Positions 1-64,000 of a stretch of DNA of 64,000 nt are shown here, piece after piece. Numbering within the stretch: position 1 is the stretch's first letter; each line of letters begins with the position of its first letter. Below the pieces are notes generated by a model. It searched no databases and was not told the DNA's origin. It saw only the letters and a program-made list of their open reading frames with translations. A program made the position numbers and the translations under genes. This DNA comes from Armatimonadota bacterium (GTDB lineage: Bacteria > Armatimonadota > HRBIN16): positions 1,030,839-1,094,838 of the forward strand of contig BPGT01000001.1 of the NCBI GenBank assembly GCA_026003175.1. The letters run 5' to 3'.

Positions 1-423
1 GCGATGCAGCCGCTTACCGAACCGGGGCTGCGACTGATTGCGGGAAACGCGGAAGGGTATCTTTACGAAGTGATTGGAGCGCGCTTATGGGTGCGCACCG
101 CAGAAGGTCGCGAGTGTGCTTTCCGCTGGTTGGGTGGTAACCGTCTACAGATTACCCTGCCTGAGGGGGCGCAGGAGGTGTATGTGATGCAGACCTTCTA
201 CCCGGGCTGGAAGGTAGAACCATTGGGCTGGGTAGAACCGGTAGACGAGGCTTTCCAGCGGGTTCGTTTGCCTGCGGGAATGCAGGTCGTGACGTTGCGC
301 TTTGCTCCTGACTTGTTAAAGGTATGCCTCTACTTCGCGCTGGCTGCAGTAGGGTGGCTGCTTTTTTGCTTTACAGGCAGGATGTTTCACGCCGAAAATC
401 GAAACATGGAACAACCCTGTTGA
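1..423 (+). CDS. C-terminal part of a YfhO-like membrane protein (5' end outside window)
   Basis: The frame is open from the first base, so the gene begins upstream. The visible 140 residues are a soluble beta-rich segment with YPGWKV and an LPAGMQ-VTLRFAP stretch, then one hydrophobic segment (about residues 102-122) and a short polar tail. A 'YPGW' segment followed by 'V.LPAG...V.L.F.P' and a final membrane helix is typical of the C-terminus of YfhO-type multi-pass membrane proteins, which are linked to lipid-linked glycosyl transfer at the cell surface. The assignment rests on this end only. The lytic transglycosylase gene starts 21 bases downstream and may be co-transcribed. Confidence 0.55.
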   Translation, partial: AMQPLTEPGLRLIAGNAEGYLYEVIGARLWVRTAEGRECAFRWLGGNRLQITLPEGAQEVYVMQTFYPGWKVEPLGWVEPVDEAFQRVRLPAGMQVVTLRFAPDLLKVCLYFALAAVGWLLFCFTGRMFHAENRNMEQPC

Positions 424-444
424 CCACTGTTTCGGGGGTAAGCG

Positions 445-1458
445 ATGCGTGTCTGGTGGGCATGGACCATTTTGCTGGTTTGCTGGTGCGTGCCGCTGTG
501 GGCGGATGCGATGGGCTTTGTGAAGGCTCGTCAGAGCCTGAAGGCAACGCCGGTGGGCGGTATCGGCTATCTGCAACAGAACGTAGACGTGTACCGCGGC
601 AAGGTAGTGGAGCTGACCGCCACCGTGAAAGGCGTCAGCCAAGTAGGCGATGCGCGGGTAGTGGTATTGCAGTCACCGGACGGTGCATCGGCTTGTCCGC
701 GCACCACTCAGCCTTTGCAGCCACAGCTGGGAGCGCAGCTGCGGGTACTTCTGCGCATCGGGGAAGAGAACCTTGTCGGGCTAAGCGATGTGGAGCTGGT
801 TCACGCCGTGCACGAGGCGGACATTGCACAATGGGAGGCACAACAAAGAAAAAAGCAGGAAGCGATGAAGCCTCCTCAGCGTACCACTCGCGCCCTTACC
901 TCGCGCTTCAATACCCCCATGCGCACCAGTCAGGGGACGGTTATCACCTTTGAACAATGGCATAGCGCTGTGTACGACGCTTACGCCCGCGCAATCTCAC
1001 GCTTCAACCCGAAGCTGAAGCCCCAGCAGGTGGAGGTCATTACCAATAGCATTCTGGCTTTTAGCTGGTACTACCGTGTAGACCCTCGCCTGGTGGTGGC
1101 GATGGTGCTGGCAGAGTCGGGCTTTCGTCCTGATGCAGTATCGCGAGCGGGAGCAATGGGGCTAGGACAGCTAATGCCACGTACCGCGCGTGGTTTGGGG
1201 GTGAGCAATCCTTTTGACCCTGTGCAGAACCTGGCGGGGGCTATACGCCTGTTGCACGGGCATCTGAACACCTATTCCGGCGGTCGTGCTTACCGCGAAG
1301 GTACGGTGAGCTGGAATGATATTATCCTCGCGATGGCGGCGTATAACGCTGGCTCCGGCGCGGTGCGCAAATACGGCGGCGTACCCCCCTACCGCGAGAC
1401 GCAAAACTACGTGAAGCGGGTGATCGATCTGTATAAGCAGCTGTGCGGGATGAAGTGA
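445..1458 (+). CDS. Secreted lytic transglycosylase (SLT domain)
   Basis: This 337-residue protein has a signal peptide (residues 1-21, ending LWADA). An OB-fold-like segment of about 90 residues follows, then a charged linker, then an SLT/lysozyme-like domain (about 200-335). The SLT domain carries the catalytic glutamate in [11 protein letters not shown] (E224), then [10 protein letters not shown] and [11 protein letters not shown], all family signatures. Such enzymes cleave the MurNAc-GlcNAc bond of peptidoglycan outside the cytoplasmic membrane, forming 1,6-anhydro products. The N-terminal OB-like part is unusual for the family and may bind a ligand (inference). The start is the ATG after GGGGTAAGCG. 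Confidence 0.9.
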
Positions 1459-1465
1459 CCTGCTC

Positions 1466-1924
1466 TCATGCTCCGAACAGCTCGATAATCTTCTGCCGCC
1501 TGAAGGAAAAAATCTCCTCAATGCGTGGACGGACTATCAGACGATTGGTTAAGCCGTCTATCACCGGAACAGGCAGGGCATAATACACCAGGTCGGTCAT
1601 GTGCACGCCGCCCTCCACCGGCACAAAGGTATGCCTGTGGTGCCAGAACCGGTAGGGACCAAAGCGCTGTTCGTCCACGAAAAAGCGTAACGGTTCCACA
1701 TGGGTAATCTCGGTCACCCAGAACATTGGGATCCCGAACACAGGACGTACTGTATAGGCAATAATGATGCCCGGTTCCATCCTGTCCGGTACCGGCGTCA
1801 GAATATCGAAGCCCATGTAGGGCGGCGTGATGACCTTCAGGTTAGCAGGACTACAGAAGAAATCCCACACCTTTTCCAGCGGAGCGGGTATGGTCTGCTC
1901 GGCTTCAAAACGAAAGAGTTTCAT
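1466..1924 (-). CDS. SRPBCC (START-like) family protein
   Basis: A 152-residue soluble protein. The N-terminus 'F..E..IPAPLEKVWDFFCSP.NL' and the later 'ITHVEPLRFFVDEQRFGPY' are typical of SRPBCC cyclase/ligand-binding proteins of the CoxG/YndB-like kind, with a hydrophobic pocket under a helix-grip fold. The ligand cannot be told. I chose the ATG at 1924 because the fold starts there. A consensus -10 box lies only 10 bases upstream, so the mRNA would be almost leaderless and the longer reading frame would lie upstream of transcription. It is convergent with the transglycosylase gene. Confidence 0.75.
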   Translation of the reverse strand: MKLFRFEAEQTIPAPLEKVWDFFCSPANLKVITPPYMGFDILTPVPDRMEPGIIIAYTVRPVFGIPMFWVTEITHVEPLRFFVDEQRFGPYRFWHHRHTFVPVEGGVHMTDLVYYALPVPVIDGLTNRLIVRPRIEEIFSFRRQKIIELFGA

Positions 1925-1934
1925 GGCGTTCTTT

Positions 1935-1963
1935 ATTATACCCCCTCGCACTATTGGATTGAA
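1935..1963 (-). promoter_or_regulatory. Sigma-70-type promoter of the SRPBCC gene
   Basis: On the minus strand TTCAAT and a perfect TATAAT are separated by 17 bases. The -10 ends 10 bases before the ATG at 1924, which predicts a leader of only a few nucleotides. Confidence 0.55.
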
Positions 1964-1994
1964 CCCTGAGCCAGCAAGTTTTCCCCACTGACTT

Positions 1995-2024
1995 GAAGAC
2001 AACGGGTGCAAAGAGCTATAATAG
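1995..2024 (+). promoter_or_regulatory. Sigma-70-type promoter of the PAS histidine kinase gene
   Basis: TTGAAG, an 18-base spacer, then TATAAT, about 68 bases before the ATG at 2093. It is divergent from the SRPBCC promoter in the same intergenic space. Confidence 0.6.
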
Positions 2025-2092
2025 TGTGTACTTCGCCATACTAACTACAATACTATGGCACACGACCACCCGTTGGGAAGAAGGCGTGTTCC

Positions 2093-3655
2093 ATGATGGA
2101 ACCAGCAGAAGAAAACGCGATACGCTATCGTGCACTATTCGAGTGCGCCCAGGATGGCATCTTTCTGTTCGATGCGGACACAGGGCAGATCATCGAGGTG
2201 AACGAAGCCTTCCTGCGCATGTTCGGCTATTCCTCCCAGCAAATCGCCCAGATGACCATCTTCGATTTACCGCAGGACAGCGAGCAGAACATCCGTCGCA
2301 ACATCCAGAGGGTGCTTCAGCATGGCTATTGGCAGCTGGGAGAGCGTACCTACCGTTGTGCCGACGGCTCCTTGCTGCAGATAGAGGTCTACGCTTCCTT
2401 GCTGAACCTGCAAGACCGCCGCTACATTATGGCAGTAGCACGCGACATCACCGAGCGCAAGCGCAACGAGCAAGAACGCCAGCGAATGCGCGAGCAGCTG
2501 GAACAGGCACGTAAGATGGAGACCGTTGGCACGCTGGCAGCGGGCATAGCGCACGATTTCAATAATCTGCTGACCGCAATCATGGGCAACGCCGAACTGC
2601 TGCAGATTATCTACGCCGGCGACGCGCAAGTGGAGGAGCGAGTTCGGCAGATTCTGCAGGCGTGCGAACGGGGTAAAAACATGGTGAACGCTCTACTCAC
2701 CTTCAGCCGCCGCGGCATCATAGACATGCGTCCACACAATCTGAACGAGCTGGTTCTTGCCTCTCAGCAAATCCTGAGCTATATGCTACCAGCCAGCATC
2801 CGTGTGGAAACCTATCTGCAACCTGACTTGCCTGCGGTAAACGCCGACGCCACGCAGATAGAACAGATGATCATGAACCTGTGTGCGAACGCCAGAGATG
2901 CTATGCCAGCAGGTGGCACGGTTACCCTGCGTACCTACCGGCTAACACTGGACTCTCCCCGGGTGATGTCCGGCAATGAGTTACCAGCAGGGGAGTACGT
3001 GTGTGTCGAGGTGGAAGATACAGGCGGAGGTATCCCGCCGGAGCATCTACCGCATATCTTTGAGCCCTTCTTCACCACGAAACCGGTGGGCAGAGGCACC
3101 GGTCTGGGGCTGGCTACTGTCTACGGCATCGCGCTGGCGCACGGCGGGGGTATCGAAGTGCAGTCCCGTGTTGGAATAGGCACGCGTTTTCGTGTCCTGC
3201 TGCCCGTGTTGCTAACAGCAGAAAATACCCCTCAAGGCAGCGAAGAGCCTGCCGCGCCCAATTCAGTTTGTGGGATACGAGTGCTGTTCGTCGACGACGA
3301 GGCGAGTATCCGCGAGCTGGTTACACAGATGCTTCGGCACGAGGGGTGTGAAGTGGAAGCCGCCGCCAGCGGCGAGGAGGCACTGCAGATGTTGCGTGAA
3401 CACGGGGAGTCCTACTATCAGTTGCTCATTACCGACTTGACTATGCCAGGCTTGGGCGGTGTTGAACTGGCAAAGCGAGTCTACCAGATTGCTCCTCGCC
3501 TACCTGTTATTCTGTGTAGCGGCTACGGCACGGAGGTCGCCGAACAGGTGGAAGACATCCCGAACATAGTGTCCTACATCCAGAAGCCCTACCGCCGTCG
3601 GCATCTGCTGGAGGCGGTAGAAAAAGCTTTGTCAGCTTATCCCCCTTCCTGCTGA
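2093..3655 (+). CDS. Soluble PAS hybrid histidine kinase with C-terminal receiver
   Basis: The 520-residue protein has no membrane segment. Domains in order: PAS (about 8-125), a coiled linker, HisKA with phospho-acceptor H154 in [11 protein letters not shown], HATPase_c (N-box [11 protein letters not shown]-boxes EDTGGGIPP and [11 protein letters not shown]), then a receiver (about 395-515) with phospho-acceptor D448 in [10 protein letters not shown]. The HDFNN box is typical of soluble hybrid sensor kinases. It senses an unknown cytoplasmic signal through PAS and phosphorylates its own receiver. No response-regulator gene lies beside it. The start is set by GAAGAAGG before ATGATG. A paralogue with the same layout is at 56961-58896. 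Confidence 0.93.
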
Positions 3656-4060
3656 TTCCAGTAGTTTGTCAAGCGTCAATCTTGTCAACGGTTATGCTCT
3701 GTCGCAAACGTTGTGTCACGGCGAGCTGCGAAGCGGCAAAGCCATCTCCCGCGCCAGACCAACCTCACCCTGTCCCCCTCCTCCTACAAGGAGAGGGGCG
3801 ATTGTGGTTGCCCCTTCCCCTCGCAGGGAAGGGGTTAGGCGCAAGGGGCAACAACGCCAACGGCTCGGCGGGAGCCTCGCCCTCTACAAGGGGATGGCAC
3901 GAATCACGCTTGGCAGACTACTACTCTTTACTCTTCCCGAAGCAACCCTCTGTGCGCGCCCAAGCTCGCGTCAACTGCTCGTTACGAGAATCAGGCGATG
4001 CACCGAAGCAATGGAGGCTATCAACAAATCGTGCAGACCGACACGCTGACCAACGCTACA
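3656..4060. other. Non-coding intergenic region with a GC-rich repeat
   Basis: No credible gene. It begins with a TTTGTCAAG sequence shared with repeats near 48.2 and 52.0 kb, then a palindromic GC-rich repeat at 3751-3886. The rest shows no signal that I can support. Confidence 0.6.
3751..3886 (+). repeat. Dispersed intergenic repeat, copy 1
   Basis: It matches 41911-42054 on the opposite strand over about 140 bases. Shared blocks are GCGCCAGACCAACCTCACC, GAGGGGCGATTGTGGTT, a palindromic CCTTCCC/GGGAAGG hairpin and a closing CCTCGCCCT. The hairpin blocks resemble the core of the mobile elements at 7.6, 52.1, 53.7 and 60.4 kb, but the inverted ends of that element are absent. Confidence 0.75.
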
Positions 4061-6525
4061 TCACCTCAAGTGGTGATTATAACCCATGTTTCCCTGGCAA
4101 CACTTGCTTTTAGCCCGCCACTGCTCGGCAAACGACGCACTTTCCGCCCCAGGCTGGAGCACATAGCGCAAGCGAACACCCTGCATCTTGCCCGTGTTGC
4201 AACCGACAACGCCCATCGCCGAACTGTCCCGGTAGGGATGGCGTGTGCGTCCACCCCATAGGATGTCGTAGAAGCTCTTGCTGCTCCATCCCGTGCCCAC
4301 GCGCAACTCTATCCGTCCATTGCCCAGCCACTCGTACTGCGCCTGCCCCCTTCGCTCACCTGAAGAGGAAAGAGAATACACCAGCATGCTCTTTCTGTCC
4401 CATTGCTTGGTCGCACTGCTGAGGTCAATGCGCACTGTACCGCGCTTGGAGAAGGCTTCCACGCGTACGCATCCGCCGTCCATCCGTCGCAGGAGCACCC
4501 ATTCGGAAGGTGTCTCGCGGAAAAAGTAGCCATCCGCCCGCACGGTCGTCACCGTTTCACCATTCACCAGCACGCGGCTCTGCTCAACACGGGGTCCCTT
4601 CACCCAGAAGCCGTACCGGGGCAAGACGAGGTTCTGGTTACTCACTTTCAGCGTGTAGGGCTGTTCACCGAAATTGACCACGCACACCGTGCCGTCAGCG
4701 AAGCGGGTGCGCTGTGCGGCATGGTCAGGCGTCAGGAACTCGTGGCTGAGCATTTCCTGTGTGGCGACCGCTTCGTGCAGCTTGCTCGTCAGGCGGTAGG
4801 TGCGTACAAACCGTTGCCTGTCGCTGTTCCACGCCCCTCGCGGGTCCAGCCACATCAGTGGAATGGTGCCATATAGGATATTGAACAGGTCTTTTTTATC
4901 GGTTACCTCTGGCGCTGCTTGCAGCAACCAGTCAGACGAGTCGCCCCAGTACCAGGTAGATACCACGCAGTCATGAAACACCAGCTCCCACAACGGGATG
5001 CGATACCGATACCCGATGCCCCACCTCTCGTATTCGCTCCACGCTGGCAGCTGGTTGCCCCAGGGGTCGGTGAAACGCTGTTCTTTGCTTTGCGGACGGA
5101 TGAGATGCCCGGCGGGCCAAGAGAACTGATAACTGCTCATCATACCCTCGATGTAATCCAGATGGGGCGTAGCCCACCAGATGCCATGCTCGCCTCCTGC
5201 TACCAGCCCCAGCGAGCGAACGTACGCCAGCAGGTTCTGCCCGCATTCCCGTTTGTCCGTGCGTGTGAGCGGATGTTTGGGGTCATAACATTCATAAAGC
5301 CCTTCTGCCGTCGTTACGTCGATAAAACGGGCGAGAAAAGGGTAGCTTTTCAGGGCGGCGGGTATCACCTTCTGCGCGGCGCGAAGCCACAGCGCGGGGC
5401 AACGCTTCATATACTGAAGACCTTCCATCGTGCGCCAGGCGGTCATGCGCTCGCCGTCAGCTTTCAGTACCCGCGCTGTCGGGGAGGAGGTCATGGTTCG
5501 AGTCTATCTTCTGCTCACTGTCTACGGGCAGAATATCGGTGTAGTTGTCGTATTCGCTGGTGAGATAGCCGACTTCCACTGCTCTCTGCATTGCCTCGCG
5601 GCGAGCAGTACCGTGCAGAATCAGCTTATCCACACCAAGCAGTTTTGCTTCCTGCACAAACTGCTCGTAGTTCACTCCCCATACGCCCCACACATCCGCT
5701 GCGCCGAACAGCTTGCGCAGGTCGGGATTGCGCTTTGCCTTCTCACGCAGGGTGACCAGCAACCCTTTTCCTCTGGCGTAGACACGGTAGGTTTTGGCAA
5801 TCGACACGTAGCCGCCCTGCGCGATGAAGTGGTAAACAATTCGTCGGGGGTAGGCGAACCTGCCTTTCTGTGCCCACCAGCCGATCTGTGGCGCGGCGAG
5901 TTCGCGTTCTCCCACGCGATGGTGCCTGCACTCCAGCACGCCGTCGTCGGGGGTTTCCACAATGAGCGCGTAACCGAAACCCTTCTCCATGTCCACTACC
6001 CCCCACCATCGGCAGGTCCAGCCTGTCCAGTGCCAGCCAGCGCGCGGGAAAGGGCTTAATGTCCAGGGGATACAGATGACCGTTGGAATAATCGGCGATA
6101 GCCAGCGCGCCGTGAGGAGTGTCCAGCACCAAGGGAGCCAGGAAAAGCATCCCAGAAAAGGGTGCGTCAGGTGGTACTGCTTCTGCTGTGATGTGCAGTG
6201 CGGCGGTTCGAGGCGGCACGTGCAGAGTGACCCGAAGAACGCTTCTCTTGCCTTCGTCCAGAACGAGGTCCGTTTCAAAACGCACTCCCTCTGTTATCGC
6301 CTGTACGTTGCGGATAGGAATCCTCGTTTCGTCTGGCTGCTTCCAGAGATAGTTACACCGCTTATCCAGCACCAGCAATTTGCCTGAATCCGGCTGCACT
6401 GTCAGACGAATAGACGGGTTTTCTACCTGCCACCCCCCGTTGGCTTGCATTACTCTGGTCTGAGCTTCAGCAAAGACCGTAATACAGGCGATAAACGAAC
6501 AGAAAACGCTCCACCGAATAGCCAT
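4061..6525 (-). CDS. Secreted GH101-like / DUF5696-type glycoside hydrolase (reading frame broken twice)
   Basis: Three consecutive frames join into one protein of about 820 residues if one base is removed at two places: a run of six C at 5999-6004 and GGGG at 5481-5484. The N-terminus has a signal peptide (MAIRWSVFC to AEAQT). A beta-sandwich domain follows, then an (alpha/beta)8-like region with EYDNYTDILPVD and EHGIWWATPHLDYIEG, then a C-terminal beta domain. The central part resembles the barrel of endo-alpha-N-acetylgalactosaminidase relatives and DUF5696 proteins; the substrate is unknown. ATG at 6525 gives a clean signal peptide, though no strong ribosome site is seen. Both lesions are single extra bases, which points to consensus errors, but a true pseudogene is not excluded. 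Confidence 0.6.
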
Positions 6526-6606
6526 CGACCACACCCATTCGCGCTGCAGGGTAATGAAATAGGTCAGAACAGTTCACATTTTCTCTAAAAATGGCGCACT
6601 CCCCTC

Positions 6607-6635
6607 TTGCAAAATAGTGCCGGATGTTGTATTGT
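6607..6635 (+). promoter_or_regulatory. Sigma-70-type promoter ahead of a short terminated transcript
   Basis: TTGCAA, 17 bases, TATTGT. Transcription would start near 6641, about 155 bases before the gene at 6795 and 60 bases before a strong hairpin-T terminator. Confidence 0.45.
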
Positions 6636-6640
6636 AATGA

Positions 6641-6735
6641 GTGAAAAGCACAACGAGTATCGCGAGTTCAACCAAACGGACAAGCGAGCTGGTCGTCGTG
6701 AGGCGGCGTTTCTATCGGAAACGTCGCTTCTTTTT
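6641..6735 (+). ncRNA. Candidate small RNA or attenuating leader of about 95 nt
   Basis: A promoter (6607-6635) and an intrinsic terminator (6700-6735) bracket a short transcript upstream of the DNA-binding repeat protein. It matches no riboswitch family that I recognise. A 42-codon frame from ATG 6637 to TAA 6765 also runs through it, but the stem would interrupt that frame and no ribosome site precedes it, so I favour RNA over protein. It could be a free small RNA or a leader that controls read-through into the gene at 6795. Confidence 0.35.
6700..6735 (+). terminator. Rho-independent terminator in the leader of the gene at 6795
   Basis: Arms 6700-6712 and 6718-6730 form 13 pairs (two are G-U) around the loop TATCG. 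The 3' arm runs straight into five T residues at 6731-6735. Confidence 0.7.
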
Positions 6736-6794
6736 CGGCTCTGTGCAGGCATCTATCAGTTCTAAAAAATCGTGATGGGGGTAGACGCAAATTG

Positions 6795-7442
6795 ATGACA
6801 TCCAAACGATGGACTAAAGAAAGCATCGCCGAGGACATTCGGCAACTGGCGGAGGAAGGGGTAGACCTTTCCTACTCCAACGTGGTGATTCACCATCTGC
6901 CGTTGATGCGGGCAGCGATGCGCTACTACGGCAGCTGGCGAGAGGCGGTTAAAGCAGCGGGTATCGACTACGACAAGGTGCGCAAGTACCGCAGCTGGAA
7001 CCGCCAGCGCATTATCGAGCGCATTCGCGAGCTGTACGAGCAAGGGGAAGACCTTTCATGGCGTAATGTCAGCACCAATTTAGACCCGCAGTTAGCCGCG
7101 GCTGCGACCAAGCCCAAACACTTCGGCTCGTGGCGCAAGGCAATCGAAGCCGCAGGCATCGATTACCAGGAAGTCCGTCGCTACCATCAGTGGGACGAGG
7201 AGACCATTATCAAGCGGGTGCGTGAGCTGTACGAGCAAGGCGTACCCCTCAACGCCAAGAACGTGGAAGAGGTGGACATCCCGCTCATTACTGCAGCGCG
7301 ACGCCGCTTCGAATCATGGGATAAGGCTCTGCAAGCGGCAGGGCTGGACTATAAGCAGATTGTGCTGCGCCGCCCGTTCAAACGACGCGCGCGCAGCTCC
7401 GGAGAGCAGGAAGAAAGCGACAATAACGGCGACAACTCCTGA
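6795..7442 (+). CDS. Protein of three homing-endonuclease-associated (HNH_repeat-like) DNA-binding repeats
   Basis: The 215-residue protein has three repeats of about 60 residues. Each has a W..E.I...IR.L...G helix, a segment of the S..NV type, and the end S-W-[RD]-[KE]-A-[VIL]-[KEQ]-A-A-G-[IL]-D-Y. This matches the homing-endonuclease-associated repeat, a helical module thought to bind DNA in the manner of NUMOD elements. No nuclease domain is attached, and the C-terminus is a basic tail (RRPFKRRAR). I infer a stand-alone DNA-binding protein, perhaps a regulator. ATG at 6795 is preferred over the TTG just before it; GGGGG lies upstream. The terminated leader at 6641-6735 may control it. Confidence 0.65.
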   Translation: MTSKRWTKESIAEDIRQLAEEGVDLSYSNVVIHHLPLMRAAMRYYGSWREAVKAAGIDYDKVRKYRSWNRQRIIERIRELYEQGEDLSWRNVSTNLDPQLAAAATKPKHFGSWRKAIEAAGIDYQEVRRYHQWDEETIIKRVRELYEQGVPLNAKNVEEVDIPLITAARRRFESWDKALQAAGLDYKQIVLRRPFKRRARSSGEQEESDNNGDNS

Positions 7443-7449
7443 ACGTTTG

Positions 7450-7547
7450 CGGGCAAAGGGAGCGGCTTTTCACCTGCCCCACTATAATGGGAGCAAGGCA
7501 ACGCGGTTACTTCCCCATCGGGCGGTGAAAGAAGAAAGCCGCTCCCG
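7450..7547 (+). repeat. Distant inverted repeat after the HNH-repeat gene
   Basis: GGGAGCGGCTTT near 7459-7470 and AAAGCCGCTCCC near 7534-7546 are complementary over about 12 bases and would form a long-loop hairpin just after the stop codon at 7442. It could protect or end the transcript; no T-tract follows. Confidence 0.4.
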
Positions 7548-7574
7548 CCGTTATTCGCGGAACAATCCCTAGTT

Positions 7575-7761
7575 GAGGGTGTTCGAAATTGCTGGTTGAA
7601 TGGATAGATAACCTAACCCCCTTGCCCCCCTTCCCTGCAAGGGAAGGGGGAACGCCCCTCTCCTCGTAGGAGAGGGGACGGGGGTGAGGTAAGGCAGGGA
7701 TAGCAAGAACGCCTCTCTCCTTGCGCTACAACCAACTTCTCAACAATTCTCGAACACCCTC
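7575..7761 (+). mobile_element. MITE copy 1 (187 bp), abutting the ffh promoter
   Basis: The ends are GAGGGTGTTCGA and TCGAACACCCTC, a perfect 12-bp inverted repeat that continues imperfectly to about 21 bp. Direct duplications of TCCCTAGTT flank it at 7566-7574 and 7762-7770. Inside are two strong palindromes: 11-bp arms around GCA (7626-7650) and 10-bp arms around CGT (7655-7677). It has no coding capacity. The right duplication ends at 7770, which is the first T of the ffh -35 box. Confidence 0.9.
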
Positions 7762-7769
7762 TCCCTAGT

Positions 7770-7798
7770 TTGACAAGTTTTGCACGCAGGTGTATACT
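7770..7798 (+). promoter_or_regulatory. Promoter of the ffh-trmD operon
   Basis: Perfect TTGACA (7770-7775), 17-base spacer, TATACT (7793-7798). The MITE duplication supplies the first T of the -35, so the box itself was left intact by the insertion. Confidence 0.8.
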
Positions 7799-7829
7799 AT
7801 AGCGGATTTGTAATCGGCGGAAGCAGACA

Positions 7830-9170
7830 TTGTTTGAAAGCCTGACGGAAAAACTGCAGAAGGTCTTTCGGCGACTGAGCAATCAGGGCAAGGTCACCGA
7901 GCAGGATGTGAACGAAGCCCTGCGTGAGGTGCGCATCGCCCTGCTGGAAGCGGATGTGCACTTCAAGGTAGTGAAGGACTTTATCGCGCGTGTGCGCGAG
8001 CGTGCCATCGGACAAGAGGTGCTCGAAAGCCTCACCGCTACCCAGCAGGTCATCAAAATCGTGCACGAAGAGCTGGTCAGCCTGCTCGGCGACGGGGCAG
8101 AAGGCATCCGTTTCGCGCCCAAGCCTCCCACTGTCATCCTGTTGTGCGGTCTGCAGGGTTCCGGCAAAACCACCACCGCCGCCAAACTCGCGCTGTGGCT
8201 GCGCAAACAGGGGCGGCGACCGCTGCTGGTAGCGGCGGATGTACATCGTCCGGCAGCGGTACAGCAGCTGAAGGTGCTGGGACAGAACCTGCAGATACCG
8301 GTTTTTGCTATAGACAACAGCAAGGACGCGGTGCGCATCGCCCACGAGGCGTTACAATACGCCGTCCAACAGGGCAACGACGTGGTGATTCTGGATACCG
8401 CCGGAAGGCTGCACATTGACAGCGAGATGATGGAAGAGGTACGCCGCGTCAAGGAAGCTACCCAGCCCAATGAGATTCTGCTGGTGCTGGACGCCATGAC
8501 CGGTCAGGACGCAGTGCGCGTCGCAGAGGAGTTCCACCGTCAGCTGGAGGTAGATGGTTTTATCCTGACCAAGCTGGACGGCGACACACGCGGCGGTGCA
8601 GCAATATCCATTCGTGCCGTCGTAGGCAAGCCCATCAAGTTCGTCGGCGTGGGCGAGAAGCCCGATGCGCTGGATGCGTTCCACCCCGACCGCATGGCGG
8701 GGCGCATTCTGGGCATGGGCGATGTGCTCACGCTTATCGAAAAGGCACAGCAGACCTTTGACCAGAAACAGGTAGAGGAACTGCAGCGCAAACTACGCCA
8801 GAACCAGTTCGACCTGAACGATTTCCTGATGCAGATGCGCCAGATGCAGCAGATGGGACCGCTGGACCAATTGCTGAAGATGATACCCGGTCTGGGTGCA
8901 CAGTTCAAGGACGTACAGATAGACCCGAAAGAGTTAAAGCGTGTGGAAGCCATCATCCTTTCGATGACGCCGGAGGAACGCGCCAACCCGCATATCATCA
9001 ACGCCAGCCGAAAACGGCGCATCGCGCGGGGTAGCGGCACCTCGGTGCATGAAGTGAACGAGCTGCTGTCACAGTTTGAAGAGATGCGCCATATGATCCG
9101 AGAGCTAAACGCCTTGCAGTCCGGAGGAGGCAAAGGCAAGCGCAAGATACGCCTGCCTTTCTTCGGATAA
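7830..9170 (+). CDS. ffh: Signal recognition particle protein Ffh (SRP54 GTPase)
   Basis: The protein has 446 residues, the usual length. Domains: N-terminal four-helix bundle (1-90), GTPase with P-loop GLQGSGKTT (107-115), DTAGRLH and TKLDGDTRGGAA, then the methionine-rich M domain (LMQMRQMQQMGP) with the RNA-binding SGTSVHEVNELL segment. Ffh binds signal sequences of nascent membrane proteins and 4.5S RNA and docks with FtsY. The start is TTG at 7830, just after CGGCGGAAG; no in-frame ATG fits the conserved N-terminus (FESLTEKLQKVF). It is the first gene of a conserved translation operon. Confidence 0.98.
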   Translation: MFESLTEKLQKVFRRLSNQGKVTEQDVNEALREVRIALLEADVHFKVVKDFIARVRERAIGQEVLESLTATQQVIKIVHEELVSLLGDGAEGIRFAPKPPTVILLCGLQGSGKTTTAAKLALWLRKQGRRPLLVAADVHRPAAVQQLKVLGQNLQIPVFAIDNSKDAVRIAHEALQYAVQQGNDVVILDTAGRLHIDSEMMEEVRRVKEATQPNEILLVLDAMTGQDAVRVAEEFHRQLEVDGFILTKLDGDTRGGAAISIRAVVGKPIKFVGVGEKPDALDAFHPDRMAGRILGMGDVLTLIEKAQQTFDQKQVEELQRKLRQNQFDLNDFLMQMRQMQQMGPLDQLLKMIPGLGAQFKDVQIDPKELKRVEAIILSMTPEERANPHIINASRKRRIARGSGTSVHEVNELLSQFEEMRHMIRELNALQSGGGKGKRKIRLPFFG

Positions 9171-9197
9171 AAACACACGGAAAGGAGGGGAGGTGAT

Positions 9198-9500
9198 TTG
9201 GCGGTAAGGATCCGACTCAAGCGCATGGGAGCTAAAAAGCGCCCGTTCTACCGTCTCGTGGTGGCGCCCAGTACAGCACCGCGAGATGGAAGGTTCATCG
9301 AAACCATCGGTTACTACAATCCGTTGACCGATCCCGCCACCGTTCAGGTGGACGTGGAAAAGGCGCTGTACTGGCTGGAACACGGAGCGCAACCGACCGA
9401 CACGGCGAAGGACATCCTGCGTCGCGCCGGCGTGCTGGAAGCCTTGCAGCAGCGCAAAGCGCAACCAGCAGGTAGCGCCACCGCACCAGCCGAACTGTAA
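9198..9500 (+). CDS. rpsP: 30S ribosomal protein S16
   Basis: A 100-residue protein with the S16 signature at its N-terminus ([20 protein letters not shown]) and IGYYNPL further on. It binds 16S rRNA early in 30S assembly. The start is TTG at 9198, set by the very strong ribosome site AAAGGAGGGGAGGTGA. It follows ffh by 27 bases. A short Ala/Pro-rich C-terminal extension is common in this protein. Confidence 0.97.
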
Positions 9501-9553
9501 AATACTTACTCACCAAAATTCACTTTACAGAGAGGGCTAAAGGAGTGGCTGAG

Positions 9554-9785
9554 GTGAAGGAACTGGTAGAGTACCTGGTGAAGGAACTCGTGGACGAGCC
9601 TGACCAGGTTCGTATCAACGAGGTTCCGGGTGAGGTAGCGACCACCTATGAGGTACACGTCGCCCCCCGGTGACGTAGGCAAGGTCATTGGCAAGCAGGG
9701 ACGTATCGCCAACGCCCTGCGCACCATCGCCAAAGCGGCCGCCATGAAGAACAAGCGCAAAATCTATCTGGAGATTATTGCGTAG
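9554..9785 (+). CDS. khpA: KH-domain RNA-binding protein KhpA (one apparent extra base)
   Basis: Read from GTG 9554 (AAAGGAG eight bases upstream), the frame gives [19 protein letters not shown] and then hits TGA at 9671. If one C of the run of six at 9663-9668 is removed, the frame continues through [15 protein letters not shown], the KH-domain GxxG loop, to a 76-residue KhpA (YlqC) of normal size. KhpA pairs with KhpB/EloR and binds many RNAs. Its position between rpsP and rimM is the usual one. The lesion is most likely a consensus error. Confidence 0.85.
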
Positions 9786-9871
9786 CAGGAGCCATAGCCG
9801 TCACCTTGACGCAAGCTGGAGCCTGCGGCTACGTCCAGTACTGTAGGCGGCAACGGGCGAAAGGTGTATAC

Positions 9872-9905
9872 TTTGCATGGGGCATCCCTGCATGCCCCAT
9901 GCAAA
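9872..9905 (+). promoter_or_regulatory. Perfect 13-bp hairpin directly upstream of rimM
   Basis: Arms 9872-9884 (TTTGCATGGGGCA) and 9893-9905 are perfectly complementary around an 8-base loop. The 3' arm ends where the ribosome site AGGCGAGG of rimM begins. A TATACT at 9867-9872 could add a weak internal promoter. No T-tract follows, so this looks like a processing or regulatory hairpin and not a terminator. Confidence 0.45.
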
Positions 9906-9921
9906 GGCGAGGTTGTGCGTC

Positions 9922-10443
9922 ATGAGGAGAGCGGAACGAGATAGCTGGCGTACCGTTGGATACATCTCCAAGCCGCACGGACTGCAAGGGGAGGTTTGTG
10001 TGTACTCCCTGACCGATTTCCCGGAGCGGTTCGCTCGAGGAGCACGCCTTTCTCTTTCCCTGCCCGATATGCCGCGAATCACCCTGCATGTAGCAGAATC
10101 GCGCCCCTTCAAAGGCGGCTATCTGGTGCGCTTCATGGAAATCACTTCGGTAGAAGCGGCCGACCGCTTGCGCGGCGGATACCTGCAAGTTCCCATCGAA
10201 GACCGGATGCCCCTGCCTGAAGACACCTACTACATCGATGACCTCATCGGGCTGGATGTGTTCACCGACACAGGCAGATATCTGGGGCAGATCGAGGAGG
10301 TCATCCTCAACCCCGCCAACGACCTCTACCGCGTGGGCGAGATATTGATTCCCGCCGTCTCCGAGTTCGTGCGCGAGATTGACCTGGTGGCGCGCCGGGT
10401 AACCATCCATCCTATTCCCGGTTTGCTGCCCGATGAAGAGTAG
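9922..10443 (+). CDS. rimM: 16S rRNA processing protein RimM
   Basis: A 173-residue protein with the RimM N-terminal domain ([27 protein letters not shown] region, about 10-90) and a C-terminal PRC-barrel ([14 protein letters not shown] region, about 100-170). RimM helps mature the 30S head and binds S19. I start at ATG 9922, with AGGCGAGG about nine bases upstream; an upstream ATG at 9877 lies inside the hairpin and adds non-conserved residues. The stop lies 4 bases before the trmD start. Confidence 0.95.
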
Positions 10444-10447
10444 TACC

Positions 10448-11188
10448 ATGCGCATCGATATCGTCACCATCTTCCCCGAGATGGTTGAGCCGGTGGTACG
10501 GTGCAGTATGCTGGCGCGTGGACAGCAAGCAGGGGTGCTGGAGATAAACACGATAGACCTGCGCCGATTTACTCACGATAAACACCACACCACCGACGAT
10601 GCTCCCTTCGGCGGCGGCGCGGGTATGGTGATGAAGCCTGAACCCTTCTTCGAGGCGGTGGAACACCTGCGCGAGCAAACAGGATGGGTTCCTGCCCGTA
10701 TTGTGGTGACTACCCCGCAGGGCAAACTGTTCAACCAGGCGATGGCAAAGGAGTTTGCACAAGTACCCCATCTTATCCTGTTGTGCGGACATTATGAGGG
10801 CATCGACGAGCGCGTGTGCCAGTATCTGGCAACAGATGAGGTCTCTATCGGTGACTATGTATTGACCGGTGGCGAACTGCCTGCCCTGGTGATTGCTGAT
10901 GCCGTAGCAAGGCTGGTGCCCGGTGTGCTGGGTAACCCCGAATCGCTGCAGCAGGATAGCTTTGCGGACGGCTTGCTCGCTCCACCACAGTACACCCGCC
11001 CGGCCGAATACCGGGGCTACCGTGTGCCGGACGTATTGCTATCCGGTCATCACGCCAATATCGCCCGCTGGCGCAGGTTGCAGAGGCTGTTGCGCACGCG
11101 CGAACGCCGCCCAGACCTGTGGGAGAAGGTGCAACTGACGGAAGAGGACTGGAAGCTGCTGCGGGAGTCAGAGAAAACCAGCACATGA
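10448..11188 (+). CDS. trmD: tRNA (guanine-N1-)-methyltransferase TrmD
   Basis: The 246-residue SPOUT methyltransferase has the start [12 protein letters not shown], the [19 protein letters not shown] region, [13 protein letters not shown] and the trefoil-knot segment [16 protein letters not shown]. It methylates G37 of tRNAs with a G36 anticodon base, which prevents frameshifting. ATG 10448 fits the conserved N-terminus; an in-frame ATG at 10433 overlaps rimM. It is the last gene of the operon here; rplS, often next, is absent. Confidence 0.97.
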
Positions 11189-11260
11189 GGCTCCTACCGA
11201 AGTTCAGTTCATACTCTGCCGCAAGGGATGTAGTAGGAGATTGCTTCGGCCGCTGCGCCC

Positions 11261-11303
11261 CTTCGCAATGACGCGATGCACGTTGCCCTGTGTCATTGCG
11301 AAG
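11261..11303 (+). repeat. Inverted repeat CTTCGCAATGAC / GTCATTGCGAAG
   Basis: Perfect 12-bp arms at 11261-11272 and 11292-11303, about 70 bases after the trmD stop. It may serve as a stem at the end of the operon transcript. Confidence 0.6.
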
Positions 11304-11427
11304 CACGAAGTGCCCTCCAACAGGAAGTTTGCAACAGAGCAACGGAGACAAATTTCCAAGCATCTCCGCAATGGCAGGAACGAAATTCATGAAAAAAATC
11401 ACAGATTCTACAGCAAAAACCCCGTTT

Positions 11428-11445
11428 TTGGTACGAATCTTGCAT
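11428..11445 (+). promoter_or_regulatory. Sigma-54-type (-24/-12) promoter of the subtilase gene
   Basis: TTGGTACG, four bases, TTGCAT: the GG and GC doublets start 12 bases apart, as in the consensus TTGGCACG-N4-TTGCA. Just upstream is TTCTACAGCAAAAA, closely matched above the second such promoter at 21181. A sigma-54 promoter needs an enhancer-binding activator, which is not encoded in this window. Confidence 0.6.
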
Positions 11446-11576
11446 ATACATAGTATTGGGCATAGATGGTTTCGCTCACAGAATATGCCGTGATACCATC
11501 AGCACGCAAGCCTGCCGTGATGTTGGCACTGCGTGGAGCAGCAGGCAAATCCGCACAACGAGAGGAGGTCATTTCC

Positions 11577-14500
11577 ATGAAACTCAACTGCAAGTGGCTT
11601 CTGACTGTGGTGTGGGTCCTACAATCGCTGCTGCTGTCTGGCTTGTTACAACCGATAGCGGCACAACGGGCGAAGGAGCCCAACAGCGGTTCGGAAACAC
11701 TATTACCCCTGCCGGGTAGTCCGCTGGACATGCTCCTCATCGTACCCGGGATGCCACCTCCCCTAATCTACGAAACCTCCATCGCACACACCCGTCCCGA
11801 AAAAGCCAATCCCAACCGACCTGTCGGTCCCGCATACCTGCAGGAAGGACAGGCTCTGGGCAGTGAGGGTGTGGTGGATGCGGGTCGCTTCGTTCTACCC
11901 TTCGGCACCAAGGGCGAGAAGGTCGCACTGGCGTTCCTCAGCGGTGACTATGTGCCCCCGCCAGGCGAAAAACTGCAGCCTGCACTGGCAAGGCTGGCGC
12001 AACAGCGGGCAGCACAACTCTCCGCACAAACCTCCAGCACCAAACCTGCGGTGTATGCGCTCATCCTGCTGAACGGCAGGCTGGACGAAGACCTGCAGGC
12101 GTGGCTAAAGGAACGCGGGGTGGAACTGCTCGGCTTCTACCCCTACAGTGCCTATCAGGCGCGCATACCGGTGGATGCCTTGAACGCAGTGGCATCTCAT
12201 CCGCAAGTGCGCTGGGTGGGGCAACCCAACCCGGTGCAGAAGTTGGACCCCGAGTTGCTCTACTTCATGGGCGGTCAGACGGGGGAGCGCATCTGGCTGT
12301 ATGTGAACCTGTTCGGTGCGGATGAAGGCGCGAAGGCAGCTATCGCGAGCATGGTGGCGGAGACGGGGGTGTATGACCCCTCGCTGGGTGTGTTCGCGAT
12401 AATGGCGGATGCCTCTACGGTCAACCGCTTGTTAGACATGGATGCGGTGCTGTTCGTGGAGCCGATACGACAGGCGCAGGCGACACACACGAACTCACAG
12501 CCTACCATCAGCGCGGACCTCTTGTGGTATTACCAGCACGACGGTCGTCCCGAAGGGGGTCGTTCCATCAAGGTGGGTGTGATGGACACCGGACTGAGCT
12601 TCCACTGGGACCTGAACAACATCTGGGGAGGCACGGCGGGTTACAACCGCACGACCGAAGCCAACTGGTGGGACGATGTGCAGGGTCACGGTACGCACGT
12701 CACGGGCACCTTCATGGGCGAAGGCAACATTCAGGCGCGCTATCGTGGCACGGCACAGGGTCTGCGCGATACGGATGTAGACGGTTATGACCTGCTCATC
12801 AGCAAGGTGTTCCGTCGCGCCGCTGATGGAAGAGGCGTCTCGGAAGGTAACTCGGTATACGAGGGTCTGCTGGACATGCAGGGCAGAGAGACGCGCTACA
12901 AGCGTCAGGTGTTTAACTACAGCGGCGGTGCCAGCGGTACCAACCTTGTCGGTACGGACGCCCTGTCTCGCAAGGTGGACGAGATTTTCCAGCAGAACAT
13001 CGTGCCGGTGATTTCCGCTGGAAACGATGGACCGGGTGAAAGCACCATCGGTATCCCCGGCGTGGCAAAAGGCGCGTTCACCATAGGAGCAATATATGAC
13101 GGTTATGGGCGTACATTTGGGGGCTTTTACGAAAACATGACGGACCAGATACCCTATTACTCCTCGCGCGGGCCCACGGGTGACGGACGTGTGAAGCCCG
13201 ATGTGGTGGCACCCGGTTCATATATCGACTCACTGAGTAACACCAACGATACCGGATACAATCTCGACTGGGAGGGCACCTCGATGGCGGCTCCACACGT
13301 CGCCGGGCTGGTGGCAGGGATGATCGGGCACTACAACATGCCCGCGTGGGCAACCAAGTCTAACATCATCGCCAACGCCATCGATCTCGGTCATGCCACC
13401 ACCGCCCAGGGGCGAGGCAAGGTAGATGCCATGCTTTCCCATTACGCGGTAGACGGAGGCTGGACCACCAACTGGGACTCCAACGGCGGGTACCGGCAGC
13501 CTCAAAACCATCGACTTCAGCCTGTCCCAGAACGTGGCTCTGCTGCGCATCGTGTTGGTGTATCCCGACGCGCCCGCCCCATCGGGCGGAAGCGTCGCGC
13601 TTAAGAACGACTTGGACCTCTATCTGGACAAGGAGCCCTTCACCGGAGGAGCCAGCGGGGAATGGTACTCTCTCTCCAGCCTCGACAACGTGGAGGTCAT
13701 CAACGTCGCCAACGCCACTGCAGGCAACTATCGCATCAAGGTGTACACCTACGCCCAGAACCAAGGCTCTTCACAGGCGTGGGCGGTGACTCGAAGATAC
13801 GTGGTTGGCGACACCACGCCAAACGTGACCCTCTCAGTCAGCGCTCCAGTGGCGGTCAAGCCCAACCAGCGCTTTGACATCATCAGCACTGCGCGAGCAG
13901 ACTCCTACGTTGCCTCCGGCGTCTTTCACGATTTTGCGGGGGTAGGAGGCTTGATTTTCTTTCTCGAAGACATTACCTACGTGCGCTGGGCGCCGGATGG
14001 TGCAGAGGAGCACATCTCTATCATATCCCCCCTTGGAGAAAACCACAACATGGGCAACATCCCTGCAGGATACACCCGTCGCTTTATCTGGAGCCTGAAG
14101 GGAACCTCCGAGGGCAGTGGCAGCATCCGCTGCACTATCACCTCGATCAACGGCGGAACCGCCTCGGCCACCCGCACGGTGATTGTAGACGGCACTGCCC
14201 CCACGAACTGGCAGGGTTTGCAGCCCAATTGGACCAACGATCCCACACCCAACTGCTCCATCCAGGTGCAGGACACCCTGTCAGGACTGAACACGAGCGA
14301 ACTGTATTACTGGTACTGGACTTCAGCCACCGGCACGCAGGGACCGTTTACCTGCACCACCCCCGCTTCCAACGGCTCCACCGCGCTGGAACGCATCACC
14401 GCCAGCAACGTGCCCTTCAACCAGGAAGGTGCAACAGGGCAGAACCAGATATACTTCCGCGCCTACGACCGCGCAGGCAACTACAGCGACAGCGGCTGGC

Positions 14501-15885
14501 AGGTGGTGAAGATAGACCTCACTGCTCCGCAAGACTGGCGGAACTTCACCATCACCAGCGTGGGCAGCACCGGGTTGACACCCACCTGCACGGTGCAGGT
14601 ACGGGACGTGTTGTCCGGTCTGGCGACCTCGGTGCCGAGCTGGTATCGCTATTCCAAAGATGGGGGAACGACATGGAGCAGCTGGTATAGCGCGGTGACT
14701 ACCGGTTCGGATGGCACCACAGCCTTCCAAACCATCACCGCCAGCGACGTGCCCTTCAACCAGCAGAGCGCGACGCAGAACAGAATCCAGTTCGCGGTAC
14801 GCGATGTGGCAGGAAACTGGGGCTACAGTCCGCAGTACACGGTGGCGACCAAGTATACCACCACGCTGGACCTGGACAACGCTTCGGGCACGATCGGGCA
14901 GTACACCACTCTGACCGCCACCCTGCGCCGGGTGGTGGACAATGCGCCGGTATCGGGTAAGAGCATCAGTTTCTTGGTGGACGGAGACGCTGCTGGTTCC
15001 TCCACCACTAATGCCTCTGGGGTCGCCACCCGTTCGTGGGTAGTGACCTCTGGGGTGTTAGGCGATCGCACCATGAGCGCCTCATTTGCGGGGGACAGCA
15101 CCTATCACGGCACGACGGACACCGCCACTTTCCGCCGGTATGCGAACACGACGGTCAGCGTCTCCAACGTGTCGGGGATGCGCGGGGAGACGGTGGTTCT
15201 GAGTGCGCAGCTCACGCGCACGCACGATGGAGCGTTGATAGTGGGGCGCACGCTCAGTTTCAAGGTGGATGGCAATCCGGTGGGCAGTGCGGTGACCAAC
15301 CCCAGTGGGGTTGCCAGTCTGCCCTACACCATCCCTGCAGGCGCGTCTTTGGGCGACCGCGTGATTGAGGTCAACTTCGCTGGCGATGACCCGCTCAATC
15401 CGAGCAGTGGCAGTGGTACACTCACGGTTGCGCCAAACGTATACACCATCAGCGGTCAGGTGATTCTGCAGGATTACCTCGCAGACCCCACCGACACACC
15501 GGTGACCATCGAACTGCGCAATCCGGGGGATACCACCCCGCTAGAGACGCACATTGTGTTGCTGGATGGTAACGCTTACGCTTTCAGCACCACCCGCACC
15601 GGCACGTTCGATGTGTCGGCAAAGGCGTCGCACTGGCTGAGGCAGGTACGCGGTAGCGTCTCTATCGTGGGTAACACTATCGTAAACTTCAGTCTCATCA
15701 ACGGTGATGTCGACGGGGACAACGAGGTGACGCTGTTTGACTTCGGTGCACTGGTTGCCGCGTTCGGCGCGGTACCAGGCGGCAGCAACTGGAACGCCAA
15801 CGCCGATCTGGACGGGGATGAAGAGGTCACGCTGTTTGACTTCGGAATCCTGGTCAGGAACTTCGGCGCAATTGGGGATGAGTAA
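11577..15885 (+). CDS. Secreted S8 subtilisin-like protease with Ig-like domains and dockerin-like tail (one apparent extra base)
   Basis: Removing one G of GGG at 13488-13490 joins two frames into a 1435-residue protein. Order: signal peptide (MKLNCKWLL to IAAQ), a pro-region, the S8 catalytic domain with D337 (GVMDTG), H371 (GHGTHVTG) and S569 (GTSMAAPHVAG), a beta P-domain-like region, repeated Ig-like modules, then a C-terminal module with two EF-hand-like loops (DVDGDNEVTLFDFG and DLDGDEEVTLFDFG) and the end NFGAIGDE. ATG 11577 has AGAGGAGG eight bases upstream, and the frame upstream of it does not belong to the protein. It is driven by the -24/-12 promoter. It probably degrades extracellular protein; the tail may anchor it at the surface (inference). 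Confidence 0.88.
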
Positions 15886-15890
15886 GGCTT

Positions 15891-15918
15891 CAGGGGGCGC
15901 ACAGCCGTGCGCCCCCTG
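15891..15918 (+). terminator. Terminator hairpin of the subtilase gene
   Basis: Perfect 12-bp stem CAGGGGGCGCAC / GTGCGCCCCCTG with a 4-base loop, 5 bases after the stop codon. No T-tract follows, so termination may rely on the stem alone. Confidence 0.6.
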
Positions 15919-16109
15919 TGCCTCGAACAGCTTGATGGAAGCCGTATCTACCACCGGGTGTCACTGCGAGCCGCGAAGAGGTTCTCGCCGAGCTGTCCCT
16001 TCGGCTCTACAACAGAGTGCGCCCTTCCAACCCCATCATCGGACGCGACACACGACGCATCCCTCCACAGACGTACCTGAGGTTGTACAGAAACAGAGGC
16101 GATGGAGAG

Positions 16110-16125
16110 TTTTCCGAGCACCCTC
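16110..16125 (+). mobile_element. Degenerate MITE end
   Basis: TTTTCCGAGCACCCTC matches the right end of the MITE family (ATTCTCGAACACCCTC) at 12 of 16 positions. It lies 9 bases before a TTGACA box, close to the geometry of the intact copies. No matching left end was found upstream, so this may be a decayed copy or chance. Confidence 0.35.
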
Positions 16126-16134
16126 AGAGACAGC

Positions 16135-16164
16135 TTGACAAACACCCTCTCCCCAAGATAACAT
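16135..16164 (+). promoter_or_regulatory. Sigma-70-type promoter of the Pro/Gly-rich protein gene
   Basis: TTGACA (16135-16140), 18 bases, TAACAT (16159-16164), about 48 bases before ATG 16212. Confidence 0.6.
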
Positions 16165-16211
16165 GCTAATAGAACACGGTACGACCGTTGAACAGAAGGG
16201 GAGGTCTCCCG

Positions 16212-16640
16212 ATGCGAAGTTCTAAAAAGGGGTTTGAGCTCGACCCCATCACCCTAGGCACCATCGCGTTAGGTATCGTACTCGTGGTGGTGTTCATCGT
16301 CATTGGCAATAACCGCATGCCGCAGCCGGTATCGCCTTCCTACACCAGCGCGTCTACCGGCGCAACAGGTGGTGCGCCAGCATACGGCGGAAGCCCTTAC
16401 GGTGCACCCACCGGTCCCTACGGTGCGCCTACCGGTCCCTACGGAGCGTACGGCGCGCCACCCGGTATGCCTCCTGGTATGCCTCCGGGTGCTGGTGGTC
16501 CTATGCCAGGAATGGCTGGTCCCTCCACCGGACCGATGCCTGGTCCCTCGGTTAGCGCGCCTTCAGGCGGTGGAGGCGCTGGCGGTCTTGGCGGGCTGGC
16601 TGGCAGACGAGGCGGCGGTATGGGGCTGGACGAAGAGTAG
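16212..16640 (+). CDS. Membrane-anchored Pro/Gly-rich low-complexity protein
   Basis: A 142-residue protein with a short basic cytoplasmic start, one membrane helix (about residues 14-34, ITLGTIALGIVLVVVFIVIG), then a disordered tail of GAPTGPYG and PPGMPPG repeats ending in GRRGGGMGLDEE. No enzyme fold. The tail could be surface-exposed or could bind other proteins; the function is unknown. ATG 16212 has GGGGAGG upstream. Confidence 0.7.
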   Translation: MRSSKKGFELDPITLGTIALGIVLVVVFIVIGNNRMPQPVSPSYTSASTGATGGAPAYGGSPYGAPTGPYGAPTGPYGAYGAPPGMPPGMPPGAGGPMPGMAGPSTGPMPGPSVSAPSGGGGAGGLGGLAGRRGGGMGLDEE

Positions 16641-16656
16641 TCTATCTCTCCCCATC

Positions 16657-16690
16657 GAGCGGCTGCTTTGCTGGCAGCCGCTCTCTTTAT
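16657..16690 (+). terminator. Intrinsic terminator after the Pro/Gly-rich protein gene
   Basis: Arms 16657-16666 and 16674-16683 pair perfectly (GAGCGGCTGC / GCAGCCGCTC) around a 7-base loop, followed by TCTTTAT. Confidence 0.65.
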
Positions 16691-16795
16691 CACTCCCTTT
16701 TGTGAGGTCGGAGCGTCTCCACCTGAGGCTGGGAACCTGTTTATCTTTGCTAACCGTATCGATAACAAAACGCACAAAGCAGGAGGAGAGGTTCC

Positions 16796-17872
16796 ATGAA
16801 TCGCTGGCAAAAAGCTCTAGCAGGTGGAGTCGCTGTTGCGGCTGCTGTTCTGGGTGCGCTGTGGTTCACCGGCAACCTGTTTGCTGAGCCGCTATCAAAG
16901 GGACGCCCTGCGCCGGATTTCGTACTGCTGGACCAGGACGGCAAACAGCACCGGCTCTCTGCATATCGTGGCAAAACGGTGGTTCTCGCCTTCTACCCTG
17001 CGGATATGACGCCGGGTTGCACGTTGGAGGCGCGTTCTCTACGCGATACGATGCCCGAATTCCAGCAACTGGGCGTGCAGGTGTTCGGCATCAGCGTGCA
17101 GGACGTGAGGTCCAAGCGCGAGTTCTGCGATAAAGAGGGGCTGAACTATCCCCTGCTCGCAGACGTGGGTGGTAAGGTCGCGAAGCAGTACGGCGTGCTG
17201 ATGCCTGCGGGACTGGCTCAGCGGGTAACCTTCATCATCAACCCAGCCGGTCAGATAGCGCAAGTTATCACCGATGTAAACGTCCAACAGCATGGCAAGC
17301 AGGTGCTGGCTTTGCTGCAGCAAAAGCCCACCACTACCGTTACCGTCCACACCTGGCAGGCAAAACTGGGGCAACCCATACCGGATTTCCAGCTGCCCCG
17401 TGCGGATAACGGCAAGATGGAGTCGGTGTATGGCGACCGCAAGCAGAGGGCAACGGTGGTCATGTTCATCGCCACGCGGTGTCCCGTCTCCAACGCCTAC
17501 AACGAACGAATGCGCGCCATCGCGCAGGAGTATATGGCGAAGGGAGTGCGCTTCGTGGGCATCAACTCCAATGTGATAGAGCCCACGCAGGAGGTCGCCG
17601 AGCACGCCAAACAGCATGGCTTCCCCTTCCCCGTGCTGAAGGACGAGGGCAATAAAATCGCCGACCGCTTCAACGCGCAGTTCACCCCCGAAATCTTTGT
17701 GATGGATGCGAAGGGCGTGCTGCGCTATCACGGGCGCATCGACGACAGCCAGAACCCAGCGAACATCACCTCGCACGACCTGCGCGATACGCTGGATGCT
17801 CTTCTGGCAGGAAAGAACCCGCCCCGCGCCGAAACCAAAGCCTTCGGATGCACGATTAAGAGAGTGAGGTAA
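16796..17872 (+). CDS. Secreted tandem peroxiredoxin/thioredoxin-fold protein
   Basis: A 358-residue fusion of two thioredoxin folds behind an N-terminal membrane or signal helix (about 8-28). Domain 1 (about 35-175) is like Bcp/PrxQ, with peroxidatic C75 in FYPADMTPGC; the usual resolving cysteine five residues later is missing (TLEARS), so it would work as a 1-Cys type or with a more distant cysteine. Domain 2 (about 190-345) is like AhpC/redoxin, with C229 in ATRCPVSNAYNERM. I infer extracytoplasmic peroxide or thiol redox work. RBS GCAGGAGGAGAGG. The TlpA-like gene follows 6 bases after. Confidence 0.85.
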   Translation: MNRWQKALAGGVAVAAAVLGALWFTGNLFAEPLSKGRPAPDFVLLDQDGKQHRLSAYRGKTVVLAFYPADMTPGCTLEARSLRDTMPEFQQLGVQVFGISVQDVRSKREFCDKEGLNYPLLADVGGKVAKQYGVLMPAGLAQRVTFIINPAGQIAQVITDVNVQQHGKQVLALLQQKPTTTVTVHTWQAKLGQPIPDFQLPRADNGKMESVYGDRKQRATVVMFIATRCPVSNAYNERMRAIAQEYMAKGVRFVGINSNVIEPTQEVAEHAKQHGFPFPVLKDEGNKIADRFNAQFTPEIFVMDAKGVLRYHGRIDDSQNPANITSHDLRDTLDALLAGKNPPRAETKAFGCTIKRVR

Positions 17873-17878
17873 GAGACA

Positions 17879-18376
17879 GTGGTTACACGCAAGATTAGCT
17901 GGGTTGCCGCACTGTTGGGCATCGCGCTGCTGGCGCAAGCAGCACCCCGGATCCCACAAATCGACGGCAACGGTATCCAGAGGGAACTGGCAAAGCGCAA
18001 GGGCAAGGTGGTCGTGCTGAACCTGTGGGCAACGTGGTGTACCCCATGCCGCCAGGAGTTTCCCGGGCTGGTGAAGCTCTACGATAAATACCGCAGTCAG
18101 GGGGTGGACGTCATCGTCATTTCGGTGGATGACGTGGGTGATGAGGCAAAGGTGGCGGAGTTCTTACGCCAGCAGAAAGCAAAAATGCCTGCCTTTATCA
18201 AGAAGCCGGGCGACTCGGAGAAGTTCATCAACGCGATAGACCGCGACTGGCCCGGCGCGATACCGTACACGGTAGTATACGACCGTAACGGCAAACCGTT
18301 CGCCAAGCTGCTGGGCGACCATACTTTTGCGCAGTTCGAAGCGACTGTGAAGAAGGCTCTTGCCAAACGCAAATGA
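17879..18376 (+). CDS. TlpA-like thiol:disulfide oxidoreductase
   Basis: A 165-residue protein with a signal or anchor helix (about 6-22) and a thioredoxin fold carrying WATWCTPCRQEFP (C54, C57) and a cis-proline region at AIPYTVVYD. It belongs to the TlpA/ResA group that reduces disulfides outside the cytoplasmic membrane, and is a plausible electron donor for the adjacent peroxiredoxin. The start is GTG at 17879. The stop overlaps the next start in ATGA. Confidence 0.88.
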   Translation: MVTRKISWVAALLGIALLAQAAPRIPQIDGNGIQRELAKRKGKVVVLNLWATWCTPCRQEFPGLVKLYDKYRSQGVDVIVISVDDVGDEAKVAEFLRQQKAKMPAFIKKPGDSEKFINAIDRDWPGAIPYTVVYDRNGKPFAKLLGDHTFAQFEATVKKALAKRK

Positions 18377-19263
18377 CCCTTGTCTCTGAAAACCCTTTGT
18401 TGGAGGCATCGTTCCTGCAACGCCTCCAGCGGTTGCAATTGCTGGTCCGGCGTCCTCTGCCGGGGCAGTGGAAGGGAGAGCATCGTTCGCCTAAACGCGG
18501 CTACAGCGTGGAGTTTGCCGACTTCCGCGAATACTCACCCGGTGACGACCTGCGCTATGTAGACTGGAAAGCGTATGGCAGGCTAGACCGTCTGTACCTG
18601 AAGCAGTACGTGGAGGAAGAAGACATCTATGTGCTGTTGCTGGTGGATTGCAGTCGCTCCATGCGCTTCGGGCAGCCGACCAAGTTGCTGTTCGCCCAGC
18701 AAGTCGCTGCAGCCATCGGTTACATCGCGCTGTGTCGCTTTCATCGCGTGGGTGTCGGGCTGATAGCGGACGGCAATGTGCTCTGGATGCGTCCTGTGCG
18801 CGGTAAGCAATCGCTGATTCCACTGCTGACCTTTTTGGGTAACCTGCCCGAAGCGCGAAGCACGCTCCTTGCCCAATCGATGCGCCAGGTGGTAAACGGG
18901 TGGAAGCACCGCGGAGCGGTGTATCTGCTCACCGACCTGATGGATGAACGGTGGAACGAGGCGCTGCGCCTTCTCCTTTCTCGTCGACACGAGCTAATCC
19001 TTATCCATACTCTCAGCCCGCAGGAGCTGAACCCCGACCTGATGGGCGACCTGCTGCTGGTGGACAGTGAAACGGGCGAAACACGCGAGGTCAGCCTCTC
19101 CGCGTCTGCGCTGAGCCTGTATCAGCGTGCGCTGCAACAGCTGCGCGATGACGCCTCTGCCCTGTGCGGGCACTTTGGAGGCAACTACCTGCTGGCGAAC
19201 GCCTCGCAATCGCTGGAGGACTTCGTGCTGCGCGAGATGCGCATAAGGGGTGTGCTGGCGTGA
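18373..19263 (+). CDS. DUF58 domain protein (vWA-like)
   Basis: A 296-residue protein. The N-terminal segment with GEHRSPKRGYSVEFADFREY and SPGDDLRYVDWKAYGR is the DUF58 signature. A von Willebrand A-like core with the MIDAS motif VDCSRSM follows. DUF58 proteins normally pair with a MoxR AAA ATPase and BatA-type membrane proteins in a chaperone-like or metal-insertion system. Here the BatA-like gene follows with a 4-base overlap, but no MoxR gene is in the window. Confidence 0.88.
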   Translation: MTLVSENPLLEASFLQRLQRLQLLVRRPLPGQWKGEHRSPKRGYSVEFADFREYSPGDDLRYVDWKAYGRLDRLYLKQYVEEEDIYVLLLVDCSRSMRFGQPTKLLFAQQVAAAIGYIALCRFHRVGVGLIADGNVLWMRPVRGKQSLIPLLTFLGNLPEARSTLLAQSMRQVVNGWKHRGAVYLLTDLMDERWNEALRLLLSRRHELILIHTLSPQELNPDLMGDLLLVDSETGETREVSLSASALSLYQRALQQLRDDASALCGHFGGNYLLANASQSLEDFVLREMRIRGVLA

Positions 19264-21098
19264 GGTTTCTTGCCGCGTGGAATCTGCTATGGTTCTTGCC
19301 TGTTGGCGGCGCGATTCTCGCGCTCTACATCCTGCGCCTGCGCCGCCGGCGCGTGGAGGTTCCCGCCGTACTGCTCTGGACGCAGGTACTGCAGGACTTC
19401 CAGGCGAACGTACCCTGGCAGAAGCTGCGCAAGCACTGGCTGCTGGTTTTACAGCTGCTGGCGGCTCTCTTACTGGTGCTGGCTGTGGCACAACCTTATA
19501 CCCGCGCGTGGATGTACTCCGGCGAGGCGCATGTGCTGGTGCTAGACGGTAGTGCGAGTATGCTGGCGAACGATGTTGCCCCCAACCGTTTCGAGCAGGC
19601 TCGCGCCATGGCGCGAGAGTACATCCACAAAATGCCACCGGGTGACCAAGCAGCTATCGTGCTAGCGGGAGTGCGTCCGCGTGTGTTGTGTGGATTGACA
19701 TATAATCGCTCCGAGCTGCTCCGCGCCCTCCAAAGCGCACAACCCTCTGAGACCGGTGCCAACGTTGCCGAGTCGCTCGCGCTAGCAGCGGCGATCCTGA
19801 CCTCTTTCGCCTCCCCAACGATTGAGGTCTTTACCGATGGCGGCTTTGCCGAACCGCGCGACATCGACACAGGCAGAGCGCGCTTGCAGTACCATACCGT
19901 GGGCGCTCGCGCCGAAAACGCAGGCATCGTGGCAATAGACCTGCGCGAAGACCGCAACGCCCCCGGCCGGTTTGACCTCTTCCTCGCGGTGCGCCACAAC
20001 AACGAGAGGGAGCGACGTTATACCATCGATCTCTGGCGCGGCGATAGTTTGGTAGATGCCCAAGAGGTCGTCGTGCCGCCTAAGTCGGAGGTCCCTGTAC
20101 TGTTCCGCCAGCTGATACCTGCTGACCACCCGGAGGAGCTGCGCGTGCATCTAGACACACGCGATGCTCTCGCCTGCGATAATACCGCCTACGCAGTATT
20201 GCATCCGGTTCGCCCGCTGAAGGTGTTGTTGGTGACCAGAGGCAACCTCTTTCTGGAGACCGCGTTGAATCTGGACCCGCGCACCACTGTCGAGAAGGTG
20301 ACATCCCCGCCCACTGCCGAAACAGCTGGCAAGTATGATGTGGTGGTCTACGACAACAGTGAGCCCCCTTCGCCTCCTGTTGGGCACGCTGTGCTTATTG
20401 GGGTCATTCCGACGTGGTTTCCAGTTGTGCCTCTGCAGGCGGTGGAGAACAGTGCGGTGGTGGACTGGCAACACACGCACCCCGTCATGCGCTATGTAGA
20501 CCTCGCTTCGGTGCAGCTCAGCAAGGTAACCCCTGTTTTGCCCCAGGCGGGAACAGAGACGCTAGCGGAGGTCGGCGAAGGGGCGGTGATGGTGTCCGTA
20601 TCGAAGCCGGACAAGCGCTGGCTGCTCATTACTTTTGATGTGACCGCTACCGACCTGCCGTTGCGCGTGGCGTTTCCGGTGATGATGTTAAACGCCTTGC
20701 GCTGGCTCACTGCGCCATCGGGGAGTGTAGAACAGGGACTGATACCAGCGGGTGGACTGGCGGTAATCCCTGTGCCCGGCGAACACAAGAGGGTACAGAT
20801 ACGCCAGCCCGACGGCAAGACCGTTGAAGCGAACGTGCAGGACGGAGCTGCCCCCTTTGAGGATACGTTGCAGACAGGTATCTACCGCTGTGTGGACACA
20901 GGCTACCTGTTCGCCGTGAATCTGGCTCAGCGCGAGGAGACAGATCTGGTAGTGCATGCACATACCTCTCAAGGGGTTTCCGGCGCTTCTGCCAGCCTGC
21001 GCAAGGTGCTCGCCCGGCGCGAATGGTGGCAATGGCTGGCGGGAGTGTTGCTGGTTGTGCTGGTTCTGGAGTGGGTGGTGTACCACCGGAGATGGTAA
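19260..21098 (+). CDS. BatA-like membrane protein with von Willebrand A domain
   Basis: A 612-residue protein. It has the N-terminal BatA domain with two membrane helices (FLPVGGAILALYIL and WLLVLQLLAALLLVLAVAQP), a vWA domain with MIDAS VLDGSASM, a long beta-rich periplasmic part, and a final helix (GVLLVVLVLEWVVY). GTG 19260 overlaps the DUF58 stop (GTGA), which shows translational coupling; the frame upstream of it is a shadow of DUF58. It is a partner of DUF58/MoxR systems once called aerotolerance operons. The redox genes upstream suit an envelope stress role (inference). Confidence 0.85.
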   Translation: MRFLAAWNLLWFLPVGGAILALYILRLRRRRVEVPAVLLWTQVLQDFQANVPWQKLRKHWLLVLQLLAALLLVLAVAQPYTRAWMYSGEAHVLVLDGSASMLANDVAPNRFEQARAMAREYIHKMPPGDQAAIVLAGVRPRVLCGLTYNRSELLRALQSAQPSETGANVAESLALAAAILTSFASPTIEVFTDGGFAEPRDIDTGRARLQYHTVGARAENAGIVAIDLREDRNAPGRFDLFLAVRHNNERERRYTIDLWRGDSLVDAQEVVVPPKSEVPVLFRQLIPADHPEELRVHLDTRDALACDNTAYAVLHPVRPLKVLLVTRGNLFLETALNLDPRTTVEKVTSPPTAETAGKYDVVVYDNSEPPSPPVGHAVLIGVIPTWFPVVPLQAVENSAVVDWQHTHPVMRYVDLASVQLSKVTPVLPQAGTETLAEVGEGAVMVSVSKPDKRWLLITFDVTATDLPLRVAFPVMMLNALRWLTAPSGSVEQGLIPAGGLAVIPVPGEHKRVQIRQPDGKTVEANVQDGAAPFEDTLQTGIYRCVDTGYLFAVNLAQREETDLVVHAHTSQGVSGASASLRKVLARREWWQWLAGVLLVVLVLEWVVYHRRW

Positions 21099-21180
21099 AA
21101 CTCTATATTTTGCAGGTTTTACAGCAAAAATGGCAAAAAAACTAACGTTTTTTTCTTGCAAAATGCAAAAAAGCCCTTGA

Positions 21181-21198
21181 GTGGTACGGAACTTGCAA
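21181..21198 (+). promoter_or_regulatory. Sigma-54-type (-24/-12) promoter of the PEP-CTERM-like gene
   Basis: GTGGTACG, four bases, TTGCAA: GG at 21183 and GC at 21195 are 12 bases apart. Upstream lie TTTTACAGCAAAAA and several A/T tracts, closely like the region above the promoter at 11428. Confidence 0.6.
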
Positions 21199-21241
21199 TA
21201 TATAATAGTGGTAAGTTATGGTGGGAGGAGAGATCTCTGCA

Positions 21242-21469
21242 ATGAAACGATGGGTTTTGCTTTTGGCTGCAGCAGGGCTATTGCTGGCATGGCGTTCGGC
21301 AGATGCACAATCGCTGGGAAAACGGGGCGGCACCGCTAACCGACAGCCTGGCAACTTAGTGTCACAGGGCTCACCGACGGTGCCAGATGCAGGTGCTCTC
21401 ACGCTGTTTGCTACCGGCGCAGCGCCAGTTGCTGTGTACGCGCTCAAACGACGCAGAAGCAAGAAATAG
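21242..21469 (+). CDS. Small secreted protein with PEP-CTERM-like C-terminus
   Basis: A 75-residue protein with a signal peptide (residues 1-22, WRSADAQS), a short polar middle, and a C-terminus made of VPDAGAL, a hydrophobic helix and the basic end KRRRSKK. This copies the VPEPG-helix-RRR plan of PEP-CTERM sorting signals, with PDAG in place of PEPG. Such proteins are processed by an exosortase; none lies in this window. GGGAGGAG precedes the ATG by about 12 bases. The sigma-54-type promoter fits what is known of PEP-CTERM genes in other phyla. Confidence 0.65.
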   Translation: MKRWVLLLAAAGLLLAWRSADAQSLGKRGGTANRQPGNLVSQGSPTVPDAGALTLFATGAAPVAVYALKRRRSKK

Positions 21470-21476
21470 TGACCCC

Positions 21477-22265
21477 TTAACGAGGCGAGGCGGGGAATAC
21501 TCGTTTCGCCTCTACGTATATCTGCCCTCTGCGTCCGCGTCGAAGCGTGCCCTCGACGAGTACCTCTTGTCCGCGCGTGTTGGTGGGCGCCCATATTCCG
21601 GTTACATAGATGCATCCTGTGTCATCACGCAACACCCAGTCACTGCGGGTGACCGGAGGACCTCCCGCGCAGTTCGGGCAGTTTGGATCGGGCTGCCATC
21701 CCGCATTACGCCCTGCCAGAAACACCTGTGTCCCCACCCAACGGTCGGGGTTGTTTATCAGGTCGCGGATACACAGGTTGCTAAAACGCCGCGCAACCCG
21801 AATGCTGAACGGAGCAGAGGCTTTCAACTCCTCGCGCCTTCCCTGCGGGTTCACCAGAGGCAGTATCGCCTCCACGCGGTAGTCACCGGGTGGAACCTGT
21901 CTGCCATCGTTGTCTCGCTGATCCCACTCCACGCGGAAGCGTTTCACCTCGCCGAAGTTCAGCCGGATAGAGGAAAACGCCATCGTGAATGCCTTGCCTC
22001 GGCTCCACTGCCAGCGTTCACTCCATTCGCCCTGCTTGGTTACCAGCACATCGAACTGCTTCCCCGAAGAGAAGCGCAGTTCAATGGGAGCGCCGCTAAC
22101 GTTGCGCACCTCTAGGATGAACACCACCGGCTTGCCCAGTTCCACCACGCGCAGATCGGGCGTCACTTGCCACTGCACCGCCTGCCGGAAGCGAACGGGC
22201 TTCTGTGCTCCTGCGGGCAACGTTATCGCCAACACCGCCAGAATCAGCCATGCCAGGCGCCTCAT
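21477..22265 (-). CDS. Secreted BsuPI-like protein with C-terminal OB-like domain
   Basis: A 262-residue protein with a signal peptide (ending PAGAQ). The middle resembles the BsuPI proteinase-inhibitor beta domain (VFILEVRNVSGAPIELRFSS, then QFDVLV and WQWSRGKAFT). The C-terminal part (about 165-260) is OB-fold-like, with a CPNC pair and WVLRDDTGCIYVTG. It may bind a secreted protease or a ligand, but no direct partner is shown. It is convergent with the PEP-CTERM-like gene. Confidence 0.6.
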   Translation of the reverse strand: MRRLAWLILAVLAITLPAGAQKPVRFRQAVQWQVTPDLRVVELGKPVVFILEVRNVSGAPIELRFSSGKQFDVLVTKQGEWSERWQWSRGKAFTMAFSSIRLNFGEVKRFRVEWDQRDNDGRQVPPGDYRVEAILPLVNPQGRREELKASAPFSIRVARRFSNLCIRDLINNPDRWVGTQVFLAGRNAGWQPDPNCPNCAGGPPVTRSDWVLRDDTGCIYVTGIWAPTNTRGQEVLVEGTLRRGRRGQIYVEAKRVFPASPR

Positions 22266-22320
22266 CGCTAACCTCCTCCGCCAAAAAGGTACCCATTGGA
22301 CGTTGCCAACCTGCTATAGG

Positions 22321-23778
22321 TTACTCTGCCTGCATCGCGTTACGCTTCGCCGCTTCCCAGAGGGCATCCCACTCCTCCAGGCTCAGGTGCTCCAGCTGTT
22401 TGCCCTGCTCGCGCGCCATCGTCTCCATCTGCTGGAAGCGCACGATAAAACGTCGCACCATCGCATGAAGCGCCTGCTCGGCATCTACCTTCAGGTGTCG
22501 TGCGATGTTCACCAGCGTGAACAGCAAATCACCGATTTCCGCCTCGATACGCGCTCTGTCGCCCTGCGCGATGGCTTCCGCCAGCTCTTCCTGCTCCTCG
22601 CGGAACTTATCCAACACACCTTGCAAGTCGGGCCACTCGAAGCCTACCTTCACCGCCCGCTTAGAGACCTCCATGGCAAACACCAGCGCAGGTAAAGACG
22701 GTATCACACCGTCCATCACCGACTGCTTGGGCGTATGGTTGTTCTCCTCCGCCTTAATGCGTTCCCAGTTGCGCAACACCTCTGCGCTATCCGCTACCTG
22801 CACATCACCGAAGACATGCGGATGTCGGCGTACCAGCTTTTCACACTGTTGCCACACCACATCCTGAATATCGAACCGGCTCCCCTCGTTTGCCAGCTGC
22901 GCGTGCAGCACCACCTGTAATAGTACGTCCCCCAGCTCTTCGCATAGCTTGGCATCGTCGCCCGTGTTAATGGCGTCCAGTACCTCGTAAGCCTCTTCCA
23001 GCAAGTAAGGACGTAGGCTCTCGTGCGTCTGCTCCCTATCCCAGGGACACCCACCCGGTCCGCGCAGGCGTGCCACGATATGCACCAGCCCCGCAAAGTC
23101 ACGGCGTTCATCGGCTGGCAGAGGAGGTACGTACACGCTGGTCAGGTGGTCTACCGACACACGATCCAGCTGGTATAGAGGCACACTCTCCACGCGTTGC
23201 TCTTCTGCTACGCTTGCGGCACGCACCACATATACTGGGTGCTCTTCGGGATAGTAGCGCATCAGCAACAGTTTAAGGTCGGATGCAACGAAACCGTCGT
23301 AGACCTGATAGTACAGCACGTGCATGGACTGGTCAGGTGGAAAGCGCGAGGCACAGAGCGCATCAATGACCTGTAACCCGTCGGTAACGCATAAACCCAG
23401 TGCTTCCAGCGTCGGCTCCAGAAAGCCGGTACTGCCGACGATGCGCACCTGTATCCCCCGCTCACGCGCCCTTTCTAGCAGCAGGCGCACACTTTCCTCT
23501 CCCACCAGCGGATGCCCCGGCACGGCATATACGATGTCTCCCTCCTGCGCCAGAGCAAGCAAATGCTCCACGATTTGCGTATACAACATCTCAAAGCTCT
23601 CTGCTTGCTCATAGAGGGGATCAAAGGAATGAAAAGAGATACCCGCTTCTTGCAAAGCACCTACCGTTGGGTGTATTGCCGTACGCAACCACACTGGCTG
23701 CCCGGAACGCAACACCTCCCATGCCTGCTGAGACAACGCAGAAGGAGCTCCTGCTCCTAAGCCGACTATGGTTATCAT
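22321..23778 (-). CDS. mazG: MazG nucleoside triphosphate pyrophosphohydrolase fused to tetrapyrrole-methylase-like domain
   Basis: A 485-residue protein of the YabN layout. It has an N-terminal SAM-dependent tetrapyrrole-methylase-like domain (starts ITIVGLGAG, about 1-205). A MazG domain follows (LRGPGGCPWDREQTH, LLEEAYEVLDAI, EELGDVLLQVVLHAQ), then a second MazG-like helical bundle (EIGDLLFTLVNIARHL). MazG hydrolyses NTPs to NMPs and cleans damaged nucleotides. I start at ATG 23778, where the conserved domain begins; a GTG at 23817 is possible and sits just after a TAGAAT-like box. Confidence 0.92.
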   Translation of the reverse strand: MITIVGLGAGAPSALSQQAWEVLRSGQPVWLRTAIHPTVGALQEAGISFHSFDPLYEQAESFEMLYTQIVEHLLALAQEGDIVYAVPGHPLVGEESVRLLLERARERGIQVRIVGSTGFLEPTLEALGLCVTDGLQVIDALCASRFPPDQSMHVLYYQVYDGFVASDLKLLLMRYYPEEHPVYVVRAASVAEEQRVESVPLYQLDRVSVDHLTSVYVPPLPADERRDFAGLVHIVARLRGPGGCPWDREQTHESLRPYLLEEAYEVLDAINTGDDAKLCEELGDVLLQVVLHAQLANEGSRFDIQDVVWQQCEKLVRRHPHVFGDVQVADSAEVLRNWERIKAEENNHTPKQSVMDGVIPSLPALVFAMEVSKRAVKVGFEWPDLQGVLDKFREEQEELAEAIAQGDRARIEAEIGDLLFTLVNIARHLKVDAEQALHAMVRRFIVRFQQMETMAREQGKQLEHLSLEEWDALWEAAKRNAMQAE

Positions 23779-23983
23779 CGTGTAACGATTTGAAACCTCC
23801 ACGCGGTTCGTTTCCACACCCCTATTCTAGCACATGTTGCGCTTTCGTGCACAAACCTCGCAACGCAACCGGACACCTTCTATCAAGGTGTGGAACACGC
23901 AGGAGCGCATGAGGTAACCGAGAACCTCATTAGGGTCAGGGGCAACAGGCACCTTCTTGCTGAACTGGATGGAGGCGGTCAAG

Positions 23984-26900
23984 ATGAGGTCACAGCACCT
24001 TCTGTTCATGTGGTGGCTGATTATGGCAATGATTGCAGCATGTGCACAACCGGTCTCTACGTCTACCCGAGACAGTCTGTGCCTGAACGGGACATGGCGA
24101 TTCATGCCTGCTATTGGACCAGCCATCATCGAACCAATCGGTGGCCAGACAGCTTGGGGACAGATTCGTGTACCAGGGAGGTGGGCAGGTTTTCGGTTGC
24201 CCGGTTTGATTCAGCGAGGGACCGGCGCCCAGTGGGACGTTTTCTCCGACAAAACCGCCCGAGGTTGGTACGAGCGCACGGTGTCCATCCCCAGCCACTG
24301 GCAGGGGCGTCGAATAGTGCTGGAGCTGCAGCGGGTGTGCACCGATGCAGTGGTTTTCATCAACGGCAAGCAGTGTGGAGAGGTGCGCTGGCCAGGCGGT
24401 GAAGTGGATATCACAGATGCCGTTCAAGCCGGACAGGAAGCACAGCTGCGCTTGCTGGTAGTCGCTACCCCTGACGAGCAACAGGTACGCGACCTGATAG
24501 CGGGCAGGCAAACGAGCCACGATTTTCAGGGAGGGCAATGGGCGTGCGGGCTAACCGGAGATGTTTTCCTGCATAGCCAACCCCAGGGAGCGCGTATTGC
24601 TGATGTGTTCGTTCAGCCCTCGGTACGCCGTCGGGAACTGGCTGTGGACGTAGATCTGGCAGGACTTGAACAAACAGGCTTGGGCGCGGTACGCTTTGTC
24701 GCCCGGGTGGTCAACGCGCAGGGGCAAACCGAACGCGAGTTTCAAGCCGTCAGAACAGTTCGCCCTGCACAGACACAACGATTGCGATTGGTGTGGCAAT
24801 GGGAACATCCTCGTCTCTGGGATGTCATGCAACCGCACCTGTACACCGTCTTCTTACGAGCGCAAGGAACAGGTATAGACGACGAATACGCTGTGACCTT
24901 CGGCTTTCGGGAGTTCTGGATAGAGGGGCGACGGTTTATGCTGAACGGTAAAGAGATTCACCTGCGCCCCATCTGCCTCCCCGACGAGTGGACCGACTAC
25001 AATGGTTGTCCAGAGTACATCAGCAGTGTGATAGACGGATACCAGAAGATGGGTTTCCAAATCGGGGAACAGTGGCCCTGGGACGACCGGGAACGAGGGC
25101 GAATCAACTTCCGCCACCTGTGGGCAGAGATCGCCGATCGCAAGGGCTTCTTGGTGATAGGAGCGTTGCCATCTATGTCGCCATTCCTCTTCGGTTCGGA
25201 CGGGCAGCTGGCGTGGGACCAGCGCAAAGAGGAATGGACGGCGATCATGCTACAGGAGATGAAGCGCCTTCGCAACCACCCGTCTATCGTGCTATGGGTT
25301 ACCACAGCGAACCTGTTCGGCATACCACAAGACCAGAACCCCACACTGATTGGCAGGCGAGGACTGCGCACCGACCGAGTGGCAGCGGCGGGACGGGAAG
25401 GTATCGCTATCATCCAGCGCAACGACCCCACCCGGGCAGCTTTCACCCACCAGGGCGCCGACGTCGGTGACCTGCATTCGGTAAACATGTATCTCAACCT
25501 GATTCCCCTGCAGGAGCGAGAGGAGTGGCTTAGCGATTGGGTGCGCCGTGGCAACCTGCCGTTCATGGCGATAGAGTTCGGCACACCGTTCCACGCCACC
25601 TTCCTGCGAGGACGCAACGGATTCGGAGATGCGATATTCACAGAACCGTTAGCCACCGAGTTTGCTGCTATCTACCTGGGTGCTGAGGCATACTCCACCG
25701 AAACGGCTGCATACCGCGACCGCATCGCTCGCACACTGGTGGGAGGTCAGCGCTACTCCAGCTGGCACGGAGCACGTGAGCTTATGGAACTGCCAGCGTT
25801 TCAGGAACTGCAGGCACTGTACATCCGCAACACCTGGCGCAGCTGGCGCGCCTGGGGCATCTCGGGCGGGATGGTGCCTTGGGAGATGGAGCCTCAGTGC
25901 TGGCGACGGGATAATGCGGTAGCGGAGCAGCTCGTACATATCCCATCGAAGGAAGGACGCCCAGGGGTATACCACAACACGTTGCCGCGGTGGGCAGCGT
26001 TCTACCTGCAGACCGAGGGGGGATGGCATCCTCTCCCGGCAGGCAAAGCGATTATCGAGGGCAGCACAGCCACAATGGCATGGATTGCCGGCGCGCCCGA
26101 CAACTTCGCCGCAAAGGAGCACCACTTCATCAACGGTCAACCGGTGCAGAAACAAGCGGTGTTGATCAACGACACCCGCACCGAGCAACCCTTTCACGCG
26201 CGCTGGAGCATCTCAGTGGGACCAAAGGTTTTGGCAACAGGAGAACAACACGGCACATTGGCACCTGCAACTGTGCGTTTTGTACCCATCACCTTTACAG
26301 CGCCCGCAGTCAGGACAGTGACGAACGGTGTGATTCGCCTGACAGCCCGCATTGGGGCAACGAATCACCAAGACGCCTTCACCTTCCGCGTTTACCCGGC
26401 AATCCGACCATCGGGCTTGCCAGTGCCCGTCTTTGTCTGGGACCCAGAAGGGAGCACCACGAAATTGCTCAGAGAAATGGGAGCTTCGGTGCGGGTTTGG
26501 AAGGGTCACCCAGACGTTCGCTTGCTGGTCATCGGTCGCCGAGCGCTGGAGAAAGGTCTGTTGCCCGGCTCTCTCAAAGCAGTGCTTGCCAACGGAGGCA
26601 GGGTTATCATCCTTGCCCAGTCGCCTGATTGGTTGCGCGACAACGTCGGCTTCCGGGTGGCGCATCATGTCAGCCGACGCGTGTTCATTGTGCCTTCGCA
26701 GAAGAACCATCCTGTGGTGCAGGGACTGGATGACACCGACCTGCGCGACTGGAACGGAAAAGGCACCCTGGTACCGGAGTTCTGGGGCGGCGTAGAAGAG
26801 TTTCCGGGCAGCGACCCCACCTTCGGCTGGCATTGGGGCAATCAGGGAAGCGTATGCAGTGCCGCCATCGAGAAGCCACACCGCAGCGGCTGGACGCCAG

Positions 26901-28219
26901 TGCTGGAAGGCGAGTTTGACTTGGCTTACACACCACTCATGGAGTTGCATTACGGCAAAGGTCTGATAATATGGTGCACGCTGGACATAGAAGCGCGCAC
27001 GAGGCGCGATCCTGTGGCGATGGAACTGATGAGGAGACTACTGCTCTACGCGGCAAAGGCAACTCTTCGCCCCCGCCTGACCACCTTTTTCATGGGCAAT
27101 GAGCAAAGCGAGAAGCTATTGCGTCTGGTTGGCGTACGCTATCGACGCACCGAGCAGGTCCCGCCTCCACCTGCTCTGCTCATTGTTGGTAGAGGAGCGC
27201 GGGTTGACGAACCGCAACTACGCACATTTGTGCAGAGAGGGGGCAGGGTTTTCTTCCTGTCTAGAGAAGGTGAACCTTTACCCTTTGGCTTTCGTACAGA
27301 GCGACGCCCCTTCGGTGGTTCGCTGCAAGTGCCACCCTGGAGCGAATGTCGTGGGCTATCTCCCTCGGACCTGCGGCTACGAGCCGACGTGATTTTACCC
27401 GTCTTCATCGGCGGAGGACAGGCAGAAGTGGGCGCGAGCGGATTGCTGGGGCGAGTGCAGATGGGTAAAGGAAGTGTGCTGCTCATTGCCGTGACGCCCG
27501 ATATGCTCAACACTGGCGAGCGAACTTACCTGCGATACTCCGCATGGAGATTGACCCGGACGCTGGCTCAGCTACTGGCGAATCTCGGCGCAACTTTTGA
27601 AATGGATGACCGTAGTCTCGAGTTCACGGGCGACGCGAACGCATCGATGCCTACGCCCTCTGAAAACGAACTGCTAACCAATCATACGTTTGAGAAGGGT
27701 CTGACCGGATGGACACTGGAACAGCATGGCGGCGCTCGTGCGGAAGCCGCGGTCGTGAACGATGTACCGCCGCCGCTGCGTCAGATGGGCAGAGCTGTGA
27801 AGATCGTCGTTACACAACCGGGCACAGAAGGCTGGCATGTACAATGGAATCAGCGTAACCTTTCCGTTCGGGAAGGCATGCTATACGATGTCACGTTCTG
27901 GGTGAAAGCGGACAGGTCCCACACGCTTACCCTTACCCTGCAGCAGGCAGGACCTTCCTACGAGGGCGTCGGGCTATGGGAAACGGTCAGGGTGACAACG
28001 ACATGGCGTCAGGTAAGGTTTCGATTCGCCGCCACTCGTACGGAGAACAAGGCGCGGCTCAATTTCAGCGGCTTAGGGAACCAACCAGTGACCCTCTGGC
28101 TGGCAGAACCTTCGCTTCGTCCCTCACCATCAGAGCCGGTAGCTAGGGGTTTCTATCATCCCGACTACTTGGAAAACCAGGCGGCAGGTGATGACCCGTA
28201 TCGGTACTACCGGTGGTAA
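23984..28219 (+). CDS. Large secreted GH2-like glycosidase with GATase-like region and C-terminal carbohydrate-binding module
   Basis: A 1411-residue protein. The N-terminus is a signal peptide or lipoprotein signal (MAMIAAC). Then come a GH2 sugar-binding jelly roll (LNGTWRFMP; about 45-200), an Ig-like domain, and a TIM-barrel-like region (about 310-560). The nucleophile position is kept (FMAIEFGTP). The acid/base position, normally NE in HPSIVLW...NE, reads NL. A middle part resembles GATase/ThuA-like folds (LLVIGRRALEKG). A CBM_4_9-like beta domain ends the protein (about 1235-1390). ATG 23984 has GGAGGCGG seven bases upstream. It may bind or cleave plant or microbial polysaccharide; the catalytic mechanism is doubtful. 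Confidence 0.78.
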   Translation: MRSQHLLFMWWLIMAMIAACAQPVSTSTRDSLCLNGTWRFMPAIGPAIIEPIGGQTAWGQIRVPGRWAGFRLPGLIQRGTGAQWDVFSDKTARGWYERTVSIPSHWQGRRIVLELQRVCTDAVVFINGKQCGEVRWPGGEVDITDAVQAGQEAQLRLLVVATPDEQQVRDLIAGRQTSHDFQGGQWACGLTGDVFLHSQPQGARIADVFVQPSVRRRELAVDVDLAGLEQTGLGAVRFVARVVNAQGQTEREFQAVRTVRPAQTQRLRLVWQWEHPRLWDVMQPHLYTVFLRAQGTGIDDEYAVTFGFREFWIEGRRFMLNGKEIHLRPICLPDEWTDYNGCPEYISSVIDGYQKMGFQIGEQWPWDDRERGRINFRHLWAEIADRKGFLVIGALPSMSPFLFGSDGQLAWDQRKEEWTAIMLQEMKRLRNHPSIVLWVTTANLFGIPQDQNPTLIGRRGLRTDRVAAAGREGIAIIQRNDPTRAAFTHQGADVGDLHSVNMYLNLIPLQEREEWLSDWVRRGNLPFMAIEFGTPFHATFLRGRNGFGDAIFTEPLATEFAAIYLGAEAYSTETAAYRDRIARTLVGGQRYSSWHGARELMELPAFQELQALYIRNTWRSWRAWGISGGMVPWEMEPQCWRRDNAVAEQLVHIPSKEGRPGVYHNTLPRWAAFYLQTEGGWHPLPAGKAIIEGSTATMAWIAGAPDNFAAKEHHFINGQPVQKQAVLINDTRTEQPFHARWSISVGPKVLATGEQHGTLAPATVRFVPITFTAPAVRTVTNGVIRLTARIGATNHQDAFTFRVYPAIRPSGLPVPVFVWDPEGSTTKLLREMGASVRVWKGHPDVRLLVIGRRALEKGLLPGSLKAVLANGGRVIILAQSPDWLRDNVGFRVAHHVSRRVFIVPSQKNHPVVQGLDDTDLRDWNGKGTLVPEFWGGVEEFPGSDPTFGWHWGNQGSVCSAAIEKPHRSGWTPVLEGEFDLAYTPLMELHYGKGLIIWCTLDIEARTRRDPVAMELMRRLLLYAAKATLRPRLTTFFMGNEQSEKLLRLVGVRYRRTEQVPPPPALLIVGRGARVDEPQLRTFVQRGGRVFFLSREGEPLPFGFRTERRPFGGSLQVPPWSECRGLSPSDLRLRADVILPVFIGGGQAEVGASGLLGRVQMGKGSVLLIAVTPDMLNTGERTYLRYSAWRLTRTLAQLLANLGATFEMDDRSLEFTGDANASMPTPSENELLTNHTFEKGLTGWTLEQHGGARAEAAVVNDVPPPLRQMGRAVKIVVTQPGTEGWHVQWNQRNLSVREGMLYDVTFWVKADRSHTLTLTLQQAGPSYEGVGLWETVRVTTTWRQVRFRFAATRTENKARLNFSGLGNQPVTLWLAEPSLRPSPSEPVARGFYHPDYLENQAAGDDPYRYYRW

Positions 28220-29358
28220 GGGTGTTCGCGACCGAGCGGAGCCGACCACCGCACGCCGATCGTAGCACATTTCGCCTGAGTGAGGTTCAAACCCGATAAT
28301 CCTATGGTCATCTGCCACTGCCCGGTATGATAGCCCACCTGCCACTCGCCTCGGGGGAGCGATAGCAGGAACCATCCCCTTGGAGAGGCATATCCCATCG
28401 TGAACTCCTGCTCTGTATCCCGCGAGACGAAGAACAGCCACGTGCCGTTCCCGCACCGGTATGCCATCCCCAGCGTCACTTTCCTTTGCAACGAGAGTTC
28501 CTCCGAGAGGTGGTCGATCCGCCCCGAAAGAAGCGGCGCGGCATGGAGGAAGCCGTCGGCATCGGGAACGATGGTGTTCGCCTGTACGCGCGCAGTGATG
28601 CGTTGGATCTTGCGTTGCCAGATATGCCCCAACAGGTTTTCACCCCAGAAGCCGACACGCCATCGTTCGGACAGCGGTATGGATGCAGCCAGATGAAGCC
28701 CCAACCCGGTGCTGCGCGTGTCGGCGGGATTGAGACCGAGCGTGGTATCCAGCGACAGACTACCATCAAACTGCGCGTTCTGCCACCTACCGGTCAACGT
28801 CCCCTGTTGAATCCGCCGTGACAGATACAGGCTCCCCGCAACGAGAAGCCAGCTTTCAGCACGTCTGTCACGAAGAGGCACTAGGTGCGTCACCGTCCAG
28901 CGGTTCACCGCCGAGCGGTTCAGCGTGGCGGAGACATCGGCGTCCGAGGCGGGAATCTGCATCAGGTTGACGCCACCCAGATAGAGATGCACAGCACCCT
29001 GGTCACCATCAAAACGGTCAGCGACGCCGAAGGCATAACTCACTTGCCAGCGAGGCAAGCAGAGCCGAATCTCGCTCAACGAGGCAAAACGGTAATAGCC
29101 GTGTTCCCCCGCAAAAGGCTGTTCCACTGCGGTGCTTCCCAGAAGAGGTCGGACGTTCGTACGAGCGAGCAGGTGATACCCCATCTCCATCTGCTCGCCT
29201 TTGTCCACAGGGGCAGAGATCAGGTGCTGAACCCACTGTGCCTCTGTCCAAACAGGCGGCAGCACCACCGGCTCCGCACCTGCAGACGCGAAGAGCATGC
29301 AAAGAAAGAGCACGAGCGAACCGCCCGTGCGAAGCGTCCAGCCTGTCCGCCTCACCAT
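28207..29358 (-). CDS. Secreted protein, possible outer-membrane beta-barrel
   Basis: About 383 residues with a signal peptide (LVLFLCMLFASAGA). The rest alternates polar and aromatic strands (WRVGFWGENLLGHIW, FTMGYASPRGWFLLSL, WQVGYHTGQWQMTIGL), as outer-membrane barrels of the PorV/type IX helper kind do. No named family is recognised. ATG 29358 gives a good signal peptide; ATG 29388 or GTG 29391 would add an 11-residue basic lead. Its 3' end overlaps the GH2-like gene by 13 bases, convergently. It follows the lipoprotein gene closely on the same strand and may be in its operon. Confidence 0.5.
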   Translation of the reverse strand: MVRRTGWTLRTGGSLVLFLCMLFASAGAEPVVLPPVWTEAQWVQHLISAPVDKGEQMEMGYHLLARTNVRPLLGSTAVEQPFAGEHGYYRFASLSEIRLCLPRWQVSYAFGVADRFDGDQGAVHLYLGGVNLMQIPASDADVSATLNRSAVNRWTVTHLVPLRDRRAESWLLVAGSLYLSRRIQQGTLTGRWQNAQFDGSLSLDTTLGLNPADTRSTGLGLHLAASIPLSERWRVGFWGENLLGHIWQRKIQRITARVQANTIVPDADGFLHAAPLLSGRIDHLSEELSLQRKVTLGMAYRCGNGTWLFFVSRDTEQEFTMGYASPRGWFLLSLPRGEWQVGYHTGQWQMTIGLSGLNLTQAKCATIGVRWSAPLGREHPYHR

Positions 29359-29394
29359 GGCTTTCCCGTTCGCCCGTGCTCTGCCCATCACCTG

Positions 29395-31558
29395 CTATTG
29401 CGGTAGCAGAGACTGTAACGTTTCGAATGTGCCGTCCACGTACTTCACGATGCCGGTGTGTCCGAGTTCCTGGATGCCCAGCTCTATGGCCTCACCGATA
29501 TCAGCCACCTTGGTACCATCCGATTTCTGGATGGAACCGGTTACCGGCTGATTGTCCCCACCGGTCACCTGGATGCGCATGCCCGACGGGGAGTGGCTCA
29601 TGCTGATGGTTCCCGAAGCAGGATGCACACCGTCGGGATATTCCGCCAGCACCATCTCCACACTCGTCTGCATGCTCTCATTGCCATAGGAGAAGGTGGC
29701 GTTCATGGTTGTCTTTGGCGGAGAGGCTTTCGGCGTGGAGGCGATGGTGATGTCCACAGCAGCAGGCTTGCCGATAGCGGGCGTCATATTGCCCTTGATG
29801 CGGATGGTACCCTCCGGGAAGGTAGACAATTGGTGTCCGGCAGAGGGAATCTGCTTAAATGTTACCGGGTTGTTCCACGTGCCGTTCACCTCACCGCTTA
29901 ACGACAACCTGTCAGACGCAAACGTCAACTTGCCCTGCAGGGTTTTGATAACACCGCTGCCCAGACCGTTCACCGGGTCGCGATACTCGATGAACGTGCC
30001 GTTCACCTCAGAAATGGTCAGGCTGATCTGCTTGTTGTTCTCATCGCGACCGGTAATCTGGAGCGTGTTTACCGTGACGCTGGTAGGAGCAGTTCCGCCG
30101 CCGTGCAACTGCATGAAGGGGATATCCACCCCCTGAAGGCTGAGGGAGAACGGTCGGGCGGTAATTTGCGCCTGCAGGCTTTGCAGGGTAATGCGCTTGA
30201 GCGAGTCTTGCTGGCTGGAGTCGGGGTCAAACTCTGCCCTCAGATTGGTTACCTGCGCGGAACCATACTGCGAGTTGAATTCACCGTTGAAGGTCGCGCT
30301 GGTAATCTGGGGCGGAGCGTCCCCGGACGGCATCTGCGCCAGCGTTGCCACCAAGGTGCCGTTGAAGGTAATCGCTCGCGAAAGCGTGTTATCCTGCAGG
30401 TTAAAAGAGGCGTTAAACTGGATGGTGCGGTTCGCCTCGTTGAGGGTGGGGGTCAGCGTGGCGCTGTAGTTCACTCCCGACTTCGTAGCGGTAACGGTGT
30501 ATCTGCCTGCAGCCGGGTCGAAGCGGAAGGTTTCCAGCGGTTGCTCCGTGGTGACGGTAAGCACTAGCCCGTTGGAAGATCCTTCCACCTGAGATGTCAC
30601 CCTCCAGGTCTTTCCACCCGCGATGTCGCCCGTTTTTTTCGATGTGCAGATAACCCCACTGGTCACGATACAGGCGATACTCGCCCGGGGGCTGACTACC
30701 CAGCCTGTCCAGCATGTTCATCATCACATCGTAGCGTTCGCCGAAGGCTTCGGCGGCAGCGAGCTGAGCATCCAGCGCTTCCTGGGTCATGTTCAGGGCG
30801 GTGTCTATTGCCGTGCCCTCATCTCTGCCGTTACCGACAACGGTGCCCATCATGTCGCGCATGGTCTGCATCATGCTGCGGGCACGGTCTACGTCGGGGT
30901 TGCCGGTGGAGCCTTTCAGTGCGCCCTTGTGCTGCTGCACCACATTCTGTACTGTCATCTGCAGGTCCTGATCCTGCAATCCGCTCCCGATCTGCGCAGG
31001 CAGCACATCGCTCAGGTCACCATTCCAGCCGCCCAGCTGTTCGCGGATCCGCTCCATCACTGTAAACACCCCACCGGGGGAAAGGTCGTCCAGCCCTTCC
31101 TGTTCCCGGATGCGCGCGATTTCCTCCAGCGCGAAGGTGGTCACCGCGTCGAGGTTGACGTTACTTCTGCCTTCGGCAGGCACATCGGAGCTAATGGTCT
31201 CCACACGCACCACTTTATTCTCTACCTGTTTGGTAGCAATAACCGCAATGTCCTTGCCGACGGCGTTTTCGGGGAGCGTGAGCACGTAGTGCCCGTTCGC
31301 ATCGGTGGTGCCTTGTGCGATAGCATCGGTAAGGTTGGGCCAGACGTACGCTTTGACCGTTGCGTTCGCCAGAGGGGTATTTCCTCCCATCTGTCGCGTC
31401 GTGCCGCCGGGCACGAACACGTCACCGCTCAGGGTGAGGAGGGTGCCACCTGCCCCTCCCCCACCCCCGCAACCTGCCAGCAACGCCAAGGCAATCGCAG
31501 CGAGGCACACGCCCCAAACAGACAGACGCTTGTTGCGCCATTTACAAGAGCCCTTCAT
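29395..31558 (-). CDS. Lipoprotein with carboxypeptidase-regulatory-like domain (one apparent extra base)
   Basis: Two frames join into about 720 residues if one base of the run of seven T at 30632-30638 is removed, so that YLHIEK continues as TGDIAGGKTWRV. The N-terminus has a lipobox (ALLAGC) and then a Gly run. Next is a beta-sandwich like carboxypeptidase-regulatory domains (LANATVKAYVWP..GTTDANGHYVLTLP), a helical middle, and a long C-terminal region of repeated beta segments (for example LTFASDRLSLSGEVNGTWN). The function is unknown; it is likely an envelope structural or binding protein. Confidence 0.6.
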
Positions 31559-31650
31559 AGAGCCGACCTCCTATCCTGCGAAGCCCCACAGCTTCGTGAG
31601 AATTCACACAATATGATTATCGCCGGCAGAACCAGGTATGATAAGGGCTA

Positions 31651-31669
31651 TTTGCGAAGATTTCGCAAA
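31651..31669. promoter_or_regulatory. Operator-like inverted repeat in a divergent intergenic space
   Basis: TTTGCGAA and TTCGCAAA are separated by GAT, giving a perfect 8-bp dyad. It lies between the divergent lipoprotein (start 31558) and MFS (start 31711) genes, where a repressor could control either or both. Confidence 0.4.
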
Positions 31670-31710
31670 AATGGTATCCTTTTGGTGCAGAATGGGTAGA
31701 GAAGGAGGCT

Positions 31711-32916
31711 ATGTTGTTACGCGCCAGGGTTAGTATCGCAGGTTATTACTTTCTCTTGTTTGCTGCGGTAGCGTTCACCCATCCTTTCTTTCCGGTGTTC
31801 CTGCGCGAGCGGGGCTTCTCGTATGCGCAGGTAGGAGCCGTGCTTTCGGTGTTCTCACTGAGCGGCGCGATAGCGAGCATCCTGCTGGGGTGGCGTTCGG
31901 ACCAGGCACGTCGGCGGCGAAGGTATATCATCGGCACGATGCTTGTGGGAGCGGCGGGGTATCTGCTCTTCCCCGGCGTGTACTCCTTCGGTGTGGCGCT
32001 GTTGCTGGCGGCGGTTATCGGCGGTTGTATCATGTCCAGCCAGTCGGTGATGATGGCGCTGGTGGTAGACCTGTTTCGCCACCGGGGCACGGCAGGGTCG
32101 TTTGGGCAACTGCGCGTGTTCGGCACGGTGGGCTACTTGCTGGTATTGCTGATGCTGGTGCTCTGGCAGAACTCGCCTCTGCTGGAGCCTTCGCGCATGT
32201 TTCGCAGTGTTGCCTTGCTGCTTGCGCTCTCTGCCGTAGCGGTGCTGCTGGCTCCGGAAAACCCGGAAGAGACGGAAGAGTCTGCCCGTCTCTCCGCGAA
32301 CGAGGTACTGTATTTGCTGCATCGGCGCGACATCTCGCTCTACATCATCGCGCACTTCTGCTTTGTTGGTGCACTCATGACCGCTACCGCCAACCTGAGC
32401 CTCTATCTGCAGTGGATGGGGGCAACCAAGCCGTTTATCAGCCTCGCATACATGACCAGCGCACTGTTCGAGATGCCCTTTATGGTACTGATGGGCAAAC
32501 TTTCCGACCGTATCGGGCGCACGCGCGTGCTGGCAATCGCGTTTCTCTCCCTGCCGATTCGGCTGTTGCTGCTCACTGTTTTCCGGGCGCCGGTGCCGGT
32601 ACTGCTCACCCAGACGATGCACGGGTTGACCTTCAGCATCATCACAGCAGTGTCTATGGCGTTCATTGCGGACAGGGTGGAACCTCGCCTGCGTGCCAGT
32701 GGACAGGGCTTGCTGATGGCGGCAGCTTCGCTTGCTTCGGCGACTATGCCTGTGGTAGCAGGTTTGATTGCGGACGCCTGGGGACTGCCCGCGCTGTATG
32801 GCACCCTGCTCACCCTGTCTCTTGTCGGAGCGAGTGTCTTTTTCACTCTGGCGCGACATGCTGCTCCTGCTGAGGCAAGGATGAAGATTGCTGCGCAAAC
32901 AGGAGGACGGGCATGA
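31711..32916 (+). CDS. Major facilitator superfamily transporter
   Basis: A 401-residue protein with about 12 membrane helices. The loop between helices 2 and 3 has the MFS motif GWRSDQARRRR (G-x-x-x-D-x-x-x-R-R), and the matching loop in the second half has GKLSDRIGRTR. It resembles the YcaD/MFS_1-like or nucleoside:proton group, but the substrate is not predictable. GAAGGAGG is close to the ATG. The stop overlaps the AAA ATPase start by four bases, so the two are translationally coupled. Confidence 0.85.
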   Translation: MLLRARVSIAGYYFLLFAAVAFTHPFFPVFLRERGFSYAQVGAVLSVFSLSGAIASILLGWRSDQARRRRRYIIGTMLVGAAGYLLFPGVYSFGVALLLAAVIGGCIMSSQSVMMALVVDLFRHRGTAGSFGQLRVFGTVGYLLVLLMLVLWQNSPLLEPSRMFRSVALLLALSAVAVLLAPENPEETEESARLSANEVLYLLHRRDISLYIIAHFCFVGALMTATANLSLYLQWMGATKPFISLAYMTSALFEMPFMVLMGKLSDRIGRTRVLAIAFLSLPIRLLLLTVFRAPVPVLLTQTMHGLTFSIITAVSMAFIADRVEPRLRASGQGLLMAAASLASATMPVVAGLIADAWGLPALYGTLLTLSLVGASVFFTLARHAAPAEARMKIAAQTGGRA

Positions 32917-34523
32917 ACAACCCTTTCCGCCAAGAACTGGAGACGCTGATTCGGGCGCGCTATCCGATTGTCTATCTTATCTCGTCGGAAGAGCAGCGCG
33001 TGGAGGAGGAGCTTCGGGGAGTTACCGCAAGGCTCAACAAACGCCTGTACACCTGGAGCCTCACCAGAGGGCTGGTGGAACATCCCGGACAGACCGACAC
33101 CACCACGCTGCGCCCGATAGAGGTGCTGCTCAGCATCGAACGCCTGCCCCAGCACTCGGTCGTGTTACTCAAGGATTTCCACACTGCCCTGAATGATAGC
33201 GTGGTGAAGCGTCGTCTGCGTGACCTGAGCGTGGCGCTACGCCGCACCTACATCTCCATCTTCATCCTCGCCCCGGTGTTGGTGCTACCGCCGGAGCTGG
33301 AGAAAGAGATAACGGTTATCGATGTGCCCCTGCCTACCGTCGAGGAAATTGGCGAGATGCTGGACAGGGTGATTGAATCGGTCAAGGATAACCCAAACGT
33401 GGACGTTTCGCTCACGTCTGAACAGCGGGAGATGCTGCTGAAAGCGGCAACAGGCTTGACGCTGATGGAGGCGGAGAACGTGTTCGCCCGTTCGCTGGTG
33501 CAAAAGCGCAGGCTGGACGTGGAGGTCGTGCTGTGGGAAAAGGAGCAGATTATCCGCAAGTCGGGTATTCTGGAGTACTATCGCGCCACCGAAGCCTTCG
33601 AGAACGTGGGCGGGCTAGACCTGCTGAAGGACTGGATTCGCAAGCGCACCCGTGCCTTCACCGATGAAGCGCAGCGGTTCGGCTTGCCCGCGCCGAAGGG
33701 GGTGCTGCTTATCGGCGTACAGGGATGCGGAAAGAGTCTGGCGGCGCGCGCTATCGGCTCGCTGTGGAAGCTGCCTGTGCTACGGATGGACGTCGGACGC
33801 ATCTTCGCGGGGCTGGTGGGGGCATCGGAAGAGAACATGCGTCGCGCCATCCGTACCGCCGAATCGGTTGCGCCAGCGGTATTGTGGATTGACGAGCTGG
33901 AAAAGGGCTTCGCGGGCTCTCAGTCTTCAGGCTTCTCCGACGGCGGCACCACTGCGCGTGTGTTCGCCTCGTTCCTGACCTGGCTGCAGGAGAAGCAATC
34001 ACCTGTGTTCGTGGTCGCTACCGCGAATGATGTGAGCGCCCTGCCCCCTGAGCTGCTGCGCAAGGGGCGTTTCGATGAGATTTTCTTCATCGACCTGCCC
34101 AGCCAGAAGGAACGCGAAGAGATTTTCACCATCCATCTGCGCAAACGTGGGCGTGACCCGAAGAAGTTCCACATCAGCAAGCTGGCTCAAGCGGCAGAAG
34201 GCTTCAGCGGAGCGGAAATCGAACAAGCTATCATCTCCGCGCTATACGACGCTTTCCATCGGGGCGCAGAGTTAGATGATGAAACCATCTTGCAGGAGAT
34301 AAAGCGCACCGTACCCCTCTCGCGCACCATGCGCGAACACATCTCTGCGTTGAGGATGTGGGCAGCCGACCGCGCCCGCCCTGCCTCATCACTGCCTGAT
34401 GCGGAGCCCGCCGGGCAGTTGCCTGCAGAGGCGACATTGTCTCTGCCTGCGCCCACTCACAAGCGGCGGGTTTCGACGGCACCGGGAAAGCGAGCAGGGA
34501 AAAGTTCTGCGCAAGAGGAGTAA
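32913..34523 (+). CDS. Ycf46-like AAA ATPase
   Basis: A 536-residue protein. An N-terminal non-ATPase domain (about 1-220) precedes an AAA core with [11 protein letters not shown], Walker [15 protein letters not shown], Walker [12 protein letters not shown] and the second-region [11 protein letters not shown]-like segment. This layout (long N-domain, then 'GVQGCGKS') is that of cyanobacterial and bacterial Ycf46 proteins, linked in cyanobacteria to carbon and photosynthesis regulation. The disordered Pro/Ala-rich tail is variable. The role in this non-photosynthetic setting is unknown. Confidence 0.88.
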
Positions 34524-34586
34524 AGCCTGCAGGAGGGCAAGGCTCTTGTTCAGCGATTGAAATCTATCCATCGTTGAGGTGAAAGT

Positions 34587-36797
34587 ATGAGGTGCGGATT
34601 GTCTCTGATGTGCGGTTTACTGATTGCAGGCTACGTGTATGGTGCACCAGCAGAGGACATTCGACCGCAGATATTACGAGACGTTGCAGAAATCGCCGCG
34701 CCGGGTATTCCGGGTCCGTTAGTGCTTACCTCTCCCAATGCCGTCCCCATCGTGTGTGCTCAGACGAACGATGGCGTCTACGAACCGGTTGTTGCCGCGG
34801 TGCACTGGGGCAAAGCGCGTGTCGTCATCCTGGGACACCCCGGCTACTTTGGAGCAGGGGCGATACAGACCGCCGACACTGGCAAGATGTTGCTGAACGC
34901 CGTTCGCTGGTTGAGCGGTGGCAAGGAGAACGCTGTTGTTGGGGTCTACCAGCAACCGGAACTGCTCAGGTTCCTGCAAGGACAGGGTGTGCAGGTACAG
35001 CCGCTAAACGGGGAAGGATGGCTGCAGCAGTTGAAGAGCGTGCAGGTATTGTGTTGTAGCCCGGCATCGCTGCGCCCGGAGCAAATCCAGCAGGTACGCC
35101 GCTGGGCGCGTGGAGGAAAGGGCTTGTTGCTGGCGGATTTGGGCTGGGGCTGGCTACAGCTGAACCCCGGCAAGAGAATTACCGACCATCACGGCAATCT
35201 GCTGATGGCGGACGCAGGTGTGTACTGGGCGGATGGCTACCTCTCCACCACTTCACCCAGAGGATACCGCGCCGACATCACTCCGCCGGCAGAGTGTCAT
35301 GCGCTGGTGGCATTGCAAACGCTACGGCAACTACCGTCCTCGTCCGACCCAGCCGTGCAGAACCGTCTGCGTCAGGCGGAATGGACGCTGGAGCAAGCGC
35401 TGCGTACCGTCTCGCCCACACAAACACGTTTTCTCTCTGACCTGCAGAAAGCCTGTGCGCAAGTGTCGCAGGAGCTGGTATCTCTGAGCAAGCCGGTCAC
35501 GCAGGCGGAGCCGCTAGCCCGCCTCGCTATCGCGGTGCAGACGGAGCAGATAAAGCGCCTGCCGCCGGAAAAGGTGAAAGCTCACCCTTCCGCACAGACC
35601 TTTCCGGGCGCCGTTCCTCCAGACGCGCCCAGGGTAGAGCACACTCTCTCCATCGACACACGCATCTCCCGCTGGCACAGCACCGGTCTGTACGCCGCAC
35701 CCGGGGAGGTCATCACCGTCGAGATACCCGCCTCCGCTGTAGATAAGGGGCTCTCGGTACGCATCGGCGTACACACCGATACGCTCTGGCATCTTCCAAA
35801 GTGGGAACGCGCTCCGGAAATCAGTTTCAGCTTCCCGTTGAAGTCCGCAGTTACCCGCGTCGCGAGCGCGTTCGGCGGTACCCTTGTGATAGAGGTACCT
35901 GAAGGATGCTCACTCGGCAGGGTAACCGCTACCATTCGTGGCGCGGTAGAAGCGCCCTACTTCGTGCGGGGCAAGACCAGCCTGGATGCCTGGCGTCGCA
36001 CTATCCGCCATGCGCCCGCTCCGTGGGCGGAACTGCAGGGCAAACGGGTCATTCTCAGTGTGCCTTCGCGCGTGGTACGCACGCTGGACGACCCGGAAAG
36101 CGTACTGGAGTTCTGGGATGCCGTCGTTGACGCCTGCGCCGATCTGGCTGCCATTCCTGCAGAACGCCCCTACCTCGAACGGTACGTCTGCGACAGACAG
36201 ATTGCCGCAGGCTATATGCACTCGGGCTACCCGATCATGACGTGGATGGACGTGGCGGAGCTGGTGGTAGACCTGCCCCGCTTGCGTCGAGAAGGCTCGT
36301 GGGGTCATTTCCACGAGATGGGACACAACCACCAAAGCGGGGACTGGACCTTCGAAGGCACAGGCGAGGTCACCGTGAACCTGTTCTCCATGTATGTTTA
36401 TCACAAAGTGCTGGCACAACCGTTTGACCAGGGACACCCCGCCATCCGCGACCGTCAGAAACGGCTACAGCGAGTGAAGGAGTACATCGCTCGCGGAGCG
36501 CGCTTCGAAGAGTGGAAGAGCGACCCATTCCTCGCGCTGACGATGTATATTCAGGTCATCGAAGAGTTCGGCTGGGAGCCTGTGAAGCAGGTCATCGCGG
36601 AGTATCGTCAGCTGCCCACGCAGGAACGTCCCCGTACGGACGAGCAGAAACGCGACCAGTGGATGATACGGCTATCGCGAGCGGTGGGGAGAAACCTCGC
36701 ACCGTTCTTTGACGTGTGGGGAGTACCTATCTCGCAGGAAGCACGTGAGGCGGTGACACATCTCCCCGTGTGGATTCCAGGAGAGCTGCAAAAGTAG
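34587..36797 (+). CDS. Secreted M60 (enhancin-like) metallopeptidase
   Basis: A 736-residue protein with a signal peptide (LLIAGYVYGAPA). An N-terminal GATase-like region follows (AVHWGKARVVILGHPGYFG). Then comes the M60 domain with LYAAPGEVITVEIP, IGVHTDTLW and the gluzincin zinc motif HEMGH (H576, E577, H580), with a later glutamate-containing segment GTGEVTVNLFSMYV. M60 peptidases often cleave mucin-like O-glycoproteins. GAGGTG lies before the ATG. The protein could act with the glycosidases of this window on glycoproteins (inference). Confidence 0.9.
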   Translation: MRCGLSLMCGLLIAGYVYGAPAEDIRPQILRDVAEIAAPGIPGPLVLTSPNAVPIVCAQTNDGVYEPVVAAVHWGKARVVILGHPGYFGAGAIQTADTGKMLLNAVRWLSGGKENAVVGVYQQPELLRFLQGQGVQVQPLNGEGWLQQLKSVQVLCCSPASLRPEQIQQVRRWARGGKGLLLADLGWGWLQLNPGKRITDHHGNLLMADAGVYWADGYLSTTSPRGYRADITPPAECHALVALQTLRQLPSSSDPAVQNRLRQAEWTLEQALRTVSPTQTRFLSDLQKACAQVSQELVSLSKPVTQAEPLARLAIAVQTEQIKRLPPEKVKAHPSAQTFPGAVPPDAPRVEHTLSIDTRISRWHSTGLYAAPGEVITVEIPASAVDKGLSVRIGVHTDTLWHLPKWERAPEISFSFPLKSAVTRVASAFGGTLVIEVPEGCSLGRVTATIRGAVEAPYFVRGKTSLDAWRRTIRHAPAPWAELQGKRVILSVPSRVVRTLDDPESVLEFWDAVVDACADLAAIPAERPYLERYVCDRQIAAGYMHSGYPIMTWMDVAELVVDLPRLRREGSWGHFHEMGHNHQSGDWTFEGTGEVTVNLFSMYVYHKVLAQPFDQGHPAIRDRQKRLQRVKEYIARGARFEEWKSDPFLALTMYIQVIEEFGWEPVKQVIAEYRQLPTQERPRTDEQKRDQWMIRLSRAVGRNLAPFFDVWGVPISQEAREAVTHLPVWIPGELQK

Positions 36798-36851
36798 TAT
36801 TCGTGCATACAGGCACGTGACCAGCTACCCCTTCACACCAAGACATTATGG

Positions 36852-36943
36852 CTGGAAGTCGCGGGCAACTATTGCTCCCCTTCGGGGTTGGTAACCTGCG
36901 CCAGCAGGTTTCGTCCGTGGGTTGCCCGCGATTTCAATTCCAG
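36852..36943. ncRNA. Branched inverted-repeat structure between convergent genes
   Basis: An outer stem CTGGAA/TTCCAG and an 11-bp stem (36859-36869 with 36921-36931) enclose two further hairpins: CCCC-TTC-GGGG at 36878-36888, and AACCTGC/GCAGGTT at 36893-36910. The fold is symmetrical on both strands. It may be a two-way terminator, a repeat unit or a structured RNA. Confidence 0.45.
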
Positions 36944-36984
36944 GGGCGATACGGCATAGAAAGAGACAGCCCTAACAGGCTTTG

Positions 36985-37734
36985 CTACTCCTCATCATAC
37001 CCCTTCAACGGACGATACCAGATGTTGCGGTAGCGCACCAGGTCGCCGTGGTCCTGCAGGCGTAGCGGTCCCACCGGTGGATGGGGTGTATACGAGGGCA
37101 GGATGCGATGCTGTGTGGCTCCCATCAGCTCGGTGGCATGATGCACTACCACGCCGTTGTGCAAGACGGTCACTATCGCCGGACGTACCAGCTTTTCGCC
37201 TTCAAAGCGTGGGGCGAGCCAGATGATGTCGTAGGTCTGCCACTCGCCGGGCTTGCGACAGGCGTTCACCAGCGGCGGATACTGCCCATAGATGGCGGCG
37301 GTGGTGCCGTCCGGGTAGGTGATGTTGTCGTAGCAGTCCAGCACCTGAATCTCGTAACGCCCCATCAGGAACACGCCACTGTTGCCGCGTCCTTGCCCCT
37401 CGCCTTTCACCACCGCGGGCGCAGCCCACTCCAGATGCAGCTGGCAGTCGCCAAAGTGTTCTCTAGTTTGAATATCCCCCGTGCCGGGCACGACCTCCAT
37501 GTAGCCGTTCTCCACTTTCCAGCGCGCTTCGCCGCCGTTCACAGATTCCCACCCGGCGAGGCTTGTGCCGTCGAACAGGATGACGGCGTCTGAAGGGGGG
37601 TCACCGGGCTTTTCCTGCGTGCTGCAGGTGCCGGGCGTGACCACGCGCGGCTGCGGGCGGTTGCCATCGTGCACGCGCCATGGCGTACCGGGCAGGAAAG
37701 GAGTGTCGTCATAGCCAATTTTCGCTTGTGCCAT
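36985..37734 (-). CDS. DUF1080 (3-keto-disaccharide hydrolase-like) protein
   Basis: A 249-residue protein with the DUF1080 signature: [22 protein letters not shown], then [10 protein letters not shown] and [18 protein letters not shown]. The fold is a concanavalin-like beta sandwich. Family members act on 3-keto-glycosides or bind sugars. No signal peptide is seen with the start at ATG 37734 (GGGGAGG seven bases upstream); a longer frame to 37815 has no ribosome site. Confidence 0.9.
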
Positions 37735-37953
37735 AGCATTGCCTCCCCGTTCTGGTGTATAGTAAATACGAGGTAAGGCAAGGTGTATCCTGCAGATGCC
37801 AAGCAGAAAGGTCATTTAATATTTTTGTTAATAAACGCTACCGCCTTGATTTACGTCACTTTGCAGACAAAGAGAAGAAACTTTTTCGCCTTTGCTGCGT
37901 CTATAGAAACAGCAGGGCGCAGCAGAGAGCACTTCACGACGAGGTGAACTGCG

Positions 37954-38988
37954 ATGCTGGCACCGCCAACAACCACCTTAGACCGCCTGCGCCGCTATCT
38001 TCGGCAAAATCACTCTCGCCTGCGCTCGGCACCGACGCAGGCAGAGCAGATAGAACTGCTTGCCCAGGCACAACAGTCACCCGTGGAGGACTCCGTGGCA
38101 AGCCTCAAGGTGGTTGAGCACGCCACGATGCAGGCAGTGCCTGTACGCCCTGCTTCGCAACCGAACGCCCTGCGCCACTTTCTGGACGGCATCCAGCGCC
38201 AGCGCATCCTGTACTACGAAGGCGTGGTGCCAGTCTTCTACGCCTACCTGTCGGCAGTGGTGCGTTCACGGCTGGACAGGCGAATGTGCTGTCTGCAAGA
38301 CGGCTCTCCTCTGCAACAGCAGGATGCCCTGTACGCTCCTCTGCGCTACGTGGATGTGGAGGGTCTGCGCCAGCATGGTATCCCTCTGCGCGACACCGAA
38401 CCCGGCGAACCTCTGCCCTCGCATCCTGCGCTGATTCAGCAGGCAGCGAACCGCATCTCCAACGATCGCGAGATAATGGAACGTGAGCTGGCGCAGCAGT
38501 GGTTGCACTGGCTCCGTCAGCAGGGTTCGGAGGACTGGCTGGTGGTGGATGGAGGTATCGCAGAACTCGCCAGCACGATGCCCGAAGCACATCTTATCGG
38601 GCTAGCGAAGAGCAGCACGAGCGTGGAACGCGCCCTGACGCCCGAACAGATGCAGGTGGTATACGGTTTACGCAAGGGGGAGCGCAGCAGTGTGTTTGCC
38701 ATCACCCGTGCGGGGCAACCGGCGATTTATTCGTGGTTTGTGCGTCTGCACGACCCGGCGAAGGGAAGTCTGCTCTACGGGCTGCTGCGTGTGGAGATGC
38801 CCGCTGCACCCAGTTTACTGACGCAGGTGGATGCCCTATCCGCATGGCTGATGGAAGACCGCGTACCCCTGAGCGTGCCCGACCCTCGCTACGACCGTCT
38901 GCTGTATCCCATGCGCGATTGCGAACAGTATCTGCGTGCACTGGCACCCAGTGTGGCGCAGCTGGAGACGCTAGCACAGCTGGTGTAG
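37954..38988 (+). CDS. nurA: NurA-like nuclease
   Basis: A 344-residue protein. HFLDGIQRQRI (D78) and WLVVDGGIAE (D199) match the two acidic motifs of the NurA fold. They are followed by IGLAKSS, GLRKGERSSVFAI, YSWFVRLHDP and a C-terminal LYPM segment, in the order seen in NurA proteins. NurA resects DNA ends together with the HerA translocase; a HerA-like gene lies 0.9 kb downstream on the same strand. ATG 37954 follows GAGGTG. An AT-rich stretch (37815-37850) lies upstream. Confidence 0.75.
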   Translation: MLAPPTTTLDRLRRYLRQNHSRLRSAPTQAEQIELLAQAQQSPVEDSVASLKVVEHATMQAVPVRPASQPNALRHFLDGIQRQRILYYEGVVPVFYAYLSAVVRSRLDRRMCCLQDGSPLQQQDALYAPLRYVDVEGLRQHGIPLRDTEPGEPLPSHPALIQQAANRISNDREIMERELAQQWLHWLRQQGSEDWLVVDGGIAELASTMPEAHLIGLAKSSTSVERALTPEQMQVVYGLRKGERSSVFAITRAGQPAIYSWFVRLHDPAKGSLLYGLLRVEMPAAPSLLTQVDALSAWLMEDRVPLSVPDPRYDRLLYPMRDCEQYLRALAPSVAQLETLAQLV

Positions 38989-39043
38989 CTGGCATATCTC
39001 CATCTTCCGAATGACAGACAAAAGGATGGGATTGTAGCAGTGA

Positions 39044-39734
39044 CTATACCTCGGTATCCTCTACCCCCAGTTCGCGTAAGCGTGCAGCTAACCGCTCCGC
39101 GCGTTGCCGTTCCCGTTCTGCCATACGCAATGCTTCCTCGCGCTGTGCTTCTATCTCCTCCGGCGAGAGGAACCGCTGACCGTCGGGACGTGTGAGGATA
39201 AGCTGCCCGTCTTCGTCCAGTTCGAAACGGATGCCCAGACGCGGGCTTACCCATCCCTGCAACTGCTCAATCGGTTGCAGGCGTCCCTCGCGGCGTACCC
39301 AGCCGTCCAGTGCGCCCCGGTCAGGGTCGTACAGGTAATACTCCTCTACACCGTACTTGTCGTAGAAAGCCAGTTTCTCCATCATCTCGTGGAAGCGGTT
39401 GCTCGGTGACATAATCTCCAACACCACATGCAGGGGGGTGTTCTCCTCGCGCCACTGGCGGTAGGCACTGCGGTCTCCCTTTGGTCTGCCGAAAACCACC
39501 AGCACGTCGGGCGCGATGCGGATTTCGGGATGACCGCGTTCGGGGGTACCACAATAGGTCTGCCCCCACAAACACGTTCGGATTATCTCGGAACATACCC
39601 GCCAGTCCCGTGTAGATGGTCACAATCCAGCGCAACTGTTTCGTGTTGTCCGCCGTGGTCTTGCCGTCGCTCCCGGGGTATAGCTCTTCCTCTTCGCGCA
39701 GTTCCTTCTCCATCTCTGGTAAAAGGACAACCAT
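39044..39734 (-). CDS. Uma2-family (PD-D/ExK-fold) endonuclease-like protein (one apparent extra base)
   Basis: Two frames join into about 229 residues when one base of GGGGG at 39542-39546 is removed: LLWYP then continues as ERGHPEIRIAPDVLVVFG. Uma2 (DUF820) signatures are APDVLVVFG, VVLEIMSPSN and KLAFYDKYGVEEYYLYDP, the acidic and lysine residues of a PD-(D/E)xK fold. A coiled basic C-terminus (ERERQRAERLAARL) is usual. The biological role of the family is unclear. It lies between NurA and HerA on the other strand. ATG 39734 has GGTGAGG close upstream. Confidence 0.75.
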
Positions 39735-39882
39735 ACGCCTCACCTGCCTTTACCAGAATACGACTTCATGTTAGCATATATATACGTGCAAGGAACAGCA
39801 AGGGTATCCCGATGAGCAGGAAACCTCCAGATTACAGAGAAATTTCTACATAATGAAAATCTATCATGGGTGAGGTGCAGCG

Positions 39883-41883
39883 ATGGCAACGCCAGCAAAC
39901 GACAAACCGATAGGGCGCGTAGTCGGTACCGAGCGCAAGCCCAACACCGCTTTCACTTTCAACTTCTGGTGTACACCCGACGCACCAGTGGGTATCGGCA
40001 CGATTGTGGTGGTGCGCACGGAGACGCGCACCGTGTGGGGCGTCGTTACCGAAGGTTTCGGTTACAACGACCTGGAAACGCCTATCTACGACTACATCGG
40101 CTCGGATGGGATGGCGGAGGCAGAGATGCCTACCCTGCGTCCGGAGATGCACCTGTACGTCGCCTCGGTGCTGCGCCAGATGCCAGAGGAACCGGTGCAA
40201 CCTCCACCGATTGCTCCAGTGTATCTGGCAGACGCGCAGGACGTGCGCATGGCGTTGCGCATGGACGCCTTCATCCCGTACGCCATTCCAGCGGGAGTGT
40301 ACCGCAACGGGGAGACGCTCTCCCCCATCATGCTGGACAGCCGTTTCCTGCTCGGTCCCGACGCGGGGCATCTCAACGTCACGGGCACTTCGGGCTTAGC
40401 TGCCAAAACCAGCGCGATTATGTTCCTGTTGCAGGCTATCTTCCAGAAGCTACCCACTTCGGAGAGCGTCGCGGCGTTGCTATTCAACGTGAAGGGCGGT
40501 GACTTGCTGTTCATCGACCTGCCGCCGGAGGATGGCTTCCTCACCGAGCAGGACTGGCGCATGTACGATGTGCTTGGCGTGACGCCCAAGCCGTTTGAGA
40601 GGGTGGTGTACTATGCACCCTTCAAGCAGGATCGCGTGAACCTGAACACCCTGCGCTCGCACCCCGACCTGCGCCACAACGTGCTGCCCCTGCACTGGGG
40701 CTTAAAAGAGGTGCTGGACTATACCGAAGTGATGCTCAACCGTGACGATATCGACGTGAAGGCGGATGCTTTCCTGCAGTTCATCAAGCAGCGCGCAGTA
40801 GACCCGGGCAAGTTCGAGTTCGACAAGGAGGAGCAACAGGCAGGTGCTCCCGCCATGATGCCCGTGACGAACTTCGCCGAGCTGAGCGCATGGCTGGACA
40901 CGGTGTTGCGTATCGCTGAGAAACGCGGGCGCGAGGCATGGCGTTCGCATGCCTACCCTACCATCCGCAAGGTGTATAACCGCCTGAGCAACCTCACCAC
41001 ACGCTACCGGGGACTGATTGGCGAAAGCGGCTTCATCTCCGACCTGCCGGAACACTTCGAAGACCGCACCGTGTACGTGATTGACGTCTCGCAGCTGGAG
41101 CAGGAAGAGCAGGACCTGATTATCACGCGCGTCATCGCCGAACTGCGCAAGCGCATGGAGAGCCATCGGCTGGGGGTAGACCATCTGATTGTGGTGGTGG
41201 ACGAGCTGAACAAATACGCCCCCTCCTTCGGCAAGGAGACGTACATGCTGCGCACTCTGCTGGACATCACCGAGCGCGGGCGGTATTTAGGGCTGGTGCT
41301 TTTTGGTGCGCAGCAGTTCCGCTCGCAGGTGGAGCGGCGTGTGGCGGGCAACTGCGCTACCAGCCTGTACGGGCGCATCGAGATGGAAGAGCTGGCACAG
41401 CCGGGCTACAGCGTGTTCGGGCAGGCGGTGAAGGAGAAGCTGGCGGCATGCGAGCCGGGCGAGGTGCTGGTGCGCCATCCGCACTTCACCCAACCCATAT
41501 TCGTACGCTTCCCGCGTCCCTGCTTCCTGCGCGGCTCGGAGGGAATCCGCCGTTATCCCCCGCAGGAGAAGCCGTTCGACGTGGCGGTGTGGGAAATTCT
41601 GCGCGAGCTGGACCCCACGCTGGAGTACCTGCAGGTGAAAGCGGTGATAGACGATGTTGCCGCGCAAAGTAACGGCATCGATGAAGACCGCGTGAGCGAA
41701 GCCATGCACCGCGTGCTGTTAGAGCGACCGGAGCCATCGCGCGTGTTAGAGCGGTTTCGGGCGCACCTGCCGAAGAAGGTGGCGTCCTCCGTGTTCGGCT
41801 CGCCCACGGGGTTGACCGGTCCTGCCTTTAACCCCGCCAACGGTGAGGACTTCGACCCTGACGATCCCTTTGCGGGGTTGTAG
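39883..41883 (+). CDS. herA: HerA-like DNA translocase ATPase
   Basis: A 666-residue protein. An N-terminal HAS-barrel-like region (VVGTERKPNTAFTFNFWC; about 10-75) is followed by a HerA/FtsK ATPase core. The Walker A is atypical: GTSGLAAKTS (168-177), the form seen in one bacterial HerA branch. Walker B is LIVVVDELNKYAP (D440, E441), and GAQQFRSQVERRVAGNC is a likely sensor/arginine region. With NurA it would form a ring that pumps DNA to the nuclease during end resection. Some HerA-nuclease pairs also act in phage defence, so that role is possible but not shown. Confidence 0.85.
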   Translation: MATPANDKPIGRVVGTERKPNTAFTFNFWCTPDAPVGIGTIVVVRTETRTVWGVVTEGFGYNDLETPIYDYIGSDGMAEAEMPTLRPEMHLYVASVLRQMPEEPVQPPPIAPVYLADAQDVRMALRMDAFIPYAIPAGVYRNGETLSPIMLDSRFLLGPDAGHLNVTGTSGLAAKTSAIMFLLQAIFQKLPTSESVAALLFNVKGGDLLFIDLPPEDGFLTEQDWRMYDVLGVTPKPFERVVYYAPFKQDRVNLNTLRSHPDLRHNVLPLHWGLKEVLDYTEVMLNRDDIDVKADAFLQFIKQRAVDPGKFEFDKEEQQAGAPAMMPVTNFAELSAWLDTVLRIAEKRGREAWRSHAYPTIRKVYNRLSNLTTRYRGLIGESGFISDLPEHFEDRTVYVIDVSQLEQEEQDLIITRVIAELRKRMESHRLGVDHLIVVVDELNKYAPSFGKETYMLRTLLDITERGRYLGLVLFGAQQFRSQVERRVAGNCATSLYGRIEMEELAQPGYSVFGQAVKEKLAACEPGEVLVRHPHFTQPIFVRFPRPCFLRGSEGIRRYPPQEKPFDVAVWEILRELDPTLEYLQVKAVIDDVAAQSNGIDEDRVSEAMHRVLLERPEPSRVLERFRAHLPKKVASSVFGSPTGLTGPAFNPANGEDFDPDDPFAGL

Positions 41884-42206
41884 GTTATGGAGGTACTTTC
41901 TCGGTCACCGCGTGCAGGGCGAGGTTCCTGCTATGCCGTTGGTGTCGTCGCTTTGTCTACCTAAGCCCCTCGCCCCCTTCCCTGCACGGGAAGGGGAACC
42001 ACAATCGCCCCTCTGCTCGTAGGAGAGGGGAAGGGGGTGAGGTTGGTCTGGCGCGGGCTAAAGCCTGCGGCCACAGTGGTTGCCTGAATGTTGGCAGGAA
42101 GGTTGCGTCTGTCTGTCGTTCCTCGCTCCGCTCAGAATGGCAGGGAACCGTGAGCCGATCCTTTTTCTGTTCTTTCTGTGATATAATCGCAAAGAAGGAG
42201 AGAAAA
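41884..42206. other. Intergenic region between HerA and Ppx genes
   Basis: No gene. It contains repeat copy 2 (41911-42054), then a TATAAT at 42182-42187 that could be the -10 of the phosphatase gene. Its -35 is poorly conserved. Confidence 0.55.
41911..42054 (-). repeat. Dispersed intergenic repeat, copy 2
   Basis: The reverse complement matches 3751-3886 in the same block order. It contains two palindromic hairpins (CCTTCCCTGCACGGGAAGG and a CCCCTCT..AGAGGGG pair). Confidence 0.75.
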
Positions 42207-43124
42207 ATGCCCATCATTGCCGCCATCGATATCGGTACGAATTCCATCCTGCTGACGATTGCGGAGGTGCAGCAGGGAGAGATACGCTCCCTCTGCGAGC
42301 ACAGCCGCATCACGCGGCTGGGGGAAAGCTTGAACGCCACCGGCAGATTGAGCGAAGAGCCGATGCAACGCTCGCTCCATGCCCTGCGCGAGCTATTAGA
42401 AGAAGCCCGTCGGCATCAAGTGGATACGATCATCGCTGTGGGCACGGAGGTGTTGCGCAAAGCGCAAAACGCTTCCCGGTTCCTGCAAGCGTGCGAGCAG
42501 ATGGGGTTATCCGTAGAGGTTATCTCCGGCGAGCGGGAAGCGTACCTCAGCTACCTCAGCGTGGCGAAGGACCCCTTATTTCAGTCGGAGTGCCTGACCA
42601 TGCTGGACGTGGGTGGGGGGAGCACGGAGGTGAGCCGTGGTTGCGCGGGGGTGTTGCAAGCCAGTCACAGCTATCCTATCGGTGCAGTTTGTCTGACAGA
42701 GGCGCATCTGCGCTCTGACCCGCCGACCGCTGAGCAGATTCGCGCCTTGCAGGATACGGTAGCGCAACATCTTCACAACGAGAGCCGCCTTGCGGAGGGC
42801 GAGTATCTCATCGGCGTTGGAGGAACGTTTGTGAACCTCGCCTCGCTGCACGCGGGCTACGCAGAGTACCGTCCCGAACGAGTGCATGGAGCCACGCTCA
42901 CGCTGGCGCAGATGCAGTCGCTCGCGGACAGGCTATGTGCTCTGCCTCTCGCACAACGCCGACAGCTGCCTGGCATCGAGCCGGACCGCGCCCCGGTGCT
43001 ACATGCAGGGGCACTTATTGCTCTGACCGCCATGCAATGCCTGCATGCTCAAACGTTATCGGTCAGCATGAGGGGGCTTCGCTGGGGGATCGTTTATGAG
43101 TTCGCCGATGCGCATCGCCATTGA
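42207..43124 (+). CDS. Ppx/GppA-family exopolyphosphatase
   Basis: A 305-residue protein of the ASKHA fold with phosphate-binding loops AAIDIGTNSILL and LDVGGGSTEVS and the adenosine-like IGVGGTFVNLA segment. At about 300 residues it is the short form, without the C-terminal HD-like domains. It hydrolyses polyphosphate or pppGpp. ATG 42207 has AAGGAGAG; the upstream extension overlaps the promoter. The last codons overlap the glycosyltransferase start, so the two are coupled. Confidence 0.9.
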   Translation: MPIIAAIDIGTNSILLTIAEVQQGEIRSLCEHSRITRLGESLNATGRLSEEPMQRSLHALRELLEEARRHQVDTIIAVGTEVLRKAQNASRFLQACEQMGLSVEVISGEREAYLSYLSVAKDPLFQSECLTMLDVGGGSTEVSRGCAGVLQASHSYPIGAVCLTEAHLRSDPPTAEQIRALQDTVAQHLHNESRLAEGEYLIGVGGTFVNLASLHAGYAEYRPERVHGATLTLAQMQSLADRLCALPLAQRRQLPGIEPDRAPVLHAGALIALTAMQCLHAQTLSVSMRGLRWGIVYEFADAHRH

Positions 43125-44235
43125 CGCTCGCTGTCTCACCGGAGCATACACCGGCGACCGCACCTACTGGCTAGGGCTGATACGTGGGCTGTGTGCGCTG
43201 GAGCACAGGCACGACATCCTGCTGTATGCACATGTGCCCATCACCGACCCGCTGTTACCTGCGGACAATCGTCTGAAGCAACGGGTTGTCCCTGCCCGCA
43301 ACTTGCGCTGGTGGAGCTGGAAGCTGTTTCCCGACGCCGCGAACGCCGACAACGTGGACGTGGCACATGTGCAGTATACCATACCCGCTCGCCTGCGGAT
43401 GCCGGTGGTAACCACCGTGCACGACATCTCATTTCGCCTGATGCCCCATTGTTTTCCGTTGAAGCACCGCCTGCTGTTGAACCTCACCGTGCCGTTATCT
43501 ATGCGTCGTGCTGTGCGGGTAATAACCGTCTCTGAGAGCAGTCGTCAGGATATCCTACGTGTGTACCGTTTGCCAGAGCAGAAGGTGGTGGCGATACCCA
43601 ACGCAGCGGATGAGCGGATGCGACCGGTGGAGCGGGAGGCTGCGGAGCGAACCCTGTATCAGCATTATGGTCTGGAAACGCCCTTCGTGTTGATGGTAGG
43701 GGTGTTGCAACCGCGCAAGAACCTCCCGCTGGCGGTGCAGGCGTTCGCGCAGGTGGTACTGTCGGGCAATCTGCCTCATCGCCTGGTGATTGTAGGCAAA
43801 GCGGGGTGGGGAATGGACGAACTGCAGAAGGCGATTGCTCGATGGCAGGTACAGGAGAGGACGACCCTTACTGGCTATGTGCCCGACGAGCACCTGCCCT
43901 GCTTTTATTCGGTTGCCGATGCGCTGATGTATCCCAGCCTGTATGAGGGTTTCGGCTTGCCTCCGTTAGAGGCGATGCAGTGTGGGTGCCCCGTGCTGGC
44001 GAGCGACATCCCGGTGATGCGTGAGGTGGTAGGTGAGGCTGGGATGTTGCTCTCTCCGCATGACCCTGTGGTGTGGGCGCAGGCGCTGCACACCGTGCTG
44101 ACCAACGAATGGGTGCGCCAGCAGATGCGTCAGCGTGGCTTCCAGCAAGCCGCCCGCTTCTCGTGGAAGGAATCAGCAAGGCGGACGCTGGAGGTGTACG
44201 AGGCGCTGAGTACGTGCACAGAGACTACCTCGTGA
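43096..44235 (+). CDS. GT4-family glycosyltransferase
   Basis: A 379-residue GT-B protein. The N-terminal domain has [20 protein letters not shown], and the C-terminal donor-binding domain has [17 protein letters not shown] and the E-x7-E motif in [18 protein letters not shown]. It probably adds a sugar to a surface polysaccharide or lipid carrier. ATG 43096 follows GGGGGAT; ATG 43108 is the alternative start. It overlaps the Ppx gene by 29 bases, and the end of mnmG by 11 bases, convergently. Confidence 0.9.
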
Positions 44236-46099
44236 GTGAAACAGCTTGCCTCCCCTTCAGGTAAATCAGCAGCGCGGCGATGTCGGAGGGGCGTACGCCG
44301 GGGATGCGCGAGGCTTGCCCGATACTGCGCGGGCGCACTCGCGAGAGCTTCTCTCGCCCCTCATGTGAGAGTCCGCGTATTGCGCTGTAGTCTGTATCTT
44401 CGGGAATGAGCAGCCCTTCCAGACGCTGGTGCTCCACCACCTGCTGTTGCTGGCGGCGCAGGAAGCCCTCGTACTTCGCCGCGAGCTCTATCTGTTCCGC
44501 CACATCCCTCGAGGCTGGCTTATCATAGGGTACTAGCTGCAGCAACGTCTCGTATGTTACCTCCGGGCGGCGCAGCAGCTCGTACAGGCTGGTGGGACCG
44601 TCTATCGGCGCCAGACCGTGTTCTCGCAATAGCGGATTGTGCCTGCCGGTGAGCACTGTCTCCTGCAGGCGAGAGGTTTCGCGCTCTATTGCCTCACGTT
44701 TGGCGGTGAAGCGTGCCCAGCGTTGGTCATCTACCAGCCCCACACGCCTGCCGATAGGCGTCAGGCGCAGGTCGGCGTTGTCGTGACGCAGGGCGAGGCG
44801 AAACTCCGCCCGCGCGGTGAGCATCCGGTAGGGGTCCTGCACTCCCCTGGTGATGAGGTCATCGATCAGCACGCCGATGTAACCAGTGTGTCGTTCCAGC
44901 ACCATCGGCTCACGTCCCTGCACGTATAGCGCGGCGTTGATTCCTGCCACCAGCCCCTGCGCCGCCGCCTCCTCGTAGCCCGACGTGCCGTTGATTTGCC
45001 CCGCCAGAAACAGTCCGGCCACAGTGTGTGTCATTAGCGTTGGCTTCAGTTGGTCGGGATACACCATGTCGTATTCCACCGCGTAGCCGGGACGAATCAT
45101 GACCACCTCTTCCAGTCCAGGCAGCGTACGCAGGAAAGCCAGCTGTACGTCCTCCGGCAGGCTGGTGCTCATACCCTGCACGTACAGCTCGTTGGTATCC
45201 CAGCCTTCCTGTTCCAGAAAAACAGGGTGCGAGTCTTTGTCAGGGAAGCGCACGATTTTATCCTCGATAGACGGGCAGTAGCGCGGCCCAATGCCCGTAA
45301 TCCTGCCGCCGTACAGCGCGGAGCGATGCAGGTTCTCGCGGATGATGCGGTGCGTCTCTTCGGTGGTGCGAGTTTGCCAGCAGGGAAGCAGTTCGCGCGG
45401 CGGGTTCAGCCGGTCATGCACGAACGAGAAGGGCGGCGCATCGACATCGGAAGGTACTGCCTGTACGCGCGAGAAATCCACACTCTCCTTTGCCACACGG
45501 GCGGTTGTACCCGTCTTGAACCGCCCCAGCCGAAAGCCCAGCCTGCGCAGTGACTCGGATAGCCCCACTGCGGGCGGTTCTCCGGCGCGTCCGGCGCGTA
45601 TCTGCTTTTCGCCGATGTGGATTAGCCCGTTCAGAAACGTGCCCGACGTAATGATGACCGCCTTCGCCCGCAGCTCGCGCCCATCTTTGAGGCGCACTCC
45701 CTGCACGACGCCGTTGTGCGCTACCAGCTCCGTCGCCTCGCCTTGTATCAGCTCCAAATTGGGTTGCGATTCGAGCACGGTGCGCATATAGCGTGGGTAG
45801 AGCTGTTTATCAGCGTGTGCGCGCAAGGTCTGGATAGCGGGACCTTTACCAGTGCCGACGAAGCGGATGTGCGTCAGGTTAAGGTCGGTAGCGATGCCCA
45901 TCTGCCCGCCAAGCGCGTCGATCTCGCGCACCAGATGCCCCTTGGCGGGACCTCCAATGGAGCAGTTACAGGGCATGTGCGCCACGCGAGTTACGTCCAG
46001 TGTGATGACGGCGGTGTGACAGCCCATTCGAGCCGTCGCCAGCGACGCCTCGCATCCCGCGTGTCCTGCTCCGATCACGATGACATCGAACCTGCTCAT
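44225..46099 (-). CDS. mnmG: tRNA uridine-5-carboxymethylaminomethyl modification enzyme MnmG
   Basis: A 624-residue protein of standard length. It has FAD-binding [12 protein letters not shown], then [34 protein letters not shown] and the C-terminal helical domain. With MnmE it makes cmnm5U34 in tRNA. ATG 46099 follows AGCAGGTGAT; the frame upstream is not conserved. MnmE is not in the window. Confidence 0.97.
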
Positions 46100-46281
46100 A
46101 TCACCTGCTGAAAACAAAGCGTTGCAGGTGTATTGTACCTGAAAAATGTTAAGAAAGGGGCACGAACGCTGCCAGTGCGTCAATCAGCGGCGCATTTATT
46201 CGGGCTTCTTCGCCACGCGGTAAGCGGTGTGCAGTACCACCGTCTGTCGTGCTACTGAAACATCCACCTCCTCCTGTTCCC

Positions 46282-46311
46282 TTGTTGTATCTTATCCGCG
46301 TATGGTATATT
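46282..46311 (+). promoter_or_regulatory. Promoter of the PhnP-like gene
   Basis: TTGTTG, 18 bases, TATATT. The -10 ends 9 bases before ATG 46321, so the transcript would be leaderless or nearly so; no ribosome site is seen. Confidence 0.5.
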
Positions 46312-46320
46312 TCACTTGCT

Positions 46321-47094
46321 ATGAGCAGAGCTTCTGTGATGGTGCTAGGTAGTGGCACGTCGCACGGCGTGCCGATGATTGGCTGTCGATGCCCCGTGTG
46401 CACTTCCGATGATCCGCGCAACCAGCGCGCCCGTCCCTGTATGCTGCTAGAGCTGCCCGAGGGCAACGTATTGATAGACACCCCACCCGAACTGCGCTTG
46501 CAATGCATCCGCTTTGGGGTGGATCGTGTAGACGCGGTGCTGTACACCCACGCGCACGCCGATCATCTGTTCGGGCTGGACGATATTCGCCGCTTCAACG
46601 AACTGCAGGGGCGCGAAATGCCTATCTATGCGGAGCGCGAGGTGCTGGAGACCATCCGCCGCACCTTCGCCTACGTGTTCACGCCGACGCAGGCGGCAGG
46701 AGGTAAACCGCTGTTGAGCCTTTATCCGCTGGACGGGCAGGTAAACCTCTGTGGAGCAGAGATAGAGCCATTGCGCGTCTATCATGGGCAGTTGCCCATT
46801 CTGGCGTTCCGTGTGGGCGGTTTTGCCTACGTCACCGATGTCTCGTACATCCCGCCAGAAACGGAGGAACGTCTGCGTGGGCTAGAGTGGCTCTTTCTGG
46901 ACGCCGTGCGCTACGAACCGCATCCCACGCATTACTGCCTGGAGCAAGCCATTGAGGTAGCAAGGCGTCTACAACCACAGCGCACCGCATTTGTGCATCT
47001 TTCACACGACTACGACCACGAGGCGACCAACGCCTACCTGCCCGAAGGCATGGAGCTGGCGTACGATGGGATGCGTGTGAACTTTTCCCTGTAA
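46321..47094 (+). CDS. PhnP-like metallo-beta-lactamase-fold phosphodiesterase
   Basis: A 257-residue protein. The start GSGTSHGVPMIGCRCPVC is the PhnP signature, with an extra cysteine cluster for structural zinc. YTHAHADHLFG is the metal site, and later VTDVSYIP and LSHDYDHEAT supply further ligands. The PhnP family hydrolyses cyclic phosphodiesters. ATG 46321 fits the conserved start and the promoter position; a longer frame to 46249 would start upstream of transcription. Confidence 0.85.
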   Translation: MSRASVMVLGSGTSHGVPMIGCRCPVCTSDDPRNQRARPCMLLELPEGNVLIDTPPELRLQCIRFGVDRVDAVLYTHAHADHLFGLDDIRRFNELQGREMPIYAEREVLETIRRTFAYVFTPTQAAGGKPLLSLYPLDGQVNLCGAEIEPLRVYHGQLPILAFRVGGFAYVTDVSYIPPETEERLRGLEWLFLDAVRYEPHPTHYCLEQAIEVARRLQPQRTAFVHLSHDYDHEATNAYLPEGMELAYDGMRVNFSL

Positions 47095-47162
47095 AGCAGG
47101 CAATCCTGGCGTGGATGACGAACAGAATCACGGGAGTTTGCGAAGAGGGGAGGAGCACACGC

Positions 47163-47417
47163 ATGGAGTTCTTCAGCACCGTACATTTCATCAGCGGGCA
47201 TCATCTGGATGTGATTATCGAGGCGGACAGTCTCGAAGCCGCCGTACAGTGGTGGCAAGAGCAGCTCTCGCAAGAGAAGCCGGTACTGGCATGGCGAGGC
47301 TTCTCGCCCAAGCGACCGGTGGTCATCAACACCGAGAACGTCGCCTATGTAGACAGCATCGAGCGTGCCCGCCCCGAGACCGAACTGCGCCATCCAACGC
47401 CTTTCGGCACGCCGTGA
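47163..47417 (+). CDS. Small hypothetical protein
   Basis: An 84-residue soluble protein (MEFFSTVHFISGHHLDVIIE...). GGGGAGGAG lies eight bases before the ATG, which is a strong sign that it is a real gene. No domain is recognised; the pattern of short strands and a WWQEQL helix suggests a compact alpha/beta domain. It follows the PhnP-like gene by 68 bases. Confidence 0.6.
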   Translation: MEFFSTVHFISGHHLDVIIEADSLEAAVQWWQEQLSQEKPVLAWRGFSPKRPVVINTENVAYVDSIERARPETELRHPTPFGTP

Positions 47418-47418
47418 G

Positions 47419-48135
47419 CTATTCTACCGTCACACCAGGTTGTAGTTCGATAATTTCCAATCCATCGATATCGCGGGTAAGGTTGCGTAGCTCTTCAGGC
47501 GTGCCCGTGAGTGGCGGGAAGGTGCGGTAGTGCATGGGGATAACCTTCTTCACACCCAGTAAACGCACCGCCACCGCTGCCTCACGCGGGTCCATCGTGA
47601 ACAGCCCACCGATGGGCAGCATCGCCAGTTCGGGATGATATATCTGCCCGATGAGCTGCATGTCGCTGAACACCGCCGTATCGCCTGCATGATAGAAGGT
47701 GAAGTCGTCCTCACATTTCACCACAAAGCCTGCCGGGTCACCCAGGTACAGAATCTGCCCACCCTCGCCCACATGCGCACTGGAGTGGACCGCGTGCACC
47801 ATCGTCACTTCCAGACCTGCGACCTTCACTGTGCCGCCCTTGTTCATACCGGTGGCGTTCTGCACTCCCTGCGCACTCAGATAGCTGGCGAGCTCGTAGA
47901 TGGCGATAACCTGCGGATGGAACTGCTTCGCCAGCGAGATGGCATCGCCGATGTGGTCACCGTGCCCGTGGGTCAGCAACAACACGTCCAGCCTGGATAA
48001 CTTTTTCGCCGAGTCCGGGCACAGCGGATTACTCAGCCAAGGGTCTATCGCAATGTGCGTGCCGCCAGGTGTGCGGATAAAGAAGCCGGAGTGTCCTAAC
48101 CATGTAATCTGCAAGCCCGGGTGGATCTTTGCCAT
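47419..48135 (-). CDS. UPF0173 metal-dependent hydrolase
   Basis: A 238-residue metallo-beta-lactamase fold protein: ITWLGHSGFFI, HGHGDHIGDA (metal site), YHAGDTAVF, and IPMHYRTFPPLTG at the end, all UPF0173 signatures. The substrate is unknown. AAGGAGGTGA precedes the ATG. The stop lies two bases from that of the small gene, convergently. Confidence 0.92.
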   Translation of the reverse strand: MAKIHPGLQITWLGHSGFFIRTPGGTHIAIDPWLSNPLCPDSAKKLSRLDVLLLTHGHGDHIGDAISLAKQFHPQVIAIYELASYLSAQGVQNATGMNKGGTVKVAGLEVTMVHAVHSSAHVGEGGQILYLGDPAGFVVKCEDDFTFYHAGDTAVFSDMQLIGQIYHPELAMLPIGGLFTMDPREAAVAVRLLGVKKVIPMHYRTFPPLTGTPEELRNLTRDIDGLEIIELQPGVTVE

Positions 48136-48423
48136 CTCTGTTCACCTCCTTCTCGATCATGAGATTATTTGTCTTGAGGCGATGCTCCTGCTAGTCGTTT
48201 GTCAAGTGTGATGCGTGCTATCCCATGTGGAGGGCAAGGCTCCTGATGACACCCAGATAGTAGCAGAGTGCGAGCGTTTGCAAGATGGATGATTGACAAA
48301 CTGCTAAGGGAAAAGTACCGATTGTACACGAATAGGAGAAGGGGTAATCAGAGTTCCTCTGCAGCCCGGAGGATGGTTCTCCAGATGGAAGAGACCGGAA
48401 AAAGCTGAACACAGGAGGTTACG
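48136..48423. other. Intergenic region with a repeat
   Basis: No gene. It contains the repeat at 48188-48245. The rest, before the GH172-like gene, shows no promoter that I can define; AGGAGG precedes its ATG. Confidence 0.5.
48188..48245 (+). repeat. Dispersed repeat: CTGCTAG..TTTGTCAAG..GGAGGGC.AGGCTCCTG
   Basis: It matches 52031-52057 plus 52243-52280, where the same repeat is split by MITE copy 2. Here it is uninterrupted and gives a natural empty site. Fragments of it recur near 3658, 3866 and 34531. Confidence 0.65.
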
Positions 48424-49902
48424 ATGCGCTTGATTGCTGTTGTCACCCTCTTTTTTCTCATCGGATTACCAGCAAGCGGTCAGCTCTCCGACCTGCATAG
48501 CCTGACCCGTTTGCGCGATGAAATCACCCGAAGAGAATCGAGCAGCGACCCCGACTGGCGCAACGGCAACCGCGACGCGCGCGCCATCGAACCGGGCGAG
48601 ACACTGGTTATCGCCGACCTGCAGGGTCCTGGCGAGATCACCCATATCTGGTGTACTGTCGCTGCGGGTGAGCCGCAGTATTCGCGTCTGCTGGTACTGC
48701 GCATATACTGGGATGGCGAAGAACATCCTTCGGTAGAATGTCCGCTGGGCGATTTCTTCGGGTTGGGACACGGCTGGGATGTGCCGTTCGACTCCTTGCC
48801 GGTGCGGGTAACAGCGAACGGCAGGGCACGCAACAGCTACTGGGTGATGCCCTTCCGCAAATCGGCGCGAATCACCGTCACCAATGAGGGACGGGTGCGC
48901 GTGCGCTCCTTTTACTACTACGTGGACTGGCGGCAGCTGCCCAGCCTGCCCCCCGATACCCTCTACTTCCACGCCATGTACCGTCAGGAGTTTCCTACTG
49001 TGATGGGGCGCAACTACCTGATTGCCGACATCGAGGGGCGCGGGCACTATGTGGGCACGGTGCTCAGCTGCCGACAGCTCTCCAAATGGTGGTGGGGCGA
49101 AGGAGATGACTTATTCTTCATCGACGGTGAGGAAGAACCCAGCCTGCGCGGCACGGGCACAGAGGACTACTTCTGCGACGCCTGGGGTTTTCGTCAGCAC
49201 TCTGGACCCTTTTATGGAGTGCCGCTGATGGAGGGCGATTCGGTGGGGGCGCGTTCCAGCGCATTTCGCTGGCACATCAACGACCCCATCACCTTCCACA
49301 AATCGCTCCGCCTCGAGATAGAGCACAAGGGCGCGACCGTGAAGCCGGATGGCACCATGCAATCGGGTTTTGAGGAACGGGAAGACGACTTCTCCTCGGT
49401 CGCCTTCTGGTACCAGACCGAACCGCATAAGCCGTTTCCGCCTCTACCCAGGGGCTATGCCCGGGTATTCCATACGGTAGCGAACGGCGGCACCGAAGCG
49501 GAGAGCTTGGTGGACAGGGTGACGGTCACCGCGGGCAAGGTGGAAAGGCAGGAGCTGCCCCTCTTCAGCGGCGGGGCGCAGCTCTTCTGGACGCCCGAGA
49601 ACGAGGGACAGGCGTTGAGCATCCCGATAGAGGTCAAACAATACGGCAGGCACGTGCTGTTTCTGGTGACCACTTATTCGTTTGACTTCGGTAAATTCAG
49701 CGTGGAGCTAAACGGCAAACCGTTAGGCATCACCATCGACCTGTATGCCCGCAACCCGTTTCTGCACGAGCAGGTAATGGAGCTGGGCTTCCTGGAGCCG
49801 GGCACATACACTTTGACCCTGCGCAATACGGGCAAGAACGAGGCGTCGAAAGGGTATTTTCTGGGCATCGACGCGCTGTTCGTACGCCGAATGGCGCGAT
49901 AA
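48424..49902 (+). CDS. Secreted GH172-like (DUF2961) glycoside hydrolase
   Basis: A 492-residue protein with a signal peptide (ending GLPASGQ). DUF2961 hallmarks are LQGPGEITHIWCT, ECPLGDFFG, a SFYYYVDW segment and GTGTEDYFCDAWGF, which holds the catalytic acidic residues. GH172 enzymes act on difructose anhydrides and alpha-fructose or arabinofuranose residues. A C-terminal jelly-roll (about 370-490) follows the double beta-sandwich core. Confidence 0.88.
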   Translation: MRLIAVVTLFFLIGLPASGQLSDLHSLTRLRDEITRRESSSDPDWRNGNRDARAIEPGETLVIADLQGPGEITHIWCTVAAGEPQYSRLLVLRIYWDGEEHPSVECPLGDFFGLGHGWDVPFDSLPVRVTANGRARNSYWVMPFRKSARITVTNEGRVRVRSFYYYVDWRQLPSLPPDTLYFHAMYRQEFPTVMGRNYLIADIEGRGHYVGTVLSCRQLSKWWWGEGDDLFFIDGEEEPSLRGTGTEDYFCDAWGFRQHSGPFYGVPLMEGDSVGARSSAFRWHINDPITFHKSLRLEIEHKGATVKPDGTMQSGFEEREDDFSSVAFWYQTEPHKPFPPLPRGYARVFHTVANGGTEAESLVDRVTVTAGKVERQELPLFSGGAQLFWTPENEGQALSIPIEVKQYGRHVLFLVTTYSFDFGKFSVELNGKPLGITIDLYARNPFLHEQVMELGFLEPGTYTLTLRNTGKNEASKGYFLGIDALFVRRMAR

Positions 49903-49908
49903 TGGGAA

Positions 49909-49939
49909 GGAATCTGCTGCCCCTTTCGTGCGTCTTATC
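49909..49939 (+). promoter_or_regulatory. ECF-type promoter, autoregulatory, ahead of the sigma factor gene
   Basis: GGAATC (49909-49914), 16 bases, CGTCTTATC (49931-49939). The same two boxes with the same spacing recur at 52317-52347. The form GGAA...CGTC is typical of RpoE-like ECF promoters. Confidence 0.65.
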
Positions 49940-49964
49940 CTTTGAAGGGATATGGGTGGGTGCC

Positions 49965-50546
49965 ATGTTCGAGATAGACAATCAACTGGTAGAGCGTGCC
50001 AGAGCGGGTGATGTGGACGCCTTTGGCGAGTTGTATCAGCGCACCCATCGGCGCATTTACCAGTATATCCGTCAGATGGTGCCCATCCCTGAGGACGCCG
50101 AGGACCTGATGCAGGAGGTGTACCTGCGCGCATGGAGCGGACTCAAAGGTCTGCAAGCCAATGAAGCCTTCTGGGTGTGGTTACATCGCATCGCCCGCAA
50201 CGCGGTGCTGGATTCGAGGAAACGAAAGCAGCTGAACAGCGTATCTCTAGAGAGCGCGTTTACCGATGATGAAGATAGCGAGACAGAGCCTGTAGAGGTC
50301 GCAGATTGGTCGGGCAATCCCGAGCAGCTCGTGCTCTCCGAAGCAACGCAGGAGGCGGTGCGGCAGGCGGTACGTTCTCTGCCCGAGAGCCACCGCGAGG
50401 TCGTGACCATGTACTATCTGGAAGACATGGAGATTGCTGAAGTCGCACAGATACTGGGCTTGCCGAAAAACACGGTGCTGTCGCGTCTAGCGCGGGCGCG
50501 CGAGGCGCTGCGGCGCAAGCTGGGTTATCTGGTGGACGGGAAATGA
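49965..50546 (+). CDS. ECF RNA polymerase sigma factor (RpoE-like)
   Basis: A 193-residue protein. Sigma-2 (about 10-80) has AFGELYQRTHRRIYQYI and EDLMQEVYLRAWSG; sigma-4 (about 130-185) has LPESHREVVTMYYLEDMEIAEVAQILGLPKNTVLSRLARA. A longer acidic linker joins them. It is followed by an anti-sigma factor and an RseB-like gene, the typical envelope-stress cassette. ATG 49965 lies 26 bases after the -10 of its own ECF promoter; the longer frame from 49902 would start before the promoter. Confidence 0.95.
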   Translation: MFEIDNQLVERARAGDVDAFGELYQRTHRRIYQYIRQMVPIPEDAEDLMQEVYLRAWSGLKGLQANEAFWVWLHRIARNAVLDSRKRKQLNSVSLESAFTDDEDSETEPVEVADWSGNPEQLVLSEATQEAVRQAVRSLPESHREVVTMYYLEDMEIAEVAQILGLPKNTVLSRLARAREALRRKLGYLVDGK

Positions 50547-50550
50547 GGCG

Positions 50551-51039
50551 ATGAGCATGCAGTGCACACACATCAAACAGAAACTGGCGGACTACTCGGT
50601 AGGGTTGCTAGATGAACGCGAGCGTGCGGCGGTGGAAGCACACCTGGCGCAATGCGCCTCCTGTGCCGCCGATCTGCGCGCGCTGGAGCGGGTGGACAGA
50701 GTGCTGAAGGCAGTGGAACCTGAGGAACCGCCGGCATACCTCTGGCAAAGCATCCGCGCGCGCATCGAGGCAGAACCCCAGAGAACGCGCATACCCTTCT
50801 GGCAAAGCTGGTTCACCGTACCCCGACTGGCTCTGGGCGGTGCGGTTGCAGCAGCGGTGCTGGTGGCGATAGCGTATCTGGGTATGCCGCGTCCACCGGA
50901 AGGGGAAGCATCCTCGCACGAGAGCGCTGAACAGTTAATGCACGCCCACCAGATGATGTCCTGGGGCGACCCGCTGAGCGACAAAGCCGCCCTGGGCGTG
51001 GTGCTTGCTAGCCGCTCGCAGACGCAGGAGGTGCCTTGA
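50551..51039 (+). CDS. Zinc-finger (zf-HC2) anti-sigma factor
   Basis: A 162-residue protein. The N-terminal zf-HC2 domain (C5 near the start, then HLAQCASCAADL) is followed by one membrane helix (about 96-112, LALGGAVAAAVLVAIAYL) and a short periplasmic tail. It would bind the adjacent sigma factor in the cytoplasm and free it after a signal across the membrane. The start lies 4 bases after the sigma stop, and the stop overlaps the next start in TGATG. Confidence 0.92.
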   Translation: MSMQCTHIKQKLADYSVGLLDERERAAVEAHLAQCASCAADLRALERVDRVLKAVEPEEPPAYLWQSIRARIEAEPQRTRIPFWQSWFTVPRLALGGAVAAAVLVAIAYLGMPRPPEGEASSHESAEQLMHAHQMMSWGDPLSDKAALGVVLASRSQTQEVP

Positions 51040-52028
51040 TGCAGAGCCGCTGGCTGAACATAGCGATCCTCTTCCTGGCGGTAATGGGCACGGCGCTCGC
51101 CCAGAAGCCCGACCCGGTGCAGCGTGTGCGTGCTGCATACCAGGCAGAGAGCAGGGTGACGCTGAGCGGGATAATGCGTACCACCAGTTACCTGCAAGCG
51201 GGCGAAATCAGCTCGGAGGTGGCTGTTTACCGCAAGGCGGGGATGACGCGCTACGAGTACCGCTCTCCTGAACTGCGTGGGCTGGTGCTCATCGATAAGG
51301 GCGACACGCTGATGCGCCTGGACCCTGCTACCCGCACCGCAACGGTGGAGACTGTACACCGCTCGCCCGCTACGGTAGACCTGGTGTTGAAGAACTATCA
51401 GGCACAACTCGCAGGGCAAGAGCGGCTGCTGGGAAGACAGACCGACGTGATTGTGCTCAAGCCGCGACATGGGGCAGGACCCTCCCGCAAACTGTGGATT
51501 GACCGTGCAACAGGCGTAGTGCTGCGCATGGAGCAGTATAACTCCAGCGGCAATCTGGTATCGCGCTCGGTCTATCTGTCGGTGGATTGGACGGCAAATC
51601 CACCAGACCACCTGTTCACCGTGCCAGAGGGCTGGAAACGGGTCGACGCACCGGTGCAGACGGAGCGACACTGGAAGAAGGAGGAGCTGTCCAGGTACAT
51701 GGACCTCACCGTCCGCGAGCCGGGCTACGTCCCACCGGGCTTCGTGCTGGACGGCTTTCATCTGGTCATTCGCCCAAACGCCCAACCCTCCGCACACATT
51801 CGCTACGTGGACGGTCTGAACAGCATCTCCGTCTTCGAGCATCGTTGCCCGCCCGGTCGTGGGCGAGGTTTTCAATGGGGGCGTCGAATGGGCAGGCGCG
51901 GTAACTGCGAGTTTTTCACCAGCCAGGAAGGCAACGTGCTGGTCAAAGAGGTCGGCAGTATCCGCTTCATCGTGGTCGGTGACCTGCCTGAAGGCGAGCT
52001 GCAAAAAGTGATAGACAGCATTCGGTAA
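51039..52028 (+). CDS. RseB/MucB-like sigma-factor regulatory protein
   Basis: A 329-residue protein with a signal peptide (ending GTALAQ). The N-terminal domain resembles the LolA-like fold of RseB (SGIMRTTSYLQAG..SSEVAVYRKAGMTRYEY). The C-terminal domain (about 225-329) resembles the small RseB domain with YVDGLNSISVFEH. RseB-type proteins shield the anti-sigma factor from proteolysis and sense lipoprotein or LPS stress. ATG 51039 is coupled to the anti-sigma stop. Confidence 0.82.
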   Translation: MQSRWLNIAILFLAVMGTALAQKPDPVQRVRAAYQAESRVTLSGIMRTTSYLQAGEISSEVAVYRKAGMTRYEYRSPELRGLVLIDKGDTLMRLDPATRTATVETVHRSPATVDLVLKNYQAQLAGQERLLGRQTDVIVLKPRHGAGPSRKLWIDRATGVVLRMEQYNSSGNLVSRSVYLSVDWTANPPDHLFTVPEGWKRVDAPVQTERHWKKEELSRYMDLTVREPGYVPPGFVLDGFHLVIRPNAQPSAHIRYVDGLNSISVFEHRCPPGRGRGFQWGRRMGRRGNCEFFTSQEGNVLVKEVGSIRFIVVGDLPEGELQKVIDSIR

Positions 52029-52030
52029 AA

Positions 52031-52282
52031 GCTGCTAGTTTGTCAAGTATGATGCTTGAGGGTGTTCGAAATTGCTGGTTGAATGGATAGATAACCTAAC
52101 CCCCTTGCCCCCTTCCCTGCAAGGGAAGGGGAACGCCCTTCTCCTCGCAGGAGAGGGGACGGGGGTGAGGTAAGGCAGGGATAGCAAGAACGCCTCTCTC
52201 CTTGCGCTACAACCAACTTCTCAACAATTCTCGAACACCCTCAGTATGATGCTTACTATCCCCTGGAGGGCGAGGCTCCTGC
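52031..52282 (+). repeat. Dispersed repeat split by MITE copy 2
   Basis: CTGCTAGTTTGTCAAGTATG on the left and ACTATCCCCTGGAGGGCGAG on the right rebuild the repeat seen intact at 48188-48245. Confidence 0.65.
52058..52242 (+). mobile_element. MITE copy 2 (185 bp)
   Basis: Same ends as the other copies (GAGGGTGTTCGA / TCGAACACCCTC). The duplication is AGTATGATGCTT, 12 bp, at 52046-52057 and 52243-52254. On the minus strand the left duplication ends on the first T of TTGACA (plus positions 52041-52046). No -10 box follows that hexamer, so here the target is the hexamer inside another repeat. Confidence 0.9.
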
Positions 52283-52316
52283 CGAGCCGTTAGGGTTAAC
52301 GCTTGATAAATCACCG

Positions 52317-52347
52317 GGAATCGCCGATCTACTTCGCTCGTCTTATC
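52317..52347 (+). promoter_or_regulatory. ECF-type promoter of the DUF5666-like gene
   Basis: GGAATC, 16 bases, CGTCTTATC, identical in boxes and spacing to the sigma-factor promoter at 49909-49939. Confidence 0.65.
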
Positions 52348-52379
52348 TCATAGATACACTCTATGGAGGAGGTTCGGCG

Positions 52380-52760
52380 ATGAAAAGTGTCAAGGCGTTG
52401 ATTGTCGTCACGCTGTTGCTGGTAGGTATGGCGGTACTGCCCTCCCTTATTGTGCCGGTGATCTCACATCAACCAACGGCATGGAGCGCAGTAGCCCAGG
52501 ATGTGGCGATTGTGGAGGGCAAAGTCATCAGCATCGGGGAGGAGAGCTTCGTGATGCAGGTGCGCCGCGTGCGTAACTGCGACCTCAAAGGGCTGACTGT
52601 TACTGTCGTGTGGGATGAGAACACGCAGTGGACACGCGGCAGGCGCACCGCCTCGCCCGATGAACTGTGGGTTGGCGCAGCAGTTACCGTATCGGGCACA
52701 GTGGTAGATGGCGTGCTGTATGCCGATACGGTGCAGATTGGCGGTGGCGGAAAGAGGTAG
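52380..52760 (+). CDS. Small secreted DUF5666-like protein, probable ECF regulon member
   Basis: A 126-residue protein with an N-terminal signal or anchor helix (about 6-28) and an OB-like beta domain (AIVEGKVISIGEESFVMQV, then VTVSGTVVDGVLYADTVQI), as in DUF5666. GGAGGAGG precedes the ATG. Its promoter matches that of the sigma factor gene, which suggests induction in envelope stress (inference). Confidence 0.7.
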   Translation: MKSVKALIVVTLLLVGMAVLPSLIVPVISHQPTAWSAVAQDVAIVEGKVISIGEESFVMQVRRVRNCDLKGLTVTVVWDENTQWTRGRRTASPDELWVGAAVTVSGTVVDGVLYADTVQIGGGGKR

Positions 52761-52835
52761 TGGTTCAGAAACCAACATGCTGCCCTCGCCTCAACCTCCT
52801 CTCCCAGCGGGAGAGGAGGTTGTTCGTGCCGGATA

Positions 52836-53624
52836 CTACAGCTGTCCACCCGTCACGCTGTACGCTTCGCCCGTAATGTAGCTTGCCTCATCCGAAGCGA
52901 GGAACACCAGCAGGTTGGTCACGTCATCGTAGGTGCAGCCACGCCCGAGAGGCACCTGATCTTCGTATTTGCGCCGTACCTGCTCCACCGTCAGCCCCCA
53001 CTTGCGGGCGTACTGCTCATACAGGCTGTCACGCCACAGAGGCGAGTCCAGCAGGTTGCCTGGGCAGATGGCGTTCACGCGCACGCCGTATGGCGCGAGG
53101 TCGAGCGCAATGCTCTGCGTCAAGCCGATGCCGCCGAACTTGCTCGCTGCGTACGCGCTGTTGCGGAAGGAGCCTTTCTTGCCCGACTTGGAGTTAATCT
53201 GGATGATGACACCGCTCTTCTGCTGAACCATCACCTTCGCCGCCTCGCGGGCGCACAGAAAGTAGCCGTACAGGTTCACATCCACCACCTTTTTCCACTG
53301 GTCGGCGGGAAATTCGGTGATGTCGTGCGCGATGAGGATGCCTGCATTGGCGACCATGATGTCCAGCCTGCCAAACGCCTGTACGTGACGCTGCACCATC
53401 TCCACCACATCTGCCTCACTGGTGACGTCGCACTTCATCACCAGCGTCTTGCACCAGGGCGACCCCGCCTCGATGCCCTGCGCTACCGTCTGAGCCTTCC
53501 CGGTTTGCAGGTCTGCCAGTGTGATGCCCGTGCATCCTTCCTTCGCCAGACGGATGGCGATGGCTTCGCCTAGCCCCTGCGCCGCGCCGGTCACAATCGC
53601 CGTTTTGCCTTCCAGACGCTTCAT
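52836..53624 (-). CDS. SDR-family dehydrogenase, sorbitol-6-phosphate dehydrogenase-like
   Basis: A 262-residue protein. It has NAD-binding VTGAAQGLGEAIA, NAG in VANAGI, and the catalytic Ser-Tyr-Lys set in INSKSGKKGSFRNSAYAASK. The segment GGIGLTQSIALDLAPYGVRV and the C-terminal YITGEAYSVTGGQ closely follow sorbitol-6-phosphate 2-dehydrogenase (SrlD). The true substrate may be another polyol or polyol phosphate; no PTS genes are near. Confidence 0.85.
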   Translation of the reverse strand: MKRLEGKTAIVTGAAQGLGEAIAIRLAKEGCTGITLADLQTGKAQTVAQGIEAGSPWCKTLVMKCDVTSEADVVEMVQRHVQAFGRLDIMVANAGILIAHDITEFPADQWKKVVDVNLYGYFLCAREAAKVMVQQKSGVIIQINSKSGKKGSFRNSAYAASKFGGIGLTQSIALDLAPYGVRVNAICPGNLLDSPLWRDSLYEQYARKWGLTVEQVRRKYEDQVPLGRGCTYDDVTNLLVFLASDEASYITGEAYSVTGGQL

Positions 53625-53696
53625 CGTCGCGAACTTCCCTCCTGTTATCGAGAAAATTCATCGGCGGATGGGGTCAATCCTGCCCCTGCCAACGGT

Positions 53697-53882
53697 GAGG
53701 GTGTTCGAGAATTGTTGAGAAGTTGGTTGTAGCGCAAGGAGAGAGGCGTTCTTGCTATCCCTGCCTTATCTCACCCCCGTCCCCTCTCCTGCGAGGAGAG
53801 GGGCGTTCCCCCTTCCCTTGCAGGGAAGGGGGCAAGGGGGTTAGGTTATCTATCCATTCAACCAGCAATTTCGAACACCCTC
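53697..53882 (-). mobile_element. MITE copy 3 (186 bp), reversed, abutting a promoter
   Basis: Present in the opposite orientation to copies 1, 2 and 4. Duplications GCCAACGGT at 53688-53696 and 53883-53891. The right one ends on the first T of the -35 box TTGCCT. Confidence 0.9.
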
Positions 53883-53890
53883 GCCAACGG

Positions 53891-53919
53891 TTGCCTTTTT
53901 CAGTCGCCGGTGCTACAAT
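53891..53919 (+). promoter_or_regulatory. Promoter of the dockerin-tailed protein gene
   Basis: TTGCCT (53891-53896), 17 bases, TACAAT (53914-53919). The -35 begins inside the MITE target duplication. Confidence 0.65.
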
Positions 53920-53969
53920 AGGAATGAGAGTTAATTTGCACTTTAAGCCTGCGAAGGAGGAAGGAAGGT

Positions 53970-55127
53970 ATGCAACGCGCAAGGTTCCTTTCCGTACCCC
54001 TGCTGGCGGGGGTACTGGCGGCTGCCGTCGCCGCGCAAACGTTCCCCATCACCGACTTTGAGGCGTTCCCCGCGCCCTCCAGCAACGGCTCGGTGATGTT
54101 CCGCCAGCCCAGCTTCTCGGGATCTACAAGCAGCTTTATCGACACTACCGTAAATACCTCTCAGGTGGTCACCGACCAAGCTTACAGCGGCGCCAAATCG
54201 TTACGGGTGAACTGGCAGTTCCTCCCGGATAAGCCTACTGCCTGGCTGAGGCTGACTACCTTCAACACCGCTAACCTCGGAAATCCTGCCATTGACTTCG
54301 CACATGCTCTGCGTTTCAAAATCTACGTTGCCAGTGGAACACCGGATATTTACATCACACTGGGTGTGCGTGAGACCAACACGACAGCGCCGATCGGCGG
54401 CAACGGAGGAGCATCCGGCGGTATTGAGTGGATTGGAGCCTCCCAGGTTGACGCGGGTAATGTGCGGCCTGTTGGCAAGCTGCTTACCGCTAAGGACCAG
54501 TGGGTAGAAGTGGTGTTTAACATTCCCGCAGAGCCGGTTCTGCCTTTTGCTGGAGCCAGCGCGAACGGAGTGCTGGACGTGCCTCGCGGCACCCTCGAGT
54601 GCCTCGCCTTCACGCCGGTAGAAGCGGGGGCAGTGGGTCCCTATCGGATTTACCTGGACGACTTCGAGCAGGTAGCGGTGTGGTCCATCTCTGGCAACGT
54701 GGAGCTGCGCGATTTCGACGGGGACATTACGCAGGTGCCGGTGACGGTGGAATTGCGACAGGACGGCAACGTGGTGCGCACCGCCACGGTGAACCTGGAT
54801 TCCAGCGGCAACTACACCATCCCTGCTGTGCTGCCCGGCACGTATGACCTTGCCTTCAAAGCCAGCCACTGGCTGCGCACGGTGGTGACGGGCGTGACGG
54901 TGGAAGACGCTGATGTGACCGACGTCAACGTGTCGCTCACTAACGGAGACATCGACGGCGATAACGAGGTAACGTTGTTCGACTTCGGCAATCTGGTTGC
55001 TGCCTTCGGCAGTATGCCGGGCGACAGTAACTGGAACCCAGACGCCGACCTGGACGGGGATCTGGAGGTCACCCTGTTCGACTTCGGCGTGCTGGTGCGC
55101 AACTTCGGCGCGATTGGGGATGAGTAG
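53970..55127 (+). CDS. Secreted protein with dockerin-like C-terminal EF-hand tail
   Basis: A 385-residue protein with a signal peptide (LLAGVLAAAVAAQ). A jelly-roll carbohydrate-binding-like domain (about 25-235, ending IYLDDFEQV) precedes a beta-sandwich (ISGNVELRDFDGDITQVPVTVELR). The tail has two EF-hand-like loops (DIDGDNEVTLFDFG, DLDGDLEVTLFDFG) and the end NFGAIGDE, nearly the same as the tail of the subtilase at 11577-15885. No enzyme motif is seen. The tail probably serves surface attachment; no cohesin partner is in the window. Confidence 0.8.
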   Translation: MQRARFLSVPLLAGVLAAAVAAQTFPITDFEAFPAPSSNGSVMFRQPSFSGSTSSFIDTTVNTSQVVTDQAYSGAKSLRVNWQFLPDKPTAWLRLTTFNTANLGNPAIDFAHALRFKIYVASGTPDIYITLGVRETNTTAPIGGNGGASGGIEWIGASQVDAGNVRPVGKLLTAKDQWVEVVFNIPAEPVLPFAGASANGVLDVPRGTLECLAFTPVEAGAVGPYRIYLDDFEQVAVWSISGNVELRDFDGDITQVPVTVELRQDGNVVRTATVNLDSSGNYTIPAVLPGTYDLAFKASHWLRTVVTGVTVEDADVTDVNVSLTNGDIDGDNEVTLFDFGNLVAAFGSMPGDSNWNPDADLDGDLEVTLFDFGVLVRNFGAIGDE

Positions 55128-55140
55128 CCCTCACTCCCTG

Positions 55141-55168
55141 CCCCCCTCCCGAAGTTTCGGGAGGGGGG
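55141..55168 (+). terminator. Terminator hairpin of the dockerin-tailed protein gene
   Basis: CCCCCCTCCCGA and TCGGGAGGGGGG form a perfect 12-bp stem with a 4-base loop. No T-tract follows. Confidence 0.6.
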
Positions 55169-55211
55169 TGAAGGAAAGGCAGAATAAAGGCTGGACTTTT
55201 GCAACGGTTCG

Positions 55212-56338
55212 TGAGAAACCTTAGTTATTCTGGGGGCGGACGCCGTGCAGCAATCTATCGTCGAACAAACGAACGCCCACGCTGTCACTCCGGGTCAGCT
55301 CGCGGGGTTTCAGGCTGCGCAGCCTAACTCGCAGTACGGCGCCCCCCACAAAATGTGGTAGTACTACAAAGCCCCTTTATGAACCCCGCTCGACACAACG
55401 GCACTTACCTGATTCACACGGGACCGATATCCGGTGTTTACGGAAACCGCCAGCATGACTTTGACGATGAGCAACCTGGTGCTGGTGGATAGCCGTGAAG
55501 ACCCGTATTTCGTCTGGAAGCCGGAGGAGATGACTGGTGTGCAGTTCTCGGCGGAACTGCGACATGCGCAACAGTTAACCGTCTTCGATGACGCCAACGA
55601 CATCAGCCGGGTGAAGCTGGAGATATTCCGCAGCGACGATAACCAGGACCCTGTTCTGGTGAAGGAGTTCGACCGCGTTCCTCGTCCGGGTAACTGGTCG
55701 TGGACGTGGGACGGTAATCTCGCGGATGGCACGATAGCACCGCGTGGCATCTACACCTATCGCCTCTCGGCGTTGACCTACGTGCCCACCTTGCCAGACG
55801 GCGATAGTAACCGTTCTGGCACGCTGCGCATTACGGAGACCAAACTGGAAATATCGGATGACCATCGGCTGTTCTTTCGCTACTATTTGACGGAGGCAGG
55901 AAGCGCCGGTTTCGTGCTCGCCTTTGACCCTACTCCTCAGGGTGTAATGATGTGGGACGTAGATGTGACCACCAACGCGGGGTGGAACAGCCTGGAGGTC
56001 ATCTTGCCGCCTACGGAGGAATCGCCTCCGGGTTCCATCTGTTATCTGGCATTGATTCCCGATCGCGGACATATCAACAGCATGGACAAGGCGCACCGGA
56101 TGCACTGGGCATTGCCGTTGAATGCAAGTGTGCCGATGTGTCTCGCGGTTATTGACCCTGGTCATGACGCGACCTACAACAGGGGCAGCCGCGGCTATGA
56201 CGCACAGGGAACTTTGCACTGGGAGAAGGACGTGTTCCCTTGCTCGCGCCGCCGATACCGTTGAAGAAGCATTGATTCCCAAACGCACGCCTCTGCGGAG
56301 CAGACCACCGTGTCTGCCCCCTGTATCGTGAAGGGATG
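55212..56338 (+). pseudogene. Decayed FlgD-like / amidase_3 secreted protein gene
   Basis: Pieces in several frames read as one protein when lesions are repaired: one base missing in CCCCCC at 55342-55347, one extra G near 55432, and one extra T near 56242. The pieces give an N-terminal beta region (NVVVLQSPFMNPARHNGTY), a FlgD-type Ig domain (WTWDGNLADGTIAPRGIYTY) and the start of an N-acetylmuramoyl-L-alanine amidase (VIDPGHDA, then GTLHWEKDVSLA). The 5' end has no start codon or signal peptide, and the 3' end stops within the amidase fold against the VanW gene. I judge it a real remnant. Confidence 0.7.
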
Positions 56339-56342
56339 CGAA

Positions 56343-56948
56343 TTATCTTCCGAGATAATACACATCCTCCGACATCTTCTCACGCCGCCCATCGGGCAGG
56401 ATGCGCCACATCGTGACCTGCAGGGCGGGTAAGCCATCACGCACGCAACGACTGGCATCGCGCACAGGGCGAGCGCTGGCAGGTAACGGCTTCTCGCCCC
56501 AAATCTCCGCCTGCAGGCGCCGCCCCTGCACACTCAGGCGGATTTGCACTGCGAAAGGGTGAGGGTTCTTTATCCGCAGGTCTAAAGCACTGCTCACCGT
56601 CGCATCCAGACCGGGCGCAAGGTAGGGTACCGGCATGGCATGGGCGTGCCGTTCCAGTACCTGCAGGTCGGTCAACAACACTGCCGCGTACAGGGTGCTG
56701 GATACCTGACAAACGCCTCCACCCGGAGCGCGCACACGCCCTTTATCGGTGAAGACCGGAGCCGCCTCGAAGCCTGATTCAGGAGCCTGCCGAGAGCCAA
56801 CCACCTGATTGAACGATAGCGTTGCGCCGGGTGGTATCACCTTGCCGTGCAGCTTCTGCGCTGCGAGGCGGATGTTTTGTACCCGAGCACGATCGGCAGG
56901 GTCAAAGCGTGTCACCACGCGCGCCCACAGATGGCGAAACTCTGGCAC
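56343..56948 (-). CDS. VanW family protein
   Basis: A 201-residue protein with the VanW signature: IPPGATLSFNQVVG, then GGGVCQVSSTLYAAVLL and LDLRIKNPHPFAVQI. VanW-like proteins accompany peptidoglycan-related genes, but their chemistry is not known. It starts with GTG, set by AGGAGGAAGGGG. It begins 12 bases after the kinase stop and is probably in its operon. Confidence 0.88.
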   Translation of the reverse strand: MPEFRHLWARVVTRFDPADRARVQNIRLAAQKLHGKVIPPGATLSFNQVVGSRQAPESGFEAAPVFTDKGRVRAPGGGVCQVSSTLYAAVLLTDLQVLERHAHAMPVPYLAPGLDATVSSALDLRIKNPHPFAVQIRLSVQGRRLQAEIWGEKPLPASARPVRDASRCVRDGLPALQVTMWRILPDGRREKMSEDVYYLGR

Positions 56949-56960
56949 AACCCCTTCCTC

Positions 56961-58896
56961 CTATCCGGTATCCAGCACCTCACGCACGCGGCGGGCGAGC
57001 TCGGCGGGGCGATACGGCTTAGGCAGGAAAGCGGTTCCCTCTATCAGCACGCCGTGATGCACAATCACGTTCTCAGTGTAGCCCGAGGTGTAGAGCACCT
57101 TCATCTGCGGTTGTATTTCGCGCAGTTTCATGGCGAGTGCCGCTCCGCTCAGCCTCGGCATGATGACGTCGGTCAACAGCAAGTGTACCGGCTCTGTCAA
57201 GCTCTGCACCAGCTCTAAAGCCTCTTCGCCGTCCGCCGCCTGTAGCACACGGTATCCACGTGTTTGCAGGGTGGCGACTGCCACCTCTCGCACCGCATCA
57301 TTATCTTCTACCACCAGTACGGTTTCGTTACCTCCCTCCACCATTCGCTTTACCACCCGATCGGGCAGGGCAGTGGGAATATCTATTGCACGGGGCAGGT
57401 ATACCTTAAAGGTCGTGCCCTTGCCCAGTTCGCTGTACGCCCAGATACTGCCTCCCGCCTGCTTGACGACACCATAACAGATAGACAACCCCAAGCCGGT
57501 GCCCTTGCCCACTTCTTTGGTGGTGAAAAAGGGCTCGAATACGCGACCGAGCGTGTGTTGGTCCATACCGACGCCAGTGTCGCTCACTGCCAGCAACACG
57601 TACTCGCCCTGTTGCACCTCCGTATGGTGGGCAACGTACGCTTCGTCCAGCGCTACGTTTGCCGTCTCAATGGTGAGCACCCCCGCCTTCGGGCATGGCG
57701 TCTCTGGCGTTAATGACCAGATTCAGGATGACCTGTTCGATCTGGGTGGGGTCAGCGTGCACTTGCCAGAGGTCTGGGGATAGCACCGTCACCATCTGGA
57801 TGTTTTCGGGTATCAGGCGACGCAGGAATACCTCCGTTTCGCGTACCAGTTCGTTCAGGTTAAACACCTGTGGCGAGATGATGCGCCGACGCGCAAAAGC
57901 CAGCATCTGGTTGGTCAGATTACTCGCCTGTTCGGAGGCTTTAAGGATTTGCCCGACGTACGTGTGCACCGCATTTCCCTCTGGCAGCACGGATTGTGCC
58001 ATCTCGGCGTAGCTCTGGATGACGGTTAGCAGGTTGTTGAAATCGTGTGCTACCCCGCCTGCCAGCCTACCCAGGCTTTCCAATTTGGAAGACTGCACCA
58101 GCTGCTCGCGCAAACGCCGTGACTCGGTCACATCTATTGCCACGCCCAGCAACTGCCTCGCACCGCCATCGGGAAGCCTGTCGAACACCACCACACGCAA
58201 CGCCAGCCATTTCCAGTCGCCCGCCTGGTGTCGCACTCGACACTCCGCCTCTACCATAGTACCGTCAGAGGCGCGTTGCAGCCTGAGCATCTCTCTGGTG
58301 ACCATCGGCAGGTCGTCGGGATGTAGCAGAGCCTCCAACAGGATGTCACTGCCAGTTAACTCATCGGGCAGATAGCCCACTATCGCCAGCGACTCGCGGC
58401 TGACATAGCTGAGCCTGCCCATTTGCATATCGTAGATGAACAGCACCGCAGGCAGAGTATCGGTGATGTGTTGTAGCAGGCGTTCGTTCTGCTTCAGCGT
58501 CTCTTCCACTCGCCATACACTGGTGACATCGCGCAGCACCGCCACGAGGTGGGTGATGTTGCCCGAACTGTCGTGCAGGGGGGAGATGGAAGATTCCATC
58601 AGAAACTCCTCGCCGCTCTTACGGTAGTAGAACGCACGCCCGGTAACAGGTTGTCCCATCTGAAGGCAACGCCTCAAATCATCGAGCATCTCGGGCTGGG
58701 TGCGCTTACCCTGTAAGATACGGGGTGTTTCGCCTGCTGCCTCCTCGCATGAGTAGCCCGTCAGGCGGGTAAACGCGGGATTAACGTATACAATGACTGG
58801 TCCGGGCGTATCCGGGTCAGCGGTAGTCACCATCACAGCGTCCGGCGACTGCTCCAGCACCCTCTGGTAAAACGACTCATCTATCTGCACTTTCAA
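56961..58896 (-). CDS. Soluble double-PAS hybrid histidine kinase with receiver (one apparent extra base)
   Basis: Two frames join into 644 residues when one C of CCCCC at 57680-57684 is removed, so that NARDAMPEGG continues as VLTIETANV within the HATPase. Domains: PAS with PAC (about 5-130), a second PAS (about 140-265), HisKA ([11 protein letters not shown]), HATPase (NLVINARDAM, SDTGVGM, GTGLGLSICYG), and a receiver with phospho-acceptor in LLLTDVIMPRL. No membrane helix. It resembles the kinase at 2093-3655 with one more PAS domain; the first PAS (NPAFTRLTGYS) is LOV-like in part but lacks the flavin-cysteine motif. Confidence 0.88.
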
Positions 58897-59219
58897 AACC
58901 CTCCTCGCCCTAAAGATGACACCTGTGGAAATGCACGGGATACAGAGTTCGAAGGTCAGCGAGGGGGAAAGCAGGTAGTGCCTGTTTTGCCTCGCTTGGC
59001 CATCCCCGCGAGAGGAGGCATCATCCGCGCACGGGCTGTGTGCTTTTCCACCTCATTATGGCATGTTTTCATAGTCATTTGCTACCCTGTCAGGAGAAAC
59101 TCGGTTATAATGAAGTTACTGCGCATCGCAGGTGAAGGGTATTTGCATGTCCTGCAGAATGCCGGCGTATGGGAGTGCTTTGCCTCACGTCGGCTAAAAA
59201 CGAGGAGGAGGTTCGTTCC
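58897..59219. other. Intergenic region between the kinase and the gene at 59220
   Basis: No gene. A TATAAT at 59106-59111 could be the -10 for the gene at 59220, with no good -35. No repeat or known RNA element was recognised in the rest. Confidence 0.5.
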
Positions 59220-60251
59220 ATGTTTCAGAGTAACCAGCCGAGAGTACGCCCGAAAACGTTCAACGTGATTGTAATCATCTACGACCCCATCCTGCGCACA
59301 CGTGGAAACCAGAAGCTCACCCAGTATATGAAGTGGCACGACCCGCGCAAGCTCACGCAGGCGATGATAGACGACGCTCGCGAGACCAGCGGCGGCTACG
59401 TGAACTATCGGGTGGTGGAAACCATAGAGTACGATGGCTTCCCCACCAAACGCACTGGCTTCACCTACACCGAGCAACAGTTTCTGGAAGTGTGGGAAAA
59501 AGACCGTAGCAAGCACGTGCCCGGCATGACCAGCTTCAAGCATATGTTCGACCAGTTTGACCTGCACCGCAAAATCCGCAGCAAGAACGTGAGCGAAATC
59601 TGGCTATGGGGTGCGCCCTACTTTGATTGGGACGAGTTCCACTGGAAGACACCCGGCGATCGAATCCCCTACCAGACGGACAATCCCTGGTTCTATCGCC
59701 CCTACGACATCCCCGACGTGGGCAAGACGCTGTGGATCATGGGCTGGAACTACGAGCGCGGCGAGGGCGAGATGCTGGAGAGCTACTGCCACCGCATCGA
59801 GAGCGTGCTGTCGCTGACCGTTGGCAGGGGTATCTGGGACCACAAGCGCAACGGCGACAACATCTGGAACCGTTTCACCCGCGTGGACAAGGACTTTCCG
59901 GGCGAATCGGAGGTGGGCAGTGTGCATTACGCGCCCAACTCGCGCAGCGACTACGACTGGGATAACCCCACTCTTGTGTGGAGCTATGCCGACGACTGGT
60001 TGACCTATCCTCATTTGCTGCGCAAGCGCAAGCTGATGAGTAGCAAGGACTGGGGTTCTCTGCCCGGCGTGCCCGCCATTGTGCGGCACCACAAGTGGTG
60101 GATGGAACACATCCCCAAAGCGCCGGGGGTGACCGACGGCTTTTACAACAACTGGTGGGAGTACATCGTGAACTACGACGAGGCGATCAAGAAGCTGCCT
60201 CCACCAGCAGCCACCTTCCAGAAGGCGAAGGCGGCGATGTATGCAGAGTAA
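59220..60251 (+). CDS. Conserved hypothetical protein
   Basis: A 343-residue protein without a signal peptide. It is rich in Trp, Tyr and Asp (EIWLWGAPYFDWDEFHW, VIIYDPILRTRGN, IMGWNYERGEGEMLESYCHR, HYAPNSRSDYDWDN). I recall a family of actinobacterial and chloroflexal hypotheticals with the same order of motifs, but no function. The ERGEGEML..YCHR segment could be metal-binding (inference). GAGGAGGAGG precedes the ATG at 59220; the frame upstream to 59169 is a shadow. Confidence 0.65.
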   Translation: MFQSNQPRVRPKTFNVIVIIYDPILRTRGNQKLTQYMKWHDPRKLTQAMIDDARETSGGYVNYRVVETIEYDGFPTKRTGFTYTEQQFLEVWEKDRSKHVPGMTSFKHMFDQFDLHRKIRSKNVSEIWLWGAPYFDWDEFHWKTPGDRIPYQTDNPWFYRPYDIPDVGKTLWIMGWNYERGEGEMLESYCHRIESVLSLTVGRGIWDHKRNGDNIWNRFTRVDKDFPGESEVGSVHYAPNSRSDYDWDNPTLVWSYADDWLTYPHLLRKRKLMSSKDWGSLPGVPAIVRHHKWWMEHIPKAPGVTDGFYNNWWEYIVNYDEAIKKLPPPAATFQKAKAAMYAE

Positions 60252-60257
60252 AAAGGA

Positions 60258-60333
60258 TGGCGCCCTCGGAGGGATTCGAACCCCCGACGCCCTCCTTAGG
60301 ACGGAGGCGCTCTGTCCACTGAGCTACGAGGGC
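60258..60333 (-). tRNA. tRNA-Arg (anticodon CCU)
   Basis: A cloverleaf of 76 bases with encoded CCA. Acceptor stem GCCCTCG/CGAGGGC with discriminator G; D-arm TAGCTCAGTGGACAGAGC; anticodon stem CCTCC/GGAGG around loop GTCCTAA (anticodon CCT in DNA); T-arm with GGTTCGAATCC. It reads AGG codons. Confidence 0.96.
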
Positions 60334-60347
60334 GCGTCCGCACCATT

Positions 60348-60376
60348 AGTGTAACACGATTCAGAGGCGGTGTCAA
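60348..60376 (-). promoter_or_regulatory. Promoter of tRNA-Arg
   Basis: On the minus strand: TTGACA (60376-60371), 17 bases, TACACT (60353-60348), 15 bases before the tRNA 5' end. The first T of the -35 lies in the MITE target duplication. Confidence 0.75.
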
Positions 60377-60384
60377 CCCGCCGA

Positions 60385-60570
60385 GAGGGTGTTCGAAATT
60401 GCTGGTTGAATGGATAGATAACCTAACCCCCTTGCCCCCTTCCCTGCAAGGGAAGGGGGAACGCCCCTCTCCTCGCAGGAGAGGGGACGGGGGTGAGGTA
60501 AGGCAGGGATAGCAAGAACGCCTCTCTCCTTGCGCTACAACCAACTTCTCAACAATTCTCGAACACCCTC
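60385..60570 (+). mobile_element. MITE copy 4 (186 bp), between divergent promoters
   Basis: Ends as in the other copies. Duplications ACCCGCCGA at 60376-60384 and 60571-60579. The left one ends, read on the minus strand, on the first T of the tRNA-Arg -35. The right end lies 10 bases from the TTGCCT -35 of the DUF187 gene. Confidence 0.9.
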
Positions 60571-60580
60571 ACCCGCCGAT

Positions 60581-60610
60581 TTGCCTCGGCCAAGTCGCCC
60601 GTGTTATACT
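60581..60610 (+). promoter_or_regulatory. Promoter of the DUF187 gene
   Basis: TTGCCT (60581-60586), 18 bases, TATACT (60605-60610), about 35 bases before the ATG. Confidence 0.6.
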
Positions 60611-60644
60611 TTTCCCAAAGCGAAGAGCAGGGAGCGCAGTGACC

Positions 60645-62072
60645 ATGCGGCGTGTGCAAGCACCTCCTTCCGTAGAGCGTGAATACCGTGGTGTGTGGGT
60701 GGCTACCGTTGCCAATATCGACTGGCCCTCTAAGCCTGGGCTACCGTCTGAGGTGCAGAAAGCGGAACTGGTTGCGATACTGGACAGGGCAGCGGAACTA
60801 AGGTTCAACGTTATCGTATTGCAGGTGCGCCCGGCATGTTCGGTATTGTATGATTCGAAAATAGAGCCTTGGTCCGAGGTGCTCAGCGGCGCGATGGGCA
60901 AACCGCCGGAGCCCTACTATGACCCTCTTGCCTTCGCTGTGGAAGAGGCACACAAGCGAGGCATGGAACTCCATGCGTGGTTTAACCCCTATCGAGCGAG
61001 GCATCCGTCTGAGAAGTCAGAAATACATCCCCTACACATCAGCAAGCGACGCCCCGAACTGGTCAAACAGTACGGACGATACCTCTGGCTGGACCCGGGC
61101 GAACCCGATGTGGTGGAATATTCCCTCTCGGTGATGTTGGAAGTGGTCAGGCGATACGATGTGGACGGCGTGCATATTGACGACTATTTCTACCCCTACA
61201 AGGAGCGCGACGAAAAGGGCAAAACTCTTGATTTCCCCGATGAACCCAGCTGGCAGCGCTACCGACGTTCGGGCGGCAGGCTGAGTCGTGATGACTGGCG
61301 CAGGCAGAATGTGGACCGATTCGTGGAAAGGGTCTACCGCGAAATCAAGAGCACCAAGCGCTGGGTGAAGTTCGGTATCAGCCCGTTTGGACTGTGGCGG
61401 CCGGGCTATCCTGCACAGGCGCGCGGCTTCGACGCCTACGCGGAGCTCTACGCCGACTCGCGCAAGTGGATTCAGGAAGGCTGGTGCGACTACTATGTAC
61501 CGCAGCTGTACTTCAAGATAGACCACCCCAACCTCAGCTTCCCCATGATGCTCAGGTGGTGGGTGGAGCAGAACAAACAGGGCAGACACATCCTCGCTGG
61601 CCACTTTACCAGCAAAGTGGCAGACGGCAGCAACAGCGCGTGGGAGGCGCAGGAAATCGCCGAACAGATACGCCTGACGCGCCAGCAGGCGGGTGCGGTG
61701 GGCAATATCCACTTCAGCGCACGGGCGTTCGTGCAGGATAGGGGCGGTATCTGCAAGCTGATTCGCGAACTGCACGCGCAAACCGCGCTGGTTCCACCTG
61801 CGCCCTGGCTCAGCCGCTCCAAACCGCGCACCCCAACGGTACAGGCTACCCGCCTTGCCAGTGGAGCCGTTCATCTGCGCTGGCAGGCTCAGAGCAGGCA
61901 CCCCGTCGCCTGGTGGATGGTAGCCTATCGTAGCAATGACGAATGGGCGTTGCAGGTGTTGCCCGCGCAAAGCAAAGGGTACACTTTACCCCTTTCGGCA
62001 AACCTCGCTTTCGTCAGCGTGGTAGACCGTTACGGTAACCAGAGCGACTGGGCGGCAGCGGAGGATGGTTAA
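60645..62072 (+). CDS. GH10-like (DUF187) glycoside hydrolase
   Basis: A 475-residue protein. DUF187 signatures are EYRGVWVATVANIDWPS, then LRFNVIVLQVRPACSVLYDS, HAWFNPYRAR, YDVDGVHIDDYFYPY and KFGISPFGLWRPG, which place the acidic residues of a TIM barrel. A short fibronectin-III-like domain (about 400-475) ends the protein. No clear signal peptide is seen, which is unusual for the family. I use ATG 60645; GTG 60639 is also possible, with GGGAG before both. Confidence 0.88.
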   Translation: MRRVQAPPSVEREYRGVWVATVANIDWPSKPGLPSEVQKAELVAILDRAAELRFNVIVLQVRPACSVLYDSKIEPWSEVLSGAMGKPPEPYYDPLAFAVEEAHKRGMELHAWFNPYRARHPSEKSEIHPLHISKRRPELVKQYGRYLWLDPGEPDVVEYSLSVMLEVVRRYDVDGVHIDDYFYPYKERDEKGKTLDFPDEPSWQRYRRSGGRLSRDDWRRQNVDRFVERVYREIKSTKRWVKFGISPFGLWRPGYPAQARGFDAYAELYADSRKWIQEGWCDYYVPQLYFKIDHPNLSFPMMLRWWVEQNKQGRHILAGHFTSKVADGSNSAWEAQEIAEQIRLTRQQAGAVGNIHFSARAFVQDRGGICKLIRELHAQTALVPPAPWLSRSKPRTPTVQATRLASGAVHLRWQAQSRHPVAWWMVAYRSNDEWALQVLPAQSKGYTLPLSANLAFVSVVDRYGNQSDWAAAEDG

Positions 62073-62079
62073 CATATAC

Positions 62080-62114
62080 CACACCGCCCCGCGGGGTGAC
62101 GGGGCGGTGTGTTT
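62080..62114. terminator. Terminator between convergent genes
   Basis: Arms 62080-62091 (CACACCGCCCCG) and 62100-62111 are perfectly complementary around 8 bases, followed by TTT. It can serve both convergent genes. Confidence 0.65.
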
Positions 62115-62136
62115 GGGTAGGGCGGACGGGATGGGG

Positions 62137-63024
62137 TTACCGGGCAGTTAAGACGGTAATGCCATCTTCGGCACGCGAAATCTCCAAGTTCAACTTCTCC
62201 GCCAGTTTGCGCAACATCTCGTCCAGCGTCACGCCGGTGGACTCCAGATTCACGCGCGTGAGAGGGTCGGTTCCACCCACCAACACGAGAGGCACGCCGT
62301 ACGCTCGCGCGATATGTGCCAGCGTCTCCTCAACACTGCGCCCTCTTAACACCAGCGCTGGCTTGCGCTGTTCCTGCGAAATCTCTGCCGGCAGCCAAGC
62401 CCGTAGTGTGTTGCCGCTATCCCACACCACGCGCACGTCCAGCGTTGTACCCTGCGGTACGGCGGGTAGCACCGCAGTGGTATCCCCGGCTACACTACCG
62501 CGCCATACGGTTCGCGCCCCCGCAATGACCTCCACGCTGGTTGGATGCGATGCGTTCATCTTCAGCATCCAGCGCAGCGCACCATTGTCGGTGAGGAAAG
62601 GCTCGAAGCGCACCGGCAGAACACTGGTTGCCGCCGGAGTAACCGGGCTGCCACCGCTGGATATCACACTGAGTGCAATGGCGTCGGTCTGCATATTACG
62701 CGACCACATTACCAGCGCAAGCACCACCAGCACTGCCGCAGCCGCGAAGGCGAAACGCGGACGCCACGCCAGTTCCCACCAGCGCGGGATAGGCGACGCA
62801 GACACGCTCGCGTACACCTCCTGCATGATGCGGGCGTGCAAGGAGTCCGGCGGCTCCACACGCTTTGCCTCCGCCATCATCTGCCACAACCTCTGCACAT
62901 CTTCCAGCTCGGCGCGACAGGAAGCGCATCCCGCAGCGTGCTCATCCATCTTTGCCGCCAGAGGGGACGCCATGCTCCGCTCGATATATGCTGATATGAG
63001 TTCTCGAAACTGCTCACAGTGCAT
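62137..63024 (-). CDS. Anti-sigma factor with C-terminal STN-like domain
   Basis: A 295-residue protein. It has an N-terminal zf-HC2 (MHCEQF..., then HAAGCASCRAEL), a membrane helix (about 91-107, FAFAAAAVLVVLALVMW), a beta-rich periplasmic part, and a C-terminal domain (about 228-294: RSVEETLAHIARAYGVPLVL, then VTLDEMLRKLAEKLNL). The last domain matches the STN fold found at the start of secretins and FecA-type receptors. It would let the anti-sigma factor sense or bind an envelope component. It follows the sigma gene by 51 bases. Confidence 0.82.
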   Translation of the reverse strand: MHCEQFRELISAYIERSMASPLAAKMDEHAAGCASCRAELEDVQRLWQMMAEAKRVEPPDSLHARIMQEVYASVSASPIPRWWELAWRPRFAFAAAAVLVVLALVMWSRNMQTDAIALSVISSGGSPVTPAATSVLPVRFEPFLTDNGALRWMLKMNASHPTSVEVIAGARTVWRGSVAGDTTAVLPAVPQGTTLDVRVVWDSGNTLRAWLPAEISQEQRKPALVLRGRSVEETLAHIARAYGVPLVLVGGTDPLTRVNLESTGVTLDEMLRKLAEKLNLEISRAEDGITVLTAR

Positions 63025-63075
63025 CGTAACTACACCACGCTTTCGCCCAAAGGCTATTCGTTGGGTTTGACGACA

Positions 63076-63663
63076 TTATCTTCCAAAAAGTTCCCGCGAA
63101 GGTTCCAGAATCTCGCGCAGAGCCAAACGAGCGCGGTTGAGGCGACTCTTTACCGTGCCCACCGGCAGTTTCAGCATCTGCGCGATTTCCTCGTAAGAGA
63201 GGTTCTCAAAGTGGTACAGCACGATAAGGATGCGACGTTCGGGGGAGAGCTGCGCGATGGCGCGCTGTAGCACCTCTTCGCGTTCCTCTTGTTCCAGCAG
63301 CTCCTGAGGGCCGGGGCTGGTGTCCTCTATCTGGCGTGTGAAGGTGTCGCCATCCAGCTCGAGCTGCTCCTCCAGCGAGATGTGCTGACGTCCCTTAGAG
63401 CGCTTGCGCATATCCAGAAAGGTGTTCACCACCACCCGATGCAGCCAGGTGCCGAAGTTGGCGTCTCCGCGAAAGGTATGTAGCCCCTGAAAGGCGCGTA
63501 CAAAGGCTTCCACCACCACATCGCTGGCGTCATCGTAGTTGCCAGAGAGGCGATAAGCCAAATTGTACACCTGCCTTTCATAGCGGCGCACGAGCTCGTC
63601 AAAGGCTTCGCGGTCGCCATTACGGCATCGCTCGATCAGCTGGCGGTCATCGGAAGGCGTCAT
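63076..63663 (-). CDS. ECF RNA polymerase sigma factor
   Basis: A 195-residue protein. Sigma-2 has AFDELVRRYERQVYNLAYRL and ASDVVVEAFVRAFQGL; sigma-4 has LSPERRILIVLYHFENLSYEEIAQMLKLPVGTVKSRLNRA. ATG 63663 follows AGAGGTG; the longer frame overlaps the upstream gene. It lies 10 bases after the DUF4446 stop and is in one operon with its anti-sigma gene. Confidence 0.95.
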   Translation of the reverse strand: MTPSDDRQLIERCRNGDREAFDELVRRYERQVYNLAYRLSGNYDDASDVVVEAFVRAFQGLHTFRGDANFGTWLHRVVVNTFLDMRKRSKGRQHISLEEQLELDGDTFTRQIEDTSPGPQELLEQEEREEVLQRAIAQLSPERRILIVLYHFENLSYEEIAQMLKLPVGTVKSRLNRARLALREILEPSRELFGR

Positions 63664-63673
63664 TGTGCACCTC

Positions 63674-64000
63674 TTATGCGGAAGAGAGCGCGTTTCGCAA
63701 CGCCTGCAATTCCTCCTCGCTGAGCGGGTGGGAGGGTTGTCCCTGCCGAATCGCTTTTGCGTACACGCGCACATCCGAGCGACTGTACACGCTCGTTAAT
63801 ATCATACCGTTCTGGCGGGCATCCAGCATCGCCAGCGAGAAGCTCTGCTGTCCCCCAACGTCTTCAAACGCATCGTAGCGCACCAGTCCTACGTGCTGTA
63901 CACACAGAGGTACCTGTGCCTCCAGTGCAGACACCCGCTGCTCGATCTGCCTCTGGCGGGTATCCACCTCCTCCACGCGAGCCAGATGGTCCATTAACAC
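63674..64000 (-). CDS. DUF4446 protein (5' end outside window)
   Basis: The visible 108 residues hold a coiled segment (EEVDTRQRQIEQRVSALE) and the DUF4446 core VGLVRYDAFEDVGGQQSFSL, then TSVYSRSDVRVYAK and LSEEELQAL. Family members usually start with a membrane helix that is missing here, so the gene probably continues past the window edge. The function is unknown; it is the first visible gene of the second sigma operon. Confidence 0.85.
   Translation of the reverse strand: MLMDHLARVEEVDTRQRQIEQRVSALEAQVPLCVQHVGLVRYDAFEDVGGQQSFSLAMLDARQNGMILTSVYSRSDVRVYAKAIRQGQPSHPLSEEELQALRNALSSA

Follow-up and report, generated by a model that had tools for sequence, protein, structure and literature searches.

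Why should a short repeat lie, copy after copy, directly against what appear to be promoters, and how do those promoters outlast the insertion? The question is raised by a 186-bp element with four copies in the window, the whole 64,000-nucleotide stretch of Armatimonadota DNA analysed here. An earlier note on this DNA had proposed that the element chooses its target by the -35 hexamer itself, or by the RNA polymerase or sigma factor bound there. We therefore examined the junctions of the four copies, of their relatives throughout the genome, and of related elements in other genomes.

Four insertions in the window

Rechecking the junctions showed that all four copies are placed as the earlier note had described, with one target site duplication (TSD) ending on the first T of a -35-like hexamer (Table 1), and that a -10 (TATACT, TACAAT or TACACT) follows at 17 bp in three of the four. 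The note had also taken each hexamer to belong to a promoter. This stands, as a prediction, for copies 1, 3 and 4, where a -10 is present, but not for copy 2, where a -10 was sought and none found. Lacking a -10 and facing back into a neighbouring MucB/RseB-like gene at its 3' end, the copy 2 TTGACA is probably not a promoter.

At ffh, the empty site in sister species (L292, L294, L296, L298) carries the same promoter (TTTGACAAG...TATACT) without the element, so the promoter is older than the insertion. The claim that the promoter survives was thus upheld, since the TSD restores the first T, and with it an intact -35 hexamer.

Table 1. Features of the four MITE insertions in the window
Feature	Position	Strand	Details
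MITE copy 1	7575..7761	+	187 bp; terminal inverted repeat (TIR) GAGGGTGTTCGA
TSD of copy 1, left copy	7566..7574	+	TCCCTAGTT, 9 bp
TSD of copy 1, right copy	7762..7770	+	final T is first T of -35
-35 TTGACA, predicted ffh promoter	7770..7775	+	conserved at empty sites of sister species
-10 TATACT, predicted ffh promoter	7793..7798	+	spacer 17
ffh / SRP54	7830..9170	+	446 aa; gene downstream of copy 1
MITE copy 2	52058..52242	+	185 bp
TSD of copy 2, left	52046..52057	+	AGTATGATGCTT, 12 bp
TSD of copy 2, right	52243-52254		
TTGACA at TSD edge, copy 2	52041..52046	-	no -10 found; points into end of neighbouring gene
MITE copy 3	53697..53882	-	186 bp
TSD of copy 3, left	53688-53696		GCCAACGGT, 9 bp
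TSD of copy 3, right	53883..53891	+	
-35 TTGCCT (predicted), copy 3	53891..53896	+	
-10 TACAAT (predicted), copy 3	53914..53919	+	spacer 17; upstream of ORF 53970-55127
MITE copy 4	60385..60570	+	186 bp
TSD of copy 4, left	60376..60384	+	ACCCGCCGA, 9 bp
TSD of copy 4, right	60571-60579		
-35 TTGACA, predicted tRNA-Arg promoter, copy 4	60371..60376	-	
-10 TACACT, predicted tRNA-Arg promoter, copy 4	60348..60353	-	spacer 17
tRNA-Arg (CCT)	60258..60333	-	gene downstream of copy 4

The junction across the genome

The genome of the window (4.1 Mb, 7 contigs) holds about 100 copies of the element, judging by searches with both of its ends, which gave about 100 matches each. Fetching and pairing the flanks of nearly all of them yielded 105 distinct records, of which 103 represent complete elements. 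Exactly 186 bp is the length of 93 copies, 50 are identical to the consensus and the mean is 1.2 differences from it; because the copies are nearly identical, they point to a recent spread.

The earlier note had suggested comparing the flanks of all genomic copies. Carried out on the roughly 100 copies, this comparison bore out the base-exact junction: among the 76 whose TSD is exact and 9 bp or longer (range 9-12 bp), 59 have an exact TTGAC beginning on the last base of the TSD, against a control frequency at other offsets of 0.12% per position. The rest comprise five that match at 4/5 bases, six that lie directly against another such element and six others, two of which still look promoter-like by eye (L007, whose apparent 10-bp TSD has TTGACA at offset 8, and L009, with TTGCGA and a good -10). 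With targets admitted at a match of at least 4/5, the logo reads T95 T100 G100 A96 C100, followed by A65/T30. Either end of the element may face the promoter while the geometry stays constant, as had been claimed, with the element upstream of the -35 and the TSD between them. The left end does so more often than the right (51 vs 29, p 0.018, all promoter-side targets of this genome, G000).

TSDs are mostly 9 bp long, and some are 10, 11 or 12. Since the junction on the -35 side is fixed and the far-side junction alone shifts with TSD length, the -35 is the anchor of the insertion. A near-identical promoter has been hit at three places (L006 1502, L007 1502 and L047 3087); the TSDs there are 9 and 10 bp long and the element lies either way round, so these are separate insertion events at one target sequence. 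That targeting is site-directed we regard, on these junctions, as near certain.

The targets as promoters

Applying one -10 test (at least 4/6 matches, spacer 16-18) to every exact TTGAC in the fetched DNA, we found a -10 at 65 of 73 targets (89%), compared with 37 of 112 intergenic TTGACs (33%; odds ratio 16, Fisher p 8e-15) and 29 of 589 coding ones (5%; Fisher p 1e-57). The spacing at targets is almost always 17 or 18, in about equal measure. The -10 is absent at the other eight exact-TTGAC targets, and about 10% of targets, window copy 2 among them, are TTGACs without a recognisable -10. Shuffling the downstream segments lowers the rate from 89% to 22%, so AT-richness is insufficient as the sole cause of the excess.

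The promoters at the targets are sequence predictions. The next predicted gene runs in the same direction at 66 of 80 targets, mostly within 150 bp, on a crude longest-ORF set of gene calls under which 21 of 81 targets also fall within an ORF. Of the strong consensus promoter matches listed in the genome, about a fifth (22/98) carry an element. The ratio of exact to near TTGAC is 73:7 at targets and 11:11 at unoccupied promoters with a strong -10 in the fetched DNA, a comparison with few unoccupied promoters and with loci chosen around insertions, and hence subject to sampling bias and possible chance matches.

The element and its mobiliser

The repeat is under 500 bp, encodes no transposase, is flanked by TSDs and is present in high copy number, and the first 12 bp of its TIR are common to an autonomous insertion sequence (IS) of 1,012 bp in the same genome. 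By these sequence features it is best described as a non-autonomous element (MITE) of that IS. The IS occurs between or beside MITEs in four near-identical copies that have the same end motif and an intact frame of about 320 aa; derivatives of 989 bp with a broken frame are also present. Most IS copies examined obey the target rule of the MITE; the fit is unclear for one, at C2:990699 (TGGACT and no -10). The IS probably mobilises the MITE in trans, because the two share their ends and their target rule. The core of the MITE (window 7613-7693) is a hairpin-rich repeat with many stand-alone homologues across the genus (G001-G009), which the MITE seems to have captured.

The transposase has a DDE_Tnp_1 domain (PF01609, 3.1e-7, above cut-off), and D123, D202 and E260, invariant in a four-row alignment, would by analogy form the catalytic triad. 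It matches IS4_1 weakly, and is 31% identical to the transposase of ISAae1 over 292 aa. On this homology, together with the TIRs and the 9-bp TSD, and because its score against the NCBIfam IS5 equivalog NF033579 is 39 bits (cut-off 140), we file the IS as a DDE element distantly related to ISAae1 (itself annotated IS5-like) and not as a standard IS5 member. Structure prediction from four sequences gave a pLDDT of 34.

Relatives in other genomes

Two relatives within the genus are 78% and 57% identical by alignment and a third 63% by the search table; they insert at T|TGAC, the most distant one at T|TGAT. The target rule holds in genomes G006, G009, G003, G174 and G182, the last two from a second family of the phylum. 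In G182, 31 of 56 fetched TIR ends have a TTGAC 6-11 bases beyond them (30 of these are listed with -10s), as do 14 of 25 in G174; about half would be expected were each element to have a promoter facing one of its ends. Among elements bearing TSDs in the other genomes, together with a few IS copies of the window's own genome, 17 of 19 fit the rule at 4/5 or better.

Some elements in these two genomes have TTGAC at both ends and differing flanks (L231, L237, L263, L265 and L266 in G182; L165/L279 in G174), and may represent divergent promoters or recombinants. A run of C (CCCCTTGACA) precedes the -35 at G182 and G174 targets (L231-L290) and in the few element-free promoters, and is possibly a trait of the host's promoters.

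A single-sequence search of genome contigs for relatives gave no matches; an alignment-based search of genome contigs recovered Fimbriimonadales relatives, the closest named being metagenome assemblies such as KatS3mg016. None were found among viral contigs and phages, and a search of plasmids for further ISAae1-like copies found none. Homologues on Thermus plasmids are about 30% identical and have 9-bp TSDs. In one of these (L173) a TTGAC beside the TSD was looked for and none seen, so the Thermus homologues do not clearly follow the rule.

How the target may be chosen

Taken together, the T|TGAC anchoring, the -10 at 17 or 18 and the same rule in relatives support the original proposal of target choice by the -35 sequence, by bound polymerase or sigma, or by both, and this is the sole reading that fits the genome-wide data. 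As to which cue dominates, the evidence suggests both. In the mechanism we propose, the downstream cut would separate the first two bases of the -35 hexamer (T|TGAC) and the other would fall 9-12 bp upstream, the duplication then rebuilding the hexamer and leaving the element just upstream of an intact sigma-A promoter. The transposase itself would read TTGAC(A/T), because host promoters nearby show the motif in a less strict form and because it is kept at the few targets without a -10. A second, promoter-specific cue, for which sigma-A/RNA polymerase or a recent binding by it is the likeliest candidate, would recruit or license the transposase, since random TTGACs are largely ignored. We consider this combination of a site-directed transposase with a promoter-specific helper probable; that the helper is sigma or RNA polymerase we infer from the sequence pattern. 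Against it stand the eight exact-TTGAC targets without a -10 and the position of the cut: the -35 is the binding site of sigma region 4 and the T|TGAC cut is at its edge, so transposase and sigma might compete for it.

Alternatively, the transposase could read DNA alone, recognising TTGAC(A/T) along with helical, melting or sequence properties of the -10 region, with no part played by polymerase or sigma. The near-invariance of TTGAC and its retention at targets without a -10 are in keeping with this, and the absence of G at base 6 (0/73 targets vs 16/76 unoccupied strong promoter matches, a sample that is biased and may include chance matches) suggests direct reading of bases. However, some 23 bp separate the -10 from the cut, and spacings of 17 and 18 are about equally common; both points fit sigma/RNA polymerase better than they fit a compact transposase of about 320 aa. 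Moreover, composition alone yields the 22% of the shuffled segments and not 89%. We therefore hold a DNA-only mechanism to be rather unlikely, though it is a serious contender.

Selection after insertion offers another route to the same pattern: with a loose preference for TTGAC, only harmless insertions upstream of promoters might survive. Insertions within genes would indeed be lost, and the 589 coding TTGACs in the fetched DNA are free of them. Yet purging leaves unexplained the excess of targets with a -10 over intergenic, non-promoter TTGACs, where insertion would be equally harmless. By that excess purging alone is ruled out, and a loose preference combined with purging is improbable.

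It could also be supposed that the host benefits, the hairpin-rich element insulating or tuning promoters and being kept by positive selection. The strong fold of the MITE (-96.6 kcal/mol, z -7.25) and its position just upstream of the -35 would suit such a role, but base-exact junctions are not expected from it, the near-identical copies speak of recent spread, and the same rule governs the IS, whose interior is different; we think it very improbable. That the promoter is carried or made by the element, or that the two spread together by recombination, can be set aside even though IS ends often provide a -35 (PMC9330008), for here neither the -35 nor the -10 is part of the element and both vary from site to site, and at ffh the empty sites of sister species, which already have the promoter, refute the idea.

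Comparison with known systems

ISAae1, from plasmid ece1 of Aquifex aeolicus, resembles the IS in its TIR (GAGCCTGTTGAAAAAATC), its 9-bp TSD and its transposase. Its plasmid copy (L172 1404-2411) has T|TTACA, 16 bp and TATACT in the geometry of the MITE targets. It differs in that there is one copy, the -35-like sequence is TTTACA in place of TTGACA, and we found no targeting rule described for it; as a single site, this promoter-like target is only a lead.

In yeast, the element Ty3 is guided by TFIIIB to sites 2-3 bp upstream of Pol III genes (PMC8632968). Like the MITE and IS, it inserts harmlessly and to nearly the exact base at promoters, in a fixed position relative to them. Ty3, however, is an LTR retrotransposon, and its host factor is proven where that of the MITE and IS is inferred. 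The resemblance is one of behaviour, not ancestry. Whether the DDE transposase finds its targets by contacting sigma-A/RNA polymerase and cuts at a fixed base of the -35, as an independently evolved counterpart of Ty3 and TFIIIB, is in our judgement evenly balanced.

Among bacterial elements, ISPsy8, ISPa11, ISPpu9/10 and others insert into REP sequences (PMC1525189) and likewise show a tight preference for a recurring intergenic motif, but their target is a palindromic repeat and not a promoter. IS231A and the IS4 family share TSDs of about 10 bp, and some members have conserved target arms, although promoters are unmentioned in that account (PMC2266710). In hybrid promoters, the IS end supplies the -35 (PMC9330008); such ISs also adjoin promoter elements but in the opposite geometry, whereas at MITE and IS targets the whole promoter is host-owned and intact. 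We found no bacterial precedent for a promoter-homing IS in the open-access papers searched, an absence that is weak evidence. The kind of element is thus known, and its target choice is the new part.

If the proposed targeting is correct, bacterial transposons, like yeast Ty elements, would use landmarks of the transcription machinery as safe harbours. The MITE and IS would then be a directly testable system for target recognition by a transposase, their insertions would map sigma-A promoters naturally in bacteria that are uncultured, and the transposase might become a tool for placing DNA immediately upstream of promoters.

Compound and tandem copies

A unit of MITE-TCGAGCTCT-IS recurs with differing outer flanks (L003 1501-2685, L022 1502-2709, L070 3062-4246), and in L003 the 9-bp flanks on its two outer sides agree, which would suit joint movement of the pair in the manner of a compound transposon. 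Tandems of two MITEs separated by 9 bp occur at L034 3000-3400, L042 3000-3410, L079 3030-3420 and L086 3080-3475. Some of their inner spacers match the TSD of another locus: the L034 spacer is the L042 TSD, with GGTAAACCT as the outer flank on both sides, which suggests that MITE dimers can transpose as a single unit. Tandems with the same 9-bp spacer may reflect repeated hits on one target, or slippage, and were for that reason left out of the evidence. At L041 3060-3820, four MITEs form an array at a spacing of about 185 bp with their ends fused (AGATGGTTCGAAATTG).
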